Assembly: GCA_020444545.1 (NCBI GenBank) | Contig: JAHLKT010000002.1 | Span: forward strand, 1-64,000 | DNA length: 64,000 nt | Direction: 5' to 3' | From: Desulfarculaceae bacterium | GTDB lineage: Bacteria; Desulfobacterota; Desulfarculia; Desulfarculales; Desulfarculaceae | Shown: one piece after another, positions 1-64,000 of the stretch | Layout of the letters: each line of letters starts with the position of its first letter | Position numbering within the stretch: the first letter of the stretch is position 1 | The notes under the pieces: generated by a model | What the model saw: only the letters and a program-made list of their open reading frames with translations | Told to the model about the DNA's origin: nothing | Databases searched by the model: none | Translations under genes and position numbers: made by a program

Positions 1-1
1 C

Positions 2-85
2 GCCACCGGGGTCACCATCGACGAGCTGCCCATCACCCCGGAGCGAGTGCTCATGTCCCTGAAACGTAAAGGTCTGGGGAAGTAG
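2..85 (+). CDS. Xanthine dehydrogenase-type molybdopterin subunit, C-terminal end (partial)
   Basis: Only the last 27 residues are inside the window; the reading frame is open at the left edge and stops with TAG at 83-85. The visible tail contains TIDELPITPERVL followed by a basic end. This resembles the C-terminus of the large molybdenum-cofactor subunits of the xanthine dehydrogenase, aldehyde oxidoreductase and hydroxybenzoyl-CoA reductase family. Those enzymes hydroxylate aromatic or aldehyde substrates and transfer electrons through FeS and FAD subunits. The assignment rests on a short tail and the substrate cannot be guessed. A DUF2080 gene follows after 9 bases. Confidence 0.55.
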   Translation, partial: ATGVTIDELPITPERVLMSLKRKGLGK

Positions 86-94
86 GGGGGAGTC

Positions 95-280
95 ATGGAG
101 CGGGCCGCCAAACCGACCTGCCGCCGGGGAGCCGAGAAACCCCGGGTACGGCCGGTGCGCTTCGAGCTCTACGGCGAGGAGATCGTGGAGAAGCAGGTGG
201 CGGCCAGCGGCAAGAGCGGACGGGTATACCTGCCCGTGGAGTGGCTGGGCAAGAGGGTGAAGATAATCAGGGTGAATTGA
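95..280 (+). CDS. DUF2080-type small protein
   Basis: A 61-residue protein. After a basic, Cys-containing N-terminus (about residues 1-22), residues 23-61 match the DUF2080 pattern: FELYGEEIVEKQV, then SGKSGRVYLPVEWLGK, then a VKIIRV end. This looks like a small SpoVT/AbrB-like beta fold. In archaea such proteins are annotated as transposon-encoded or transposase-associated, but no transposase is seen here. An AGGGGGGAG-like ribosome site lies just before the ATG. It sits between a molybdenum hydroxylase gene and a DUF89 gene, 10 bases before the latter, so probably in the same operon. Function unknown; family call moderately sure. Confidence 0.6.
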   Translation: MERAAKPTCRRGAEKPRVRPVRFELYGEEIVEKQVAASGKSGRVYLPVEWLGKRVKIIRVN

Positions 281-290
281 TAGGGAGGGC

Positions 291-1223
291 ATGACTCAGT
301 CGCCTTTTGAGCGGGGGCAATTTCTTAAGCCATTTCCCACGTGCCGCCTGTGTCTGGAAGAGCTGACCAATACCGCGGCGGAGCTGGCTGCCGGAGACGA
401 CCCTGAACTGCGCCGCCGGGCTCAAACGGCGGCAAGGGCGGCACTGGGGCAAAGCGAAGGCCCGCGCCTGTCCTCGCCCGAGGTGGCCAACCGCATCCTG
501 CGCGCCATTCGGCAAGAGACCGGAGTCCAGGACCCCTACCAGGACTTCAAGGCCAAGGAGCAGGCCACCGGCAAGCAGGTCGCCGCCCGGGCGCGGAAGC
601 TGATAGGCGCCGACCTGGAGTCCCTGGTCAAACTGGCCGCCCTGGGCAACAGCCTGGACTTTTTCAAGCCGCCGCACGAGGCCATGGCCGAGGTGGAGCG
701 CAACCTCGCCGCTGGGGTGGAGTTGCATCGCAACGACATCCCCCGTTTAGATCAGTTCTTGGCCCAAAAGCGCGGGACGGCCCTTTACCTCACCGACAAC
801 TCGGGCGAGATATTCTTCGACCTGCCGCTGTACCAGCACCTGGCCCGCCATTTTGAACGGGTGGTCCTGGTGGTCAAGGGAGGCCCGGCCCTCAATGATC
901 TCACCCGGCTTGACTTGCGAGCCTCCGGTCTCATGCCGATGTTCCCCCATCTGGCCGACACCGGAGTCGATGGCGCCGGGGTGGAATGGAACCTGGCCTC
1001 CCAGGAGTTCAAGGAGCTGGTGGCCCGGGCCGATCTGATCGTAGCCAAGGGCATGGCCAACTTTGAAACGCTATGCCCCCTCAACCTGCCCGGTCCGTTT
1101 TTTCATATATTCCGCGTCAAATGCCAGCCCATGCGCGATTATTTGCACGCTCCTCCAGAAAGCCATTGGGCCCTGTGGCGCGAGGCCGGCACGGCCTGCC
1201 AAGCTCCGGAATCCGAGCCCTAG
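291..1223 (+). CDS. DUF89 / ARMT1-like damage-control phosphatase family protein
   Basis: A 310-residue protein of the DUF89 family, metal-dependent phosphatases that clear damaged or excess phosphometabolites. Visible marks are an N-terminal CxxC (C18, C21), the metal-site motif DNSGEIFFD (D169, N170), and KGMANFET near residue 253, where family members carry the catalytic Asp/Asn and Lys constellation. The helical N-terminal half (residues 25-140) is also typical. The ATG at 291 follows GGGAGGGC closely. In many anaerobes DUF89 genes lie beside molybdenum or other redox enzymes, as here. The exact substrate cannot be read from sequence. Confidence 0.8.
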   Translation: MTQSPFERGQFLKPFPTCRLCLEELTNTAAELAAGDDPELRRRAQTAARAALGQSEGPRLSSPEVANRILRAIRQETGVQDPYQDFKAKEQATGKQVAARARKLIGADLESLVKLAALGNSLDFFKPPHEAMAEVERNLAAGVELHRNDIPRLDQFLAQKRGTALYLTDNSGEIFFDLPLYQHLARHFERVVLVVKGGPALNDLTRLDLRASGLMPMFPHLADTGVDGAGVEWNLASQEFKELVARADLIVAKGMANFETLCPLNLPGPFFHIFRVKCQPMRDYLHAPPESHWALWREAGTACQAPESEP

Positions 1224-1347
1224 CCCGCATATTTTCTGAGGATTGGGCGGCAATGAGCGGCGAACCTGTATTCATGGGGCCTTTATAAAAAGGCGCCAGG
1301 GTGATTGGGATCATGCGGGCTGGCAGCCTGGAGGGGGGGTAGGGGAG

Positions 1348-2598
1348 ATGGTTATGGGGGACGATCCGCGGGTTCTTTTGTTGGCCACCATGGACACCAA
1401 AGGCAACGAGGCCATTTTTGTGCGCGACTGCCTGTGCGGGGCCGGTGCGGCGGTGCGAGTCATGGACGCGGGCATACGGGGCCAAAGCCCGGTTCCCGTG
1501 GACATAAGCCGGGAGCAGGTGGCCTCCGCCGCCGGGACCACCTTGGAGCAGGTGCAGAAGGTGGGGCACGAGGGGAAGGCCCTGGACTTCATGATCGCGG
1601 GGGCTACCACCCTGGCCAAGCAGGCCTATGAAAGCGGCGAAATCGCCGGGGTACTGGCCCTGGGAGGGTCCATGGGCACCACTTTGGGCACGGCAGTGAT
1701 GCGCGTTTTGCCTCTGGGCGCACCCAAGGTGATGATCTCCACCATGGCCTCGCGGGACACCCGGGCCTTTGTGGGCACCAAGGACATCATGATGCACCAC
1801 GCGGTCTGCGACCTGGCGGGCCTCAACCGCATCACCCGTATGGTGCTGCGCAACGCGGCCCTGGCCATGGCCGGCATGCTGCGGGCCGGGCCCCAAGAGA
1901 CCGCCCCGGTCCGCCCCTTGGTGGCCCTGTCCACCCTGGGCACCACCGAGGCCTGCGCCCAACTGGTCCGGGCGCGTCTGGAGCAGGCCGGCTTCGAGGT
2001 GGTGATCTTCCACACCGTTGGCTCAGGTGGCCAAGCCATGGACGAGTTCATTGCCAGCGGCCAGGTCGACGCAGTGGTGGATCTATCGCTTCACGAACTG
2101 GCCGACCATGCATTTGGCGGCGATTATGACGCCGGGCCGGAACGGGCCAAGGTGGGCCTGTCCCGGGGCCTGCCCACCGTTCTGATCCCGGGCAACATCG
2201 ATTTTCTGGTAACCGGCCCCATGCATCATGCCGAGCGGCGCTTTCCGGGGCGCCAGTATCACGCGCACAACGCGGCCATAACCGTGGTCAATAGTCAGAC
2301 AGAGGAGCTGGTAAAAATGGCCGCTGTTTTGGGCGACCTGCGGGCCGGAGCTTCTGGTCCGGTGGAGGTCATGATCCCGGCCAAGGGGCTCTCCGCCTTT
2401 GGCGCCGAAAAGGGCCCCTTTCACGATCCGGGTAATATGACGACGTTCATCGAGGCGGTGCAATCCCACCTCGGGGAAAAGGCGACGATTTTACCCTGGC
2501 ATGTCAATGACCAGGAGTTTGGCCTAGCTGTAACTGAAGCCCTGCTGCGTCTCTTGGGGCATGAAAATAACAATCTTCCGTCAGGGAGTATCGTATGA
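1348..2598 (+). CDS. Tm-1-like ATP-binding domain / UPF0261 family protein
   Basis: About 416 residues. The start (VLLLATMDTKGNE) and the Gly-rich stretch ALGGSMGTTLGTAVM match the N-terminal nucleotide-binding domain of the UPF0261 family, whose plant member is the tomato virus-resistance protein Tm-1. A second domain begins near STLGTTEACAQLVR, and IPAKGLSAFG lies close to the C-terminus, as in this family. The bacterial function is unknown. The frame is open upstream to 1243, but the family starts just before VLLLATMD. ATG 1348 and ATG 1354 both fit; 1354 has the better spacing from AGGGGAG at 1341. The gene follows DUF89 on the same strand after 124 bases. Confidence 0.8.
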   Translation: MVMGDDPRVLLLATMDTKGNEAIFVRDCLCGAGAAVRVMDAGIRGQSPVPVDISREQVASAAGTTLEQVQKVGHEGKALDFMIAGATTLAKQAYESGEIAGVLALGGSMGTTLGTAVMRVLPLGAPKVMISTMASRDTRAFVGTKDIMMHHAVCDLAGLNRITRMVLRNAALAMAGMLRAGPQETAPVRPLVALSTLGTTEACAQLVRARLEQAGFEVVIFHTVGSGGQAMDEFIASGQVDAVVDLSLHELADHAFGGDYDAGPERAKVGLSRGLPTVLIPGNIDFLVTGPMHHAERRFPGRQYHAHNAAITVVNSQTEELVKMAAVLGDLRAGASGPVEVMIPAKGLSAFGAEKGPFHDPGNMTTFIEAVQSHLGEKATILPWHVNDQEFGLAVTEALLRLLGHENNNLPSGSIV

Positions 2599-2742
2599 GG
2601 CCTAAATTGTCGGGTGATTACCGTCACGGAACAAAAAGGTTAGTCGGATTGACGGCTACCGGCATGCCAAGCGCTGCCTAGAACTCATTGGGGCCGAGAT
2701 TGATGATGATGTGTTCAACTTGCTATGATTTGGGGGAAACCA

Positions 2743-2775
2743 AATAGCCTGCGGATAGCCTACAGATAGCCTACA
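2743..2775. repeat. Three tandem 11-base units
   Basis: The units are AATAGCCTGCG (2743-2753), GATAGCCTACA (2754-2764) and GATAGCCTACA (2765-2775). The last two are identical and the first differs at three positions. They lie about 65 bases beyond the 3' end of tRNA-Val. Function unknown. Confidence 0.85.
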
Positions 2776-2785
2776 TTTTCACGCC

Positions 2786-2828
2786 GAAAAACGGAAAGGA
2801 GTTAGCCCCAAATAGAAGCTAACTCCTT
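2786..2828 (-). terminator. Rho-independent terminator after rluB-tRNA-Val
   Basis: A perfect 11-base inverted repeat, AAGGAGTTAGC (2796-2806) and GCTAACTCCTT (2818-2828), with an 11-base loop. Read on the minus strand it starts 12 bases after the tRNA CCA end and is followed by TTTCCGTTTTT, so it should end the rluB/tRNA transcript. Confidence 0.75.
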
Positions 2829-2839
2829 AATATTAATAA

Positions 2840-2914
2840 TGGTAGGCCGGACGGGATTTGAACCCGTGACTTCCACCGTGTGAGGATGGCACTCTCCCGC
2901 TGAGTTACCGGCCT
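2840..2914 (-). tRNA. tRNA-Val (anticodon CAC)
   Basis: The minus strand folds into a complete cloverleaf. The 7-bp acceptor stem pairs AGGCCGG with CCGGCCT. The D stem is ACTC/GAGT with loop AGCGGGA. The anticodon stem is CCATC/GGTGG with loop CTCACAC, giving anticodon CAC (Val, codon GUG). The T arm contains GGTTCAAATCC. The discriminator is A and the 3' CCA is encoded (2840-2842). Its first ten bases overlap the stop end of rluB on the same strand, so it is probably cut from the rluB transcript. Confidence 0.95.
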
Positions 2915-3720
2915 TTATGTGCTTTCCCAGAGGGGCTTCCGCCGCTCCGAGGGCTCTTTTTTACACCATCATCCGGTGCTTTGCAAGAGGTCTTAAGCCC
3001 TGCGGCCCGCTTAAGTGCGGCCAACTCGCCGCCCTTGAGCTGGCGCGAGGCGCCCACCGGCAGGTCGCCCAGGCGCAGGGGCCCCAGGGACATGCGCACC
3101 AGGCGCTTGACCGGATGGCCCACCGCCGCGCACATGCGCCGGATCTCGCGCTTTTTGCCCTCGATGAGGGTGAAGCTCAGCTTGCTGCCGCTCTTGGTGG
3201 CGGATTTGATGCCCACCTTGGCGGGCGCGGTCTTATGTCCGCCGATCTCCACCCCGGTGCGCAGGGCCTCCAGGGCCCGTTGGCCCGGGCGGCCTTCCAC
3301 CCAGACCAGGTAGCGCTTTTCCACCTCGTGGCGGGGGTGCATCAGCCGCTGGGCAAGCTCGCCGTCGTTGGTGAGCAGGATGAGCCCCTCGGAGTTGAAG
3401 TCCAGCCGCCCCACGGGATAGAGCCGGGCATCGGCCTCCGGGGGCAACAGGCCCAACACAGTGGGCCGCCCCTCGGGGTCTTCCACCGTGCTCACCGCCC
3501 CGGCGGGCTTGTGCAGCAGCCAGTATTGCTTGTGCTCGGGCGGGGGCAGGGGCTTGCCGTCCAGGGTGATGCGCTGGCTGGCCGGGTCGGCCGAAGCGCC
3601 GGGCTGGTCTTGCACCACGCCGTCCACCGCCACCCGTCCGGCGGCGATGATCTCCTCGGCCGCGCGGCGGCTGGCCACGCCGGCCTTGGCCAGAATCTTT
3701 TGCAGGCGTTCGCTGGGCAT
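2905..3720 (-). CDS. rluB: 23S rRNA pseudouridine synthase, RsuA/RluB family
   Basis: A 271-residue enzyme that converts uridine to pseudouridine in 23S rRNA (E. coli RluB acts at U2605). An S4 RNA-binding domain occupies residues 4-50 (RLQKILAKAGVASRRAAEE). The catalytic domain carries the family motif GRLDFNSEGLILLTNDG with catalytic D107, and KKREIRRMCAAVGHPVKRL further on. The last 40 residues are a basic, Ser/Gly/Lys-rich tail, common in this family. It lies 5 bases after scpB, the usual scpA-scpB-rluB order. Its stop codon lies inside the 5' end of tRNA-Val. RluB rather than RsuA or RluE is inferred from this context. Confidence 0.9.
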   Translation of the reverse strand: MPSERLQKILAKAGVASRRAAEEIIAAGRVAVDGVVQDQPGASADPASQRITLDGKPLPPPEHKQYWLLHKPAGAVSTVEDPEGRPTVLGLLPPEADARLYPVGRLDFNSEGLILLTNDGELAQRLMHPRHEVEKRYLVWVEGRPGQRALEALRTGVEIGGHKTAPAKVGIKSATKSGSKLSFTLIEGKKREIRRMCAAVGHPVKRLVRMSLGPLRLGDLPVGASRQLKGGELAALKRAAGLKTSCKAPDDGVKKSPRSGGSPSGKAHKGR

Positions 3721-3725
3721 GGGCC

Positions 3726-4610
3726 TCAGGCCGTACGGGGTTCCGGATCGGGTTCGGGCTCCGGATCCGGATCGGGTTCGGGCTCGGAGGGGGCCTCCGG
3801 GGCTGCTTCCTCGGTGGGCTCGGGCTCGGGGGCGGCAGCCTCCTCCGCCGCGGCCTCCTGGAGCTCGGGGGACGCGGCGGCCTGATCGCCCTCGGGCTGG
3901 GGCGGCTCCAAAAGGGGCTTGCGCACCGGCTGGCGGGCCACGGCGGCGGCCTCCTCCAGCACCTTTTGCTCCGCTTCGCTCAGGGGCTTAAGCGGGGTCT
4001 CCAAGGGGATGAGATCGTCCAGGGAGGGAGCGGCGGGCACGCCCAGGGGCAGGCCCGGGGCTTCGTCGTCGGTGGGGTCGCCGTCGATGCCGGCCAGGTT
4101 CTCCAGCTCCTCCACGGTGGGCAGGTCCTTCAGGTCCTGAAGGTCGAACACCTCCAAAAAGCGGCGGGTGGTGGAGTAGATCAGAGGCTTGCCGGGCAGG
4201 TCCTTGCGCCCCGCCACCCGGATGAGGCCCTTTTCCATGAGGGTGCGCAGGATGCCGCCCACCTCCACCCCGCGGATGCGCTCCACCTCGGCCTTCAAGA
4301 CCGGCTGCTTGTAGGCCACGATGGCCAGGGTCTCCAGGGCGGCCTTGGACAAGCGGGTGACCTGCTGCTTGCGGAGCTTGCGCAGCCAGTAGGCCAGGTT
4401 GGGCTTGGTGCGGAAGCTGAAGCCGCCGGCCACGGCCACCAGCTCGAAGGAGCGCTCCATTTGCTGGTACTCCTCGATCAGCTGGTCCAGGGCCTCCTTG
4501 ACCGCCGCCCGGTCCTCGGCCTCCATCACCTGGCAGATCTGGGCCAGGCTCAGGGGGCTGTCCGAGACGAACAGCAGCGCCTCCACGATTCTTTTGGTGT
4601 CCCGGCTCAA
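3726..4610 (-). CDS. scpB: Segregation and condensation protein B
   Basis: About 294 residues. ScpB binds ScpA and SMC and controls chromosome condensation and partition. Residues about 1-185 hold the two winged-helix domains (RIVEALLFVSDSPLSLAQI; ETLAIVAYKQPVLKAEVERIRG; GLIRVAGRKDLPGKPLIYSTT). The rest is a long acidic, Pro/Glu/Ala-rich tail ending in alternating Pro-Glu and Pro-Asp, so the protein exceeds the usual length near 200. The proposed start is TTG at 4610, overlapping the scpA stop as TTGA. An upstream ATG at 4667 lies deep within scpA and is unlikely. GGGAGAGCGAGG precedes the TTG. Confidence 0.9.
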   Translation of the reverse strand: MSRDTKRIVEALLFVSDSPLSLAQICQVMEAEDRAAVKEALDQLIEEYQQMERSFELVAVAGGFSFRTKPNLAYWLRKLRKQQVTRLSKAALETLAIVAYKQPVLKAEVERIRGVEVGGILRTLMEKGLIRVAGRKDLPGKPLIYSTTRRFLEVFDLQDLKDLPTVEELENLAGIDGDPTDDEAPGLPLGVPAAPSLDDLIPLETPLKPLSEAEQKVLEEAAAVARQPVRKPLLEPPQPEGDQAAASPELQEAAAEEAAAPEPEPTEEAAPEAPSEPEPDPDPEPEPDPEPRTA

Positions 4611-5377
4611 GCCTCGCTCTCCCGTTCTCCGGCCGAAATTTGGAAATACACGCGCAGCACGCCCCACTGGGCTTCCTGGCCCGGCGGCGCGGCCATCCGC
4701 TCCTGGTAGAGCCGGATGAGGCCCAGGCGGGTCAGCTCCAGGAGGGCCAGGAAGGTGACCACCAGTTGGGGCCGGGAGCGCGCCTTTTCGAAGAACTCTT
4801 CAAAGGTCATGGTTTGGCGGCGGCGCAAAAGTTCCAGCATCTGACTGATGCGGTCCTCCAGGGAGACCCGGTCCTTGGGCAGCTCCAGCACCATCTGCTC
4901 GTGGCGGCGGGTCATGAGCTGGCGGAAGGCCTCGATCAGCTCGAAGACGCCCGCCTCGATGACCTCCTCCTGGTCGGCCTTGGCCTTTTCCAGCTCCTTG
5001 TGGCCGCCCCCGCGCGCGAACACGTCGCGGTCCAACCACACCCGCTGCTCCAGCTTGTCGGCCGCGGCCTTGATGCGCAGGTGCTCCTTGAGCCGCTCCA
5101 CCAGGTCGGTGCGGGGGTCGTCCTCCTGCTCGTCCTCGCTGGAGTCGTAGGAAGGCAGGAGCATCCGGCTCTTGATGTGCAGCAGGGTGGCGGCCATGAC
5201 CAGAAAGTCGCCGGCCACCCCGATGGACAGATCGCGCATCAGGTCCAGGTACTCCAGGTACTGATGGGTGATCAGGGCCACCGGGATGTCGTAGATGTCC
5301 ACCTCGTTCTTGCGGATGAGGTGCAACAGAAGGTCCAGGGGACCTTCGAAGATTTCTAGTTTGACGGCTACATCCAT
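4607..5377 (-). CDS. scpA: Segregation and condensation protein A
   Basis: 256 residues. ScpA is the kleisin that bridges the SMC heads. The N-terminus shows the family start LEIFEGPLDLLLHLIRKNEVDIYDIPVA (quoted in part), followed by the ALITHQYLEYLDLM helix. The C-terminal winged helix ends with FLALLELTRLGLIRLYQ. The middle is charged and helical, as expected. The stop overlaps the scpB start by TTGA, so the two are translationally coupled. An M50 protease gene ends 15 bases upstream. Confidence 0.93.
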   Translation of the reverse strand: MDVAVKLEIFEGPLDLLLHLIRKNEVDIYDIPVALITHQYLEYLDLMRDLSIGVAGDFLVMAATLLHIKSRMLLPSYDSSEDEQEDDPRTDLVERLKEHLRIKAAADKLEQRVWLDRDVFARGGGHKELEKAKADQEEVIEAGVFELIEAFRQLMTRRHEQMVLELPKDRVSLEDRISQMLELLRRRQTMTFEEFFEKARSRPQLVVTFLALLELTRLGLIRLYQERMAAPPGQEAQWGVLRVYFQISAGERESEA

Positions 5378-5392
5378 GCCCGGCCCACCTCT

Positions 5393-6064
5393 TTAGTAGG
5401 GCAACAACAGGTTTAGCACGGAATGGGCCGGATAGAGAACCAGGATGCTGATGAGGTCCGGCATCCCCGGCAACCAGCGGGGCAAGAAGATCAGGGCCAG
5501 CAGGATGACGAAGCCGTAGCGGCTTAGCTCCTGGTAGCGCATCGCCGCCCGGGGGCTGAGGAGCCCGGCCAGGATGCCCGAGCCGTCCAGGGGCGGCAGG
5601 GGGATCAGGTTGAAAAAGGCCAGGATCACGTTGACCGTGACCCCGGTGAGGAACATCTGGGCCAGGAACCACTTCCAGGTGGCGTAGCCCGCGAAGACCC
5701 CGCTGCTAACCAGGAAGTAGAGCACCACCGCGATGACGATGGCGAACAGGATGTTGCTCACCGGCCCGGCGGCCGAGATCCAGATCATGTCGCGGCGGGG
5801 ATCGCGCAAGCGGCGTCCGTCCACGGGCACCGGCTTGGCCCAGCCGAAGCCCGCCCCGAACCAGGCGGTGACGAAGAACACCAGGGTGCCGGCCGGGTCC
5901 AGATGGCGCAGGGGGTTTAGGCTCAGGCGGCCGCGCATCTTGGCGGTGCCGTCGCCCCGAAGCCAGGCCACCAGGGCGTGGGAGGCCTCGTGCACCGTGA
6001 GGGCCATGAGGATGGGCGGGGCCAATACGGCCACCTTGATGAGGAAATCGGTTATGCCACCCAT
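5393..6064 (-). CDS. Site-2 protease family membrane metallopeptidase (M50)
   Basis: A 223-residue polytopic membrane protein. The zinc-binding HExxH is HEASH (H25, E26, H29) in the first membrane segment, and the third ligand is D160 in NLIPLPPLDGSG. Length and arrangement fit the short M50B group of site-2 proteases without a PDZ domain. The substrate is unknown. Its ATG overlaps the stop of the tRNA nucleotidyltransferase by one base (TAATG), so the two are coupled. In many delta-group genomes this gene sits directly upstream of scpA, as here. Confidence 0.88.
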   Translation of the reverse strand: MGGITDFLIKVAVLAPPILMALTVHEASHALVAWLRGDGTAKMRGRLSLNPLRHLDPAGTLVFFVTAWFGAGFGWAKPVPVDGRRLRDPRRDMIWISAAGPVSNILFAIVIAVVLYFLVSSGVFAGYATWKWFLAQMFLTGVTVNVILAFFNLIPLPPLDGSGILAGLLSPRAAMRYQELSRYGFVILLALIFLPRWLPGMPDLISILVLYPAHSVLNLLLPY

Positions 6065-8724
6065 TACGCCGTCGACTCCTCCGGAGAAAATTCGCTATGC
6101 ACCAACTGAACCTCCTGCTCCTTGGTGAGCACTTCGCCGTCCAGGCGGGCCGCCTGCACCCGGTCCAAGATGCGCTTGAACAAGGGGCCGGGCCTGAAGC
6201 CCATGGCCTTCAAGTCGTCGCCGCCCAGCTCGGGCCGCACCCGGGCCAGGCTGGTCAGATATTGGCTCACCGCCCGCTTGGCCCACTGGCGGGTGGCTTT
6301 GGCCATGATGAACAACTGATACTCCGGGGCCAGGGGATGCAGCCGGAAGTATATCTCCGAGGCGCAGGGTTTCTTGCGCTGCAACAGGTTGAGCGATTGC
6401 AGGGCCCGTTGCAGCTCGGCCTCCATCTCCTCGCGCTGCTTGGGCGAAAAGCCCAAACGGCGGCCCAGGGCCTGGCGCTGATCCGCTTCCAGGCAGTCGC
6501 CCAGGCCCAGGTAGTATACCAGCCATTGGCTGACCGGCTGGTCCAGGAAGGAAAGGCGGTGCCAGGCCAGGGCCTCTTCCAGGTCCTCCAGCAGCTCCTC
6601 ATCTTTGGGCAAGATCTTCAGCTCGGGGTTGAACACGTACAGGAGCTTGAGCTCCCGAAGGCGGCGCAGGCAGTCCACGGCCCGCTCTTCCTCCAGCATC
6701 TGGCGGAACTCGCCGAAGAGCCGCCTGCCGGAGAGGCGCTTGAAGGCCTGAATCTTGTTGGCGTTCTTGATCAGCCCCTCGGTGAGCTTGCCGATGCGGA
6801 AGCCGAAGCGCTGCTCAAAGCGCACCGCCCGGAACACGCGGGTGGGGTCTTCCACAAAGGAAAGGTTGTGCAGCACCCGCACCGCCTTTTCCTTGATATC
6901 GCGCAAGCCGTCGAAGAAGTCCACCAACTGGCCGAAGCCCTCGGGGTTGAGCACCACGGCCAGGGTGTTGATGGTGAAGTCACGGCGGTAAAGGTCCAGC
7001 TTGAGGCTGGACATCTCCACCACCGGCAGGGCGGCCGGGGAGTCGTAGTACTCCAGGCGGGCGGTGGCCACGTCCATGCTCAGGCCGGACTCGAAGGTGA
7101 GGTTGGCGGTGTTGAACTTCTTGTGGGTGCGCACCTTGACCCCGGGGTGCAGCTCGCCGTAGCGGCGGGCAAAGGCGATGCCGTCGCCCTCCACCACGAT
7201 GTCCAGGTCCAGGTTCTCCCGCCGGAGGAACAGATCGCGCACCGAGCCGCCCACCAGATAGGTCTTGAACTCCAGGTCCCGGGCCACCGAGCCCATCTCC
7301 TTGAGGATATTCATGACCCGCCGGGGCAGGCGCTCGCCCATGAGGCTCTTGATGTTCTTGTTGCGCACCGGGCGGGGGGCCTCGTGGCGCTCGGTGATCA
7401 GCGGGTTTTCGATCAAGGTGTTAAGCAGGTCGGTGCGGGTGATCACCCCCAGGAGCTTGGGGCCGTCCATCACCGGCACCAGGCGCATGCGGCGCTCCAC
7501 CACCGCCTCTTCCACCTCCACCAGGGTGGCGTTGGGCGAGAGCACCTCCACGCCCGGGGTCATGTACTCCACCACCGAGAGATCGCCCAGGCCGTGGAAC
7601 ACCGCCTTTTCCACGGTCATGCGGGTGATGATGCCCCGCACCTCGCCCCCGCCGCTCACCGGCATGACGTTGACGTTGTAGCGGGTGAGCACCTGCTCCG
7701 CCTCCTTGAGGGTGGTCTCGGGCGGCACGGTGATCACTGGGCTGGTCATCAGGTCCTTGGCCAGGATGGTGGGGTTGATGGAGCTGAGCAAGAGGCTCTT
7801 GAGCCGCTCGCCAGCCTCCACCAGGGTCATGTCTTTGAGGGTGGCGCTGGCCGCGCTGGGGTGGCCGCCGCCGCCCATGGCCGAGGCGATGGTCCCGGCG
7901 TCCACCTCGGGCAGGCGGGAGCGGGCCACCAGGTAGATGCGCCCCTCCATGCGGGCCAGGGCGAACAGGGCGTCCAGGTTCTCCATGTCCATGAATTTGT
8001 GCACCAGCACCGCGAACTCGGGCACGTAGGTATCGCGGCTCACCTGGCTGACCACGATGGAGATCCCGCCCACGTTCACCGTCTCGGCCGCCTCGATGAG
8101 GTCGTGCAACAGGCCCACTTCGTCGGCGCTGAGCTCCCGGGTGATGAGGTCGGAGATCACGTTGAGCATGGCCCCCTGGCTGACCAGCCAGGCGGCGGCC
8201 TCGAAATCGGCCGGGGTGGCCGAGACGAAGTGGAAGGAGCCGGTGTCCTCGTAGATGCCCAGGGCCAGAATGGTGGCCTCGTCCTCGCTGAGGGCGATGC
8301 CCTCCTTGCGCAGCAGCTTGGTCATGATGGTCACCGTGGACCCCACCATTTCCACGATCTGCAAATCGGCCTGAACGTCGTTGTCCGAGTCCGGGTGATG
8401 GTCGTAGGCGATCACCTCCACCTCGGGTTCGTCGGCCAGGCGGGCCAGCTCGCCGATGCGGTCCTTTTGGCGGTTGTCCACCAGGATCAGGCGGCCCACC
8501 CGCTCAAAGGGCACCTGCTTGATCTTCACGAAGTTGTAGAGAAAGCTCACCGACTCCACGAAGAAGTTGCGCAGATTGCGCTCCTGGGCCCCGGGGAAGA
8601 CCAGCATGGCCTCGGGGTAGAGCTTGGCCGCGGCCAGCATGGAGGCCAGGGCGTCGTAGTCCGCATTGACGTGGGTGGTGATCACTTCCAGGTCGCGGGG
8701 CGGTTTTTTCTGGGTGTCGCTCAC
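6064..8724 (-). CDS. DHH-CBS-nucleotidyltransferase fusion, tRNA CCA-end (A-adding type) enzyme
   Basis: 886 residues with four parts. The DHH phosphoesterase domain has THVNADYDA near residue 18 and YDHHPDSDND near 107. A DHHA1-like part follows with GGGGHPSAASATL near 284. Two CBS domains span about residues 315-435. The last part is a class II polymerase-beta nucleotidyltransferase with VGGSVRDLF (491-499), the catalytic pair D506/D508 in LDLDIVVEGD, then tRNA-binding helices. Such fusions are thought to add the terminal A of tRNA CCA, with a separate enzyme adding CC; this is family knowledge, not shown here. The start is GTG at 8724. The downstream protease gene is coupled to its stop. 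Confidence 0.88.
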   Translation of the reverse strand: MSDTQKKPPRDLEVITTHVNADYDALASMLAAAKLYPEAMLVFPGAQERNLRNFFVESVSFLYNFVKIKQVPFERVGRLILVDNRQKDRIGELARLADEPEVEVIAYDHHPDSDNDVQADLQIVEMVGSTVTIMTKLLRKEGIALSEDEATILALGIYEDTGSFHFVSATPADFEAAAWLVSQGAMLNVISDLITRELSADEVGLLHDLIEAAETVNVGGISIVVSQVSRDTYVPEFAVLVHKFMDMENLDALFALARMEGRIYLVARSRLPEVDAGTIASAMGGGGHPSAASATLKDMTLVEAGERLKSLLLSSINPTILAKDLMTSPVITVPPETTLKEAEQVLTRYNVNVMPVSGGGEVRGIITRMTVEKAVFHGLGDLSVVEYMTPGVEVLSPNATLVEVEEAVVERRMRLVPVMDGPKLLGVITRTDLLNTLIENPLITERHEAPRPVRNKNIKSLMGERLPRRVMNILKEMGSVARDLEFKTYLVGGSVRDLFLRRENLDLDIVVEGDGIAFARRYGELHPGVKVRTHKKFNTANLTFESGLSMDVATARLEYYDSPAALPVVEMSSLKLDLYRRDFTINTLAVVLNPEGFGQLVDFFDGLRDIKEKAVRVLHNLSFVEDPTRVFRAVRFEQRFGFRIGKLTEGLIKNANKIQAFKRLSGRRLFGEFRQMLEEERAVDCLRRLRELKLLYVFNPELKILPKDEELLEDLEEALAWHRLSFLDQPVSQWLVYYLGLGDCLEADQRQALGRRLGFSPKQREEMEAELQRALQSLNLLQRKKPCASEIYFRLHPLAPEYQLFIMAKATRQWAKRAVSQYLTSLARVRPELGGDDLKAMGFRPGPLFKRILDRVQAARLDGEVLTKEQEVQLVHSEFSPEESTA

Positions 8725-8730
8725 TAGGGG

Positions 8731-9651
8731 CTAGCCTCGCGGGTGGAAGCGGTGGTGCACCTGGACCAGCCGCTTGGTGGTGACGTGGGTGTAGACCTGG
8801 GTGGTGCCGATGTCCGCGTGGCCCAGCATGAGCTGCACCGAGCGCAGGTCGGCCCCGCCCTCCAGCAGATGGGTGGCAAAGGTATGCCTGAGGGTGTGGG
8901 GGGTCACCGGGCCGGTGACGTTCGCCAGCTTGTAGTACTTGGTGACGATCTTCCACACTCCCATGCGGCTTAAGCGGCCGCCCCGGTTGTTGAGGAATAT
9001 CTCCTCTTGCCGCCGGCCCTTGAGCAGGCGCTGGCGCGCTCCCTCCAGATACTCGGTGAGCACCTTGAGGGCCGTCTCGTGCACCGGCACCAGACGCTCC
9101 TTGTCGCCCTTGCCCCGCACCAACAGGCAGCCGATCTGAAACTGCACGTCGCCCACTCCGATGCCCAGCACCTCGCTGACCCGAAGCCCGGCCGCGTACA
9201 TCAGCTCCAGCATGGCCCGGTCGCGCGCCCCCAGGTCGGTCTTGGGGTCGGGCGCGGCCAGGAGGCGCTCCACTTCCTCGCGCGAGAGGAAGTAGGGCAG
9301 GCCGCCGGGCAGGCGCGGGCCGCTGAGCCCGGCCAGGGGGTCGGCCCCCAGCTCCTGGCGCTTTTGCAGATAAGCCACCAGCCCGCGCAGGGCCGAGAGC
9401 CGCCGGGCCCGGGTGCGCGGGGCCAGGCCCTTTTTGGCGGCCTGGGCCAGGTAGCCCACCAGATGCAGGGGCTCCACCTTGTCCCAGGCGTTCAGATCCT
9501 GCGCCAGAAGATAGCCGGTGATGTCGTGCAGGTCCTCGGCATAGGCTTGCACCGTGTTGGGGCTCATGCCCCGCTCGGCGGCCAGGTGCTCCAGATAGCG
9601 GTCCACCGCCTGGTGCAGGGCCGGGATCGGAGCATCAGGGTTGGAGGTCAT
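8731..9651 (-). CDS. xerD: Tyrosine recombinase of the XerC/XerD type
   Basis: 306 residues, the usual Xer length. The N-terminal SAM-like DNA-binding domain spans about residues 10-105. The catalytic set is complete: R157 (GLRVSEVLG), K181 (GKGDKER), H252 and R255 (HTLRHTFATHL), H278 (LGHADIGTT) and the nucleophile Y287. Xer recombinases resolve chromosome dimers at dif with FtsK. The choice of XerD over XerC is tentative, and the chromosomal housekeeping context argues against a phage integrase. Its ATG overlaps the end of the aminopeptidase gene by 17 bases. Confidence 0.88.
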   Translation of the reverse strand: MTSNPDAPIPALHQAVDRYLEHLAAERGMSPNTVQAYAEDLHDITGYLLAQDLNAWDKVEPLHLVGYLAQAAKKGLAPRTRARRLSALRGLVAYLQKRQELGADPLAGLSGPRLPGGLPYFLSREEVERLLAAPDPKTDLGARDRAMLELMYAAGLRVSEVLGIGVGDVQFQIGCLLVRGKGDKERLVPVHETALKVLTEYLEGARQRLLKGRRQEEIFLNNRGGRLSRMGVWKIVTKYYKLANVTGPVTPHTLRHTFATHLLEGGADLRSVQLMLGHADIGTTQVYTHVTTKRLVQVHHRFHPRG

Positions 9652-10738
9652 AATAGCGGTCCAGGCTCCCCAGGCGGCGGCAGCCGTCCTCGGTGAGCAG
9701 CACCATGTCCTCCAGGCGCACCCCGCCGTAGCCCGGCAAATAGATGCCCGGCTCGATGGTGAAAACCATGCTTTCTTCCAAGATGTCGTCGGCCCGGGGG
9801 CCCACCCGGGGCTCCTCGTGGGTGGCCAGGCCCACCCCGTGGCCCAGGGAATGACCGAAGCGGGAGCCGTAGCCCGCCTCGGCGATGACCTGGCGGGCGA
9901 TCTCGTCGGCTTCGTTGCCGGTATAGCCGGGCATGATCTCGGCGGTGGCCTGGTTCTTGGCCGCCAGGGTGATGGCGTAGATCTCCTTGAAACGCTCGTC
10001 CGCCGCCTCCAGGCCGCCGGCCACCACGGTGCGCGAGATGTCCGAGCAGTAGCCGTTCAGGCGCGCGCCCACGTCGAAGACCACCGGGTCGCCGCGCTCT
10101 ATGATGCGCTCGCCGCTCTCGGCGTGGGGCTCGGCCCCGTTGGGCCCGGAGGCCACGGTGGGCGGGAAGGCCACGCCCTGGGCCCCGGCGTCCTCCACCG
10201 CGCGGGCGATGGCCAGAGCCAGATCGCGCTCCCGCTTGCCCACGATGTCCGTGGCCAACACGCCGTCCAGCACCTTTTCCATGAGGGCCAGGCTGGCGGC
10301 CAAGGCCTCTATTTCAGCGGAGTTTTTGCGCACCCGCCATTGGGCGACCAGGCCCTCGGTGGGCACCATCTCCACCCCGTCCAGCTTGGTCTCGATGCGC
10401 CGCCGCCAAAGGTCGAGCATGGCCTCGGACTCGTAGGCCAGGGTCTTTACCCCTAGCTCGGGCAGCACCGCGCCCAAGAGCAGGGGCAGGCCCTGCTGGT
10501 AGATTATGGTCTCGAAATAGGTGGCCTGGGCCCGCGCGGTTAGCTCGTAGCGGAAGTCGGTGAGCAGCAGGGCGGCGTTCTGGCTGATCAAAAGCGAGCC
10601 CGAGCTTTCGCCCCATTGGCCGTCTTCGGCGGCAAACCCGCTGAGATAGCGGCGGTTGGCCGGCAAAGTGACGAGCACGGCGTCCAGGCCCTCTTGGGCC
10701 AGGAAGGCGCGCAGCTTGGCCAGGCGGGTTTTAATCAT
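9635..10738 (-). CDS. Aminopeptidase P family Xaa-Pro peptidase (M24)
   Basis: About 367 residues from ATG 10738. The N-terminal creatinase-type domain is followed by the pita-bread M24 domain, with metal ligands in VVFDVGARLNGYCSDISRT, the GHSLGHGVGLATHE His motif, and the Glu ligands of FTIEPGIYLPGYGGVRLED (quoted parts). It removes N-terminal residues preceding proline. The frame is open to 10813, but ATG 10738 is chosen because GGAG lies six bases upstream and the family begins at about this point. A TATAAA-like element lies near 10771-10776 on the minus strand. It could also be a dedicated Xaa-Pro dipeptidase. Confidence 0.85.
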   Translation of the reverse strand: MIKTRLAKLRAFLAQEGLDAVLVTLPANRRYLSGFAAEDGQWGESSGSLLISQNAALLLTDFRYELTARAQATYFETIIYQQGLPLLLGAVLPELGVKTLAYESEAMLDLWRRRIETKLDGVEMVPTEGLVAQWRVRKNSAEIEALAASLALMEKVLDGVLATDIVGKRERDLALAIARAVEDAGAQGVAFPPTVASGPNGAEPHAESGERIIERGDPVVFDVGARLNGYCSDISRTVVAGGLEAADERFKEIYAITLAAKNQATAEIMPGYTGNEADEIARQVIAEAGYGSRFGHSLGHGVGLATHEEPRVGPRADDILEESMVFTIEPGIYLPGYGGVRLEDMVLLTEDGCRRLGSLDRYYDLQP

Positions 10739-10804
10739 GGTTTCGCTCCGGGCTCTTTGGCGATTTATACAGCCTGAATAAGATTTTATAGCATCGGGCC
10801 CCCA

Positions 10805-10835
10805 GCCTGGCAAGGGCGGCTCCGGCTTGCCAGGC
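10805..10835. promoter_or_regulatory. 10-base inverted repeat in a divergent promoter region
   Basis: GCCTGGCAAG (10805-10814) and CTTGCCAGGC (10826-10835) form a perfect inverted repeat with an 11-base spacer. It sits between the divergent aminopeptidase and activator-like genes, in the right place for an operator. It has no T tract on either side, so a terminator is less likely. Binding is not demonstrated. Confidence 0.5.
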
Positions 10836-10873
10836 CGCCCCGAGCTGGGGTATTAAATAACAACTTTGCCTTG

Positions 10874-12292
10874 ATGGGGGAGCCTTTGCAACCAGTCCAA
10901 CGAGTAGCCCTGGCCGCCGCCACGGACCTGGCAGCCTTTCTGGGCGGGGAGGCCGCGGCGCCCCGCCCCCGGGTGGCCCAGCGGGCGCGGCCCCTGCCGC
11001 CCATGGAAAGCCTGGCCCCGGAGCAGCGCCAGGCCCTCAGGCAATTGGCCTCGGCGGTGGTGGAACTGGTGCTCTCCCTGGCGGGCAAGCGCCTGGCCCT
11101 GGGCGAGGCCGAGACCGCGGTGCGCCGCGAGGTGCACAAGCGGCTCATGGCCAACCCTGTCCTGGAGCGGGCCGTGGCCGCGCGCATGGAAGCGGCATTG
11201 CCCGGGCTGATGAACCTGGAGCGCCTAGCCGCCCTGGCCGGGGAGGGGATGAACGCCCCGGCCCTGGCCGCCCTGGAGCCCGGCGAGGCTCTGGTGGGCT
11301 CCTCGCCCGCCTTTGCCAAGGTTCTGGAGGACTTGGCCCTGGTGGCCGGGACCGATTTTCCGGTGCTGATAACCGGGGAGAGCGGCACGGGCAAGGAGCT
11401 GATGGCCCGGCGGCTGCACCGCCTGAGCCCCCGTCGGGAGGGTCCCCTGGTGGTGGTGAACTGCGCGGCCCTTCCGCCCAATTTGCTGGAGAGTGAGCTG
11501 TTCGGCCACGAGAAGGGGGCCTTCACCGGAGCGCATGAGGCCCGGCCGGGCTATGTGCGCTCGGCGGCCGGGGGCACCCTGTTCTTGGACGAGATCGGCG
11601 AGGCCCCTGCCGAGGTGCAGGTGCGCCTGCTGCGGGTATTGGAGAGCCGGGCGGTCACTCCGGTGGGCGGCGGTCGCGAGCTGCCCGTGGACTTTCGTTT
11701 GGTGGCGGCCACCCACCGCGACCTGGGCGCGGCGGCTGAGCGCGGCGAGTTCAACCAGGCCTTGCTCTACCGCATCCAGGTGGTGCCCCTGGACCTGCCG
11801 CCGCTCCGAGCGCGGCAGGGGGACCTGGACCCGCTCATCGACCATTTTCTAGCCCAGGCCTGCTCTTTGACCGGGCGGCGGGTGAGCCTGTCGTCCGAGG
11901 CCCGGGAACTCATGAAGGCTTACGCCTGGCCGGGCAACGTGCGCGAGCTGATCAACCTGGTGCAGCGCCTGGTGGTGCTCTGCCGGGGCGAGGAGATCAC
12001 CTCGGCCTCGCTGCCGCCCCATCTCTGCGGCGGCCAGGGCGACGAGGCCCGCTGGCTGAAGGCCTTGGCGGATGTGGAAGGCATCGCCGAGGCGCGCAAA
12101 GCCCCCTTGGCCGGGGTGTTGGCCCGCTGGCAGGGCCGCGAGCTGGCCAACCAGGACTTGCGCTCCGAGCTGGGCTGCTCCGACTCCACGGCCAAGAACA
12201 TCCTGGCCGCCCTGGCCGCGGCGGGATTGGCCCAGGCCAGCGGCCAGCGGGGAGGGCGGCGCTATTGCCTGGAAGAGCCTCCCGGAGCCTGA
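10874..12292 (+). CDS. Sigma-54 activator-like AAA+ transcriptional regulator
   Basis: About 472 residues. The central AAA+ domain (about 140-360) has Walker [10 protein letters not shown] near 168, the sigma-54-contacting loop GAFTGA near 215 and Walker [10 protein letters not shown] near 235, so it should remodel sigma-54 RNA polymerase. The N-terminal region (about 1-135) is helical with no receiver, PAS or GAF motif I can recognise. The C-terminal region is not a plain Fis helix-turn-helix; it looks like a winged helix ([20 protein letters not shown]). TTG at 10871 or ATG at 10874 may start it; neither has a clear Shine-Dalgarno. Its targets are unknown. proC follows after 76 bases. Confidence 0.82.
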
Positions 12293-12368
12293 CCCCTGGA
12301 GCGCGGGGCCGCCAACGGCTATAGTAAGATACGTACCCGGCGACGACCGCCGGTGAGGAGAAAAAATC

Positions 12369-13181
12369 ATGGCGCTAAAGGGACGCATAGGCCTGGCCGG
12401 CGGCGGCAACATGGGCTCCGCCCTCTTGAAGGGCATGCTCAACGCCGGGCTGGTGGAGACTGGCCAGGTAGTGGTGGCCGAAAAGCTGGCCCCTAGAGCC
12501 GAGCAGCTCCGCACCGAGCTGGGGGTGAGCACGGTGGGCTCGATCTCGGAGATGGGCTCGCTGGAGGTGTTCATCCTGGCGGTGAAGCCCGCGGACGTGC
12601 CCTCGGCGGCGGCCGACGCGGCCGGGTGCCTTTCGTCCGAGACCCTGGTGATCACCCTGGCCGCCGGGGTGAAGCGGGAGACCGTGGCTCAGGCGCTGCC
12701 CTCGGATCAGCCCCTGGTGCGGGCCATGCCCAACACCCCCGCCCTGATCGGCGCGGGCATCACCGCCATCTGCGGCGGGCCCGGCCTGGACCAGGCCCAC
12801 CTGGAGACCGCCGAGCAGGTCTTCGGCGCGGTGGGTCCGGTGGTGGTGGTGGACGAAAAGCTCATGGACGCGGTCACCGCCGTGTCGGGCTCGGGGCCGG
12901 CCTACGTGTTTCTGATCATCGAGGCCCTGTCCGACGCGGGGGTGAACCAGGGGCTGGACCGGCAGACCGCCACCGCCCTGGCCGCCCACACCGTGGCCGG
13001 AGCGGCTCGCCTTTTGATCGAAGGCGGCCAGCATCCCGGCGAGCTCAAGGACATGGTGACCAGCCCCGGCGGCACCACCATCGCGGGCCTGGCCGAGCTG
13101 GAGCGGGGAGGGGTGCGCGCCGCGCTCTACAACGCGGTGGAAGCGGCCACCCTGCGGGGCAAGACCCTGGGCAAGAAATAA
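12369..13181 (+). CDS. proC: Pyrroline-5-carboxylate reductase
   Basis: 270 residues. It catalyses the last step of proline synthesis, NAD(P)H-dependent reduction of pyrroline-5-carboxylate. The Rossmann motif GGGNMGSALLKGM starts near residue 10. Also visible are VRAMPNTPALIGAG, the dimerisation-domain signature AVSGSGPAYVFLIIEAL, and DMVTSPGGTTIAGL near the C-terminus. The start ATG follows GTGAGGAGAAAAAATC. It is 46 bases upstream of the AICAR transformylase-like gene on the same strand. Confidence 0.95.
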   Translation: MALKGRIGLAGGGNMGSALLKGMLNAGLVETGQVVVAEKLAPRAEQLRTELGVSTVGSISEMGSLEVFILAVKPADVPSAAADAAGCLSSETLVITLAAGVKRETVAQALPSDQPLVRAMPNTPALIGAGITAICGGPGLDQAHLETAEQVFGAVGPVVVVDEKLMDAVTAVSGSGPAYVFLIIEALSDAGVNQGLDRQTATALAAHTVAGAARLLIEGGQHPGELKDMVTSPGGTTIAGLAELERGGVRAALYNAVEAATLRGKTLGKK

Positions 13182-13227
13182 ACTTATTCAGCACGCGCCG
13201 GTCTTTGGGGCCGGAAGGAGATAGGCA

Positions 13228-14517
13228 GTGGCAGACATCAAGGCTCAGTACCGCACGGTGATGGCCGATCATTTCCCGCCCGAGGTGAAGCTCACCGTGG
13301 GCGACACCGAGCTGGTCTACGCCAAGCGGGCCTGGAAGCTGGCCGACGACAAGGGCGAGCTGATCGAGAAGGGCCTGCGTTACGGGGAGAACCCGGGCCA
13401 GGAGGCCGCGCTCTACGAGCTGAAGTCCGGCCAACTTTCCGTGGGCGAGGTGGAGCTGATCGGCGCGGGCTCGGGCCTGGTCAGCGCCATCGACGAGGCC
13501 CAGATGCTGCAAGCGGGCAAGCACCCCGGCAAGACCAACCTCACCGACGTGGACGGGGCCCTGCACATACTGCGCTACCTGACCGGCAAGCCGGCCTGCG
13601 CCATCATGAAGCACAACAACCCCTCGGGCGCGGCGGTGGCTGATACCATTTCCGAGGCCTATGAGAAGGCCTTTTTGGCCGACCTCATCGCGGCCTTCGG
13701 TGGCGCGGCGGTCTTGAACCGGCCGGTGGACAAGACCACGGCCGAGATGATCAATGAGCTGTACCTGGAAGTGGTGGCCGCCCCTGACTACGAAGAGGGC
13801 GCCTTGGACATCCTGAAGAAGGCCAAGAACCTGCGCATCCTGGGTATGCCCCGCATCGCCCAGCTGGCCGAATGGCGCGACCGCCGCTTCCTGGACATCA
13901 AGTGCCTCATCGACGGCGGCATGGTCTTGCAGACCAGCTCCTTCAACCCCATCAAGGGGCCGGGCGACCTCCTGCCCGCCCAGTGCGAGCACAACGGCGA
14001 GATGGTGGAGCCCATCCGCCAGGCCACCCCGGCCGAGCTGGAGGACGTGGTCTTTGGATGGGCGGTGGAGCAGGGGGTGACCAGCAACAGCGTAATCTAC
14101 GTTAAGGACGGCTGCACCGTGGGCATCGGCACCGGCGAGCAGGACCGGGTGGGCGTGGCCCGCATTGCGGCGCAAAAGGCCTACACCAAGTACGCCAACA
14201 AGCTCTGCTGGTTGCAGCACGGCCTGAAGTACGACGAGCTGGCCCTGGCCGTGGCCGAGGGGCGCGAGGACGCCGCCAAGATCAAGGCCATTGACGATGA
14301 GACCCAGCGCGACAAGGGCGGGCTGCCCGGCTCCATCATGATCTCCGACGCCTTCTTCCCCTTCCGCGACGGGGTGGACGTGGGCCTGGCCGAGGGGGTG
14401 AGCTGCATCGCCCATCCCGGCGGCAGCCTGCGCGACTGGGAGTCCATAGAGGCCTGCAACCAGGCCGACCCGCCGGTGGCCATGGTATTCACCGGACAAC
14501 GGGCCTTCAAACACTAG
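13228..14517 (+). CDS. Stand-alone AICAR transformylase domain protein (PurH-like without IMP cyclohydrolase)
   Basis: 429 residues. The sequence matches the AICAR formyltransferase half of PurH: LRYGENPGQEAALYE, then the active-site KHNNPSGAAV, then a SIMISDAFFPFRDGVD stretch with LPGS before it, ending in GQRAFKH. The N-terminal IMP cyclohydrolase domain (about 200 residues) of ordinary PurH is missing. It should transfer a formyl group to AICAR in purine synthesis, with ring closure done by another protein not in this window. The start is GTG 13228 behind GGAAGGAG. Some databases label such proteins IMP cyclohydrolase; the sequence argues for the transformylase part. Confidence 0.85.
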   Translation: MADIKAQYRTVMADHFPPEVKLTVGDTELVYAKRAWKLADDKGELIEKGLRYGENPGQEAALYELKSGQLSVGEVELIGAGSGLVSAIDEAQMLQAGKHPGKTNLTDVDGALHILRYLTGKPACAIMKHNNPSGAAVADTISEAYEKAFLADLIAAFGGAAVLNRPVDKTTAEMINELYLEVVAAPDYEEGALDILKKAKNLRILGMPRIAQLAEWRDRRFLDIKCLIDGGMVLQTSSFNPIKGPGDLLPAQCEHNGEMVEPIRQATPAELEDVVFGWAVEQGVTSNSVIYVKDGCTVGIGTGEQDRVGVARIAAQKAYTKYANKLCWLQHGLKYDELALAVAEGREDAAKIKAIDDETQRDKGGLPGSIMISDAFFPFRDGVDVGLAEGVSCIAHPGGSLRDWESIEACNQADPPVAMVFTGQRAFKH

Positions 14518-14535
14518 GCAAGCCGAGAGGCGCGC

Positions 14536-15456
14536 ATGGCACAGGACTGGCTACAGTTCAAGCACCTGCTGAACCCGGGCACTGTTTTGGGCATGGTGGC
14601 CCTGGCAGTATTCCTGTTCCTGTGCGCCTTTTTCGCCTCCCGCCTGCTCACCCAGATCCTCAAGCGCTCCAATTGGGTGATGGGCCACCTGGGCCGCCGG
14701 GTGGACCAGACCGTCATCGCCTTCACCCTGCGCCTGAAGTCGGTGGTGATCTACCTGGCCGCCATGGTGCTCTTCGCGGCCCTGGTGCCCCAGCTGCGGG
14801 GTCTGTTGGGCACGCTGGTGGCCGGCGCGGGCATCACCGCCATCATCGTGGGCTTCGCGGCCAAGTCCTCCCTGGCCAACGTCATCGCCGGGGTTTCCCT
14901 GGCCATCTACCGGCCTTTTCGCATCGGCGACAAGGTGACCATTGAGGACGAGTACGGCACGGTGGAGGACATCACCCTCCGCCACACCATCCTGCGCACC
15001 TGGGAAAACAAGCGGCTGATCCTGCCCAACGAGAAGATCGACTCAATGAGCCTGCTCAACCACTCCATCATCGATCCCAAGATTCTTCTGCGGGTGGAGT
15101 TCGGGGTGAGCTACGACACGGACATCGATCTGGCCCGGCGGCTGATCCTGGAAGAGGCGGCGCGCTGCCCTCAGCGCCTGGCCGACAGCCTGGCCCCGGA
15201 GGAGCCGGCGGTGCGGGTCATCTCCCACGGCGACTTTTCCATCGGCCTGCGTTTGTTGATGTGGACCGCGGACATCGCCGAGGCCTGGTCGGCCCGCTGG
15301 TGGCTGTTGGAGATGGTCAAGAAGCGCTTCGACGCCGAGGGGGTGGAGATTCCCTTCCCCTACCGCACCCTGGTCTACAAGAAAGAACTGCCCCCCGCCC
15401 GCCACGAGGGCGATGCGGCCGAGGGCCCAAGCCCCGGCCAGCCCCCCAAGCCCTGA
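14536..15456 (+). CDS. MscS-family mechanosensitive ion channel
   Basis: 306 residues. Three membrane segments lie in the first 120 residues (about 16-36, 64-84, 92-115). The pore-lining helix and beta domain carry the family signature: IIVGFAAKSSLANVIAGV, then YRPFRIGDKVTIEDEYGTVEDI (quoted in part), then ILPNEKIDS. The C-terminal alpha/beta part runs to about 285 and ends with a Pro-rich tail. It should open under membrane tension to release solutes. It starts 18 bases after the transformylase gene, and its stop lies 7 bases from the convergent phosphofructokinase stop. Confidence 0.9.
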   Translation: MAQDWLQFKHLLNPGTVLGMVALAVFLFLCAFFASRLLTQILKRSNWVMGHLGRRVDQTVIAFTLRLKSVVIYLAAMVLFAALVPQLRGLLGTLVAGAGITAIIVGFAAKSSLANVIAGVSLAIYRPFRIGDKVTIEDEYGTVEDITLRHTILRTWENKRLILPNEKIDSMSLLNHSIIDPKILLRVEFGVSYDTDIDLARRLILEEAARCPQRLADSLAPEEPAVRVISHGDFSIGLRLLMWTADIAEAWSARWWLLEMVKKRFDAEGVEIPFPYRTLVYKKELPPARHEGDAAEGPSPGQPPKP

Positions 15457-15463
15457 TTCTCTT

Positions 15464-16852
15464 TTATTTGGTTCCCATCGGGATATTGACCAGGGAGTCC
15501 TGGCCGGTGGCCTCGCGCACCGCGCGCCACAGCCCGCCCTGGAGGTCCACCCTGCGGCGGTGGTCCACCGCCAGGGGGATGGGCACGTGCACGAAGTGGT
15601 TGTTCCACATGGACACCAACATGCCGGTGCGGCCGCTCATGCCCGCGTGCACCGCATGGTGGCCCAGGAAGCCGCAGTAGACCCGGTCGTCGCTGCTGGC
15701 CGGCACCGAGCGGATCAGGTAGCTGGGGTCGATGTACTTGAGGTTGATCTCGCGGCCTTCCTTGGCGAAGTGCTCCTTGATGCGGCCCTTCAGATACACC
15801 CCGATGTCGCCCAGGACCGGGTTGCCGCTGGCGTCGCGCCCCAGGTCCTGGTCCACGAACAGGTCTTGGCCCGCGCCCTCGGCGGCCACGATCACCGCGT
15901 GGCCCCGCTCGTCGAGACGCTGGCCGAGCTGAGCCAACAGGCCCAGCTTTCCCTCCAAGTCGAAAGGCACCTCGGGGACGAGGCAGAAGTTGACCTCGGT
16001 GAGGGCCAGGGTGGCGTGGGCGGCCACGAAGCCGGAAAGGCGGCCCATGAGCTTGACCAGGCCGATCCCGCCGGGCAGGCCGGTGGCCTCGTTGTGCGCC
16101 CCCAGGATGGCCCGGGTGGAGGCCTCCACCGCGGTCTCGAAGCCGAAGGTGCGCTCCACGAAGCAGATGTCGTTGTCAATGGTCTTGGGGATGGCGATGA
16201 CCCCCAGCTTGAGCTTGCGCTTGGTGATCTCCTCGTAGATGGCCTGGGCCGCCCGCAGGGTGCCGTCGCCGCCGATCATGAACAACAGGCCGATGTTGGA
16301 GCGCTCCAGGGAGTCCACCACCTCTTCCATGGGCTGGGGCCCCCGGCTCATGCCCAGGAAGGAGCCGCCACGGCCGTGGATGGCCTGCACCACCGGCGGG
16401 GTCAGCTCCATCATCTCGTGGCCATAGCGGGGGCTGAAACCTTGCAGGCCATAGCGAACCCCCACGATGTTGCGCACCCCGTAGATGTAGTAGAGCTGCA
16501 AGACGATGGCCCGCACCAGGGAGTTGATGCCCGGGCACATGCCCCCGCAGGTGACGATGGCCGCCTTGACCTTGGTGGGGTCGAAGTACACGTTGGCCCG
16601 GGGGCCGGCCAGCTCGAAGCTGGGCAGCTCTTTCCGGCCGTGCACCGCCTCGGGGTAGGGGTTCACCAAGATGCGGTCGTTTTCGTTCATAAAGGTGCAG
16701 GTGCTGCCGTCCGGACCGCACATGCTGGTGGCCGGATTGGGTATCTTGGCCGGTCCCAGGATGGGTATCTTGGTCTGGGATGCCTTGACCGTATGGGCTT
16801 CTTCGCGCACGCTGCACCGCCTTGGGGAAAAGTAGGGTGTTTCTGGGGCCAT
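15464..16852 (-). CDS. ATP-dependent 6-phosphofructokinase (PFK-A superfamily, long clade)
   Basis: About 462 residues. It phosphorylates fructose 6-phosphate in glycolysis. GGDGTLRAAQ carries Gly at the position that favours ATP over pyrophosphate, while IPKTIDNDI has the Lys seen in plant-type and group X enzymes. Also visible are GGMCPGINSLVRA and the sugar-binding MGRLSGFVAAHA. Longer than the 320-residue E. coli enzyme, it fits the clade of 430-460 residues. The start is uncertain: ATG 16852 is taken, but GTG 16810 has an AAGGCGG ribosome site and would give 448 residues. It is divergent from the kdnB gene. Confidence 0.85.
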   Translation of the reverse strand: MAPETPYFSPRRCSVREEAHTVKASQTKIPILGPAKIPNPATSMCGPDGSTCTFMNENDRILVNPYPEAVHGRKELPSFELAGPRANVYFDPTKVKAAIVTCGGMCPGINSLVRAIVLQLYYIYGVRNIVGVRYGLQGFSPRYGHEMMELTPPVVQAIHGRGGSFLGMSRGPQPMEEVVDSLERSNIGLLFMIGGDGTLRAAQAIYEEITKRKLKLGVIAIPKTIDNDICFVERTFGFETAVEASTRAILGAHNEATGLPGGIGLVKLMGRLSGFVAAHATLALTEVNFCLVPEVPFDLEGKLGLLAQLGQRLDERGHAVIVAAEGAGQDLFVDQDLGRDASGNPVLGDIGVYLKGRIKEHFAKEGREINLKYIDPSYLIRSVPASSDDRVYCGFLGHHAVHAGMSGRTGMLVSMWNNHFVHVPIPLAVDHRRRVDLQGGLWRAVREATGQDSLVNIPMGTK

Positions 16853-17006
16853 GCTAGCGCCGCTACTCAGGGGGGTCAAGGGCCCGGCGCTCTTTACAAG
16901 CCGTGGAGTTGTGCTACCATCAAAAAGCTCGCCATGGGCGGGCTTTAGCGATAAAAATCCCATCCGCCATCCCGCCAGACCGGGGGGCGGGAAAGGTTGC
17001 ATTCAC

Positions 17007-18167
17007 ATGGCGAATCAGTTCGCGACCGAGGGCATCAAACGCATGGTGTTCGGGCGGGGCAGCGCGGCCAAGCTGGGCGAGGAATTGGGCCTGATCAAGG
17101 CCGAGAAAGTTTTGCTGGTCCTGGACCCCAACCTGGCCGAGAGCGATATAATCAAGCCCGCCCTGGACAGCCTGGCCGCGGCCGGCATCTCAAGCGAAGT
17201 CTTCAGCGACCTGACCCGCGAGCCGGAGCCGGCCGAGGCCGACGCCGCCGCCGCCCAGGGCCGCGCCTGCGGGGCTCAGGCCGTGGTGGGCATCGGCGGA
17301 GGCAGCGCCCTGGACCTGGCCAAGGCCGCCGGGGTGCTCATCACCAATCCGGGTCAATGCACCGACTACGTGGGCCTGGACAAGGTGACCCAGCCCGGCC
17401 TGCCGGTAATCTGCCTGCCCACCACCGCGGGCACCGGCAGCGAGGTGACCTTCACCGCCGTGTTCACCCGGCGCTCGGACCAGTTCAAGGGCGGCATCAA
17501 CGGCCGTCTGCTCTACCCCCACGCCGCCATCCTGGACCCCCTGCTCACCGTGAGCTGCCCGGCCTACGTCACCGCCATCACCGGCATGGACGCTCTGACC
17601 CACGCCATGGAGGCCTTCACCAGCCGCAAAGCCCACGCCCTGAGCGACCTCAACGCCCTGGCGGCCATCGAGCTGATAGGGCGGCATTTGCGCGCGGCCG
17701 TGGCCCACGGCGAGAACCTTCAGGCCCGCGAGGGCATGATGCTGGGCTCCCATCTGGCGGGCCTGGCCCTGGCCCAGGCCGGGGTGGGCGCGGTGCACGC
17801 CATGGCCTATCCCCTGGGCGCCTTCTATGACATCCCCCACGGCGAGGCCAACGCTCTCTTGCTGCCCTACGTGCTGCGCTTCAACCTCATGGCCTGCCCC
17901 GAGCGTTTCGCGGACATGGCCTACGCTCTGGCCGAGCTGCCCGACGATCTGAGCACCGCCGAGGCGGCGGCCGCTTGCATCGAGGAGGTGGCCGAGCTGG
18001 GCCTGGACGTGGGCATCCCCACCAGCCTGCGCCAGCTGGACATCCCCGAGGATTCGGTGCCCAAGATGGCCGAGAAGGCCATGACCGTGGCCGTGCCCAT
18101 CGCCAACAACCCGCGCCAGGTCACTGCCCAGGACCTGGAGATCATCTACCGCGAGGCCTTCATCTAA
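17007..18167 (+). CDS. kdnB: Iron-containing alcohol dehydrogenase, probable KdnB (Kdo 8-dehydrogenase)
   Basis: 386 residues from ATG 17007; the longer open frame upstream overlaps pfk and is not used. Group III metal-dependent ADH motifs are present: GIGGGSALDLAKAAG for NAD(P), PTTAGTGSEVT, GMDALTHAMEAF, and the metal-binding His in AVHAMAYPLGAFYDIPHGEANALLLP (quoted in part). In Shewanella oneidensis a protein of this family (KdnB) oxidises Kdo at C8 to the aldehyde, which KdnA then aminates. The order here, ADH, DegT-type aminotransferase, kdsB, is the same set, which is why KdnB is proposed. Without that context it would be just an Fe-ADH. A weak TTTACA-16-TACCAT promoter lies near 16896. 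Confidence 0.75.
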   Translation: MANQFATEGIKRMVFGRGSAAKLGEELGLIKAEKVLLVLDPNLAESDIIKPALDSLAAAGISSEVFSDLTREPEPAEADAAAAQGRACGAQAVVGIGGGSALDLAKAAGVLITNPGQCTDYVGLDKVTQPGLPVICLPTTAGTGSEVTFTAVFTRRSDQFKGGINGRLLYPHAAILDPLLTVSCPAYVTAITGMDALTHAMEAFTSRKAHALSDLNALAAIELIGRHLRAAVAHGENLQAREGMMLGSHLAGLALAQAGVGAVHAMAYPLGAFYDIPHGEANALLLPYVLRFNLMACPERFADMAYALAELPDDLSTAEAAAACIEEVAELGLDVGIPTSLRQLDIPEDSVPKMAEKAMTVAVPIANNPRQVTAQDLEIIYREAFI

Positions 18168-18195
18168 ACCCAGCAGCCTTTGAGGAGAATAAGCC

Positions 18196-19389
18196 ATGCC
18201 CGGATTCGAGTGGCTCGGCAAGGAAGAAAGCGACGCGGTCGCCGAGGTTATGCAGCGGGGAGTGCTCTTCCGCTACGAGTTCGATGAGCAGCGCCAGGGC
18301 ATCTACCTGGTCAAGCAATTTGAGGAGCAGATGGCCGCCTACACCGGCGCGGCGGCGGGCTGCGCGGTCAACAGCGGCACCGCCGCGGTCAAGGTGGGCC
18401 TGGCCGCCCTGGGCGTGGGCTACGGCGACGAGGTGATCACCCAGGGCTTCACCTTCGTGGCCACCTGGGAAGCCATCATGGACTGCGGGGCCAAGCCGGT
18501 GTTCTGCGAGGTCGACGAGACCCTGTGCATGGACCCCAAGGACCTGGAAAAGAAGATTACCGACAAGACCAAGTGCATCGTGCCGGTGCACATGATGGGG
18601 GCCCCGGCCCGCATCAAGGAGATCAAGGCCATTGCCGACGCCCACGGCATCGCGGTGATGGAAGACAGCGCCCAGGCCCTGGGCTGCACCCTCGACGGCC
18701 AGCACGTGGGCACCTTCGGGGACATGGGCTCCTTCAGCTTCGACGCGGTGAAGACCCTGACCACCGGCGAAGGCGGCATGGTCATCAGCAAGGACCCCAA
18801 GCTGGTGCTCAATGCCAGCGAGTACCAGGACCACGGCCACGACCACAAGCCTGTGGGCCGGGGCAACGAGGGCCGCCGCTTCATCGGCTTTAACTACCGC
18901 ATGATGGAGCTGCAAGGCGCCCTGGGCCTGGCGCAGCTCAAGAAGCTGCCGGACATGGTGGAGACCATGCGGGCCAACAAGGCCGCCCTTAAAGAGGCGC
19001 TCAAGCGGGTACCCGGCGTCACCTTCCGCGAGGTGCTGGACGAGGCGGGCGACTCGGCCACCTTCATCGCCTGGTTCCACGAGACCCCGGAGCAGACGGC
19101 CAAGTTCGCGGAGCTCCTGGCCGAGCACGGCGCGCCGGCCATCCCCTGGGGGGCCAACACCTGGCACGCCTATCCCCACTGGGAGCACCTGCACGCCGGA
19201 GCCAGCCTGCCCAGCGGCGGGTGGCCCTTTGCCCGGCCCGACGGCCCGGCCGAGTACGATCCGGCCGCGCTGCCCCAGACCGAGGCCATCCTCTCCCGCT
19301 GCCTGAGCTGGCAGATCATGCTGGGCTGGGACGAGGCCAAGCTCAAGCAGATGACCGAGGCGATCAACAAGGCCGTGGCGGAATTTTAA
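18196..19389 (+). CDS. kdnA: DegT/DnrJ/EryC1 aminotransferase, probable KdnA (8-amino-Kdo synthase)
   Basis: 397 residues. A PLP-dependent sugar aminotransferase of the DegT family: AVNSGTAAVKVGLAALG, the PLP-contact Asp157 in VMEDSAQALG, and the Schiff-base Lys186 in FSFDAVKTLTTGEGGM. In Shewanella KdnA transfers an amino group from glutamate to the C8 aldehyde of oxidised Kdo, giving 8-amino-3,8-dideoxy-manno-octulosonate. The flanking Fe-ADH and kdsB genes support that role over an O-antigen amino sugar. GAGGAGAATAAGCC precedes the ATG, and kdsB starts two bases after its stop. Function inferred from context and family. Confidence 0.75.
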   Translation: MPGFEWLGKEESDAVAEVMQRGVLFRYEFDEQRQGIYLVKQFEEQMAAYTGAAAGCAVNSGTAAVKVGLAALGVGYGDEVITQGFTFVATWEAIMDCGAKPVFCEVDETLCMDPKDLEKKITDKTKCIVPVHMMGAPARIKEIKAIADAHGIAVMEDSAQALGCTLDGQHVGTFGDMGSFSFDAVKTLTTGEGGMVISKDPKLVLNASEYQDHGHDHKPVGRGNEGRRFIGFNYRMMELQGALGLAQLKKLPDMVETMRANKAALKEALKRVPGVTFREVLDEAGDSATFIAWFHETPEQTAKFAELLAEHGAPAIPWGANTWHAYPHWEHLHAGASLPSGGWPFARPDGPAEYDPAALPQTEAILSRCLSWQIMLGWDEAKLKQMTEAINKAVAEF

Positions 19390-19391
19390 TA

Positions 19392-20138
19392 ATGGCCCTG
19401 CACGTGATCATCCCGGCCCGTTACGGGTCCAGCCGCTTCCCGGGCAAGCCCCTGGTTTTGATCGCGGGCAAGCCCATGATCCAGCACGTGATGGAGCGGG
19501 CGGCCAAGGCCCAGGGCGTCCGGACCGTGGCCGCGGCCACGGACGACCGCCGGGTGGCTCAGGCGGTGGAGGCCTTCGGGGGCACGGTGCTCATGACCCC
19601 CGAGGCCTGCCGCAGCGGCTCGGACCGGGTGGCCGTGGCCGCCGACATGCTGGGCCTGGGGCCCGACGAGCTGGTGGCCAACGTGCAGGGCGACCAGCCC
19701 CTGCTGCCGCCCGAGGTGCTGGAGCAGTGCGCCGCGCCGCTCATGGCCGAGCCCGGCCTGGGCATGTCCACCCCGGTGGTGGCCATCAAGATCCCCGGCG
19801 AGATAAACGACACCAACCATGTGAAAACGGTAATGGGCGCCAATGGCGACGCCCTGTACTTCTCGCGCCTGGCAGTGCCCTTCCCGCGCGACGGCGAACA
19901 GATCACCTATTACAAGCACCTGGGGGTCTATATCTTCCGGCGCTCCTTCCTGGCCGAGTTCGCGGCCCTGCCCACCGGCCGTCTGGAACAGTACGAGAAG
20001 CTGGAGCAGCTCCGGGCCCTGGAATACGGCCACGCGGTACGCTGCGTGATAACCGACTACGACTCTCCCGAGGTTGACCGCCCGGCCGACGCCAAGCGGG
20101 TGGAGGCCATCCTGCAGCAGGCCGGGGAGGGCTGGTAG
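19392..20138 (+). CDS. kdsB: CMP-Kdo / CMP-Kdo8N synthetase (KdsB family)
   Basis: 248 residues. It transfers CMP from CTP to Kdo or, given its neighbours, probably to 8-amino-Kdo, activating it for transfer to lipid A. Motifs: IPARYGSSRFPGKPL at the N-terminus, the AATDDRRV and GSDRVA stretches, NVQGDQPLL and YYKHLGVYIFRR. It is separated from kdnA by two bases, so co-translated. Length and motifs are normal for KdsB. Whether it prefers Kdo8N over Kdo cannot be told by eye. Confidence 0.92.
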   Translation: MALHVIIPARYGSSRFPGKPLVLIAGKPMIQHVMERAAKAQGVRTVAAATDDRRVAQAVEAFGGTVLMTPEACRSGSDRVAVAADMLGLGPDELVANVQGDQPLLPPEVLEQCAAPLMAEPGLGMSTPVVAIKIPGEINDTNHVKTVMGANGDALYFSRLAVPFPRDGEQITYYKHLGVYIFRRSFLAEFAALPTGRLEQYEKLEQLRALEYGHAVRCVITDYDSPEVDRPADAKRVEAILQQAGEGW

Positions 20139-20182
20139 GCCGCCCTTGCCCCTGGGGGCGGGGCGGTGGCAGACTAGCTGGA

Positions 20183-21889
20183 ATGTTAACCTTCCTCGCC
20201 ATCAAGAACTTCGCGCTCATTTCCAGCCTGGCCATGGAGCCGGGCCCGGGCCTCACCGTGCTCAGCGGCGAGACCGGAGCCGGCAAGTCCATCATTCTGG
20301 CCGCGGTTAACATGCTCATAGGCCAGCGGGCCGACTCGGAGCTGATTCGCTCCGGAGCGGACCAGGCCGTGTTAGAGGCCCAGTTCGAGCTGGAGCCGGC
20401 CAGCGACCCGGCCCGCCGCCTGCACGACGAGGGCATGGAAGGCGACCAGGGCGAGCTGGTGGTGCGCCGCTTGGTGAACCGCGAGGGGCGCAACCGGGTG
20501 CAGGTAAACGGCAACCTGGCCACCCTGGGCCTGCTGGCCGATTTGGGCCCCGAGTTGGTGAGCATCGTGGGGCAGCACGCCTCGCAGGCGCTCTTGAGGC
20601 CCGAGGAGCAGCTCTGGCTGCTGGACGCCTTCGGCGGCCTGGAGGACCAGGTGGCCGAGGTAGGCAAGGCCGTGGCCGGGGTGCGCGAGATCGACAAGGA
20701 AGTGACTCGCCAGGAAGAGGCCCTGGCCCGGCGCGAGGAACGGCGCGAGGAGCTGGCCAGCCTGGTGGCCGAGCTGGAGGCGGCTGGGCTCAACCCCGAG
20801 GAGGAGGCCGAGCTAAAGGCCGAGCGCCAACTCCTGGCCAACTCCGAAGAAGTGGCCACCCTGGCCACGCAGGCCCACCAGGGGCTCTACGCGGCCGACG
20901 GCTCGGCCATGGAGGTCCTGGACCGGCTGCGCGGCCTGGTGGATGATTTGGCCCGCCTGGACCCCCGGGTTACTCAGGCCTCCGAGCGCCTGAACGAGGC
21001 CTTCTACCTGGTGGAGGACGTGGCCCATCAGGTACGCGACTACGAGGCCGGCCTGTCGTTCGATCCTCACCGCCTGGATTGGGTGGAGCAGCGGCTGCAC
21101 GAGATCCGGCGCATCACCCGCCGCCACGGCGGCAACGCGGCCGGGGCCCTGGAGGTGCTGGCCGCCGCGCAAGACGAGCTGGCCGGCCTGGACAGCGGCG
21201 AGGAAAAGTTGAACCAATTGCGGGCCCGCCGCGAGGAGGCCCTGGGCGCGGCAACCGATCTGGCGCTCGAGCTGGGCAAGGCCCGGCGCGAGGCTGCTAA
21301 GCGCCTGAGCGCGGCGGCCGAGGCCGAGCTGGCCGAGCTGGGCCTGGAGGCTTGCCGTATGCGCCTGGACTTCGCGCCCCCGGCCGGGGGCATGGACACG
21401 CCCCAGGGGCCGCTGAGCAGCCGGGGCCTGGAGGCGGCGGAGATCATGATCGCGCCCAACCCGGGCGAGGGCTTCCGGCCGCTGAGGCGCATCGCCTCGG
21501 GCGGCGAGCTTTCGCGCATGCTCCTGGCCCTGCGCACCCTGGTGGCCCGCCGCCACAGCGCACCTACCCTGATCTTCGACGAGGTGGACGCCGGCATCGG
21601 CGGGGCCACCGGCGCGGCGGTGGGCAAGAAGCTGGCCCGCCTGGCCACCCGGGGCCAGGTAATCTGCATCACCCACCTTCCCCAGATCGCGGCCTGGGCC
21701 GACGTGCATTACGCGGTGGAGAAAAAGGTGGAGGACGGGCGCACCGCCACCCGCCTGGCCCGCCTGGACGAAGACGGCCGCGAACAAGAGCTGGGCCGCA
21801 TGTTGGCGGGCATCGGCACCGGCGAGGCGGCCCGCAGCCACGCGGCCCAGATGCTGGCCGCCGCCCGCCAGGCCAAGCAAGAGCTCTAG
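20183..21889 (+). CDS. recN: DNA repair protein RecN
   Basis: 568 residues, the normal length. RecN is an SMC-like ATPase for double-strand break repair and sister chromatid cohesion. FLAIKNFALIS is followed by Walker A GETGAGKSIIL near residue 30. Long coiled-coil stretches lie around 155-215 and 265-360. The second half has the ABC signature ASGGELSRMLLALRTL and Walker B TLIFDEVDAGIGG, then ICITHLPQIAAWAD. It starts 44 bases after kdsB; a stem-loop terminator follows its stop. Confidence 0.93.
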   Translation: MLTFLAIKNFALISSLAMEPGPGLTVLSGETGAGKSIILAAVNMLIGQRADSELIRSGADQAVLEAQFELEPASDPARRLHDEGMEGDQGELVVRRLVNREGRNRVQVNGNLATLGLLADLGPELVSIVGQHASQALLRPEEQLWLLDAFGGLEDQVAEVGKAVAGVREIDKEVTRQEEALARREERREELASLVAELEAAGLNPEEEAELKAERQLLANSEEVATLATQAHQGLYAADGSAMEVLDRLRGLVDDLARLDPRVTQASERLNEAFYLVEDVAHQVRDYEAGLSFDPHRLDWVEQRLHEIRRITRRHGGNAAGALEVLAAAQDELAGLDSGEEKLNQLRARREEALGAATDLALELGKARREAAKRLSAAAEAELAELGLEACRMRLDFAPPAGGMDTPQGPLSSRGLEAAEIMIAPNPGEGFRPLRRIASGGELSRMLLALRTLVARRHSAPTLIFDEVDAGIGGATGAAVGKKLARLATRGQVICITHLPQIAAWADVHYAVEKKVEDGRTATRLARLDEDGREQELGRMLAGIGTGEAARSHAAQMLAAARQAKQEL

Positions 21890-21910
21890 TTCATCCCCCC
21901 AAAAATGCAA

Positions 21911-21950
21911 GGACGGCGCGGGGCCATCCCCACGCCGTCCGTGTTTTTTT
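21911..21950. terminator. Terminator between recN and the convergent lipoprotein gene
   Basis: The stem GGACGGCGCGGGG / CCCCACGCCGTCC (one mismatch, CCAT loop) at 21911-21940 is followed by GTGTTTTTTT. On the other strand a short A/T stretch (CATTTTTGGGG after the stem) also allows termination. It lies 21 bases after the recN stop and serves + strand transcription best. Confidence 0.85.
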
Positions 21951-21963
21951 GCTCAGGCCGAAT

Positions 21964-22926
21964 CTAGCGGGTGCGCAGCACCTGGCCAGGCTGGAAGGAG
22001 AACTTGCTCTGGGGCGCGTCTTTTTCGCCTTCCTTCTTCTCCTGTTTGGGAATCACCGGCACGGCCCAAGCGGTGCGCGACTCGAACTCCACCAGCTTGA
22101 GGCGGCCCACCGGCGGGCCGGGCAAATAGATCATGCGGCCGCTGCCGGACTTGATGCGCTGCCCCTGGGAGTAGACCACCAGCTCGGCGCCCATGGCCAG
22201 GCCGGTGTCGCGCCCCACGGTCACCTTGACGCGGCGCTTGTCCACCGCCAGGATGAAGCCCACCCAGGCCTGGGCCGAAACCTTGTCGCTCACCCAATCG
22301 AGAGCGGGCTCCACCAGCTCGGCTTGCAGGATGTTGACCACCTTGGCCGGGAAGGGCTTGCCCAGGCGGATGTTGGAAGCACCGGTCTCGGTGAGCTTGA
22401 CCCTGCTGGCGATGGAGGTCTCGCCCAGGAGCACTCCGGTGGCCACGTCGATGAGCTTCAGGTCCAGCTCCATCAGGCCGAAGGGCTCGTTCTCCCGGAA
22501 GCCGTAGATGCCGGTCTTGTCGTACTGCACCGAGAGGTTGACTATGGCCCCGCTGAGCACCGTGTTGAGGCCCAGGCCGCGGGCCGCGTCCACGATGCGG
22601 TCCTCGCTGTTGCTGATCTTGGGGTTTACCTTGGCCAGGGAGGAGCGCAGCTCGCTGAACTCCACCAGCACCACGCCGCCCTGTTTTTCCAGGCGCTGGC
22701 TGATGGCCTTGCCCACCGCCTTGGCGCGGTCTTCCATGCCGGGCAGACGGCTGAGGAAGGGAGCCACCACCACCCGCTTGCGCAGGTTGGTGTCCTGGCT
22801 GTCCATGAGGTCGTGCCAATAGTCGGTCACCGTGTTGGTGATGCCGCAGCCCACCAGGGACACCAGCGCCAGGGCGATTATGGTCAGCGGCAACCAGCGC
22901 CGCGAAGTTTTAGACTGAGGGTGCAT
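21964..22926 (-). CDS. Predicted lipoprotein, unknown function (CsgG/FlgO-like fold possible)
   Basis: 320 residues from ATG 22926, which has GGGAG eight bases upstream; the larger open frame to 23298 runs over acylphosphatase and is rejected. The N-terminus is a lipoprotein signal: basic start, hydrophobic core and lipobox LVGC with Cys27. A middle domain (about 50-195: VVVAPFLSRLPGMEDRAKAVG, ISQRLEKQGGVVLVEFSEL, GLGLNTVLSGAIVNL; quoted in parts) has the layout of periplasmic CsgG/FlgO/LpoB-type domains that build multimers or bind nucleotides. A C-terminal beta-rich part (about 215-290) resembles flagellar-assembly FlgT. The family call is tentative. Confidence 0.6.
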   Translation of the reverse strand: MHPQSKTSRRWLPLTIIALALVSLVGCGITNTVTDYWHDLMDSQDTNLRKRVVVAPFLSRLPGMEDRAKAVGKAISQRLEKQGGVVLVEFSELRSSLAKVNPKISNSEDRIVDAARGLGLNTVLSGAIVNLSVQYDKTGIYGFRENEPFGLMELDLKLIDVATGVLLGETSIASRVKLTETGASNIRLGKPFPAKVVNILQAELVEPALDWVSDKVSAQAWVGFILAVDKRRVKVTVGRDTGLAMGAELVVYSQGQRIKSGSGRMIYLPGPPVGRLKLVEFESRTAWAVPVIPKQEKKEGEKDAPQSKFSFQPGQVLRTR

Positions 22927-23012
22927 GTTTTCACTCCCGTTGCGAACCAAATATCTCGGCATTATCGCCGCCAGGGGGGCGCTTGTAAACACCCTGGCGG
23001 CAGGGGCGGGGC

Positions 23013-23291
23013 TCATCGCCGGATTTCGAAGCCCCTGAGTTCGGGGTCCGAGTCGTACCAGGAGACGTCGACCTCGCGTACCTCGGCCCCGGAAGGGCCC
23101 TGATGACACCAGGCCAAAGCCTGCTCCACTTTTGGGCGCGGTCCCTGGAACACCGCCTCCACCTTGCGCAGGGGCAGGTTGCGCACGTAGCCGCTCAGGC
23201 CCAGCAAATCGGCCTCGCGCTTGGTGGAGGCCCGGAACCAGACCCCCTGCACCCGCCCCTTGATCAGGGCCACGGCTCTCACCATCTCCAT
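23013..23291 (-). CDS. acyP: Acylphosphatase
   Basis: 92 residues, the usual size. It hydrolyses acyl phosphates such as 1,3-bisphosphoglycerate or carbamoyl phosphate. The signature GRVQGVWFRASTKREA holds catalytic Arg20, and GYVRNLPLRKVEAVFQG holds catalytic Asn38. It starts three bases after the ligA stop on the same strand, so it is probably cotranscribed with ligA. Confidence 0.93.
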   Translation of the reverse strand: MEMVRAVALIKGRVQGVWFRASTKREADLLGLSGYVRNLPLRKVEAVFQGPRPKVEQALAWCHQGPSGAEVREVDVSWYDSDPELRGFEIRR

Positions 23292-23294
23292 GCC

Positions 23295-25673
<2,379 letters not shown>

Positions 25674-25702
25674 TTATAAGGGCGCGGCGCGCAAGGGGGC
25701 GC

Positions 25703-27457
25703 TCACGACTGGGCGCAACGGTTGCCTCCGTCGCGCTTGGCCCGGTACATGGCCGCGTCGGCCCGGCTCATGAGCTGCTCCGGCGAGTCGCCGGGCTGCA
25801 ACTGGGCGGTGCCCGCGCTCAGGCTGGTCCACACCGTGGCTTCTCCGCCGGGCTGGAAGGGGTGGTCGTGGAAGCCGGTGCGCACCCGCTCGGCGGCCAA
25901 CAGGGCCTGGGCCGGCTCGGTGCCGGGCATGATCACCACGAACTCGTCGCCGCCGTAGCGGCAGGGGAAGTCGCCCGCCCGGATGCGCTCCAGCATGATG
26001 CGGGCCAGGATGCGCAGCACCTTGTCGCCCTCGGTGTGGCCGTGGGCGTCGTTGTAGCCCTTGAAGTCATCCACGTCCACCACCAGCAGGGACAGGGGCT
26101 GGCCGGTGCGCGTGGCGTGGTCCATCTCGCCCTTCAGGCGGCTGTCGAAAAAGCGCTTGTTGTACAGGCCGGTGAGCTCGTCGGTCATGCTCATGTGCTG
26201 GAAGCGGCGCTCGCGGCGGGCGGCCTCCTCGCCCCGGTGGCGCAGGTTGCGCACCCGCTCGGCCAGGGCCAGGGACAACAGCACCGCCTCCACCGCCGTG
26301 GCCAGGGGCATGGTGTAGGTGGAGCTGAGCGCCTGGGGCAGGTAGCCCAGGCCCTTCACCGCCAGCTGGAAGGTGGCCAGCATGAGGATGGACCAGGCCA
26401 AGAGGAAAAAGCGCGCCGGCCAATAGCCCCGCCGCCAGGCCAGCACCGCCGCCCACAGGGCGAACACCGGTCCGGTGAGGCCCAGCAGGTGGGTCAGCGC
26501 CGTGGCCCAGAACAGGGAGCCGGACAGGGTCATGGCGATGACGATGATCCCCCCGGCGATGATGGCCAGGAACACCTTGTCCAGGCGGGGGGAGTACTGC
26601 TTGGTGCGCAGGAAGGAGCGGGTGAACAGGGCCGCGAAGATGGTGAGCAGGCCGCTGGCCACCCAAATCCCGGTTTGCCCCGAACAGACGTTACCGGCCA
26701 GCCACATATCCCAGTGGCCGTAGAGGCAGGCTTCGAAGGCCAGCATGGAGAGCACGTAAAGCACGTAGAACAAATAGACCGGGTCGCGCAGGGCCAAGAA
26801 GAAGAAGAAGTTGGTCAGGAGCATGGCCGCCAGCACCCCGTAGATCACCCCGAAGAAGATGTTGTCCTTGTTCAGGTGGCTGCTCAGCCCCCTTTCGGAC
26901 CACAGGTAGGGACGCACGATGATGCTGCCCGAGTTGGTCAGGCGAAGATAGAAATCCTCCTGGGGGGGCGCTCCGCCGTGGATGGGGATGAGAAAGGTGC
27001 GGTAGGGCAGGGGGCGGCCGCCCGAGGGATGGGACGCGCCGGCCTCCACCTTGCGGTAGAGCGTCTGGCCGTCTGGCCCGGTGCCGGGCTGGGGCATGAA
27101 GGCGTCGACCTGCTTCAGCTGGGCGCTGTCCAGCTCTAAATAGTAGCTGCGGTCCTTTTCCAGGCCGCTGAGCCGAAAGCGCAGCCACACCGCCGCGCTG
27201 GTGATTCCCAACCGGAGGGTGGGGGAGTCGTTGGCCGGCATGAAGCGGCCCGACCAGGGCGGACGCCGCACCTGATCCAGGGTGAGGGCCCGGGTGTGGT
27301 CTTCCAGAACCTCCATGTAGGGAGCCAGCAGATAGGAATCCTGGCCCGGGTGCACCACCAGGGGGCTGTTCGCCTGGGACGGGCGCGGGGCCAGGGCCAG
27401 GCCGCACAGGAGCGCCAGCAGAAGCAACCAGGCTAGGAATTTCGGCTTACACCACAT
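25703..27457 (-). CDS. Membrane diguanylate cyclase, 7TMR-DISM sensor with GGDEF domain
   Basis: About 584 residues. A signal sequence (WLLLLALLCGLALAP) leads to an extracellular 7TMR-DISMED2-type sensor domain (about 30-190), seven membrane helices (about 200-390), a short linker, and a GGDEF domain (about 425-580). The catalytic motif RYGGDEFVV is intact, and RAGD five residues before it is a canonical inhibitory I-site, so it should make c-di-GMP under product control. The sensor domain often binds small ligands or sugars. ATG 27457 starts right at the signal peptide; ATG 27496 is an alternative. No effector gene lies beside it. Confidence 0.87.
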   Translation of the reverse strand: MWCKPKFLAWLLLLALLCGLALAPRPSQANSPLVVHPGQDSYLLAPYMEVLEDHTRALTLDQVRRPPWSGRFMPANDSPTLRLGITSAAVWLRFRLSGLEKDRSYYLELDSAQLKQVDAFMPQPGTGPDGQTLYRKVEAGASHPSGGRPLPYRTFLIPIHGGAPPQEDFYLRLTNSGSIIVRPYLWSERGLSSHLNKDNIFFGVIYGVLAAMLLTNFFFFLALRDPVYLFYVLYVLSMLAFEACLYGHWDMWLAGNVCSGQTGIWVASGLLTIFAALFTRSFLRTKQYSPRLDKVFLAIIAGGIIVIAMTLSGSLFWATALTHLLGLTGPVFALWAAVLAWRRGYWPARFFLLAWSILMLATFQLAVKGLGYLPQALSSTYTMPLATAVEAVLLSLALAERVRNLRHRGEEAARRERRFQHMSMTDELTGLYNKRFFDSRLKGEMDHATRTGQPLSLLVVDVDDFKGYNDAHGHTEGDKVLRILARIMLERIRAGDFPCRYGGDEFVVIMPGTEPAQALLAAERVRTGFHDHPFQPGGEATVWTSLSAGTAQLQPGDSPEQLMSRADAAMYRAKRDGGNRCAQS

Positions 27458-27529
27458 GCACGCGCCCCACCCAACGCCAAGAGCCGCGCCTGGCAAGGCG
27501 CGGGGTATCTCGTAATAATAACGATTGTC

Positions 27530-28588
27530 TTAGGCCGAGGGCAACAAAGCCGCTTCGCCAAAATGATTGCGGGCCGCGGCCAAGAGCCCGAAACAGCCGG
27601 AAAGCATCACGTCGCCGTGGGGCACCGCCGTGGCCCAGCCCAGGCCCTGGGCCAGGCGGCGCTGGGGGCCGGTGATCACCGGCTGGCCGGGCAGGCTTTG
27701 GGGCGCGTCGGCCAGGCGGGCCATGCCGTGGCCCTGGGTGGCGAAGACCTCCTCGTCGCCCAGCTCGCCCCGGATGAAGCGCTCCACCTGGTCGGATAGG
27801 CGCATGGTGTCCAGGCAGCCGGTGTGGTGCTCGTAGATGCCCAACACCCGCTGCCCTTGCACCAAGAAAGCCACGGTGTGCATGTTGCCCAAATTGACGA
27901 TGCACACCCCTTCGCTCGCCGCGCGCGCCGCCACGGCCGGGTCTTGCAGGGCGCCCCAGGCCGCCGCCGCGGCGGTGTCCATGAGCAGGCAGCCCGGAGC
28001 CTGGCGCGAGAGCGCTTCCAGCCGGGTCATGTCCGGGGGCGGCGTCTGGCTGATCAGACCGGCCAGGAGCCCGCCGCCCTCCAAAAAGCGCCGCCACATG
28101 TTGAAGCGGAACTTGCGGTTGGAATACCCGGGGCTGTAGCCGTGGTCGCACACCGCCAGGGCCAACTGGCGGGGCAGCTCCACCTCGAAGCGGGCGCAGG
28201 CCTCGGCCAGCTCGGCCAGGTTCAGGTCTCCCAGGGATACGGCCAAGGCGCCGGGTGGAGCGTCCTCGACCGCCTGGATACCCATGGCCGCCACCTTGGC
28301 CGGGTCGTCGGAAAAGGTGGCCCCGGCCCGGGCGGTGGCGTAGACCTTTAGCCCGGCGGCCAGGTGGGCGTCCACCGCCTTGTGGATGGCCCCGCCGCCC
28401 ATGAGTTCGCCGCGCAGGAACACGTCGCGGTTCTGGGCCGTGGCCCGGCGCACCCGCGCGGCGGCCACCTGGGTGGGCGCGGGCAAGACCAGCTTCACCG
28501 CGTTTTCCAGGTTTTGCTCGGCCCGCCAGAGCAGGATGTCCTGGGTGCCGCCCCCGATGTCTATGGCCAGGAGTTCATTTAGTGACAT
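27530..28588 (-). CDS. DUF1786 family protein (actin-like ATPase fold suspected)
   Basis: 352 residues from ATG 28588. LLAIDIGGGTQDILLW at the N-terminus resembles the phosphate-1 loop of actin/ASKHA ATPases. CIVNLGNMHTVAFL and YEHHTGCLD, in the middle and C-terminal half, fit the DUF1786 family, which databases label a putative pyruvate formate-lyase activating enzyme. There is no radical-SAM CxxxCxxC, so that label is doubtful. The frame continues upstream to 28882, but the family starts near LAIDIGGGT. AAGG lies very close to the ATG, so the exact start is unsure. Function unknown. Confidence 0.75.
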   Translation of the reverse strand: MSLNELLAIDIGGGTQDILLWRAEQNLENAVKLVLPAPTQVAAARVRRATAQNRDVFLRGELMGGGAIHKAVDAHLAAGLKVYATARAGATFSDDPAKVAAMGIQAVEDAPPGALAVSLGDLNLAELAEACARFEVELPRQLALAVCDHGYSPGYSNRKFRFNMWRRFLEGGGLLAGLISQTPPPDMTRLEALSRQAPGCLLMDTAAAAAWGALQDPAVAARAASEGVCIVNLGNMHTVAFLVQGQRVLGIYEHHTGCLDTMRLSDQVERFIRGELGDEEVFATQGHGMARLADAPQSLPGQPVITGPQRRLAQGLGWATAVPHGDVMLSGCFGLLAAARNHFGEAALLPSA

Positions 28589-28832
28589 ACCTTGTATATA
28601 CCGTGGGAATGGGGGAAAGCCAAACGACATCGTCCGGGCCCAGGTGGCGATTGAATCCCAGCGGGCGGGGGTGGTATTATCGGGCCAGCCTTGATTAAGA
28701 GCTTGGAAAAACTTGGCACTTCGGTTGACGGAACCAGGGTGGTGCCCTATAATCGCTACTTTGCCCGGCCCGGCTAAGGCCGGAGGTGATTTAGTGCGCG
28801 CATTTCGCGGTTGACGTGGTGGAACGGTAGAT
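28589..28832. other. Divergent promoter region between DUF1786 and ffh
   Basis: About 240 bases without a gene. It contains a near-consensus promoter for ffh (listed separately). On the minus strand promoter-like A+T-rich bases occur around 28670-28680. I see no RNA gene or riboswitch here. Confidence 0.6.
28725..28753 (+). promoter_or_regulatory. Sigma-70 type promoter of the ffh operon
   Basis: TTGACG (28725-28730) and a perfect TATAAT (28748-28753) are separated by 17 bases, the ideal spacing. Transcription should start near 28760, about 70 bases before the ffh ATG. It is the only strong promoter I can see before the 8-kb ffh-to-smpB gene run. Confidence 0.85.
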
Positions 28833-30173
28833 ATGTTCGACAACCTCAGCGACCGGCTGGCAACGACCTTCAAGGCCCTCAAGGGTCATGGCAAGCTCTC
28901 GGAAAAGAACATTTCCGAGGCCTTGCGCGAGGTGCGCCTGGCCCTGCTGGAAGCCGACGTCAACTACAAGGTGGCCAAGAACTTCATCGCCTCCATCAAG
29001 GAGCGGGCGGTGGGCCAGGAGGTGATGAAGAGCCTCACCCCGGCCCAGCAGGTGATCAAGATCGTCCAGGACGAGCTGACCGCCCTCATGGGCGGGGAGG
29101 CCGAGCCCCTGGACCTGGGCGGCAAGGCCCCGCACGTGTTCATGATGGTGGGCCTGCAAGGCTCTGGCAAGACCACCACCAGCGGCAAGCTGGCCCTCAT
29201 GCTGCGCAAGATGGGCCGCCAGCCGTACCTGGTGCCGGCCGACACCCAGCGCCCGGCGGCCATCCAGCAGCTCAAGAAGCTGGGGGCCCAGATCGACGTG
29301 CCGGTGTTCGACAGCGACCCGGCCCAGGACCCGGTGGACATCTGCCTGCAATCGCTTTCGGGAGCCTCGCGGGCGGGCTGCGACGTGATCATCCTGGACA
29401 CCGCCGGCCGCCTGCACGTGGACGAAGAGCTCATGGCCCAGCTGGAGCGCATCCAGGGCAAGCTCAAGCCCCAGGAGGTGCTCCTGGTGGCCGACGCCAT
29501 GACCGGCCAGGACGCGGTGAACGTGGCCGAGTCCTTCCACCAGAAGCTGGGCCTCAGCGGCGTGGTGCTCACCAAGGTGGAGGGCGACGCCCGGGGCGGC
29601 GCGGCCCTGAGCATCCGGGCGGTGACCGGGGTGCCAATCAAGCTGGTGGGCGTGGGCGAGAAACTAGACGCCATCGAGGCCTTCCACCCGGACCGGCTGG
29701 CCGGGCGCATCCTGGGCATGGGCGATGTGCTCACCCTGGTGGAGAAGGCGGGCGAGGCCTTTGAGGCCGAGCAGGCCGAGGCCCTGGCCAAGAAGATGGC
29801 CACCGACAATTTCACGCTGGAGGACTTCGCCGAGCAGCTCCAGCAGCTCAAGAAGATGGGCTCCCTGGACGGCCTGCTCTCCATGCTTCCGGGCGCGGGC
29901 AAGCTCAAGGGCCTGAAGAACCTCCAGCCCGACGAGAAGGAGCTGGTCCGCACCGAGGCGATCATCAAGAGCATGACCCCGGGCGAGCGGACCAACCACC
30001 AGATCATCAACTCCTCGCGGCGCAAGCGCATCGCGAAGGGCTCCGGGACCACGGTCTCGGAGGTAAACCGGCTGCTCAAGAACTTTGCCCAGGCCCGCAA
30101 GATGATGAAGGGCATGGCCAAGATGGGCGGCAAGCGTAAACAACTGGCCCGCATGTTGGGGTCCATGCAGTAG
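28833..30173 (+). CDS. ffh: Signal recognition particle protein Ffh
   Basis: 446 residues. This GTPase binds signal peptides and 4.5S RNA and delivers ribosomes to FtsY. The N domain is about 1-85. The G domain has GLQGSGKTTTSGKLA, DTAGRLHVDEEL and TKVEGDARGGAAL. The C-terminal M domain begins near residue 300 and is rich in Met (KMMKGMAKMGGKRKQLARML). The Met/basic tail that grips the RNA is intact. First gene of the ribosome-maturation operon. Confidence 0.95.
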   Translation: MFDNLSDRLATTFKALKGHGKLSEKNISEALREVRLALLEADVNYKVAKNFIASIKERAVGQEVMKSLTPAQQVIKIVQDELTALMGGEAEPLDLGGKAPHVFMMVGLQGSGKTTTSGKLALMLRKMGRQPYLVPADTQRPAAIQQLKKLGAQIDVPVFDSDPAQDPVDICLQSLSGASRAGCDVIILDTAGRLHVDEELMAQLERIQGKLKPQEVLLVADAMTGQDAVNVAESFHQKLGLSGVVLTKVEGDARGGAALSIRAVTGVPIKLVGVGEKLDAIEAFHPDRLAGRILGMGDVLTLVEKAGEAFEAEQAEALAKKMATDNFTLEDFAEQLQQLKKMGSLDGLLSMLPGAGKLKGLKNLQPDEKELVRTEAIIKSMTPGERTNHQIINSSRRKRIAKGSGTTVSEVNRLLKNFAQARKMMKGMAKMGGKRKQLARMLGSMQ

Positions 30174-30226
30174 ACAGCGAGCTTGTCTCGCGCGGATAAT
30201 AATGCATAGGCGGAAAGTATAGATCA

Positions 30227-30502
30227 ATGGCAGTGCGAATCAGACTGACCCGCAAGGGCGCCAAGAAGAAACCTTTCTACCGCATCGTGGCCGCGGACTC
30301 CGAGTCCCCGCGCGACGGCAGCTTCCTCGAGGTGCTGGGCACCTATGATCCGGTCAAGCAGCCGGCCGAGGTGAAGGTGGACAACGCGGCGCTGCAGAAG
30401 TGGCTGGACCGGGGCGCCACCGCGTCGGACACCGTGGCCAGCCTGCTCAAGGCCGAGGCCAAGAAGTCCGCCGCGCCCGAGGGCGAGACCGCTTCGGCCT
30501 GA
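30227..30502 (+). CDS. rpsP: 30S ribosomal protein S16
   Basis: 91 residues. The S16 signature is at the N-terminus ([19 protein letters not shown]), then [20 protein letters not shown]. It helps assemble the 30S body. It has an Ala/Glu-rich C-terminal tail. It starts 53 bases after ffh in the standard ffh-rpsP-khpA-rimM-trmD-rplS order. Confidence 0.97.
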
Positions 30503-30572
30503 TCCCGGCTGCCCATCGGGGCCGGGCGGTGGTTTTGGTTGTATTGCTCTCTCGCGACTGTGGAGGTACGCA

Positions 30573-30803
30573 ATGAAGGAGCTCATCAAGTACATCGCCC
30601 AAGCTCTGGTGGACAATCCCGAACAGGTAGAGGTCAATGAGATCGAGGGCGAGCAGACCTCGGTGATTGAGCTCAAGGTGGCCAAGGAGGACCTGGGCAA
30701 GGTGATCGGCAAGCAGGGCCGCACCGCCCGGGCCATGCGCACCATCCTCAGCGCCGCCTCAACCAAGATTCGTAAGCGTTCGGTGCTGGAGATCCTGGAA
30801 TAG
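30573..30803 (+). CDS. khpA: KH-domain RNA-binding protein KhpA
   Basis: 76 residues, a single KH domain with the GxxG loop in [18 protein letters not shown]. KhpA pairs with KhpB/Jag in many bacteria and binds many RNAs. It lies between rpsP and rimM, its usual place, two bases before rimM. GGAGGTACGC precedes the ATG. Confidence 0.93.
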
Positions 30804-30805
30804 CC

Positions 30806-31354
30806 ATGACCCAACCCGGCCTGATCCTCATGGGCCGGGCGGCGGGAGCCTTCGGGGTCAAGGGCGAGGTGAAGCTCACCTCCTTCGCCCGCGACGACAC
30901 GGTTTTCCTCCGGGCCGGCCTCATTTTCGTCGGCGCGGACCCGGCCACGGCCAGGCCCCTCGCCATAACCGGAGCGCGGCTGCACGGCGGCCGCCTCCTG
31001 TTGCGCCTGGAGGGGGTGGAGAGCCGGGAAGATGCCGCCGCCCTGGGCGGGGCCTGGGTCTACCTCCAGCGCGAGGACCTGGACCCCCTGGGCGAGGACG
31101 AGTACTACTGGTTCCAGCTCACCGGGGCCGAGGTGAGCACCACCGGCGGACGCCGCCTGGGCACGGTGGCCTCGGTGTTCGAGGCCGGGGCCCACGATTT
31201 GTTGGTGGTGGCCAGCCCGGGCAAGCCCGAGCTCTTGATCCCGGTGACCGCCGAGACGGTGCCGGTGTTGGACCCGGAAGGGGGCCGGGTGGTGGTCAAT
31301 CCCCCGGAAGGCCTGTTGGAGGCCCAGGGCTGGGAGGAAGAGGAACCGGCGTGA
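30806..31354 (+). CDS. rimM: 16S rRNA processing protein RimM
   Basis: 182 residues. RimM assists maturation of the 30S head and binds S19. The N-terminal part begins [15 protein letters not shown], and the PRC-barrel half contains [11 protein letters not shown] and GAHDLLVV with ELLIPV. The stop overlaps the trmD start as GTGA, so the two are translationally coupled. Confidence 0.93.
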
Positions 31355-32097
31355 TCTTCGACATCCTCACCCTCTTTCCCCAGGCTTGCGCGGCCTACTT
31401 GAAGGCCTCCATCCTGGGCCGGGCCCAGAAGGCCAAGCTGATCACGGTCCGCCTGACCGACGTGCGCGAGTTTTCGTTTGACCGCCACCGCACGGTGGAC
31501 GACGCCCCTTACGGCGGGGGCGACGGCATGGTCATGAAGGTGGAGCCGGTGGTGGCGGCCCTGGAGAGCCTGCCCGGCGCGCCGAGGCCGCGCATCATCC
31601 TGCTCTCGCCCACCGGGGTGCCCTTCACCCAGGAGGTGGCCCGGGAGCTGGCCGGCCTGGAGCGCCTGGTGCTCATCTGCGGGCGCTACGAAGGGGTGGA
31701 CGAGCGGGTCCGCCAGTTGGCGGTCGACCAGGAGATTTCCCTGGGCGACTTCGTCCTGAGCGGGGGCGAGCTGCCCGCCCTGGCCGTGGTGGACGCGGTT
31801 AGCCGCCTGATCCCCGGCGTGTTGGGCGGGGCGGATTCCGCCGCGGCGGATAGCTTCAGCGACGGGCTTTTGGAGCATCCGCACTACACCCGGCCGCCGG
31901 AGTTCCGGGGGCTGGAGGTGCCCGAGGTGCTGGTGAGCGGCAATCACGCGGCCATCGCCCGTTGGCGCCGCAAGGAGTCCTTGAAGCGCACTTTGCTTCG
32001 CAGGCCCGAGCTATTGGAGCGCGCTCCCTTGGAGCCGGAGGACCAGAAGCTCCTGGCCGAGATAGAGGAAGAACTACAGGCGGCCCAGCCCGAGTAA
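31351..32097 (+). CDS. trmD: tRNA (guanine-N1)-methyltransferase
   Basis: 248 residues. It methylates G37 of tRNAs with SAM, preventing frameshifts. The start [15 protein letters not shown], the [15 protein letters not shown] loop, the trefoil-knot region with [13 protein letters not shown], and [22 protein letters not shown] are all diagnostic (quoted in parts). GTG start, overlapping rimM by four bases. Confidence 0.96.
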
Positions 32098-32182
32098 GGA
32101 CTGGCAAAGCCAAGGATATAGGGTAGAATACGCGGGTCCGGCCGGGTTAGAGTTGGCCGGTTTCCCCAGGAGGCTTAGAAAC

Positions 32183-32530
32183 ATGGATCCCATCGAGCAG
32201 ATCGCGCTGGAACAAGTCCGGGTAGACATTCCCCTGTTCCGCGCCGGTGATACGGTAAAAGTTCACGTCCGCATCAAAGAGGGCGAAAAAGAGCGCATCC
32301 AGGTCTTCGAGGGCGTGGTGCTGCGCCGCCGCGGCGACGGCCCCGGGGCCACTTTTACCGTGCGCAAGATTTCCTACGGCGTGGGGGTGGAGCGCATCTT
32401 CCCGCTGAACTCCCCGGTCTTGGACAAGGTGGAAGTGGTCACGCGCGGCAAGGTCCGCCAGGGCCGCATCTACTACCTCCGGGGCCTCCGGGGCAAGGCC
32501 GCCCGCATCAAGGAGGCCTCCCGCAGGTAG
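32183..32530 (+). CDS. rplS: 50S ribosomal protein L19
   Basis: 115 residues from ATG 32183, preceded by CAGGAGGCTTAG. L19 lies at the subunit interface. Signature: [42 protein letters not shown] (in parts), [16 protein letters not shown]-rich inverted repeat (CCGGCC ... GGCCGG, about 32139-32160) in the leader could serve autoregulation, but this is only a guess. rnhB starts three bases after its stop. Confidence 0.96.
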
Positions 32531-32533
32531 GTC

Positions 32534-33169
32534 ATGTCCGCCGCGCCCGCCGGTCCCAGCCTGGTCCGGGAACGCTCTTTGGCGCGCTCGGGCCATCGTT
32601 TGGTGGCTGGGACGGACGAGGTGGGGCGCGGCTGCCTGGCCGGGCCGGTGGTGGCGGCGGCGGTTGTGCTGACCGACCCCTGGCCCGTGCGCGGAGTCAA
32701 CGACTCCAAGAAGCTGGACCCGGCCAAGCGCCGGGTGCTGGCCGCGGCCATCAAGCAGAAGGCCGTGGCCTGGGCGGTGGCGGGGGCCACCCCAGCGGAG
32801 ATAGACCGTCTGAACATCCACCGGGCCAGCTTGCTGGCTATGCGGCGGGCGGTGAACGCCCTGGCGCCCTCACCGGACTATCTGCTGGTGGATGGGCGTT
32901 TTGTTTTGGAGCTCAGCCTGCCCCAGGAGGCGGTGGTGGGCGGCGACGCCAAGTGCCTGTCGATCTCGGCGGCCTCCATCTTGGCCAAGGTGGAGCGTGA
33001 CGCCCTGATGCAGGCCTGGCACTGGATTTGGCCGCAGTACGGTTTCGCGGGCAACAAGGGTTATCCCACCAAGGATCATCAGCAAGCCCTGCGCGACCAC
33101 GGACCCTGCCCCTTGCACCGCCGCTCCTACGCCCCGGTGGCCCAGCGCTGTTTGGAGCTGGGCTTTTGA
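32534..33169 (+). CDS. rnhB: Ribonuclease HII
   Basis: 211 residues. It cuts RNA in RNA-DNA hybrids and removes misincorporated ribonucleotides. VAGTDEVGRGCLAGPVVAAAV holds the first Asp and Glu of the DEDD site. Further acidic residues lie in YLLVDGRF and the SISAASILAKVERDALM stretch, and YGFAGNKGYPTKDHQQAL is typical of the C-terminus. Its TGA overlaps the yraN start as TTGA. Confidence 0.94.
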   Translation: MSAAPAGPSLVRERSLARSGHRLVAGTDEVGRGCLAGPVVAAAVVLTDPWPVRGVNDSKKLDPAKRRVLAAAIKQKAVAWAVAGATPAEIDRLNIHRASLLAMRRAVNALAPSPDYLLVDGRFVLELSLPQEAVVGGDAKCLSISAASILAKVERDALMQAWHWIWPQYGFAGNKGYPTKDHQQALRDHGPCPLHRRSYAPVAQRCLELGF

Positions 33170-33534
33170 GCCGGCGAGGCGAGGCCCTGGGGCGCGAGGC
33201 CGAGGCCCTGGCCCGGGGCCTGCTGGAGCGGGGCGGGATGCGGGTGGCGGCCAGCCGCCTGCGCACCGGGGGCGGCGAGTTGGATCTGGTGGCCTGGGAT
33301 GGGGCCACCTTGGTGTTCGTCGAAGTGAAGGCCCGGAGCAACCCGGGCCACGGGCGGCCGGAAGAGGCGGTGGATCGCAAAAAGCGCGAGCGCCTCACCG
33401 CCGCGGCCGGGGCCTACCTGGCCGGCCTGAGCGGGCCCGCGCCGGCCTGCCGCTTCGATGTGGTGGCGGTGGATTTCGGCCAAGACGGGCCGGTTGTGCG
33501 CCATCTGCCCGACGCCTTCCGGCCGGGGGACTGA
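33166..33534 (+). CDS. yraN: UPF0102 / YraN endonuclease-like protein
   Basis: 122 residues from TTG 33166, which overlaps the rnhB stop by TTGA; longer starts fall inside rnhB. The sequence has the UPF0102 restriction-endonuclease-like core: RRGEALGREAEALA, GGGELDLVAWDGATLVFVEVK (in parts; Asp and the ExK motif), and an RFDVVAVDF end. Function in bacteria is not settled; a role in DNA processing is supposed. It lies after rnhB and two bases before rsmI, as in many proteobacteria. Confidence 0.88.
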   Translation: MSRRGEALGREAEALARGLLERGGMRVAASRLRTGGGELDLVAWDGATLVFVEVKARSNPGHGRPEEAVDRKKRERLTAAAGAYLAGLSGPAPACRFDVVAVDFGQDGPVVRHLPDAFRPGD

Positions 33535-33536
33535 TC

Positions 33537-34691
33537 ATGGCCAGGCTTTTTGTGGTGGCCACGCCCATTGGCAACCTGGAGGACCTGGGGCCCCGCGCGG
33601 CCCGGGTGCTGGCCGAGTCGCCGGTGGTGGCCGCCGAGAGCGTGGAGCGCACCAAGAAGCTCCTGGCCCATTTGGGCCTGAGCGGCAAGCGGCTGGTCTC
33701 CTGCCGCGAGGCCAACCGCCGCCAGGCCGCGGCCAAGGTGCTGGAGGCTCTGGGGCAGGGCCAGGACGTGGCCCTGGTCAGCGACGCGGGCACCCCCGGC
33801 CTGAGCGACCCGGGTTCGGCGGTGGTGGAGGCGGCCAGCGCCCTGGGCTACGAGGTGAGCCCGGTGGCCGGGCCCAGCGCCCTGGCCGCCGCCCTGAGCG
33901 TGGCCGGTTTCGCCCAGGTGCCGTTCAGTTTTTTGGGGTTCCTGCCGGCCAAGACAGGGGCGCGGCGCAAGCTACTCACCCTGGCGGCGGCCACGGGATG
34001 GACCCTGGCCCTGTTCGAGGGGCCCCACCGCCTGGAGGCCACGGCGCACGACCTGGCCGAGCTGATGGGCGAGCGGCAGGTGGTTATCTGCCGGGAGCTG
34101 ACCAAGCTGCACGAGCAGGTGGTGCGCGCCACCTGCGCGGAGCTGCCCCGGCTCTTGGATGAGCTCCAAGTGCGCGGCGAGTTCACCCTGGTCATCGGGC
34201 CGGGGGAGCCCGAGGGGCCGGACCCGGACGAGGTGGAGAGCCTCATCGACCAGGGCCTGGCCGAAGGCGAGCTCAAACCCAGCGCCCTGGCCAAACAGGT
34301 GGCCGGAGCCACGGGTCTGAACCGCGAGGAAGTTTACCGCCGCATTCTGGCGCGGCGAGATGAAGTGGCCAACGAGGAAGAAGCCGATTCCATGACCCCC
34401 GGCCTTTCAGAAGAAGCCGAGCCCCGGGAACGGGAGCTGGTGGTGGCCAACAGCCTGGGCCTGCACGCCCGGGCGGCGGCCAAAATCTGCGAGACCCTGC
34501 GCCGCTTCGAGGTCGAGGTGGTGCTGGTCAAGGGCGGCGAGGAGGCCGATGCGGCCAGCGTGCTCTCCATCCTGGGCCTGGACGCGCCCAAGGGGAGCCG
34601 GGTGACCGCCCGGGCCACCGGCCCTCAGGCGGCCGAGGCGCTCATTGCCCTGGATGAGCTGTTCGCCGGATTGTTCGGAGAGGGATCTTGA
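33537..34691 (+). CDS. rsmI: RsmI 16S rRNA methyltransferase fused in frame to an HPr domain
   Basis: 384 residues. Residues 1-285 are a complete RsmI (2'-O-methylation of 16S C1402): [49 protein letters not shown], and a C-terminal helical end ([11 protein letters not shown]). Residues about 298-382 are a full HPr phosphocarrier domain with the phosphorylatable His310 in [13 protein letters not shown] and a Ser in [11 protein letters not shown] near the regulatory position. No stop lies between the two. An internal ATG at 34392, with GAGGAAG 11 bases upstream, could also make free HPr of 99 residues. ptsI begins at the stop (TTGA). The fusion is unusual. Confidence 0.9.
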
Positions 34692-36475
34692 GCACGGCCA
34701 AGCAAAAAACCTTGAAGGGCGTGGGCGCCAGCCCGGGCATCGTCATTGGGCGGGCCCTGGTGGTTTCCAAGAGCCCGGTTCGGGTGCCCTACCGGCCGGT
34801 GGCCGGCGGGAGCGAGACCGAGCGCGAGGTGGAGCGCTTTCGGGGCGCCCTGGCCGCCGCCCGCGACGACCTGATCAAGGCCAAAACCGAGTTGGGGCCG
34901 GACCTGGCCGACTACGCCTACATCATCGAGGCTCACCTGGGCATCCTGGGCGACAAGATGATCTCCCAGCGCAGCGAGGACCTCATACGCTCCCAGGGCA
35001 TCAACGCCGAGTGGGCCCTGGGCCTGGCCGAGGCCGAGGCCAAGAGCATCTTCGAGAACGTCAAGGACGACTACATCCGCTCCCGCGCGGCCGACGTGGA
35101 GTACGTGGCCGGGCAGGTGCTCAAGCACCTGGCGGGTAACAACGGCATCGAGCTCTCCACCATCCGCGAGAAGGTGGTGGTGGTGGCCCATGACCTCAGC
35201 CCGGCCGAGACCACCCAGATGGACCTGAGTTGGGTCATGGGCTTTGTCACCGACATGGGCGGGCCCACCAGCCACACCGCCATCATGGCCCAGGCCAAGG
35301 CGGTGCCCGCCGTGTTGGGCCTGGAACGGGTCAGCCAGGTGGTCAAGAGCGGGGACTTCCTCATCGTGGACGGCAGCGCCGGCCAGGTGATCGTCAACCC
35401 CGACGAAGAGACCCTGCACGACTACCGCGACAAGCAGGAGGCCTACGAACTCTACGCCCAAGAGATCCTGGCCCAGGCCCACCTGCCCACCAACACCACC
35501 GACGGCCGCCGCCTGGAGGTGGGGGCCAACATCGAGCTGGCCGAGGAGCTTTCCACCGCGCTCAACTACGGCGCCGAAGGGGTGGGGCTGTTCCGCACCG
35601 AGTTCCTCTACGTGAGCCAGAAGACCCTGCCCACCGAGCAGGAGCTCTTCGCCAACTTCAAATCCGTGGCCCAGCGCCTGAACGGCCGGCCGGTGAACAT
35701 CCGCACCCTGGATATCGGGGGCGACAAGTTCGCCAGCTCGGTGGAGCTGGCCCCGGAGATCAACCCCGCCCTGGGGCTTCGGGCCATCCGCTACTGCCTC
35801 AAGGAGCCGGCCCTGTTCAAGACCCAGCTCCGGGCCATCCTCCGGGCCAGCGCCTACGGCAAGGTGCGGGTGATGTTCCCGCTTATCTCCGGGGTGGGCG
35901 AGCTGTTGCAGGCCCGCGCGGTGCTGGAACAGGTGCAGGCCGAGCTGGCCGACCAGGGACAGGCATTCGACCCCAAGCTGGAAGTGGGCATCATGATCGA
36001 GGTGCCCTCGGCCGTGGCCGTGGCCGACCTGTTGGCTCAGCACGCCGACTTCTTCTCCATCGGCACCAACGACCTGATCCAGTACTCCCTGGCCATCGAC
36101 CGGGTCAACGAGTACGTGGCGCACCTCTACCAGCCCCTGCACCCGGCGGTGCTGCGCATGATCCGCCAGGTGGTGGACGCGGGCCACGCGGCGGGCATCC
36201 CCGTGGCCATGTGCGGCGAGATGGCCGGCGATGCCCGCTCGGTGCCGCTGCTCTTGGGCCTGGGCCTGGACTCGCTGTCCATGAACCCCCTGGCCATCCC
36301 CCGGGTGAAGCAGGTGCTCAGGCTGGCTTCGGCCAAGGAGTGGGGCCGCCTGGCCAAGAGCGCTCTGGGTTTCGCCACCGCCGCCGAGGTGAGCCGCTTC
36401 ATTGAGAAGGAAATGAGCGCGCGCTTCTCCACGGTGCTCGCCGCCCGGGTTCCCTTGCCGGACCACACCGGTTAG
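34688..36475 (+). CDS. ptsI: PTS enzyme I (phosphoenolpyruvate-protein phosphotransferase)
   Basis: 595 residues. EI takes phosphate from PEP and passes it to HPr. N-terminal [14 protein letters not shown], the HPr-binding helices (about 30-140), active-site His196 in [18 protein letters not shown], then the PEP-binding barrel with [40 protein letters not shown] and the Cys in [10 protein letters not shown] are all present. The TTG start at 34688 overlaps the preceding stop (TTGA), so it is coupled to the HPr-bearing gene. No EII sugar-transport component is in the window, so the pair may be regulatory or feed a distant EIIA. Confidence 0.94.
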
Positions 36476-36484
36476 GGGCGCTCC

Positions 36485-36940
36485 ATGGAAGGCGGCCAGA
36501 TCAAAATCATCGCGCGCAACAAGAAGGCCCGTTTCGATTACGAGCTAAGCGACCGCTTCGAGGCGGGCCTGGTTCTCACCGGCACGGAGGTCAAGTCTCT
36601 TCGCATGGGCAAGGCCAGCCTGGGCGAGGCCTACGCGCGCATCAAAAACGGCGAGGTGTGGCTGGTGGGCTGCCAGATCCAGCCCTATCCCTTTGCCTAC
36701 TACGACAACCACGACCCCACCCGGCCGCGCAAGCTCCTATTGCACAAGCGGGAGATCAAGCGCCTCACCGGCAAGTTGGCCGAGCAGGGCTACAGCCTCA
36801 TCCCCGTGGCCATGTACTTCAAGCGGGGCAGGGCCAAGCTGGAGCTGGCCTTGGCCAAGGGCAAGAAGCGCCACGACAAGCGGGCGGCCATTAAAAAGCG
36901 CGAACAGGACCGGGAGATGGCCCGCGCCCTCAAGCGTTAG
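36485..36940 (+). CDS. smpB: SsrA-binding protein SmpB
   Basis: 151 residues. SmpB binds tmRNA for rescue of stalled ribosomes. Visible: IIARNKKARFDYEL, the FEAGLVLTGTEVKSLRMGKAS stretch (parts), AYARIKNGEVWLVG, and the basic C-terminal tail (KKRHDKRAAIKKREQDREMARALKR, in parts) that enters the decoding centre. It follows ptsI after 9 bases. I found no ssrA gene just downstream. Confidence 0.95.
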   Translation: MEGGQIKIIARNKKARFDYELSDRFEAGLVLTGTEVKSLRMGKASLGEAYARIKNGEVWLVGCQIQPYPFAYYDNHDPTRPRKLLLHKREIKRLTGKLAEQGYSLIPVAMYFKRGRAKLELALAKGKKRHDKRAAIKKREQDREMARALKR

Positions 36941-37100
36941 CAGGGTCCGGCTGACCCGCCGAATGCCCAGCAAGTCCACCGAGATAATCTGTCCCGATTA
37001 CCTAGTATAAAAAGTTAGTTAGTTTGTCCGGTTAGAGCGGGGCCGCCGATGCGGGCCGCGCCAATGGTAATATTCCATACGGATATTCAAGGTTTTTTGT

Positions 37101-37129
37101 TTGACAGCTAAAATCCCTGCCTATATATT
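37101..37129 (+). promoter_or_regulatory. Near-consensus sigma-70 promoter of the mnmA-Rrf2-sulfurtransferase genes
   Basis: A perfect TTGACA (37101-37106) and TATATT (37124-37129) are spaced 17 bases apart. Transcription should begin near 37136, 50 bases before the proposed mnmA start. Surrounding bases are A+T-rich. An Rrf2-type regulator encoded third in line could act here, but I cannot point to a clear operator. Confidence 0.85.
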
Positions 37130-37186
37130 CATATTCTCCCTAATGACCATGCCGATGATATGAATTACAGCAGGGAGGATGAGACG

Positions 37187-38221
37187 TTGGGCGTGATAGC
37201 GGTGGCCATGAGCGGAGGGGTGGACTCCTCCCTGGCCGCGCTTTTATTGCAGCGGGCCGGGCACCAGCTTTTGGGGCTCAGTCTGCGCTTGGGGGCCGGG
37301 CCGGACCAAGGCTGGCAAGCCGGGGCCCGCGCGGCGGACCAGTTGGGCCTGCCCCACCGGGTGGTGGAGGTGAACGGGCCCTTTGAGCGGCAGGTACTGG
37401 CCCCGGTGGCCCAGGCCTACGCCGCCGGCCGCACCCCCAACCCCTGCGCCTGGTGCAACGCCCGGGTCAAGCTCCCCCTGTTGTGGCAAGCCGCCCAAGA
37501 GCGTGGTTGCGAGGCCCTGGCCACCGGACATTACGCCCGTCTGGTGGAGCAAGGGGGGATTCGCCTGTTGGCCGAGGCAGGCCACCGGGCCAAGAGTCAG
37601 GCCTACTTTCTGGCCCGCGTGAGCCCGTCGCTTTTGCCCCGCCTGCGTTTCCCCCTGGGAGAGATGGACAAGGAGCAGGTGCGCGCCATGGCCGCCGAGG
37701 CGGGCCTGGAGGCGGCCGAGCGGTCCGAGAGCCAGGACGCCTGCTTCCTGCCCCCCGGCGGGTGGGACGAGTTCATGGCCGCGCGCCGCATGGTGCGCCC
37801 CGGCAACCTGGAAGACGCCGGGGGCAAGGTGCTGGGAAGGCACCAGGGCCTGCACCAGTTCACCGTGGGCCAGCGCCGGGGCCTGGGCCTGGCTTTGGGC
37901 GCCCCGGTGTACGTCACCGGCCTGGACGGCGAGCGGGCGGCGGTGAGGGTGGGCCCCAAGCCGGAGCTGGCCACCCGGGGCCTGAAGGGCGTCGGCGCCC
38001 GCTGGTTCCTGGAGCCGGGCGAGGACGAGACTATTTCGGTGCGCTTCCGCTACTCCCACGCCGGAGTGCCCTGCCGGGCGCGGCGGCAAGGGGAGAAGGT
38101 GGAGGCGCTTTTTGAAAAACCCCAGGGCGCGGTGGCGCCCGGACAACTGGCGGTATTCTTCCGCGGCGAGGCCATGTTGGGCTCCGCCTGGATAGAGGAA
38201 TCGCTGCCAAGCAACCAATAG
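37187..38221 (+). CDS. mnmA: tRNA-specific 2-thiouridylase MnmA
   Basis: 344 residues from TTG 37187, which has GGGAGG eight bases upstream; ATG 37160 in the same frame (353 residues) lacks a ribosome site. MnmA activates tRNA U34 with ATP and inserts sulfur. The PP-loop is AMSGGVDSSLAALL. The first catalytic Cys lies in NPCAWCN, where the usual Asp is replaced by Cys to give CxxC; the second is in SQDACFLPPGGW. The C-terminal domain has GLHQFTVGQRRGLG. The CxxC version could allow an FeS cluster. The next gene is an Rrf2 regulator 9 bases on. Confidence 0.9.
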   Translation: MGVIAVAMSGGVDSSLAALLLQRAGHQLLGLSLRLGAGPDQGWQAGARAADQLGLPHRVVEVNGPFERQVLAPVAQAYAAGRTPNPCAWCNARVKLPLLWQAAQERGCEALATGHYARLVEQGGIRLLAEAGHRAKSQAYFLARVSPSLLPRLRFPLGEMDKEQVRAMAAEAGLEAAERSESQDACFLPPGGWDEFMAARRMVRPGNLEDAGGKVLGRHQGLHQFTVGQRRGLGLALGAPVYVTGLDGERAAVRVGPKPELATRGLKGVGARWFLEPGEDETISVRFRYSHAGVPCRARRQGEKVEALFEKPQGAVAPGQLAVFFRGEAMLGSAWIEESLPSNQ

Positions 38222-38230
38222 AGGAACACC

Positions 38231-38683
38231 ATGAAACTATCCACAAGAGGACGTTACGGCGTCAGGGCCATGCTCGAGTTGGCCATGAATACCGGCAAGG
38301 GCCCGGTGCCCTTGCGTGACCTGGCCGCGCGCCAGGAGATTTCCGCCAAGTACCTGGAGCAATTGCTCATTCCCCTCAAGGGCGCGGGCTTGGTCAAGAG
38401 CGTGCGCGGCGCCCGGGGCGGCTATCTGCTTTCCAGCGACCCCTCCGCCATCTCCCTTTACGACATCGTACGCAGCTTGGAAGGCCCCCTGGCCCCGGTG
38501 GAGTGCGTGCAGGACGCCAACTACTGCGACCGGGTGGGCGGCTGCACCGTGCACATGGTCTGGGGTGACATGGGCCAGCTTCTGGTAGATTTCTTGTCCA
38601 ACATCTCCCTGGCCCAGATGGTGGAGCGCCAGAAGGAGAAAAACCACGTCTGCCTCGCGGTCGCGCCGGAGGCGGCCAACTAG
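38231..38683 (+). CDS. Rrf2/IscR-family FeS-type transcriptional regulator
   Basis: 150 residues. The N-terminal winged helix (MKLSTRGRYGVRAMLELA, ISAKYLEQLLIPLKGAGLVKS, RGARGGYLL) is typical of Rrf2. Three Cys near residues 95-110 (ECVQDANYC then DRVGGC, spacing C-x6-C-x5-C) match the cluster-binding region of IscR/CymR-like members, so it likely senses FeS status or sulfur. It is encoded between mnmA and the homocysteine sulfurtransferase genes, which are probable targets. It may regulate the promoter at 37101. Confidence 0.9.
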   Translation: MKLSTRGRYGVRAMLELAMNTGKGPVPLRDLAARQEISAKYLEQLLIPLKGAGLVKSVRGARGGYLLSSDPSAISLYDIVRSLEGPLAPVECVQDANYCDRVGGCTVHMVWGDMGQLLVDFLSNISLAQMVERQKEKNHVCLAVAPEAAN

Positions 38684-38722
38684 GCAGGCATCGTTCAAGC
38701 AGGCATCATTAGGAGTGCGACC

Positions 38723-39901
38723 ATGAGATCCATCGAGGAGATAAACGCCAAGATCAAGGCGGGCAAGGTGGTGGTGGCCACGGCCGAAGAGGTCGTGGGC
38801 ATCGTGAAGGAACGGGGCGTCAAGGAGGCGGCCCGAATGGTGGACGTTGTGACCACCGGGACCTTCGGCCCCATGTGCTCCTCGGGGATTTATTTCAACA
38901 TCAAGCAGACCACGCCCAAGATCAAGTGCGGCGGCGGGCGCGTGCTGGTGGATGGCGTCCCCGCCTATGCCGGCTGGGCCGCCGCGGACATCATGCTGGG
39001 CTGCACGGCTCTGCCCGAGGACGGGCCCCGCAACGCGGTGTACCCCGGCCTGTTCAAATACGGCGGGGCCCACATCATCGAAAAGCTGGTCAAGGGGGAG
39101 AAGGTCAAGCTGGAGGTGAAGACCTACGGCACCGACTGCTACCCCCGCAAGGAGTATACGGCCGAGCTCGGCCTGGACGACCTCAACGACGCGGTGATGT
39201 TCAACCCGCGCAACTCCTACCAGCTCTACAACGTGGCGGTGAACTTCTCCAAGCGCACCATCTACACCTACATGGGCGTGCTCAAGGGCCGCCTGGGCAA
39301 CGCCAACTTCGGCACCACCGGGGCCCTGAGCCCCTTGCTCAACGACCCCGAGCTGCGCACCGTGGGCATCGGCACCAGGGTGTTCTTCTGCGGGGCCCAG
39401 GGCTATGTGGCCTGGCCCGGCACCCAGCACGTGCCCGAGCCCGCGCGCCTGGAAGGCGGCCTGCCGGCCAGCCCCTCGGCCACCCTGGCCCTGATCGGCA
39501 ACCTCAAGGAGATGGACCCGGCCTATCTCAGGGCCGCCTCCATCGTGGGCTACGGCGCCTCCCTGGCCGTGGGCTACGGCCTGCCCATCCCGGTGGTGGA
39601 CGAGCAGGTGATGGCCCAGTGCGCGGTGAGCGACGAGGACATCACCTATCCCATTGTGGATTACTCCGAAAACTATCCCCTGGGGCGCTCGGCCGATCTG
39701 GGCCGGGTGAGCATGGCCCAGCTTATGAGCGGAAGCATCGAGATCGACGGCAAGAGCGTTCCCACCGGCGGCATGGCTAGCCGGGCGCGGGGCCGCCAGA
39801 TCGCCGGCGAGCTCAAGCGCCGCATCGAAGCGGGCCAGTTCCTGCTCGCGCGTCCGGTGGCCGCCCTGCCCGGGGCCACCCTGGCCGAGGCTCTGGCATA
39901 G
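38723..39901 (+). CDS. L-aspartate semialdehyde sulfurtransferase, DUF39/HcyBio subunit
   Basis: 392 residues of the DUF39 (COG1900, HcyBio) family. In methanogens the homolog, with a NIL-ferredoxin partner, builds homocysteine from aspartate semialdehyde and a sulfur donor, bypassing O-acetylhomoserine. It shows the family's conserved start IEEINAKIKAGKVVVATAEE, Cys in GPMCSSG, IKCGGGR and MLGCTAL, and FFCGAQGYVAWPGTQH (parts). The partner ferredoxin gene lies 32 bases downstream. Role taken from the family and the gene pair. Confidence 0.88.
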   Translation: MRSIEEINAKIKAGKVVVATAEEVVGIVKERGVKEAARMVDVVTTGTFGPMCSSGIYFNIKQTTPKIKCGGGRVLVDGVPAYAGWAAADIMLGCTALPEDGPRNAVYPGLFKYGGAHIIEKLVKGEKVKLEVKTYGTDCYPRKEYTAELGLDDLNDAVMFNPRNSYQLYNVAVNFSKRTIYTYMGVLKGRLGNANFGTTGALSPLLNDPELRTVGIGTRVFFCGAQGYVAWPGTQHVPEPARLEGGLPASPSATLALIGNLKEMDPAYLRAASIVGYGASLAVGYGLPIPVVDEQVMAQCAVSDEDITYPIVDYSENYPLGRSADLGRVSMAQLMSGSIEIDGKSVPTGGMASRARGRQIAGELKRRIEAGQFLLARPVAALPGATLAEALA

Positions 39902-39933
39902 GCATCATCAGGCAAGAGAAGGGATAGACCGCC

Positions 39934-40341
39934 GTGGCCAAGAAAAAACTGGTATTCAGCTTCCCCCCCCTGCTCATTCATGAGCCGGTGACCAGCAACC
40001 TGATCCGCAAATACGACCTGGAGGTGAACCTCCTCCGGGCGCGCATCCAGCCCCGTGAGCAGGGGCGCATCGTGGCCGAGCTTTCCGGCACTCCGGAGAG
40101 CATCAGCGCCGGAGTGGCCTACCTGGAGAACCAGGGCGTGCAAGTGGACACCCTGATCCAGGAGATCCGCCACTACAGCGACCGCTGCATAAACTGCACC
40201 GCCTGCACCGGGGTTTGCCCCACCGACGCGCTCACCGTGGACCCCGAGAGCGACGAGGTGGTGTTCGAGGCTTCCCATTGCATCATGTGCGAGGCCTGCC
40301 TGGCCGCCTGCTCCTACGGCGCCATGGAAAGCCTTTTCTAG
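39934..40341 (+). CDS. NIL domain plus 2x[4Fe-4S] ferredoxin, partner of the DUF39 sulfurtransferase
   Basis: 135 residues, GTG start. The NIL ligand-binding domain spans about 5-75 (VFSFPPLLIHEPVTSNLIRKY, part). Two 4Fe-4S motifs follow: CINCTACTGVCPTDA near 87 and CIMCEACLAACSYGA near 117. The same NIL-ferredoxin with DUF39 makes up the homocysteine-forming system of methanogens and some sulfate reducers. It probably supplies electrons or holds the sulfide for transfer to aspartate semialdehyde. Confidence 0.9.
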   Translation: MAKKKLVFSFPPLLIHEPVTSNLIRKYDLEVNLLRARIQPREQGRIVAELSGTPESISAGVAYLENQGVQVDTLIQEIRHYSDRCINCTACTGVCPTDALTVDPESDEVVFEASHCIMCEACLAACSYGAMESLF

Positions 40342-40414
40342 ACCGCTCCCCATGTCATAATCCGGGCCGCCGCCGCTTGACCCCGGCGGCGGCCCGGCCG
40401 CACAATGAACCGGC

Positions 40415-43400
40415 ATGAGTCTGATCCGGCACATACCTCCCCGCCGCGCGGTTTTGGCCGCGCTGCTTTTGTTGGGCCTGGCGCTCCGGCTCTGGGGCCT
40501 GGCCTGGGAGGCTCCGCCTCCGGGCGGGGACATGGCCGAGGACTGGGGCTGGCGGGCCATCGACTCCCTGAGCTGGAGCCAGCCCTTCTGGCCCGGCCTG
40601 TGGCCCCAGGCCTTTTTCTCCCTGGCCGCCCTGGTGCAGGGCGCGGCCACCCTCTTGGCCGGGGGCCTGAGCCTGCTCACCGGCGAGACCCGCTTCATGG
40701 CCGAGCTGGCTCTGGACCCCCGCCTGGCCGGCCGCCTCACCGCCGCCCTGCTGGGCGCGGCCCAGATACCCCTGGCCTATCTCCTGGGCCGCCGCTGCTT
40801 CGACAGCGTGGCCACCGGGCTCCTGGCCGCCGCCCTGGTGGCGGTGAGCCCCCTGCTGGTGGCCCAAAGCCATTACCTGTGCGTGTCCGCCGGCCTGGGC
40901 CTGCTCCTGTTGCTCTCCGCCTGGCTGGCCTGGCTGGTCATGGAGCGCCCCCGCCCCGGCCTGTGGGCTGGCCTGGGCCTGGTCATGGGCCTGGCCGCGG
41001 CCACCCACACCCTGGGCCTGGGCGTGTGGCCGGTGGGCCTGGCCGCCGTGGCCATGGCCGCCTTGAGCACGCGGGCCTCGCTCTCGCGGCGCTGGCTGCT
41101 CTGGCCCCTGTGCCTGCTGGCCGGGCTGGTGCTGGGCTTGGCCCTGGGCGCGCCGGGCCTGTGGCTCCAGCCCTGGGAGGCGAGCCGCACGGCGGCGGAA
41201 GGCCTTTCCCTGGCCGGTCCGATCCAGCCCTGGCTGGCCCGGGGCCTGGCCCGTCTGGCCGGTCAGGGCCGCCTGCTCCTGGGCCCCGAGGGCCTGGTGC
41301 TGTGCGTGCTGTGGATATTGGGCGTGGCGGTGCTCATCCGGCGGGGTCTCAAGCGCCGCCTGGTGGTGGCCCTGGCCCCGCTGCCCATGATCGTGCTGGG
41401 CCTGGTGCCCAACGGCCTGGACGCCCAGGCCTGGACCGCCGCCTGGCTGCCCGGCCTGGCCGCGGCGGCGGCCTGGCCCCTGGTGCTGCTCTGCCGCCGC
41501 TTGCCCGCTTTTGCCTGGCAGGTGGCCGCGGTGGCCTGCCTGCTGGCGGCCGTCGTGGTGCTGGGCGGCTGGCGCTCGGCCGGAGTCAGCTATCTTTTCT
41601 GGCAGCAGGGAACTCCGGCGGCGGCCCGCGCCTGGCTGGGGCACAACCTCCCGCCCAAGGCCCGGGTACTCCTGGGGCCCGGCGCGCCCCTGGACCTGTT
41701 CGCCGGGGCCCGCCAATGGCGCCCGGGAATGCCTCCGGGCCAGGACTATCTGGTAGTCAACCACGCCTCCCGCGCCCCGGGCCCGGCCGGGGACGAGCTG
41801 GCCCGCCGCCAGCCCCTCAAGCGCTTTTTGTTCAGCCCGGGCTGGGAAGAGGGGCCCTGGGCCGCGCGCACCGGCTTCCCGGTGGGCCTGAACCCGCCGC
41901 TGAGCGTTTACGCCCCCCAGGCGCGGCGCGAGGTGCTGGTGCCCCTGGCCCTGCCCCGGCCCCTGGTGGGCCTGGAACGGCCCTACGCCCTGGTCTATCT
42001 GGACAACCCCGCCTATAGCCGCGATGCCTCCGGGGCCCTGCTGGCCGGGGCGGGCGGCCGCGCCCGCCGGGTGCTGCACCCCTCGGGCAGCCTGAGATCA
42101 TTGGGCCTCCGACTGCGCAACCTGGGCGAGGGCCTGGCCCGGGTGCGCCTGAGCCGGGGGCTGTGGCCCCGCGACTCCCTGGTGCTCTACCCCGGCCAGC
42201 AGCGCGACCTGGTGCTGCCCGCCAGGGCCTGGCCGCCGGTGGTCTCCGGGCTCTATCCCCTGGGAGTGGAACTGGTGGAGGGGGATTCCCTCTACACCCG
42301 CCTGGTGTCGGACCCCGTGCTCTTGGGCAAGCAGGAGCTGGAGGCCGGGCGGTGGGAAGCCGCCGGGCGCTGGCTCGGCCAGGCGGCGGCGGGCGACGAG
42401 AGCTTCGAGGCCCTGGCCATGTGGGCCGGGGCCCTGGCCAGAGGGGGCAAGACCGAGCGGGCCGCCCAGGTTCTCTCGCGCTTGGACGGGCGGGTGGCCT
42501 GGGAGTACGCCGCGTTGGCCGCGGGCGAGCCCGGACCGGAGTGGGACGCCAAGCTGGGCCGGGTCACAGGCTATCATCCCGGCCTGCTGCGCCAGGCCAC
42601 CTCCAAGACCTACGAGCTGCGCGGGCCCCTGTGCTTGGCCGACGGTCGTCCGGTAAGCCTGAGCGGCCGGGGCTACACCGGCAGCTTCTACCGTCACCAC
42701 GGCCAGCCGGGCGCCATCCTGGTGATGCGCCCGTCCGCGCATTGGCCCCAGGGCAGCTGGCGGGCCGAGCTGAGCCTCAAGGCCCCGCCGGGCGGAGAGC
42801 CCCGCCAAGTGCTGGCCCGTGCCTCAATCTGGGCCTGGGCCGCCGTGGGCGCCAGCCTGGTGGCCCAAAAGGACATCACTGCCGGAGACCTGGGGGGCGG
42901 CAAGGTGAGCCTGCCCTTCGTGCTGGAGGACGACGGCACCCGCCTGGAGCTGCGCCTGGAGTTCACCACCCGCCAAACCCTGAACCTGGAGAAGTTGGTT
43001 CTGGGGGCCGACATCCGGGCCCACATGCGCGCGGTGCTGGCCTGGTATCAGAACGCCCGAGGGCTGGTGGCCTTGCGCAACAAGCGGTACCAGGCAGCGG
43101 TGGATGCCTTTCAGGGAGAGCTGAAGCTGGCTCCCGGCTCATCGGCTGCCTATTTGCCCCTGGCCAAGTCCCTGGTGGAGGTGGGCCAGCTGGAGGCGGC
43201 CTATGTGGTGGCGGTGCGCGCCGAGGAAGCCTACCGCGCCTTCCCGGACCAGCTGGAGCAGGTGGCCGCGCTGTACAAGGCGCTGAGCAAAAAGGAAGAC
43301 CTGGCCCGGGTGGAGGAAAACCTGAGCCATCTGCGGCCTTCCTTGCAGCGGGTCAGCCGCTTTGCCGACGGCCTCACCCTCCTGGGCTACGACCTGCCCA

Positions 43401-43747
43401 AGGCCAAGGTGAAGCCCGGCGGCAAGCTGGAGATCAACTTCTACTGGCGGGCCTGGCAGCCGGTGCCCCTGGACTACACCATCTACCTGCATTTGCGCGG
43501 CCCGGGGCGCACCCTGAACTACGACCACCATCTGGACCACGCCCGAATGGCCATGCCCGCCCTGAGGCCGGGCCGGGTGGTGCGCGAGGACTTCAGCCTG
43601 GATATCCCGGCCGACGCGCCCAAGGGCAAGTACAAGGTGGTGCTGGGGTTGTGGGACCCGGAGCTGTCCCCCGAGGCGGTGGAGATCGTGGGCGGCGAGG
43701 ACAAGGGCGGCCGCGACGTGAACCTGGCTGAAATCGAAGTGCAGTAA
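40415..43747 (+). CDS. Giant GT-C-like membrane protein with TPR and beta-sandwich C-terminal part
   Basis: 1110 residues. The N-terminal third (about 10-395) is a dense set of membrane helices laid out like ArnT/PMT-type glycosyltransferases, with acidic residues in the first outer loop (GGDMAEDWGW). The remaining 700 residues are soluble: a beta-rich part, TPR-like helices near 640-690 and 880-980 (NKRYQAAVDAFQGELKLAPG), a sandwich-like module near 780-870, and an Ig-like end (KVKPGGKLEINFYWRAW). Such proteins move or transfer polyprenyl-linked sugars. The substrate is unknown. Its stop is two bases from the convergent stop of the next gene. Confidence 0.72.
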   Translation: MSLIRHIPPRRAVLAALLLLGLALRLWGLAWEAPPPGGDMAEDWGWRAIDSLSWSQPFWPGLWPQAFFSLAALVQGAATLLAGGLSLLTGETRFMAELALDPRLAGRLTAALLGAAQIPLAYLLGRRCFDSVATGLLAAALVAVSPLLVAQSHYLCVSAGLGLLLLLSAWLAWLVMERPRPGLWAGLGLVMGLAAATHTLGLGVWPVGLAAVAMAALSTRASLSRRWLLWPLCLLAGLVLGLALGAPGLWLQPWEASRTAAEGLSLAGPIQPWLARGLARLAGQGRLLLGPEGLVLCVLWILGVAVLIRRGLKRRLVVALAPLPMIVLGLVPNGLDAQAWTAAWLPGLAAAAAWPLVLLCRRLPAFAWQVAAVACLLAAVVVLGGWRSAGVSYLFWQQGTPAAARAWLGHNLPPKARVLLGPGAPLDLFAGARQWRPGMPPGQDYLVVNHASRAPGPAGDELARRQPLKRFLFSPGWEEGPWAARTGFPVGLNPPLSVYAPQARREVLVPLALPRPLVGLERPYALVYLDNPAYSRDASGALLAGAGGRARRVLHPSGSLRSLGLRLRNLGEGLARVRLSRGLWPRDSLVLYPGQQRDLVLPARAWPPVVSGLYPLGVELVEGDSLYTRLVSDPVLLGKQELEAGRWEAAGRWLGQAAAGDESFEALAMWAGALARGGKTERAAQVLSRLDGRVAWEYAALAAGEPGPEWDAKLGRVTGYHPGLLRQATSKTYELRGPLCLADGRPVSLSGRGYTGSFYRHHGQPGAILVMRPSAHWPQGSWRAELSLKAPPGGEPRQVLARASIWAWAAVGASLVAQKDITAGDLGGGKVSLPFVLEDDGTRLELRLEFTTRQTLNLEKLVLGADIRAHMRAVLAWYQNARGLVALRNKRYQAAVDAFQGELKLAPGSSAAYLPLAKSLVEVGQLEAAYVVAVRAEEAYRAFPDQLEQVAALYKALSKKEDLARVEENLSHLRPSLQRVSRFADGLTLLGYDLPKAKVKPGGKLEINFYWRAWQPVPLDYTIYLHLRGPGRTLNYDHHLDHARMAMPALRPGRVVREDFSLDIPADAPKGKYKVVLGLWDPELSPEAVEIVGGEDKGGRDVNLAEIEVQ

Positions 43748-43749
43748 GG

Positions 43750-46700
43750 CTAGGGCAGGGGGCGCACCGAGGCTCCGGCCACCCGCAGGGTGCCGCCCTG
43801 CTCGAAGCGCACCCGAAGGCCCAGCTCGGCCCGGCGCTTGAGCTCGAAGGGCACCACGATCTCCTGATAATCAGCGGACAGATCGCGGCCGCGCACCGGC
43901 TTTAGGGCCAGGGGCAGCCGTCCCAGGTCCGTGGCCACCACCAGGCTGGCCACCAGAGCCCCGGCGGGGAGCGCGCCTTCCCCGGCCAGGCGGAAGCGGG
44001 CCTCGTAGCGTCCCGGCGCGTAGGTCTGCTGTGGCCCGTGCATGAGGTACAGCGGCGGGTGCCAGCCCGCCCGGCCGCGCACCGCCAGGCCGGTGGGCAC
44101 GCGGGAGTCGGCCACCAGCTCGCCGGTTTGGCGCCACAAGCGGCTGGCCGGGTAGAATCCCTGGGTGCGCTCCATGCCCGCGAAGTTGATCAGCACCACG
44201 TCCAGGGCCAAAGCCGCCTTGCCGTTGTATCCGGTGCGCAGGTCCAAGGGGGCCACTTCATCCAAGCGGAAGGGCACGGCCACGTCGTGCCACTGGCCGT
44301 CCACGGGCAGGATCTCGGGCGATAGGTCAGTGGCCGAGAGCAGCCGCCCGGTGCCCGCGTCGCAGACCTCCACCCGGCCCGCGTCGGCCGGGCCCGGCCC
44401 CCGGCGCAGGCGGAAGCGGGCCACGTAATCCCCCGGCGGGAAGGGCCGTCCCGGCCCCCGGCTCAGCCAGCCCGGTGGGTCCACGCCTGGAGTGGCGGCG
44501 CGCAGGTTGCCCCCGGCGCGCGGCAGGCGCGGCCCCAGGGGACCGCCCAGGGCGGCGGCTTCTTCGAACATCAGGCCCCAGCCCGAGGCCCCGCGTTCCT
44601 CGATCACCCGTCCCACCTTGCCCCGCAGCCACTCGCCCTCCCACAGGCTGGTGATGGGCGAGACCTCGGTCGTGGCGTCGCGGGCCGGTCCCTTAAGGCC
44701 GGTGGGCTCCATGAGCCACACGTTGCCCGCTTGCAGGGTGGGCCGTAGCAGGCCGCTGGCCGCCAGGCGGCGGCGGGCCAGCTCGGGCGGGAAGGGCGAC
44801 ACCTTGCGGGTGTAGACCTCCTCGTCTTCGTAGAACGCCACCAGCCCCACCTTGAGCTTGTCCAGCACCTCCCGCGCCGCTGGCGTCACCCAGCCGAAGT
44901 CCAGGGGGTAGAGCGGCCAGAACACCTGGTCCACATAGGCCTGGGGCACCTGGGGCGAATATCCGTTGACCATCTTGGCCCGGGTCTGGACGATGAGCAG
45001 ATCATAGGCCGAGGACTGATGCGAGTCGCCCGGCCAGATGGGCAGGCCCAAGACTCTCTGCGGCGCGTCGGGCCCCATGGGCAGGCTCTTTTTCACCTGC
45101 GCGGCCAGGGGGCCGGGAGGGGCGATCAGGCAGAGGCCGGGCTGCTTGGCCGGCCAGAAGTCCCAGGCCACCAACAGAGCCACCAGCACGGCCAACAGGG
45201 CCGCCGCGCCCTTGCGGCTGCCCCAGGCGCGGGCCAGCTGGCCCAGGGCCCAGCCGCCCAACAGGCCCATGAACAGCACCGCGAAGATGACGATGCGGCC
45301 GGGCACCCGGGGGTAGTTGAAAAAGGGCACGTGGTCGTAGAGCCAGGCGTAGAGCGGCAGCTGGGGCAGGTTGGGCCCCAGGCAGAGCAGGGCGGACACC
45401 AGCCCCAGCCCGGCCCACAGGGGCGCGGCCCCGCCTTGGCGGCGGCTGAAGGCCAAGAGCAGCAGCCCCGCCCCGGCCAGCACCAGGAGCACCAGGCCCA
45501 GATAGACCACCTGCTCGGAATGGGCCGGGGAGATGCGGAACAGGTCCGCGGTCTGGGGCGCGAAGAGCTTGACCTCGCCCAGGGAGCGCCCCTTGCTGGC
45601 GATGGAGGCGTCCAGCACCCGGGCCTTTTGCACCAGCATGGCCGCCACCCCCAAGCCCCAGCCCAGGCCCAAGGCGACGAGCGGGGGCCAAGTGCCCACG
45701 GGCAGGCCGGGCCAGGAGCGCGCCCGCCACAGGGGCGGCACACAGCGCCAGGCCCCCCAGAGGAGCAGCGCGGCCACGATCACCTTGCCCAGGTGGGGTG
45801 CGTCCAGCCAGAACTGCACCGCGTAGAGCGGGCTGAGGATCAAGGGAGCCAGGCCCTTGGCGATGAGGGCGCGGGCTTGGCCGGTGGGCAGCTTGCTCAG
45901 CCCGGCGGCCAGCCAGGCCAAGAGCAGCCACACGCACCAGAGCAGCACCAGGCCCAAGCCCAGGCTCAGCGGCAGCTGGCTCCAGCCCACGCCCCCGCCT
46001 CGCGCGGCGGCCAGGTGCAGGCTTAGCCCCAAGGCCGACCCGGCCCCGGCCACCCACCAGGCGGCGGCGGGCGAGTAGGCGTCCTCGCCGCTGTCCGGTT
46101 GCTCCGCGCGGCCCATGGTCAGCAGCCGGAGCGGCACGTAGAGCCCCAGGGCCAGGGTGCTGTAGAAGAGCAAATGCCCTTCCATGAGCCCCACGGCCGT
46201 CAGGCACAGGCCGCCCAGGGCCCCCCAGAGCCAGGAGCGCCGCGCCCAGCCTTCCTCCAGCAGCCAAAGGGTCAGGGGAAGCATGAAGGCGATGAAGCCG
46301 TAGAGGTGGCCCGAGAGGCTCTGCGAGGCGCGGAAGGGCAGTAGGGCGTAGATCAAGGCCAGGGGCAGGGCGGCCAGGGCGCTGCCCAGCAGGCGGCGGC
46401 CCAGGGCGAAGGCGGCCAGCCCGGCCAGCAGATAGCAAAGGATGGTCACCGCGTTATAGGCCCATAGGCTGCCCAAGGGCTGGAAGGCCAGGTAGAGCAG
46501 GGAGAAGGGGAAATTGGCGTAGAGCGCGGTGCCCCCAGGGTTCAGCCAGGTGTTGAACTCGTAGGGGTTGGAAGGAAAGCTCGAAGCCCCGAAGAGGTTG
46601 TCCCCGAAGAGCCAGGACCAGTAATAGAACTGCAAGTGGTCGCCGGGCATCTCCGGCACCAGCTCCCAGCCGGGCGAGGGATGGTACACGTAGGGGATGG

Positions 46701-46815
46701 AGCCGTTCCAGTGCGCGGCCAGGGGCCAGGTGTGGGCCAGGGCCAGGAGCAAGAGCAGCGCGGCCACGGCCAGGGCGGCCCGCCAGGCGGGGGCGCGTTT
46801 CTCCTGGGCGTTCAC
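43750..46815 (-). CDS. Giant GT-C-like membrane protein with repeated beta-sandwich C-terminal modules
   Basis: 1021 residues. Many membrane helices fill residues about 10-560, with an acidic first loop (PEMPGDHLQFYYW). The C-terminal 300 residues contain two related stretches, PPGDYVARFRLRRG near 815 and APGRYEARFRLAGEG near 950, suggesting tandem carbohydrate-binding-like beta sandwiches. I cannot name the family with certainty. It starts four bases inside the upstream gene (ATGA), so the two are coupled. Probably a lipid-linked sugar transferase of envelope glycan. Confidence 0.65.
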   Translation of the reverse strand: MNAQEKRAPAWRAALAVAALLLLLALAHTWPLAAHWNGSIPYVYHPSPGWELVPEMPGDHLQFYYWSWLFGDNLFGASSFPSNPYEFNTWLNPGGTALYANFPFSLLYLAFQPLGSLWAYNAVTILCYLLAGLAAFALGRRLLGSALAALPLALIYALLPFRASQSLSGHLYGFIAFMLPLTLWLLEEGWARRSWLWGALGGLCLTAVGLMEGHLLFYSTLALGLYVPLRLLTMGRAEQPDSGEDAYSPAAAWWVAGAGSALGLSLHLAAARGGGVGWSQLPLSLGLGLVLLWCVWLLLAWLAAGLSKLPTGQARALIAKGLAPLILSPLYAVQFWLDAPHLGKVIVAALLLWGAWRCVPPLWRARSWPGLPVGTWPPLVALGLGWGLGVAAMLVQKARVLDASIASKGRSLGEVKLFAPQTADLFRISPAHSEQVVYLGLVLLVLAGAGLLLLAFSRRQGGAAPLWAGLGLVSALLCLGPNLPQLPLYAWLYDHVPFFNYPRVPGRIVIFAVLFMGLLGGWALGQLARAWGSRKGAAALLAVLVALLVAWDFWPAKQPGLCLIAPPGPLAAQVKKSLPMGPDAPQRVLGLPIWPGDSHQSSAYDLLIVQTRAKMVNGYSPQVPQAYVDQVFWPLYPLDFGWVTPAAREVLDKLKVGLVAFYEDEEVYTRKVSPFPPELARRRLAASGLLRPTLQAGNVWLMEPTGLKGPARDATTEVSPITSLWEGEWLRGKVGRVIEERGASGWGLMFEEAAALGGPLGPRLPRAGGNLRAATPGVDPPGWLSRGPGRPFPPGDYVARFRLRRGPGPADAGRVEVCDAGTGRLLSATDLSPEILPVDGQWHDVAVPFRLDEVAPLDLRTGYNGKAALALDVVLINFAGMERTQGFYPASRLWRQTGELVADSRVPTGLAVRGRAGWHPPLYLMHGPQQTYAPGRYEARFRLAGEGALPAGALVASLVVATDLGRLPLALKPVRGRDLSADYQEIVVPFELKRRAELGLRVRFEQGGTLRVAGASVRPLP

Positions 46816-49238
46816 GGCTCCACCCTCACGATGGCCATGGACTCCACCCTCAGCGGCGCAATGCCGGTGCTCCCCACCCGGAACTCCAGGTTGGTGGCCC
46901 AGCGTTTCAGGCTGAACTCGATGGCCGCCGGCTTGCCCAGCTCAGCGCCGGTCAGCTTGATGCCGGTCATGATCCTCTGGCCCTTGTCCTGGCTAAGGTC
47001 TAGCCAGGCGGCCTGCTCCGGCCCCTGGTAAGGGCTCTTGATCAGGGCCACGGCCCGGTAGCGGCCGGGCGGCAGGGCCAGATACTGCCCCCACACGTAG
47101 AGGCCGGGCTTGACCCCGGCCGGGATCTCCAGGGCCTCCTTGGAGCCGGGCGCGGTTTTGGCAGCGCCGTGCTGGTAGCGGGCCGGGGGCAGGGGCAGCT
47201 CCATGAGCGCCGAGGGCTCCACGCCCGAGGTCCCCAAGTGCAGGCTGCCGCCGCCCGGGGGTAGGTCGGAGAGCCGGTTCCACAGCACCACCCGCTGGGC
47301 CGGGTTGCTCAGGTTTAGCACGCCGTCCCCGATGCGGTCGGCCAGGGCCCCGGCTCCGCCCACCAAGACAAAGGCCAGGCACAGGCCGGCCAGGGCCCGC
47401 GAAGGTCCGTAGACCTGGTTACCCAGCTGCATGGCCACCAAGGCGGCCAGGGCCACGAAGGCCCACACCAGGGCCAGGTCCGCGTTCACTTGGGGCGCGG
47501 TGTAGTTGTAGATGAAGGCGGGCAAGAGGTTCTCGATGAGTGGGAACTGGAGCCCGCTGCCCAGCACCACCTTGTGGCCGTACACCGCCGAGGGGAAGCG
47601 CATCACCCAGAACGAGGCTCCCAGGGAGGCCAGGCCCAACACGGCGGTGAAGACCCCATAGCGCGGCGGGCCCCAGCGCAGGCCCGCGGCCAGGCCCACG
47701 GCCAGGAAGGGCACCGCCGCCACCAGGTAGCGCGAGGGCGGGTTGATGCCGCCGTGCCAGTCCGCGAAGAGCCCGGCGATCAGGTAGGTCGCCCCGGCCA
47801 TGACGATGGTCCAGAAGCCGTCGCCCACCCGGCGGCGGAGTAGCCAGAAGAGCCCGGCCAGGGCGGCCAGCCAGAGAGCCCCGTAGGTCAGGAGCCCCTC
47901 GCCCGCGTCCAGCCACAGGCCGCTGAGGCCTTCCCACATGCCCCGGGGATTGAGGTAGTGCCCCTGGGCGTGGATCTCCTGGCCCGGGAAGGGATGGCCG
48001 TAGAGGTATTGGAAATAGGCCAGCAAGAGCCCGGCGGAAAGAACGCAGGGCAGCAGGAAGAGCAGCACGCCCCGGAAATAGCGCCAATGGCGGAACAGGC
48101 AGTACAGTCCCAGGACAAGGGCCAGCAGCACGAAACGTTCGTGGAACCAGGCCAGATATCCGGTGAGCACCCCGGCCAGGAGCATCAGGCCCCAGCGCCC
48201 GCGCTGGGCCGCGCCCAAACAGCGGAAGGCGCTCACCGCGAAGGCGGCGGCTCCGATCTCCGCGAAGGCCAGGTTGCTGTAGATGAGCGTGGGCAGACAC
48301 AGCGCCGCCGCCCCGGCCGAGACCAAGGCCGGGCCGTCGCGGCCGCTCTGGCGGCGGGCCAGCCAGAACGCCTCGGTGACCATCCAGGCGGCCAGGAGCC
48401 ACAGGGCCATGGTAGCGGTTTTGCGCGGCCCCTGGCCCAGGTACAGGCCCCAGGAATAGAACGGCGCCATGAGCACCGGCAGGCCGGGGCGATGCTTGGA
48501 TATCCAGCGCCCGTCCTTGGTCCAGCCTCCGTGCCCGCCGATCACCTTGGCCGGGTCGATGAAATAGGAGTTTTCCCGAAGGAAGATGTTCTCGGCCAGA
48601 TCCAGGTCGTGGTCCACGGCCAGGCTGTGGGTGTTGAACAGATACTGCGGCTCGTCGCCGCCCATGAACTTGCCAACTTGGTTGCTCACCGTGGTGAGGC
48701 GCGCCCCCACCCCGGCGAAAAGCGCCAGGGCCAGGAAGAACACCATGGGCGATAGCCACACCCGGTGAATCTCGTCGCGCTTGCGGATGATGTCCGGCGC
48801 GGCCAGGCGGGTCTGCACCAGCACCACCCCGGCGGCGGCCAGGGCGGCCAGGGGCCAGGCCTCGCGGGCCAGGGCCAGGGGGGCCAGGCTGGTGCCCAGC
48901 AAGGGGGGCAACAGCTCGGCCAGGGGCACCAGAAACAGGGCCAGGGAGGGCAGCCAGGCCAGGGCAGCCAGATGGCGGGCGCGGGATCTGTCCAGGCCCT
49001 GGCGAGCCAGCCAGCGGGTCTGCCAGGCCGCGACCAGCGCCTGCAAGACCCAGACGCCCACGCCCAAACCCAGCCAGATGTACCAGGGGGGCAGCCGCCA
49101 GATCACCGCCGTTTCGCCGTGGGCCGTGGCGGCCAGGGCCACCGCCCAGCGGGTGGCGGCCAACAGGCCCCAGGCCACCCCGGCGGCCATCACCACGGGA
49201 TGCCCCGAACCGTTGAACTTTAGGGACGGCGCTTTCAC
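46812..49238 (-). CDS. GT-C-like polytopic membrane protein
   Basis: About 808 residues from GTG 49238, which overlaps the upstream stop as GTGA; the earlier ATG at 49277 would overlap by 43 bases. About a dozen membrane helices lie in the first 650 residues, with a loop GGDEPQYLFNTHSLAVDHDLD (part) whose acidic residues fit GT-C catalytic sites. The C-terminal 150 residues form a beta-rich module containing PPGRYRAVALIKSPY, similar to the modules of the two neighbouring giants. The gene pairs with the 1021-residue gene by an ATGA overlap. Confidence 0.68.
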   Translation of the reverse strand: MKAPSLKFNGSGHPVVMAAGVAWGLLAATRWAVALAATAHGETAVIWRLPPWYIWLGLGVGVWVLQALVAAWQTRWLARQGLDRSRARHLAALAWLPSLALFLVPLAELLPPLLGTSLAPLALAREAWPLAALAAAGVVLVQTRLAAPDIIRKRDEIHRVWLSPMVFFLALALFAGVGARLTTVSNQVGKFMGGDEPQYLFNTHSLAVDHDLDLAENIFLRENSYFIDPAKVIGGHGGWTKDGRWISKHRPGLPVLMAPFYSWGLYLGQGPRKTATMALWLLAAWMVTEAFWLARRQSGRDGPALVSAGAAALCLPTLIYSNLAFAEIGAAAFAVSAFRCLGAAQRGRWGLMLLAGVLTGYLAWFHERFVLLALVLGLYCLFRHWRYFRGVLLFLLPCVLSAGLLLAYFQYLYGHPFPGQEIHAQGHYLNPRGMWEGLSGLWLDAGEGLLTYGALWLAALAGLFWLLRRRVGDGFWTIVMAGATYLIAGLFADWHGGINPPSRYLVAAVPFLAVGLAAGLRWGPPRYGVFTAVLGLASLGASFWVMRFPSAVYGHKVVLGSGLQFPLIENLLPAFIYNYTAPQVNADLALVWAFVALAALVAMQLGNQVYGPSRALAGLCLAFVLVGGAGALADRIGDGVLNLSNPAQRVVLWNRLSDLPPGGGSLHLGTSGVEPSALMELPLPPARYQHGAAKTAPGSKEALEIPAGVKPGLYVWGQYLALPPGRYRAVALIKSPYQGPEQAAWLDLSQDKGQRIMTGIKLTGAELGKPAAIEFSLKRWATNLEFRVGSTGIAPLRVESMAIVRVEP

Positions 49239-49699
49239 CTTGAGGGCAGCCCGAAGCGCTCCCGCCAGGGGTCCCACAGGCGGGATCTAGTCATGTCCAG
49301 ATACAGGCGCTTGTTGTCCTGTTTGGCCCTCTCCAGGGCGCGGCCGGCCCGGTCGAGGTCTCCGGCCCGGGCCTCCAGCCAAGCCAGCTCGATCCAGAAG
49401 AACACGGGGTAGGTGCCCTGGTAGGCCTCCACTTCCTTCCAGAGCTTGTCGCGCTGATCGCGGGAGAGCGCTCCGCCGCTGGCCACGCTCTGCTGGTGGG
49501 CCACGCCCAAACGGGGCAGCAGGCGGTAGTCGGGCCGCCAATTGGTTTCAATGCGTTTTTGGGCCGCGATGCGCCTAAGCTCCCGCCCCTGGAGCCAGGG
49601 CCAGACCAGGATGCCGCCCAACACGATCACCACCAGCCATATCAGCCAGGGGGGCGGTCCGTGGCGTTCGCTCACCGGGGGGAGGGGGCTTAGGTCCAA
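49235..49699 (-). CDS. Small single-pass membrane protein with TPR-like region
   Basis: 154 residues from TTG 49699, with GGAG nine bases upstream; GTG 49675 is an alternative. One membrane helix (WLIWLVVIVLGGILVWPWL) near residue 20-38. The rest is helical and charged, with a TPR-like unit (FFWIELAWLEARAGDLDRAGRALERAKQ, in parts) before the end. It is first in the three-gene minus-strand run with the GT-C-like proteins and coupled to the second by GTGA. Perhaps an accessory or chain-length factor, but this is a guess. Confidence 0.6.
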   Translation of the reverse strand: MDLSPLPPVSERHGPPPWLIWLVVIVLGGILVWPWLQGRELRRIAAQKRIETNWRPDYRLLPRLGVAHQQSVASGGALSRDQRDKLWKEVEAYQGTYPVFFWIELAWLEARAGDLDRAGRALERAKQDNKRLYLDMTRSRLWDPWRERFGLPSR

Positions 49700-49778
49700 G
49701 GTATAAGGCTCCGATAAAACCAGCGATTGGGGACGGGAACCAGCCTGAGAGCCATTAGACCACGCACACCGGGGAGCG

Positions 49779-50822
49779 TCAAGAAGCCCCGGGATCGGGC
49801 GGCGGATCAGCGGCTGAACGCATGCCGCCGCGCAGATACATGGGCACCGCTGGCAGAGCGCTGATCATGGAGCCCACGTTGACCAGGAAGCCGATGAGGA
49901 AGGCCGGGGTGGCTCCCACCCCCACCAGGCGGAAGAAGGCCACGTAGAGCCCTTCCAAGACGCCGAAGCTGGAGAAGCTCACCGGCAGGCGGGCCAGGAA
50001 GAACACCACCGGGGTCACCGCCGCCGCCTGCAAGAGGCTCAGGTCGATGTGAAGGGCCTTGGCGGTGAGCCAGTTGAAGACAATGGGCGCGCCCTGCTCC
50101 AGGAAGGAGAGGAACACGAACCAGAGCAGCACCCCGCGCTTGTGGCGGTAGGCATGGTAGGCGGCCACGAAGTCGAAGAACCAGGCCAGGAGCTTGTTCT
50201 TCTCGCGCCAGCGGGCGGCGGCGCTGGCGTGCAAACGGCCCGCCCAGGCGCTGAAGGAGAGGATCACCGCCAAACAGGCGGCGCCCAGGAACCCAAAGGA
50301 CCACCAGAAGAACTCGACGGGCAGGTCGGTGGATATGCCCGCCAGGAGCACCAGGCCGATGATCGCTGCCAGGGCGGCGGCCACGAAACCCAGGGCCCGC
50401 TCCAGGAAGATGCTGGCGGCCACCGCCTGGGAGGGGCGGCCCGGCTTGGCGAAGAGCCCCACCCGCACCGCGTCGGCCCCCAGGGTGCTGGGCAAAAAGC
50501 AACCCGCGAAGGTAGCCAGATAATAGGCCTTGAGCGACTCGCCGTGCCCCGCCTCGTAGCCCTGGCTGAGCAGCAGCAGGCGCCACTTGTAGCTCATGAG
50601 CCAGCGGTCCAGGGTGAAGGCAATGATGAGCAGAACCAGGAATTCCCAGCGGGCGTGGGCCACGGCCCGCGCGGCCTGCTTCAGGTCCACGAAGAACACC
50701 AGCAGGACCACGAGCAGGCCCAGGCTTATGCCCATGCGCAACCAGGTTTTGGCGGATTTGCCCAAGCGGCCTCCCGGAGGGGTTAACGGGCTCAAGGTAT
50801 CACCCGGCCCCGGCCCCGTCAA
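49779..50822 (-). CDS. Flippase-like protein of the LPG synthase TM (UPF0104) family
   Basis: Up to 347 residues. The family has about eight helices and includes the integral half of MprF and the archaeal AglD. Visible: helices near 30-50, 60-80, GCFLPSTLGADAVRVGLFAK (a conserved family block) near 107, VAASIFLERALGFVAAALAA, then PVSFSSFGVLEGLYVAFFRL (part). The start is unsure: TTG 50822 opens the frame, with other candidates at TTG 50795 and ATG 50738. A related domain occurs in the gene at 53625, so the region has two copies. Probably moves lipid-linked glycans. Confidence 0.78.
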   Translation of the reverse strand: MTGPGPGDTLSPLTPPGGRLGKSAKTWLRMGISLGLLVVLLVFFVDLKQAARAVAHARWEFLVLLIIAFTLDRWLMSYKWRLLLLSQGYEAGHGESLKAYYLATFAGCFLPSTLGADAVRVGLFAKPGRPSQAVAASIFLERALGFVAAALAAIIGLVLLAGISTDLPVEFFWWSFGFLGAACLAVILSFSAWAGRLHASAAARWREKNKLLAWFFDFVAAYHAYRHKRGVLLWFVFLSFLEQGAPIVFNWLTAKALHIDLSLLQAAAVTPVVFFLARLPVSFSSFGVLEGLYVAFFRLVGVGATPAFLIGFLVNVGSMISALPAVPMYLRGGMRSAADPPPDPGAS

Positions 50823-50916
50823 ACCTTCGGATGTTGCACAAAACGCCAGGTTTCATTAGGCTTACACATTTCCAGCGCCCGGCGATTTCCTCCGGGCCGG
50901 CTCGGCGAAGGACGCT

Positions 50917-52782
50917 ATGTGCGGCATCAACGGATTTTCCTGGCAAGACCCTGAGCTGATCCGGGCCATGGGCGACCGGCTGACCCACCGGGGGCCGGAC
51001 GACCGGCACGAGATCACCGCCTTCGGCGCCTCCCTGGGCCAGACGCGGCTGTCCATCATCGACCTCTCGGCCAACGGCCGCCAGCCCATGGTCAACGAGG
51101 ACGGCCAGGTCTACGTGGTGGTCAACGGCGAGATCTACAACCACCTGGACCTGCGTTCGGAGTTGATCGCCGCGGGCCACCAGTTCACCTCCAACTCCGA
51201 CTCCGAGGTGGTCTTGCACGGCTACGAGCAGTGGGGGCCCGGGGTCATCGAGCGCCTGAGCGGCATGTTCTGCTTCGCGGTGCTCGACGGCAAAAACCGC
51301 CGCATAATGCTGGGCCGCGACCGCCTGGGCATCAAGCCCCTGTACTATCATCACGCGGGCGACAAGCTGATCTTCTCTAACGAGATCAAGGCCCTGTTGG
51401 CCTGGCCCGGCCTGGAGCGCCGGGTGGACCCCCAGGCGCTCTACCAATACCTGGGCTACGAGTACGTGCCCGCCCCGCGCACCCTGTTCGCGGGCATCAA
51501 CAAGCTCCAGCAGGGGCACTACGCCATCTTCGACATGGCCAGCGGCCAGCTCACGGACAAGCAGTACTGGGACGTGAAGTTCGCGCCCCGCTTCTCCCGC
51601 CCCGAGGAGGCGGTGGAGGAGCTGCGCGGCCTCTTGCGCCTGGCGGTGAAACGCCGCCTCATGTCCGACGTGCCTTTGGGCGTGTTCCTCTCCGGCGGCC
51701 TGGACTCCACCACCGTGGTGGCCCTGATGCGCGAGCTGGGGGTGGAGCATCTGCGCACCTATTCCATCGCCTACCCGGACCCCAGCTTCAGCGAGCTGGA
51801 GTACGCCAACGACATGGCTCAGCACTACGGCACCGACCAGACGGTGCTGATGATCGAGGGCCTGTCTTTGGAAGACCTGGAGACAGCGGTTTATCACCTC
51901 GACGAGCCCATGACCGACCTCTCGGCCATTCCCCTGATGCTCATCTGCCGCGAGGCCAAGAAGACCGCCACCGTGGTGCTCTCCGGCGAGGGCGGCGACG
52001 AGATCTTCGCGGGCTACGACCGCTTCCGGGCCTCCAAGGCCGCCGGGTATTTGGGCCGTTTGCCCGGCTGCGCCCCCACCCTGAACCGCCTGGCTTCCCT
52101 TTTGCCCGACCAGCCCCAGAAGAAGGGCGCCATCAACGTGGCCAAGCGCTTTTTGGAGGGCTGCGTCCTGCCCCGCGACGGCGAGCATCTGCGCTGGCAG
52201 TACTTCCTGCCGCCCTCCCTGGCCGGGCAGCTTTTCCGGCCCGAGGTGGCTGCCCAGGTGGGCATCGACGACCCCTTCGCGCCCATCCGCAAGGTGCTCT
52301 CCTCCTGCAACAGCACCGACCGCCTGGACCGCGAGGTGTACCTGGACCTCAAGCTGGCCATGGCCGACAGCGTCTTGATGAAGGTGGACAAGATGTCCAT
52401 GTCCACCTCCCTGGAGGTTCGGGTGCCCTTCCTGGACCACGAGGTGGTGGAGTTCACGGCCAGCCTGCCCTCCTGGTTCAAGCTCAAGGGCTTCACCACC
52501 AAGTACATCCTCCGCCAGGCCATCCGGGGCCTGGTGCCCGACCGGGTGGCTTTCCGGGGCAAGCAGGGCTACTCTCTGCCGGTGAAGAATCTGCTGCGCG
52601 ACCAGCTCCAGCCCCTGATGCGCGATCTCTTGTCCACCAGCCCCCTGGTGAGCGAATTCATGAACCGGGCCACGGTGGACCGGCTCATGTCCGAGCATTT
52701 GGCCGGCACCCACAACCACAACCACGTCTTGTGGGCCCTGATGAACGCGGCCCTGTGGCACCGCCGCTTCTTCGAAAACTAG
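50917..52782 (+). CDS. asnB: Asparagine synthase-type glutamine amidotransferase (AsnB)
   Basis: 621 residues. The N-terminal Ntn-glutaminase domain starts MCGINGF with nucleophile Cys2, then THRGPDDR and a VVNGEIYNH motif. The C-terminal synthetase domain has the PP-loop FLSGGLDSTTVVAL and later VPFLDHEVVEF and GKQGYSLPVKN. Beside an acyltransferase and flippases it more likely amidates a sugar acid or other envelope compound than makes free asparagine. Several such family members occur per genome. The annotated gene name is used for the fold. Confidence 0.85.
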   Translation: MCGINGFSWQDPELIRAMGDRLTHRGPDDRHEITAFGASLGQTRLSIIDLSANGRQPMVNEDGQVYVVVNGEIYNHLDLRSELIAAGHQFTSNSDSEVVLHGYEQWGPGVIERLSGMFCFAVLDGKNRRIMLGRDRLGIKPLYYHHAGDKLIFSNEIKALLAWPGLERRVDPQALYQYLGYEYVPAPRTLFAGINKLQQGHYAIFDMASGQLTDKQYWDVKFAPRFSRPEEAVEELRGLLRLAVKRRLMSDVPLGVFLSGGLDSTTVVALMRELGVEHLRTYSIAYPDPSFSELEYANDMAQHYGTDQTVLMIEGLSLEDLETAVYHLDEPMTDLSAIPLMLICREAKKTATVVLSGEGGDEIFAGYDRFRASKAAGYLGRLPGCAPTLNRLASLLPDQPQKKGAINVAKRFLEGCVLPRDGEHLRWQYFLPPSLAGQLFRPEVAAQVGIDDPFAPIRKVLSSCNSTDRLDREVYLDLKLAMADSVLMKVDKMSMSTSLEVRVPFLDHEVVEFTASLPSWFKLKGFTTKYILRQAIRGLVPDRVAFRGKQGYSLPVKNLLRDQLQPLMRDLLSTSPLVSEFMNRATVDRLMSEHLAGTHNHNHVLWALMNAALWHRRFFEN

Positions 52783-52847
52783 ACTTCTTTCAGGGGGCGT
52801 GATACTTTTTCTAGGCAATCTAACCTCCCGCTGAGCAAGGGAATTTC

Positions 52848-53615
52848 ATGACCGAGCCCAAGCAGGAATCCTACAAGACCCACCAGATGGCCACCTCCGG
52901 GGGCAGCGCCCTCAAGCGCTACCAGGAGCTCATCGTGGGCTCACGCTCCCTGGGCCGCCTCATCTACTTCGAGCTGTGCATGCTGGTGACCAACCTGCGG
53001 GGCGCCCTGGGCCTGGTGCTGCGCAAGCTGCTGTGGCCGCGTTTGTTCGGCTCCTGCGGCAGCGGGGTCACCTTTGGGGCCGGGGTGGTGCTTCGGCACC
53101 CCCAGCGCATCCACCTGGGCCAGAGGGTGGTGGTCTCCGAGGGCTGCATCCTGGACGCCCGCGACCCGGACAGCGAGCGGGTCATCGTCATTGGCGACGA
53201 CGTGAACCTGGCCAACGAGGTGATGCTCTCGGCCAAGAAGGGCTCCATCGAGATCAAGGCCAACTGCGGCCTTAACGCGCGGGTCATCATCCACTCCGTG
53301 GCCGGGAACCCGGTGAGGGTGGCCGAGGGCGTGGTGATCGGGCCGCTGTGCTATCTGGCCGGGGGCGGCGACTACCACACCGACCGCCTCGACATCCCCA
53401 TCGGGCAACAGGGCATCAAGGACCTGGGGGGCATCTCCGTGGGCTCAGGGGCCTGGCTGGCCGCCTCGGTCACGGTCACCGACGGGGTGAGCATCGGGCA
53501 GGGGGCCATCGTGGCCGCCGGGGCGGTGGTCACCAAGGACGTGCCCGACCTGGCCGTGGTGGGCGGGGTGCCGGCCAAGATCATCAAGAGGCGGGGGGAG
53601 CCGGAGAGCGCCTAG
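52848..53615 (+). CDS. Hexapeptide-repeat (LbH) acyltransferase
   Basis: 255 residues. From about residue 75 it shows left-handed beta-helix hexapeptide repeats ([37 protein letters not shown]), with [12 protein letters not shown] near the C-terminus, typical of acetyltransferases of the WcaF/NodL type. The N-terminal 70 residues are a helical extension. It sits between asnB and a flippase-propeller gene, all on the same strand, and probably O-acylates a glycan. Donor and acceptor unknown. Confidence 0.82.
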
Positions 53616-53624
53616 GTGCCCGCC

Positions 53625-55712
53625 ATGAATCCCAACCAAACCAAGCCCAAACGCCGCCGGGCCACGGCCTGGCTGTCGCTGGTGGCCGCCGCGTTGGTCA
53701 CCGGCGGGCTCTTGTACTACCTGGCCCGGGCCACCACCCTGGACGACTGGGTGCGGCTCTACCAGGGCCTGGCCTGGAGCATGTTCGGGGCCTACCTGGC
53801 CTGCTTCCTGGGCTCCATGCTGCTCAAGGCCCTGCGCTACCGCATCCTGCTGGACGCCTCGGGCGAGGGCCAGGCCCCGCGCTACCGCGATCTGCTCACC
53901 CTGACCTTTGTGAGCAACCTGTTCGTGGACTTGCTTCCCGCGCGCTCCGGCAGCCTGGCTTACATCGTGTTCCTCAACCGCAAGCTGGAGGTGGGCCTGC
54001 CCGCCTGCTTCAGCTCCTTTGCCTTCAGCTTCATCTTCGACCTCATCGGCATGTTGCCCCTGTTCTTCACGGCCATCATTCTCTACGGCGTGGCCGCTGG
54101 GCAGCACGCGCCCCTGCTGTGGGCCCTGTTGGCCGTGTTGGCCGTGATCGCCCTGTTGGCCCTGTTCCTGCTGGAAAAGGTGCTGGCCCTGGGCGAGGTG
54201 ATCGTGGCCTGGCTGGCCCAGCGCCTGCCCGGCAGGCTGGGCGACTGGGGCTGGCGTGGGGCCCAGGAGCTGGGGGCCATGGCCAGCGACGTGAGCCGCA
54301 TCAAGGGCCAGGGGGTTTATGGCCGGGTGCTGGTGGTGTCGGTGGCCATCCGGGCGCTGAAATATCTGGGCCTGTATCTCTTGGTGGTCGGGTTGGCCGC
54401 CCAGTGGCCCGCCGAGGCGGCGCGCCTGTCCTTCCCCTTGATTCTCTTTGCCCTGGTGGCGGCCGAGGCCACGGCCAGCCTGCCGGTGAGCGGCATCGCG
54501 GGCTTCGGAGCCTATGAAGGAGTAATGATGGCCACCTTGCGCGGAGCCGGCCTGGCCCCCACCCAGGCGGCCTTGATCCCCTTTGGCCTGCACCTGCTCA
54601 CCCAGACCGTGGACTACCTTTTGGGCGGCGTGGCTTTAATCGTGCTGAGCCTGATCAAGCCGCGCAACGGCGGCGAAGCGCCCGCCGCCCATCCCAAGCG
54701 GCGGCGTTGGCTGGCCTGGCTGGTCGCCCTGGGCGCGGCGGCAGTGCTCCTAGTGGGCGGGGTGCACTTCGGGCCGCGCCTGTTCTACCAGCACTTCGGC
54801 GGCATGGTGCTGGCTCCGGTGGGGGGCGGCCTGAGCCCGGAGCAGCAGGCGCTCATAAGCGCCCAGACCCAGGGCCTCAAGGCCAAGGTGGTGTGGTCCT
54901 CCAGCCGCTCCGGCAACCACGAGCTGTATCTGCTCACCCTGCCCGAGCTCAAGCTATATCGCCTGACCTCCAACGACCGGGTGGATTACTACGCCCGCTT
55001 CTCGCCCGACGGCAAGCGCCTGGTCTTCGCCCGCTCCCAAAAGCCCTGGGTCAGCGAACGCGACGAGATTCCTTGGGACGCCTACGTCCTGGACCTGGCC
55101 AGCGGCAAGGAGAGCCTGGCCGCCAACAACGCCAACTATCCCCAGTGGGCCGGGGAAGGCAAAATCAGCTTCATGCGCGGCGGCCAGACGGTGCTCAAGG
55201 ACCTGGCCACGGGCAAGGAGAGCGTCATCTACGACGCCTCCGGCCCGCCGGTGCAGGGCGTGGCCCAGACCCCGGAGCTCTCGCCCGACGGCAAGCTCCT
55301 GGCCTTCACCGCGCGGGGCAAACAGCGCGGCACCATGGTCTACGACCTGGCCTCCAAGGAGCTACGCACCATCGCGGGCGGTTGCGAGATCACCTGGTTC
55401 CCCGGCGGCCAGGAGGTGCTGTGGGTGGAAAACGGTGGGCACGGGGGCAATCAGATATTGGCCTCGCGGCTCAGCCCGGTGAAGCCGCGCGTGTTCATGG
55501 ACCTGCCCGGCGCGCACAGCCACGAGTACTTCCCGCGCCTGTCGCCGGATGGGCGCTGGCTGGTGTGGGGCGCTTCGGCCAAGGGGCACGAGCACGACAT
55601 CGCGGATTACGAGATATTTCTGTGGAAGGTGGGCACGCCCTGGGAGAAGGCCCTGCGCCTGAGCCGCAACGCGGCCAATGACCGCTGGCCGGACATCTTC
55701 ATTGAAAAGTAA
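53625..55712 (+). CDS. LPG-synthase-TM flippase domain fused to a TolB-like beta-propeller
   Basis: 695 residues from ATG 53625 (GTG 53616 in frame three codons earlier). Residues about 10-340 carry the flippase-like membrane domain (LLARSGSLAYIV-type block seen here as LLPARSGSLAYIVFLNRK, and SGIAGFGAYEGVMMATLRGA). One more helix near 370 anchors a periplasmic part of about 300 residues with repeated PD40 strands: FSPDGKRLVFARS, LSPDGKLLAFTARG, LSPDGRWLVWGAS. That layout is a TolB/WD40-like propeller. The fusion is unusual; the propeller may bind glycan or a partner. Confidence 0.75.
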   Translation: MNPNQTKPKRRRATAWLSLVAAALVTGGLLYYLARATTLDDWVRLYQGLAWSMFGAYLACFLGSMLLKALRYRILLDASGEGQAPRYRDLLTLTFVSNLFVDLLPARSGSLAYIVFLNRKLEVGLPACFSSFAFSFIFDLIGMLPLFFTAIILYGVAAGQHAPLLWALLAVLAVIALLALFLLEKVLALGEVIVAWLAQRLPGRLGDWGWRGAQELGAMASDVSRIKGQGVYGRVLVVSVAIRALKYLGLYLLVVGLAAQWPAEAARLSFPLILFALVAAEATASLPVSGIAGFGAYEGVMMATLRGAGLAPTQAALIPFGLHLLTQTVDYLLGGVALIVLSLIKPRNGGEAPAAHPKRRRWLAWLVALGAAAVLLVGGVHFGPRLFYQHFGGMVLAPVGGGLSPEQQALISAQTQGLKAKVVWSSSRSGNHELYLLTLPELKLYRLTSNDRVDYYARFSPDGKRLVFARSQKPWVSERDEIPWDAYVLDLASGKESLAANNANYPQWAGEGKISFMRGGQTVLKDLATGKESVIYDASGPPVQGVAQTPELSPDGKLLAFTARGKQRGTMVYDLASKELRTIAGGCEITWFPGGQEVLWVENGGHGGNQILASRLSPVKPRVFMDLPGAHSHEYFPRLSPDGRWLVWGASAKGHEHDIADYEIFLWKVGTPWEKALRLSRNAANDRWPDIFIEK

Positions 55713-55992
55713 TTGGGGCCTTAGGCCGGGGGCCGAGAGAAAGAGTTTGTGAAGGAAGGAAAAGGGGCGGTTGGTGAATCAGGGCATGTTGCGCGGGCCC
55801 CGGCGAGGCGGGCACGCATCCTTCCGGCCAGGTAAATGCTACCTGGCACGAGTCCCGGCCGTCCCCATGGCGACCGTGTGACCGCCTAATCGGCGCTAAT
55901 CGCGGCACCCCGCCGGTCCGGCCGAACTAGGCCCGCGAGTTTTCCCCTTTCCAAACCTCTTATTCAGGGCTGCGCCCAAAGACGACGCCCGG
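55713..55992. other. Non-coding gap with local repeats and a hairpin
   Basis: About 280 bases between convergent genes. A 7-base hairpin CCAGGTA/TACCTGG (55828-55834 and 55840-55846) and a tandem pair CTAATCGGCG/CTAATCGCGG (55886-55905) stand out. I tried to fit a c-di-GMP riboswitch and failed. No gene is seen. Confidence 0.6.
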
Positions 55993-56955
55993 TCATTTGG
56001 CTTGGAACAGCTCCCAGTCGATGCGCGCCCCGCGCAGCATGGCGTTGATCGCCGGGCCCAGCTCCTGCCAGTCGCGCTCGCCCCGGGCCCCGCGCAGCTC
56101 GCCCCATAGCCAGATGCGCTCGCCGCCCTTGAGCGGCTTTTGCACCAGAGCCAGGCGCTCGAAGATCAGCGTGCCCCGCTGCTCTCGCTTGCGCTCGTGG
56201 ACCGTGCACAAATACTTGCCGATGCGGCTGTGCCCCAGCAGGCTCCAGCCGCTCAGTTCCGGGGCCGGGCCCTTGCGCCAGCCCACGGCCATTTCGCCCT
56301 CTGCCCCAACCGGGCCGCGCCAGGAGCGGCCGCCGGGCACGGCCTCGCCGCGCCAGTCCCAAGGCAGATTGATATACACCCCGCCTTTTTCCACCAGGCG
56401 CCACTGCGAGCCCAGCACGAAGAAAAAGGGCTCAATGCGCAGGGACCCCAGGATGGCCTCGCGCCAGGCGCGGGTGCGCTCCCACAGCTCTGGGCCGCTG
56501 TCAGCCACGGCCCACAGGCGCTTGCCGTCCACCAGCGGTTGGTCCAGCACCAGGATGAGCCGTTGCCGGGCCCACTGCGTGCCCGCCAGCTCGTGCTGCT
56601 CGAAAGCCTGGGCCGGGCGCCCGGCCAGGGTGCTGGGCCCCAGGGCCTTGGTGTTCACCTGGCCCTCCCGTCCCGGCAAGGGCGGGCCGTCCATCTCGAA
56701 CAGGGAGAACTCCATCTCCGTGAACAGGGGGCCGGTCTTGCGGGCCCACCAGCCGTAGAGCGGCCGAAGGCCCACGTAGAAGAAGCCGTACCAGCGAGAG
56801 GGGACGGCCAGGCTCACTCCCCGGCTGTCGTAGAGCCGCCACTGTTCGCCGGGCAGGGGGGCGTGGGGCCCGGCCAGCACGTCCTGCTCCGCGCTCGCGG
56901 GCAGGGCGGCCACAAGCAACAGCAGGGCCAGCACGGCGGCACAGGCGCGGCGCAC
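55993..56955 (-). CDS. Secreted protein of unknown function
   Basis: 320 residues from GTG 56955, preceded by GGAGGGCC; the reading frame is open far upstream over the DUF362 gene, which codes in another frame, so the short start is preferred. A signal peptide (CAAVLALLLLVAALPASA) leads into a periplasmic protein with two similar halves: WRLYDSRGVSLAVPSRWYG and WRLVEKGGVYINLPWDWRG are alike, and each is followed by a beta-rich domain of about 140 residues. The partner DUF362 gene lies 5 bases upstream. Function unknown. Confidence 0.65.
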   Translation of the reverse strand: MRRACAAVLALLLLVAALPASAEQDVLAGPHAPLPGEQWRLYDSRGVSLAVPSRWYGFFYVGLRPLYGWWARKTGPLFTEMEFSLFEMDGPPLPGREGQVNTKALGPSTLAGRPAQAFEQHELAGTQWARQRLILVLDQPLVDGKRLWAVADSGPELWERTRAWREAILGSLRIEPFFFVLGSQWRLVEKGGVYINLPWDWRGEAVPGGRSWRGPVGAEGEMAVGWRKGPAPELSGWSLLGHSRIGKYLCTVHERKREQRGTLIFERLALVQKPLKGGERIWLWGELRGARGERDWQELGPAINAMLRGARIDWELFQAK

Positions 56956-56960
56956 GGCTC

Positions 56961-58022
56961 TCAGGCCCTCCGCCCGGCCAGGCCGGGCAGCGCGGCGAAC
57001 TGGGCCCCCCAGGGCGAGCCCTGGAGCACCCGCTCCAGATGGCCCCGCCCGGTGCGGCGGAACCAAATCTGCTCGTTGTACATGGTGCCCACCCAGCCCA
57101 GGAGCGGCGCGATGGAGGGGTGGTAGAGCAAACGGCCCAGGCCGGGGATGGCCCGCAGGCGGCGCTCCAAGAGGGACACTATATCCTGGCCCAGCTGGGG
57201 CGGCTGGAAGCCGGCCGGCTCCACCGCGTCGCCCGTGGCCGCGTAGTCCATCTGGCCCACCCCGGCCGCCGAGCTCAGGGCCACGTGGGGCGCGATTTCT
57301 CGGGGCAGGCCCATGTAATCCAGGGCCGCCGCGTCGCAGGCTACCCGGTCGCGCCCGGCCAGGAGCAGACCGCAGGGCCGGGGCAGGCCGGTCTTGGGGC
57401 CGCTGCCCTCCATGGCCACGGTGGCGTCCACCAGGTTGAATACCGTCTGCTTCACCTGAAGGTTGATCTCGGCGATCACCTGGTGCACCTGGCGGTGATA
57501 CTGGTAGCGCAAGCGGGGCAGCAGGCCCCAGTGGTTCTTGAGGCAGCAGGAGATGCCCGAGAGCACGTGGGTCTTCATCACCGGCAGGTTGATGATGCTG
57601 TCGCTTTGGAATACCGCGCGGGGGAAGGACAAGGTGGGGCAGGCCGGGTTGGCGGTGGGCACTTCGCGGTAGGGTTCGCGGGCCAGGTTGACCAAGTCCG
57701 CGCCGTGGCACGAGGCCAGGGAGTCGTAGCCCCAGTGGCGGCAGGCGCGGGCGAACTGGGGATAGCCGGCCACGTCGCTGTCGGCCAGGGTTAGCCTTAG
57801 CGCCGGGAAGCGCGCCCGCAGCTGGCTTAGCAGGGCGTCCACCACCCAGGGGCCGGAGTTGCGGCCCGGCAACACCTCCTGGCTCATGGCGTTGATCTTG
57901 ACCAGGCAGCTCTCGCCTAGGTCACCGGCGCTCAGCTTGGCCAGGTCCAGGGAATGGGCCACGGCGGCCTCCACCGCTTCGGGGGTGGCCTGGGGCAGTT
58001 GATGAAAAGAAACTTCAGGCAT
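56961..58022 (-). CDS. DUF362 domain-containing protein
   Basis: 353 residues of the DUF362 family, often found with FeS or cofactor proteins. Visible: ESCLVKINAMSQEVLPGR, then SIINLPVMKTHVLSGISCCLKNHWG (parts), then VDATVAMEGSGP and RVACDAAALDYMGL. These are the conserved His/Cys/Asn regions of the family, whose activity is not well known. There is no ferredoxin extension as some members have. It overlaps the upstream gene by eight bases and is probably in one operon with the two minus-strand neighbours. Confidence 0.85.
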   Translation of the reverse strand: MPEVSFHQLPQATPEAVEAAVAHSLDLAKLSAGDLGESCLVKINAMSQEVLPGRNSGPWVVDALLSQLRARFPALRLTLADSDVAGYPQFARACRHWGYDSLASCHGADLVNLAREPYREVPTANPACPTLSFPRAVFQSDSIINLPVMKTHVLSGISCCLKNHWGLLPRLRYQYHRQVHQVIAEINLQVKQTVFNLVDATVAMEGSGPKTGLPRPCGLLLAGRDRVACDAAALDYMGLPREIAPHVALSSAAGVGQMDYAATGDAVEPAGFQPPQLGQDIVSLLERRLRAIPGLGRLLYHPSIAPLLGWVGTMYNEQIWFRRTGRGHLERVLQGSPWGAQFAALPGLAGRRA

Positions 58023-59535
58023 GGTTGCTACTAAACTTTGCCGCCAGCCAAGGGCGCAGGCGTAGCCAGATGCGGTGCAGGCACAGGGCCAGGCAAACCG
58101 CCAGCACCGGCATCAGGGGTGAGTTGAAACGGCTGGCATTGGCGGTGACCAGGCTGTGGAAGACGTACACGAACAGTGAAGGCACCACGAAGGCCAACAA
58201 GGGCCAGTCGCCCCGTCGCAGGCCGCTGCCCGCCAAAAAGAACAGGGCCGCGAAGCCGGGCAGGGCTATCCACCAAGTGTCGCAGAACAGGCCCCGCCAG
58301 GCCAGGGGCAGGGAGGCCAGAAGGTGCCCCCCCGGATGGGCCAGGATCTTTTGGATGGCCCGTTTCTGGGAGTGCATGTCGCCCACCGTGTAGTGCCCCA
58401 GCCACTTGGTGTGGCGGGCCCACTCGTTCTGCCCCATCATCTCAAAGGTGTCGCCCCGGTTCTGCACCCTGAGCCGGTTGAAGTCCTTCAAGTCGAGCAC
58501 CCGCCCCAGGGTGAGGGCGTAAAGGTCCAGGCCCAGGAATTTTTGATACTTGGGCGGGTGGTGAAAATCGGCCGGCTCGGGGGACTCCTTCACCAGGGGA
58601 TTGATATGGGTCCAGGGGGTGTAATAGACCAAGGCGGCCAGGTGCTCCTTGGGAGTCATCAGGGCGTGGTTGGCCCGGATGTCCAACACCTGCCCGCCCC
58701 GGAAGGCCAGCATCCAATGGCCGAAGTAATGATGGTTGCGGGCCATCCAGGCACCCACCGGCAGGGCGAAGGCCAGGCTGAACAACAGCAGCCCGCTAAG
58801 GGCCCGCCGCCAGGGCAGGGCCCCCCGCCAGGCCGCGACCAGCACCAGGAGCACGGCCACGGGCCAGAAGTACATGAGCACCGCGCGGGTGAGCGCGCCG
58901 CCGGCCAACCAGAGCCCGGCCAGGACAAAAACCCACCAGCGGGGCCGCCGCAGGCACCAGTAAAAACAGAAGGAAAAAAAGAACAGGGCCACCGCCGCGC
59001 CGAACTCGCTGTAAAAACGGTTCAGGAAAAACATCAGCCCCGGGCTGTAGGCGATGATGGCCCCGGCCAGGTAGCCCGGCCAGGGCGAGCCGGTGATGCG
59101 CCAGGCGAAGAGCCCGGCCACCGTTGCCACCAGGAGCAGCCAACCGATCTGCCACTTTTTGAGGGGCAGAAGGTCGTCGCGCAGGAACTGGGGCAAAGGC
59201 AGCTCATGGAGCCCCGGCACCAGGATGATGCCCGCGGCCAAGAGGGCCGGGTAGCCCGGCGAGCGCCAGGCGTCCGGCCAGGGCGAGGGGGTAAGGGTGC
59301 GCTGGGTGGATATGGTCCCGTGGTGCACCAAGTTGTGGGCCATGCACAAGTAGTGGGTGGCGTCGTGGTCGTTGGCGTAGTGGGGCAGGCGGGCGGCGGC
59401 AAAGGCCGCGAAACCGCCTAGCAGGGCCGCGATGATCAAGCCATGCAAGCACACCCGTAACCAGCGGTGGCTCGAAAGGGAATGCCGGAGAAGGGCGGCG
59501 GGGTCGCCGGGAGTCTGTGGAGCATCTGCGGGCAT
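58015..59535 (-). CDS. PMT/ArnT-like (GT39/83-type) polytopic glycosyltransferase
   Basis: 506 residues from ATG 59535 with AGAGAG just upstream; 36 further codons are open upstream. After a short N-terminal segment, helix one (LIIAALLGGFAAFAAARL) is followed by an outer loop with the acidic motif NDHDATHYLCMAHNLVHHG (part), as in GT-C enzymes where an Asp is catalytic. About ten more helices follow. It should transfer a sugar from a polyprenyl-phosphate carrier. Substrate unknown. The next gene down overlaps its stop by eight bases. Confidence 0.72.
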   Translation of the reverse strand: MPADAPQTPGDPAALLRHSLSSHRWLRVCLHGLIIAALLGGFAAFAAARLPHYANDHDATHYLCMAHNLVHHGTISTQRTLTPSPWPDAWRSPGYPALLAAGIILVPGLHELPLPQFLRDDLLPLKKWQIGWLLLVATVAGLFAWRITGSPWPGYLAGAIIAYSPGLMFFLNRFYSEFGAAVALFFFSFCFYWCLRRPRWWVFVLAGLWLAGGALTRAVLMYFWPVAVLLVLVAAWRGALPWRRALSGLLLFSLAFALPVGAWMARNHHYFGHWMLAFRGGQVLDIRANHALMTPKEHLAALVYYTPWTHINPLVKESPEPADFHHPPKYQKFLGLDLYALTLGRVLDLKDFNRLRVQNRGDTFEMMGQNEWARHTKWLGHYTVGDMHSQKRAIQKILAHPGGHLLASLPLAWRGLFCDTWWIALPGFAALFFLAGSGLRRGDWPLLAFVVPSLFVYVFHSLVTANASRFNSPLMPVLAVCLALCLHRIWLRLRPWLAAKFSSNHA

Positions 59536-59677
59536 GGGTCTCTCTGGTTGTGGGGGGCCCATTTGCCTGAACCATACACACCGGGGGCCCCAGCGGCAAC
59601 ATGGTGGGCGCACAATCGTACTTTCGTTGCGTAGCAGGGGCAAAGCTGCTAAATATGGTGGACTGAAGCAGGTTCGG

Positions 59678-59694
59678 CCGGGATTTTTTCCCGG
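59678..59694. repeat. Perfect small hairpin upstream of hddA
   Basis: CCGGGA (59678-59683) and TCCCGG (59689-59694) with a five-T loop lie 34 bases before the hddA ATG. It could be a leader structure, an operator half-site or a terminator remnant for the plus strand; no T run follows. Confidence 0.45.
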
Positions 59695-59727
59695 AACGGA
59701 CCAATACTAAAACCCCGGGAAGACAGC

Positions 59728-60717
59728 ATGATTATTTCCAAGGCGCCGGTGCGCATCTCCCTGGGAGGCGGCGGCACCGACCTTGCCTCCTACTACTCGC
59801 GTTTCGGCGGCTTCCTCATCGCCGGCGGTATAGACAAGTACATCTTCATCTGCATCAACCAGCGCTTCGAGCGCTCCATCAAGCTCTCCTACTCCCGCAC
59901 CGAGGTGGTGGAGAGCGTTGACCAGATCAAGCACAACATCTTCCGCGAGGCCCTCAGGCTCTCCGGGGTGGACAACCAGGTGGAGCTCTCCTCGGTGGCC
60001 GACGTTCCGGCCAACTGCGGCCTGGGCTCCTCCTCCAGCTTCACGGTGGCCCTGCTCACCGCCCTACGCTCCTACAACCGCGACTTCGCGCCCCTGGGGG
60101 AATTGGCCGAGGAGGCCTGCCGCATCGAGATCGACATCCTGGGCGCGCCCATAGGCAAGCAGGACCAGTACATGGCCGCCTATGGCGGGGTGACCGCGCT
60201 CACCTTCGACACCGACGGCACGGTGCACGTGGAGCCCCTGAAGATGCCCGGCGGCAAGCTGGTGGAGCTGGAGTACAACATCGCCCTGTTCTATACGGGC
60301 ATCGAGCGCAGCGCCTCGGACATCCTGGCCAGCCAGAACAAAAAGACCCTGGAGGACGACGAGGCCATCATCGAACGGCTGCACGGCATCAAGCAGATCG
60401 GCCTGGAGACCCGGCGGCTGTTCGAAAAAGGCGACATCGACACCTTCGGCGATCTGCTGCACGAGCACTGGACCACCAAGAAGAAGCTGTCCAAGTCCAT
60501 CAGTTCGCCCTTCATGGACGAGTGCTACGAAGAGGCCCGCAAGGCCGGGGCCCTGGGCGGCAAGATCATGGGCGCGGGCGGGGGCGGCTTTTTCATGTTC
60601 TATTGCCCGGGCACCAAGGCCAAGGTGATCCAGCGCCTCGAGGCCATGGGCCTGAGGTACTTCCCCTTCCGTTTCGATTTCGAGGGGGCCAAGATCGTGG
60701 CCAACCTTCGCAAGTGA
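59728..60717 (+). CDS. hddA: D-glycero-D-manno-heptose 7-phosphate kinase (GHMP family)
   Basis: 329 residues. It phosphorylates C1 of heptose 7-phosphate on the way to GDP-heptose. The N-terminal APVRISLGGGGTDLASYY and the GHMP ATP loop VPANCGLGSSSSFTVALL match HddA, and KIMGAGGGGFFMFYC is the C-terminal GHMP motif. Next come gmhA and gmhB, the expected partners. The GDP-heptose nucleotidyltransferase (hddC) is not in this window. The ATG follows GGGAAGACAGC. Confidence 0.9.
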   Translation: MIISKAPVRISLGGGGTDLASYYSRFGGFLIAGGIDKYIFICINQRFERSIKLSYSRTEVVESVDQIKHNIFREALRLSGVDNQVELSSVADVPANCGLGSSSSFTVALLTALRSYNRDFAPLGELAEEACRIEIDILGAPIGKQDQYMAAYGGVTALTFDTDGTVHVEPLKMPGGKLVELEYNIALFYTGIERSASDILASQNKKTLEDDEAIIERLHGIKQIGLETRRLFEKGDIDTFGDLLHEHWTTKKKLSKSISSPFMDECYEEARKAGALGGKIMGAGGGGFFMFYCPGTKAKVIQRLEAMGLRYFPFRFDFEGAKIVANLRK

Positions 60718-60733
60718 TGCCCGGAGGCAAGCC

Positions 60734-61333
60734 GTGAGCGACTATATCGAGCAGTATTTGGATGAGGCGGGCAAGATCGCGGCCTCCCTGGACCGCGCGG
60801 CCATCGCCAAGATGGTTCAGACCATCGTGGGCATCCGCAGCGGCGGCGGCCGTTTATTCTTTGTCGGGGTGGGCGGCGGCGCGGGCAACGCCAACCATGC
60901 GGTGAACGACTTCCGCAAGATCGCCGGGATCGAGTGCTACACCCCCACCGACAACGTGAGCGAGCTCACCGCCCTGATCAACGACGAGGGCTGGGACGGC
61001 GTGTTCGCCCGCTGGCTCAAGACCAGCCGCCTGGGCCCCAAGGACGGGGTGTTCGTGTTCAGCGTGGGCGGGGGCAGCGCGGAGAAACAAATCAGCGTGA
61101 ACATCATCGAGGCGCTCAAGCTGGCCCAGGAGGTGGGGGCCAAGATCATGGGCGTGGTGGGCCGCGACGGCGGCTACACCGCCACTGTGGCCGACGCCTG
61201 CGTGGTGATCCCCACCATGAGCGCGGCCACCGTGACCCCGCACACCGAGGCCTTCCAGGCGGTGGTGTGGCATATGGTGGTCTCGCACCCGGACATCCTG
61301 CAAAACGAGATGAAGTGGGAGTCGGTGAAGTAA
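60734..61333 (+). CDS. gmhA: Phosphoheptose isomerase-like SIS domain protein
   Basis: 199 residues, GTG start at 60734. The SIS domain shows RLFFVGVGGGAGNANHAVNDFRK, FSVGGGSAEKQISVNIIEAL and HTEAFQAVVWHMVVSHP (quoted in parts). GmhA turns sedoheptulose 7-phosphate into heptose 7-phosphate. The GGGAGNANHAVNDF block is the variant seen in many heptose clusters rather than E. coli GmhA. It is between hddA and gmhB, which supports the role. Confidence 0.85.
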   Translation: MSDYIEQYLDEAGKIAASLDRAAIAKMVQTIVGIRSGGGRLFFVGVGGGAGNANHAVNDFRKIAGIECYTPTDNVSELTALINDEGWDGVFARWLKTSRLGPKDGVFVFSVGGGSAEKQISVNIIEALKLAQEVGAKIMGVVGRDGGYTATVADACVVIPTMSAATVTPHTEAFQAVVWHMVVSHPDILQNEMKWESVK

Positions 61334-61851
61334 GGCGGGCGGTCTTTCTGGACCGCGACGGGGTGCTCAACCCGGTGGTGATGCGCGGCGGCAAGCCCGC
61401 CTCGCCGCGCAGCCTGAGCGAGTTTTCCCTGTTGCCCGGCGCGGGCGAGCAGGTGGCGAGGCTCAAGGGCGCGGGCTACCGGGTCATCGTGGTGACCAAC
61501 CAGCCCGACGTGGCCCGGGGGCTTCTGGCCCAGAGCGAGCTGGACGCCATGCACCAGGCCCTGGCCGCCGGGGCTCCGGTGGACGAGATAAGGTTTTGCC
61601 CCCACGGCGACCGCCACGGGTGCGAGTGCCGCAAGCCCAAGCCGGGCATGATCACCCAGGCGGCGGCCGAGCAGGGCATCGACCTGGCGGCCAGCTGGCT
61701 GGTGGGGGACGGGTACAAGGACATGGCGGCTGCCCAGGCCGCCGGCGTGAAGGCGATACTCATCGAGGCCGAATACAACCGCGCGGTGGAGGCTCCCCGC
61801 CGGGCGCCTGACCTGGTTTCGGCCGTGAATATAATTTTGGAGCAAGGGTAG
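61315..61851 (+). CDS. gmhB: D-glycero-D-manno-heptose 1,7-bisphosphate 7-phosphatase
   Basis: 178 residues from GTG 61315, overlapping gmhA by 19 bases; no other start precedes the catalytic motif. HAD-family AVFLDRDGVLNPVV holds the nucleophile Asp and acid Asp. VVTNQPDVARG is motif II. CPHGDRHGCECRKPKPGMI is the zinc loop and Lys of motif III. SWLVGDGYKDMAAA is motif IV. It removes the 7-phosphate to give heptose 1-phosphate for activation. Confidence 0.88.
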   Translation: MGVGEVRRAVFLDRDGVLNPVVMRGGKPASPRSLSEFSLLPGAGEQVARLKGAGYRVIVVTNQPDVARGLLAQSELDAMHQALAAGAPVDEIRFCPHGDRHGCECRKPKPGMITQAAAEQGIDLAASWLVGDGYKDMAAAQAAGVKAILIEAEYNRAVEAPRRAPDLVSAVNIILEQG

Positions 61852-61855
61852 GGCC

Positions 61856-62539
61856 ATGGCCATTTTTCTGGACAGCGGCAAAATCGAGCAGGTGGAGAAG
61901 TACCTTAGCTGGGGGGTGATTCGCGGCGTGACCACCAACCCCACCATCCTGCTCAAGGACGGGGTGACCGGCGGGGCCGAGGGCATGAAGAAGCGGGCCC
62001 AGGAGATCGCCGCCATGATCGCGCCCCTTCCCCTGTCGCTGGAGGTGACCAGCAACGACCCGGCTCAGATGATCGCCCAGGGGCGTGAGTTCGCGGCCCT
62101 GGCCGAGAACATCAACATCAAGATCACCATCCACGGCCCCAACGGCGAGGACGACAACATCGCGGTGATTCACGAGCTGGAGACGGTGCATGACGTGCGG
62201 GTCAACGCCACGGCCATGATGAGCGCGCAGCAGTGCCTCCTGGCCGCGCTGGCCGGGGCCACCTACGTGTCGCTGTTCGGCGGGCGGGTGAACAACATGG
62301 GCTACGACGCCTCCGGCGAGATCGGACGCCTGCGCGAGGTGCTGGAGCTGCAAGGCCTGGAGAGCCAGATCATCATCGGCTCGGTGCGCGAGGTCAACAA
62401 CGTCATCACCTGGCTGCACGCCGGGGCGCACATCGTCACCGTTACCCCGGATATCCTGGGCGGCATGCTGGTGCACCCCTACAGCAAGGAAACCGTCAAG
62501 ATGTTCCTGGATGACGCCAAGAAATGCGAGACCTGCTGA
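61856..62539 (+). CDS. Transaldolase / fructose 6-phosphate aldolase-like protein
   Basis: 227 residues, the small TalC/FSA type. It shows GVTTNPTILLKDG at the start of the barrel, NIKITIHGP with the probable Schiff-base Lys (canonical is VKIP), VNATAMMSAQQCLLAALAGA, and SLFGGRVNNMGYDASGEI. It lies four bases after gmhB in the same operon. It could supply or use sedoheptulose 7-phosphate, the GmhA substrate. The exact reaction cannot be told from sequence. Confidence 0.82.
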   Translation: MAIFLDSGKIEQVEKYLSWGVIRGVTTNPTILLKDGVTGGAEGMKKRAQEIAAMIAPLPLSLEVTSNDPAQMIAQGREFAALAENINIKITIHGPNGEDDNIAVIHELETVHDVRVNATAMMSAQQCLLAALAGATYVSLFGGRVNNMGYDASGEIGRLREVLELQGLESQIIIGSVREVNNVITWLHAGAHIVTVTPDILGGMLVHPYSKETVKMFLDDAKKCETC

Positions 62540-62829
62540 TTCGACGTTCCCGGAACGCCGCTGACGTTGTTGCCGGCGATGCTCAAGCCTCGACACGCCT
62601 AGTCAGCGACGCCCAGCCGGCCCCCGGGGCTGTGCCGGATAGATAAAAAGAAAGAAATATGAGCCCGGTCCTCCGCCAGGGGGGCCGGGTTTTGCTTTGG
62701 GGAAGCCCATGAAAAAATTTTGGGCAGGTTGACCCGCTAAATTCTAGTGACCTAAGGTGATTGTCAATTGGCCTCGCCGTTTAACGGCCCTGCCCGCGGT
62801 CCGCCCTTTGGGAATGAGGAGGTAGTCTT
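62540..62829. other. Non-coding gap before the small secreted protein gene
   Basis: 290 bases, A+T-richer than the genes. It has the first copy of the duplicated terminator (62664-62694) and, after it, a leader with an AGGAGGT ribosome site for the gene at 62830. A weak TTGTCA/TTTAAC pair lies near 62760-62785. No other gene is seen. Confidence 0.65.
62664..62694 (+). terminator. Terminator after the heptose operon (copy 1)
   Basis: CCCGGTCCTCC, loop GCCA, GGGGGGCCGGG, then TTTTGC. It is a strong G+C stem with a T run, about 125 bases after the aldolase stop. A nearly identical element is at 63267. Confidence 0.8.
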
Positions 62830-63219
62830 ATGAAAAAGCTGTTTCTCTTGTTAATTTGCGCCGGCTTTTGCTTGGTAGCCGGCCCGGCCCACGCCTATAC
62901 GGTTTACAATCACGCCAGCCATTCCGTGTGCGTGATGACCCACCCGGTGCGCAGCATGGGTCACTGCAAATTTTTCGTGGACCCGCATTCCCACCACAAC
63001 GGGTCGCACGGCTCGGGTCTGGATGGCGCCTATTTCCAATTGTGGACCAACAACGGCAAGGTCATCAGCAGCACCACGGTGGAGGCGGATATCCCCAAAG
63101 GCGGGTTCGCACGGGTATATAACGACCGCGTGGAGGTTTGGAAGCATTGCGACCATTGCAAAAAGAGCAGGGACTTGATCGCTGGTTTTCCTCTTGAGAA
63201 GGGCGATCCTTTTGAATAG
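62830..63219 (+). CDS. Small secreted Cys/His-rich protein, unknown
   Basis: 129 residues. A signal peptide (KKLFLLLICAGFCLVAGPAHA) gives a mature protein of about 107 residues. It carries Cys34 and Cys46, a pair at C107 and C110 (HCDHCKKS), and ten His, several clustered (DPHSHHNGSHG). This suggests metal binding or disulfides in the periplasm or outside. I recognise no family. The ATG follows AGGAGGTAGTCTT. It is flanked by two almost identical terminators and has no partner gene. Confidence 0.75.
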   Translation: MKKLFLLLICAGFCLVAGPAHAYTVYNHASHSVCVMTHPVRSMGHCKFFVDPHSHHNGSHGSGLDGAYFQLWTNNGKVISSTTVEADIPKGGFARVYNDRVEVWKHCDHCKKSRDLIAGFPLEKGDPFE

Positions 63220-63266
63220 GAGGCCTTGAGGCGGCAGCCTGAGCCGGCCAACCCGCCGCAAATTAA

Positions 63267-63297
63267 CCCGGTCCTCCCTGAGGGGGGCCGGGTTTTG
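63267..63297 (+). terminator. Terminator after the small secreted protein gene (copy 2)
   Basis: CCCGGTCCTCC, loop CTGA, GGGGGGCCGGG, then TTTTGC. Only the loop differs from the element at 62664, and the following CTTTGGGG is also shared. It lies 48 bases after the stop. Confidence 0.8.
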
Positions 63298-63630
63298 CTT
63301 TGGGGGCTGAAGTTAAGCGAGAGGGGGGCGCCTACGGGAAAGCAGGTTGGGAAGGGTAAGCGGGGCGGTTCGGTGGCGCGATGGCCGCGCGCTTGGCGGC
63401 GGCGGGAGTATTGTGGCGGGCGGCCCCGCATCCGGTCAGAGCGGGCAGGTAGAGGAGGCTGCGGGATTCTGGGCAGGGCGGTATGTGATGTGAAGGACGG
63501 TGAAGAACCCGACGAGAAGGAGCGCATCCGGTAAGAGTGTCCCGCGCCCGTAACGGGGGTGCCAGACCGGACCGGCGCGAATTTTCTTTCCCTTAACTGC
63601 CTGCTTCTTTTTTTCTTTTATACTGTCGGC

Positions 63631-63661
63631 AATAAAAGGGGCCGCCCAACCGGGCAGCCCC
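63631..63661 (-). terminator. Terminator for the minus-strand flavoprotein gene
   Basis: On the minus strand GGGGCTGCCC, loop GGTT, GGGCGGCCCC is followed by TTTTATT. It lies 27 bases after the stop of the gene at the right edge. Confidence 0.8.
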
Positions 63662-63687
63662 TCTCGCTATTGCAAACTTGGTTTTAC

Positions 63688-63999
63688 TTATTCCTGATTC
63701 AACTTGGCGGCCAGATCGCGGGCTCGCTCCAGGCACTGATCCATGTTCAGGTATTCGAAGGACCCGAAGCGGCCGCAGGTGTGGAGTCCCAGGCCGTCCA
63801 GCCAGTTGTAGACCCGCTCCCGGTTGCTCAGGTAGGCCAGGTCGTAGACCACGTAGGCGTACTTGATCTTCTGCACGTCGCTGGCGGTGACCTCGGCCGG
63901 GGTGATGCCGCAGAGACCGGCCACCTGCTCGGCCACCCGGCCTACCAGCTCGTCCTCGCCGGCGGCCAGGAGCTTGTCGCCCGGCGGCACGGTGATCTC
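63688..63999 (-). CDS. UDP-galactopyranose mutase-like flavoprotein, C-terminal end (partial)
   Basis: The frame is open at the right edge; 103 residues of the C-terminus are visible. The stretch YLSNRERVYNWLDGLGLHTC followed by GRFGSFEYLNMDQCLERA is typical of the end of FAD-dependent amine-oxidase/UDP-galactopyranose mutase-like proteins found in LPS and capsule clusters. The GRFG part contacts FAD, and NMDQ is conserved in this family. A GTG at 63990 is inside the gene and not its start. It suggests another glycan cluster to the right. Confidence 0.65.
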   Translation of the reverse strand, partial: EITVPPGDKLLAAGEDELVGRVAEQVAGLCGITPAEVTASDVQKIKYAYVVYDLAYLSNRERVYNWLDGLGLHTCGRFGSFEYLNMDQCLERARDLAAKLNQE

Positions 64000-64000
64000 G

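Follow-up and report, generated by a model that had tools for sequence, protein, structure and literature searches.

Three adjacent genes in a 64,000-nucleotide stretch of DNA from a Desulfarculaceae bacterium (hereafter, the window) probably constitute a second type of pathway for the synthesis of 8-amino-3,8-dideoxy-Kdo (Kdo8N), in which the function of KdnB would be fulfilled by an iron-type alcohol dehydrogenase (FeADH) from another subfamily of the same superfamily. According to this scheme, the dehydrogenase would use NAD+ to oxidize free Kdo at its C8 primary alcohol, yielding an aldehyde; KdnA would transaminate this aldehyde to Kdo8N; and KdsB would convert Kdo8N, and perhaps Kdo as well, to a CMP-sugar, ready to be transferred to lipid A. 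The substrate, product and cofactor of the oxidation and amination steps, the specificity of KdsB and the presence of Kdo8N in the lipopolysaccharide (LPS) are all predictions of the scheme.

Kdo serves as the anchoring sugar of the glycan coat on the outer membrane. The KdsB of Shewanella prefers Kdo8N, and Shewanella kdnA and kdnB mutants are more sensitive to polymyxin and bile. Earlier publications term Kdo8N in the LPS a hallmark of Shewanella (PMC6357163), state that all Gram-negative bacteria save Shewanella use Kdo (PMC4465638), and list KdnB under the name FeADH3 while placing Kdo8N in ‘members of the Shewanella genus’ (PMC5125639); a kdnB is also named in Leptospira gene lists (PMC8510873). 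For Kdo8N of Shewanella HM13, the NMR signal of C8 is reported at about 44–45 ppm. The open-licence literature yielded no paper on Kdo8N listed as dealing with this phylum, nor any on Kdo8N together with Desulfo-, and, as far as this literature shows, a Kdo 8-oxidase candidate of the window type is apparently not in print.

Gene order and kinship of the aminotransferase

The three genes, which are flanked by a divergent PFK-like gene and recN, lie on the same strand and are separated by gaps of only 28 bases (FeADH–kdnA) and 2 bases (kdnA–kdsB), so that they are probably expressed as one transcript (Table 1). All three proteins receive the same family assignments from Pfam and from NCBIfam. 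The back-to-back arrangement of an FeADH, a DegT aminotransferase and KdsB, pointed out in the earlier note, corresponds to three plus-strand open reading frames and is not a chance one, because relatives keep the neighbourhood, with identities of 52%–90% for the three proteins. In one relative (G009), the dehydrogenase is located ~50 kb away from kdnA-kdsB, yet it retains 74% identity. No KdnA or KdnB equivalog in NCBIfam was matched over its cut-off, even when the Shewanella proteins served as queries, which places these two names out of reach of routine annotation from NCBIfam.

Table 1. Coordinates of the three genes and of selected residues, in window positions.
Feature	Position	Strand	Remarks
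Iron-containing alcohol dehydrogenase	17007-18167	+	386 aa; Pfam Fe-ADH
Codons of T150-N165 (pocket, N-domain side)	17454-17501	+	T150, V152, G163, N165 = FucO N151, V153, V164, V166
Metal ligands D195 and H199	17589-17603	+	= FucO D196, H200
Metal ligands H264 and H278	17796-17798 (H264), 17838-17840 (H278)	+	= FucO H263, H277
DegT/DnrJ/EryC1/StrS aminotransferase, predicted KdnA	18196-19389	+	397 aa; PLP-dependent, 8-dehydro-Kdo as predicted substrate
K186, PLP lysine by position	18751-18753	+	invariant in 169 aligned sequences
DHGHDH motif	18829-18846	+	marks KdnA vs other DegT
KdsB, CMP-Kdo synthetase	19392-20138	+	248 aa; over TIGR00466 cut-off

The window aminotransferase is, on sequence grounds, a true relative of Shewanella KdnA. 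Its best match in the PDB is 5K8B, the Shewanella KdnA (entry title: 8-amino-3,8-dideoxy-alpha-D-manno-octulosonate transaminase), with 339 bits over residues 1–396, the runner-up chain scoring 180 bits and covering residues 39–293. In a phylogenetic tree of 84 of the 101 available rows, with Shewanella-type rows thinned to every second, window-type and Shewanella-type sequences each form one clade; a split with support of 100/99 unites the two, plus one Chlorobiaceae protein, to the exclusion of 34 other DegT homologues. A second tree, with 85 rows, was built from every second window-paired row plus 8 Shewanella-type and 10 outgroup rows; it separates window and Shewanella KdnA from other DegT proteins at 99 SH-aLRT and places all the KdnB-paired sequences together in a single clade (support 100). 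The earlier note's assignment of this protein to KdnA is thus upheld by both the best solved-structure match and the tree.

Residue conservation agrees with the trees. Identity between window-type and Shewanella KdnA is ~41%–45%, and twelve residues stand out as KdnA-specific, each being conserved in 90% or more of either type but in no more than 25% of other DegT proteins; the KdnA-only residues, including DHGHDH, E92, D183, N321 and H331, are present in the window protein. The DHGHDH motif itself was found in 87 of 96 KdnA sequences of the phylum set (the 97th was omitted as a fragment) and in 35 of 37 Shewanella-type sequences, compared with none of 35 other DegT homologues. The named neighbours of KdnA belong mostly to Desulfobulbaceae and Desulfobacterales, which points to Desulfobacterota as the phylum. 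The window's genome encodes a second DegT aminotransferase (G000:C3:49243-50310, L029), 38% identical to the window KdnA, which adjoins sugar isomerase-like and radical SAM-like genes and falls outside the KdnA clade.

KdsB and other Kdo genes

The third protein is classified as an ordinary KdsB: its best solved relative is 1GQ9, it exceeds the TIGR00466 cut-off as expected of KdsB/KpsU CMP-Kdo synthetases, and no difference from this group survived testing. The preference for Kdo8N that had been ascribed to it found no backing, since neither a discriminating signature nor a clade withstood comparison. Specifically, no Kdo8N-specific clade was found in the KdsB tree, where KdnA-linked and KdnA-free sequences are unseparated and the KdsB of G053 groups with KdnA-free relatives. 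Asp224 was present in 25 of 25 KdnA-linked sequences vs 0 of 11 others in a first sample, the controls of which comprised 9 genomic sequences from one class and 2 PDB chains; as a reader of the 8-amino group it was rejected, 20 more KdnA-free genomes from other parts of the phylum carrying 14 Asp, 5 Glu and 1 Asn.

The Kdo machinery of the window's genome includes KdsA and two WaaA-like genes with the Kdo transferase N-domain (G000:C2:440932 and G000:C3:119186). A second KdsB (G000:C2:261536-262249, L002), 40% identical to the window KdsB and over the NCBIfam cut-offs, adjoins dehydrogenase-like and cyclase-like genes. The second KdsB and the two WaaA-like genes could mean that Kdo and Kdo8N are both used, with the second KdsB, and one of the two WaaA, serving Kdo and the window set serving Kdo8N, perhaps in another glycan. 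Such a division of labour would be compatible with the pathway proposed here, but it appears rather unlikely, considering that, of the 18 f1 genomes in which KdsB was matched at all, only 4 have two.

A dehydrogenase outside the KdnB clade with a KdnB-like pocket

The window FeADH is assigned to the iron-type (group III) alcohol dehydrogenases and is not an orthologue of KdnB. Among PDB sequences, 5K8C (KdnB) reaches 91 bits and ranks 34th of 41, compared with 271 bits for 1,3-propanediol oxidoreductase, which together with methanol dehydrogenase and FucO represents the closest solved relatives (36%–41% identity). Shewanella KdnB as a query matches 5K8C with 692 and 3RF7 with 664 bits, all other PDB sequences scoring at most 81. 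In two FeADH trees, the KdnB sequences form one fully supported, long-branched clade; the KdnA-linked window-type sequences form a clade of their own, with moderate support of 75/72 in a tree of 47 rows and 77 in one of 80 rows, for which the linked sequences (57 window-type, 21 KdnB-type) were thinned and locus L080 was omitted. The best FeADHs of KdnA-free genomes (6 of the 7 listed f10 genomes and nine others) all fall outside the window clade, and the NCBIfam matches of the window FeADH are all far below cut-off. Bit scores and clades alike thus speak against orthology to Shewanella KdnB. The earlier note had labelled the protein KdnB and had itself counted a grouping with unrelated alcohol dehydrogenases among the findings that would refute its reading; such a grouping is what we found. 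The functional half of the label, namely, oxidation of Kdo at C8, fares better, being supported by the exclusive pairing with KdnA and by the substrate pocket.

With FucO, 1,3-propanediol oxidoreductase and NAD-dependent methanol dehydrogenase, the window protein shares the fold family and the metal ligands; unlike this group, it belongs to a separate clade and its pocket differs at six or all seven of the positions compared. A crystallographic study of FucO describes Val153, Val164, Val166, Phe254, position 259 and Cys362 as pocket-lining and position 151 as specificity-changing (PMC10324492). The seven positions were taken whole from this source, although N165 had already been noticed, and FucO pocket positions were familiar, before the list was consulted. 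The window-type FeADHs read TVGNLVP (63 sequences, one of which departs, at N), identical at six of seven letters to the KdnB consensus TVGNIVP (33 sequences, with N in 26, I in 26 and P in 24), whereas the nearest paralogues (20 sequences) read IIGVFVL and FucO reads NVVVFLC. Mean identity of the window type to KdnB thus rises from 0.28 overall to 0.80 in the pocket, whereas to the nearest paralogues it falls from 0.45 to 0.29.

Alignment columns are not independent and the P values serve as a guide only, but seven columns drawn at random from 347 reached the observed pocket identity to KdnB with P = 0.00015, and none of 200,000 draws reached the contrast with the nearest paralogues (P = 0.00018 for another paralogue group); with draws limited to the 103 columns conserved in the window type, the identity test by itself was weak (P = 0.075) and the paralogue contrast gave P = 0.00004. 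Profile–profile alignment returned the same equivalences at all seven pocket positions and the four metal ligands. A blind count of residues exclusive to the window type and KdnB found one (N165), which is no excess over the 2, 1 and 0 seen in controls, and N165 was therefore retained solely within the pocket comparison.

Taken as a whole, the system resembles the Kdo8N pathway of Shewanella oneidensis (5K8B, 5K8C) in its KdnA homologue, iron-type alcohol dehydrogenase, adjacent KdsB and KdnB-like pocket letters, but differs in that the oxidase comes from another FeADH subfamily and is encoded upstream of kdnA, KdnB being downstream in the Shewanella loci L045 and L049. Conceivably, the substrate of the FeADH and KdnA could be CMP-Kdo or a different 3-deoxy sugar acid, so that the pair would provide an amino sugar other than Kdo8N for capsule, O antigen or core. 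The low identity between the two KdnA types would fit this possibility, as would a Chlorobiaceae locus in which genes for a related FeADH and for a KdnA-like enzyme accompany that of a NeuA-like cytidylyltransferase, suggesting that the module is usable with another sugar. However, kdsB accompanies kdnA in about half of the genomes (see below), DHGHDH and further KdnA-specific residues are common to the window and Shewanella proteins, and the FeADH pocket letters agree with those of KdnB, all of which makes a different sugar quite improbable. By its exclusive pairing with KdnA and its pocket, the window FeADH looks like a candidate second Kdo 8-oxidase.

Pairing and distribution of KdnA and dehydrogenase types

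KdnA was detected in 21 of 60 relatives (E <= 1e-60). Across the phylum, 97 of 394 genomes, from 62 of 248 genera, encode it at E <= 1e-75. The neighbourhoods of all 97 were examined, with KdnA typed by score against the window and Shewanella proteins using thresholds of our own choosing. Shewanella-type KdnA (n = 23) has KdnB directly downstream in 21 cases and no partner seen in 2; window-type KdnA (n = 70) has a window-type FeADH directly upstream in 55 and no partner seen in 15; and all four KdnA of ambiguous type have a window-type FeADH upstream. Not one of the 80 neighbouring pairs is mixed (21/21 with KdnB and 59/59 with the window type). The flanks examined ranged from 11 bases to ~3 kb on the shorter side, and some partners of the 17 unpaired KdnA may therefore have been missed. 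In 49 of the 97 genomes, kdsB lies within 2.6 kb of kdnA on the same strand.

Co-occurrence extends beyond direct linkage. Among the 60 relatives, an FeADH of at least 50% identity was found in 21, of which 20 also carry KdnA, the exception being G017, a genome that is 70% complete; of the 21 KdnA-bearing relatives, only G012, with a Shewanella-type KdnA, has no FeADH at this level. A search for unlinked partners covered 15 genomes, namely, 14 with a window-type KdnA and no neighbour seen, plus G009. All four f101 genomes and G009 proved to carry a window-type FeADH elsewhere in the genome, inside the window clade. The six f17 genomes, in which KdnA is ~60% identical, yielded no FeADH above 42% identity and full-length matches of at most 38%, and no window-type partner was found in G403, G101, G152 and G388, the last two being cases at contig ends. 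For Shewanella-type KdnA without a neighbour, KdnB was found elsewhere in the genome, at 50%–59% identity, in 15 of 16 Bacteroidota genomes and in G195; none was found in G440, and the match in G012 reached only 36%.

The two partner types are mutually exclusive, track the KdnA lineages and have pocket letters in common, which speaks for one reaction. That KdnA and KdsB make Kdo8N while the FeADH is an unrelated housekeeping enzyme encoded upstream, with Kdo oxidized by some other enzyme, is very improbable. Such a role would fit its best solved relatives (1,3-propanediol oxidoreductase, methanol dehydrogenase and FucO) and the f17 genomes, which do without it, but the FeADH is kept in 59 of 59 neighbouring pairs of the window KdnA lineage, with KdnB in none, persists in KdnA genomes when unlinked and contrasts in its pocket with paralogues. 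Of the three main branches of the KdnA tree, two include window-type pairing, which may thus be the older state.

Kdo8N is probably not a Shewanella speciality. On balance, we lean towards a broader view, in which two non-orthologous Kdo 8-oxidases with one pocket are each tied to their own KdnA lineage, the window type being the commoner and perhaps the older in this phylum, and Kdo8N occurs widely in the inner core of anaerobic Desulfobacterota and of many Bacteroidota. If so, a positively charged inner-core sugar could be present in a quarter of the sampled phylum genomes (97/394) and in many Bacteroidota, KdnB-based annotation would miss most Kdo8N genomes in this phylum, and Kdo-based labelling and LPS assays might mislead in these bacteria. 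Two enzyme lineages with one pocket would also offer a testable case of specificity that either converged or was retained.

Several loci depart from the common arrangements. In the f17 genomes (G106, G297, G201, G135, G158 and G070), no FeADH is encoded near the window-type KdnA gene, and in loci L031-L033, L035, L037 and L038 a window-type KdnA is encoded behind a panC-like gene with no FeADH nearby. Inspection by eye revealed no alternative dehydrogenase beside kdnA of Desulfobulbaceae, the neighbours being panC, panD-like, rsmJ-like and kdsB genes. Loci L039-L077, mostly from Bacteroidota, show a Shewanella-type KdnA in many Flavobacteriaceae and further Bacteroidota, with KdnB often elsewhere in the genome. 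In G012, a member of the window's own family, the window set is absent and a Shewanella-type KdnA is encoded behind a diverged kdsB (L028), which suggests replacement by transfer. Finally, locus L080 (positions 4126-7158) of an uncultured Chlorobiaceae bacterium encodes, in a row, a NeuA-like cytidylyltransferase, a diverged FeADH that is 27% identical overall to the window type and has its F149, F153, N165 and L255, and a KdnA-like enzyme, possibly representing the same oxidize-then-aminate module at work on another sugar acid.

Follow-up and report, generated by a model that had tools for sequence, protein, structure and literature searches.

RsmI and HPr are encoded as one chain next to ptsI

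The window (the whole 64,000-nucleotide stretch of DNA analyzed here) contains on its forward strand, which also carries the other window features given below, a 384-amino-acid open reading frame (ORF; 33537–34691) that joins an RsmI methyltransferase to an HPr phosphocarrier, with zero internal stop codons. The RsmI part (residues 1–276; 33537–34364) corresponds to the 16S rRNA C1402 2′-O-methyltransferase, with 5hw4 and 9pzg as solved relatives. Residues 4–271 score 202.8 bits against the NCBIfam equivalog profile for RsmI (TIGR00096; cut-off 167.9), which places them in that family, and residues 4–203 match the Pfam profile TP_methylase (PF00590; E = 4.8e-31). The helix-turn-helix profile RsmI_C aligns to residues 230–274 at 21.2 bits, under its 27-bit cut-off. 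After an interdomain linker (34365–34427), residues 298–377 (34428–34667) form an HPr domain that scores 76.5 bits against PTS-HPr (PF00381; cut-off 23; 79.3 bits in the genome-wide search) and carries the active-site histidine, His310, within a GLHAR motif. We describe this domain as NPr-like, its best match in the Protein Data Bank (PDB) being NPr (5t17; E = 1.8e-13). The original prediction of an in-frame fusion with an intact HPr is thus borne out.

The CAC codon of His310 (34464–34466) marks the expected site of phosphorylation by enzyme I (EI), equivalent to His15 of HPr, and Ser341 (34557–34559) is the equivalent of the regulatory residue Ser46. Both are invariant in 23 aligned fused proteins. 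They lie 31 residues apart, and His15 and Ser46 of known HPr have the same spacing. The active-site motif reads HARAA rather than the common HARPA (34464–34475); the f1 and f54 relatives that we examined, fused or separate alike, have Ala, Val or Ser at this position.

The fused gene is followed directly by ptsI (34688–36475), which encodes the sole EI of the genome. Its product scores 600.8 bits against TIGR01417 and contains the GGPTSH active-site motif as well as the CGE motif. As predicted, the two genes are directly coupled: the TGA stop codon of the fusion and the TTG start codon of ptsI share four bases as TTGA (34688–34691). The same junction reads ATGA in a relative (locus L033), which supports TTG as the ptsI start. 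Just upstream of the fusion lies a yraN-like gene (33028–33534) from the ORF list, named by sequence recognition and of uncertain true start.

Both domains are conserved around a variable linker

All 23 aligned fusions retain the HPr active site and the RsmI motifs (TPIGNL-type, DAGTPG, GPSA and PHR). The linker varies among them in both length and sequence. In four species pairs of the window's genus, g1, dN/dS is 0.20–0.35 for RsmI and 0.12–0.38 for HPr, values that indicate purifying selection on both domains. For the short linker it is 0.28–0.76, exceeding both flanking domains in three of the four pairs.

An AlphaFold2 model shows the complete strand and helix order of HPr after a disordered linker (pLDDT below 50 at residues 281–293), with His310 right before the first helix. 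The model has a pTM of 0.56 and gives no fixed domain orientation. Its whole-chain RMSD to 9pzg and 5hw4 is about 14 Å, compared with about 2 Å for single RsmI halves. Because the two RsmI halves are poorly placed relative to each other, although single domains are sound, we took no domain contacts from this model.

The fusion is shared by part of its own family

Within the family of the source genome (f1), the fused frame is open in all eight g1 species, the window included, in g3 and in all five scorable g7 species, one of the five g7 loci being truncated by the end of its contig. Two species of g4, together with g2, g5 and g6, carry rsmI and hpr as distinct neighboring genes in different frames, with ptsI following. 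Close relatives with two clearly separate genes had been named as a refutation; those of the latter four genera date the fusion and do not refute it. The other refutation named was a sequencing error that conceals a stop codon or frameshift near 34370–34400. Nothing that we found favors this or an assembly error, and because the same frame is open in many independent genomes (14 in f1 and 13 in a second family, described below), we reject this explanation, to which we assign next to no probability.

Two side observations concern loci in f1 and its class. In g7, genomes G013 and G016 (loci L044 and L047) differ by a dS of 0.00–0.11 over the linker, HPr and ptsI versus 0.25 over the RsmI part. 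This far lower divergence downstream suggests that a recombination breakpoint lies close to the rsmI/hpr junction. In relatives from family f4 of the same class (for example, G054:C251:7612–7848 and G025:C194:2186–2446), HPr lies inside open frames of 800–950 residues, and of 1375 residues in one case, which are probably multiphosphoryl-transfer proteins.

The same fusion recurs in a distant family

A profile of the fused protein, run against 395 genomes of the phylum, gave stop-free full-length matches only in f1 and f54, among the score-ordered matches listed. Family f54, which includes strain NaphS2, is distant from f1. Searching 46 of its genomes and reading the loci revealed the fusion in 13 species from six genera (g200, g264, g266, g268, g271 and g273) and separate rsmI and hpr genes in 17 examined species. 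Separate neighboring rsmI and hpr genes also occur in families f12, f22, f25, f38 and f56. Because separate neighbors are found across several families, the gene order must be old, and the fusion came later and more than once.

In a tree of RsmI and PtsI sequences, parts of which are poorly resolved, the fused state needs five changes, gains or losses, of which strongly supported branches force four. Together with the occurrence of the same fusion in the distant family f54, this tree indicates that the fusion arose repeatedly, with at least four changes of state. Among the matches listed in a wider scan of genome contigs, absence of the fusion from other phyla has weak support. In a plasmid collection, the 30 best matches were to RsmI only.

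In NaphS2 (L093, about 3835–3846) and at locus L094, the rsmI stop codon TGA, a TAA and the ATG of hpr follow one another directly in one frame. Loss of the stops alone would suffice to fuse these genes, and readthrough would also yield a fusion; we regard this layout as a putative pre-fusion arrangement.

A candidate internal start may yield additional free HPr

An in-frame ATG in the linker (34392–34394), preceded by GAGGAAG (34374–34380), had been proposed to allow production of free HPr. Both elements are present, and all eight g1 species have a start codon at the equivalent position (three ATG and five GTG) while the surrounding linker has changed. Elsewhere in f1, candidate starts are found as GTG at −26 in all five g7 species and as ATG at −21 in g3. 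These patterns are what would be expected of nested genes, with most working HPr made free from ATG 34392 (GTG in relatives) and the fused form a by-product or minor species. The retention in g1 is not statistically compelling, however, because few changes are needed within a genus.

The ribosome-binding signal is ordinary. GAGGAAG ends 11 nt upstream of the ATG and has a duplex energy of −5.9 kcal/mol, which makes it a weak to moderate candidate Shine–Dalgarno sequence; 30% of the other internal ATG and GTG codons of the same gene equal or beat this value. Across g1, energies at the candidate start (−2.9 to −6.5 kcal/mol) fall within the range of the background of other internal ATG and GTG codons (mean −4.2, s.d. 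2.5) and are mostly weaker than those at the rsmI (−6.1 to −8.6 kcal/mol) and ptsI starts. Shine–Dalgarno energies thus did not split candidates from background, and we rejected them as a decisive signal; the comparison is low in power, because weak sites are also frequent ahead of separate hpr genes.

Family f54 offers evidence in both directions. Where hpr is a separate gene, it mostly begins 15 codons ahead of the active-site His. Among fused species, G322 and G412 have GTG and G458 has ATG at this old start codon, with a strong Shine–Dalgarno sequence (−10.3 kcal/mol) in G322. The codon is AAA in G449 and CTG in G441, and the remaining g264 species, g266 and g271 have other non-start codons there, which speaks against nested genes. 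In G449 and G441, no ATG, GTG or TTG occurs 8–50 codons before the HPr His and no second HPr was found in their fragmented assemblies (92% and 89% complete), so these two presumably make HPr only as a fusion. Incomplete assemblies could hide a second copy, and a non-standard start is conceivable, for example at the CTG that occupies the ancestral start position of G441.

Because the start codon at ATG 34392 is kept in all eight species, extra free HPr in g1 is possible but unproven, and the proposal survives in part: the start is conserved, whereas its Shine–Dalgarno sequence is unexceptional and some fused relatives lack such a start. Nested genes with mainly free HPr are a real contender to which we assign somewhat less than an even chance.

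The fused HPr is the only HPr of a probable regulatory-type PTS

The window lies on contig C2 (4.38 Mb) of a genome, G000, estimated to be 100% complete. Genome-wide profile searches identified one HPr, one RsmI and one EI N-terminal domain, all at the fusion locus, and found no second copy of any of them. The genome also encodes a single EIIA of the fructose/Ntr type (PF00359; C2:527327–527752) and a single EIIA-man (C2:526043–526381), both ~0.5 Mb from the fusion on the same contig. The initial statement that no EII components were visible is therefore correct within the window and incorrect for the genome as a whole. Of the two EIIC families covered, PF02378 and PF03609, neither was found in G000. 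Neither G000 nor any of 18 relatives has an HPr kinase (PF07475) match over the family cut-off, and the matches that fell below it were short, at about 40–55 positions; Ser46-type control by this kinase is accordingly not expected, although Ser341 is kept.

The surroundings of the EIIA genes (L057; G000:C2:517000–536000, outside the window) include rpoN-like and hpf-like genes, EIIA-Ntr and EIIA-man, near pgk and tpi, with no EIIB, EIIC or EIID in view. We take the neighbors of the EIIA genes in G000 to include Hpf-like and RpoN-like genes, and those in relatives to include RapZ and an acetyltransferase, in each case by sequence recognition. The presence of EIIA-Ntr and EIIA-man, in a genome in which neither those two EIIC families nor HPr kinase was found, marks this system as being of the nitrogen PTS (PTS-Ntr) type. 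Phosphate should therefore pass from EI through the fused HPr to EIIA-Ntr and EIIA-man in a regulatory, PTS-Ntr-like chain, in keeping with NPr as the best PDB match of the HPr domain. The described nitrogen PTS (EINtr–NPr–EIIANtr; PMC13104625) shares with this locus the NPr-closest HPr, an EIIA-Ntr beside rpoN- and hpf-like genes and the lack of a detected EIIC. It differs in that the EI encoded here has no GAF domain match and adjoins the fusion, and in that NPr elsewhere stands alone, as a protein of about 90 residues.

A two-function protein is the favored interpretation

Judging from sequence, we consider it likely that the locus encodes a two-function protein, produced from an rsmI–hpr–ptsI operon, in which RsmI for 16S rRNA C1402 carries the cell's only HPr on its C terminus and the two work side by side. 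The ancestral state would have been a tightly packed rsmI–hpr–ptsI operon, and the fusion would have formed when rsmI lost its stop codon, or its frame changed slightly, at least once in f1 and several times in f54. The HPr half would accept phosphate on His310 from the neighboring EI and hand it on to EIIA-Ntr and EIIA-man, with no role in sugar transport. The two halves, joined by a flexible linker, would most likely act alongside each other, and translation coupling would keep HPr and EI in proportion. The fusion itself, its conservation, two intact domains, their single copies and the gene order are observed; from these we infer that cells accumulate the fused chain and that it retains both activities. 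The start codon kept at the ancestral position in g1 fits this account less well, as it would be expected of dual products.

Such a fusion would be tolerated because an HPr domain can function as part of a larger protein, as it does in the known multiphosphoryl-transfer fusions of the PTS (FPr/FruB, DhaM and EIIA–HPr–EI; PMC2405797), in which an HPr domain within a longer chain is still a phosphocarrier. There, HPr is joined to its PTS partners EIIA and EI; here, the partner is an rRNA methyltransferase and EI is a separate ORF, which sets this protein apart from that class. The fusion may be favored because it ties HPr translation to that of ptsI. Its recurrence from a permissive gene order favors the fusion of convenience that had been suggested.

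Alternatively, phosphotransfer state could be linked to ribosome methylation, as had also been suggested: RsmI activity or access to the ribosome might change when the tethered HPr is phosphorylated or binds EI or EIIA, such that phosphoenolpyruvate (PEP) or nitrogen status tunes C1402 methylation. The fusion recurs independently and joins two single-copy functions, and RsmI takes the assembled 30S subunit as its substrate (PMC5053481; structure 9pzg), where a bound HPr–EI complex could interfere. The variable linker, with no sign of a conserved interface, argues mildly against such coupling, as do the lack of a fixed orientation in the model and the fact that sister genera manage without the fusion; we consider it unlikely. 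Quite improbable, in our estimation, is the bolder form, in which PEP or nitrogen status, acting through the phosphorylation state of the tethered HPr, has direct control over methylation of the P-site nucleotide C1402, as a metabolism-to-ribosome switch selected repeatedly in the phylum.

The fused protein has the same full RsmI domain set as E. coli YraL and the solved structures (PMC5053481, 5hw4 and 9pzg), including the TPIGNL and SDAGTPG motifs. Solved RsmI chains stop after the C-terminal RsmI region and have no HPr, whereas this one continues into it. We found no description of an RsmI–HPr fusion in the openly accessible literature, in agreement with the initial impression that this was not a familiar architecture; the single paper to mention RsmI, HPr and fusion deals with a different topic. 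The word 'methyltransferase' is absent from the main text of a 2008 PTS survey (PMC2405797).

A ribosome-modification enzyme and a central phosphocarrier, each in its only copy, have been joined in one chain several times over. This suggests that HPr tethered to an unrelated protein can stay functional, and it provides a natural test case for whether PTS state can couple to ribosome modification. For annotation, such genomes may appear to lack HPr or to encode an oddly long RsmI.
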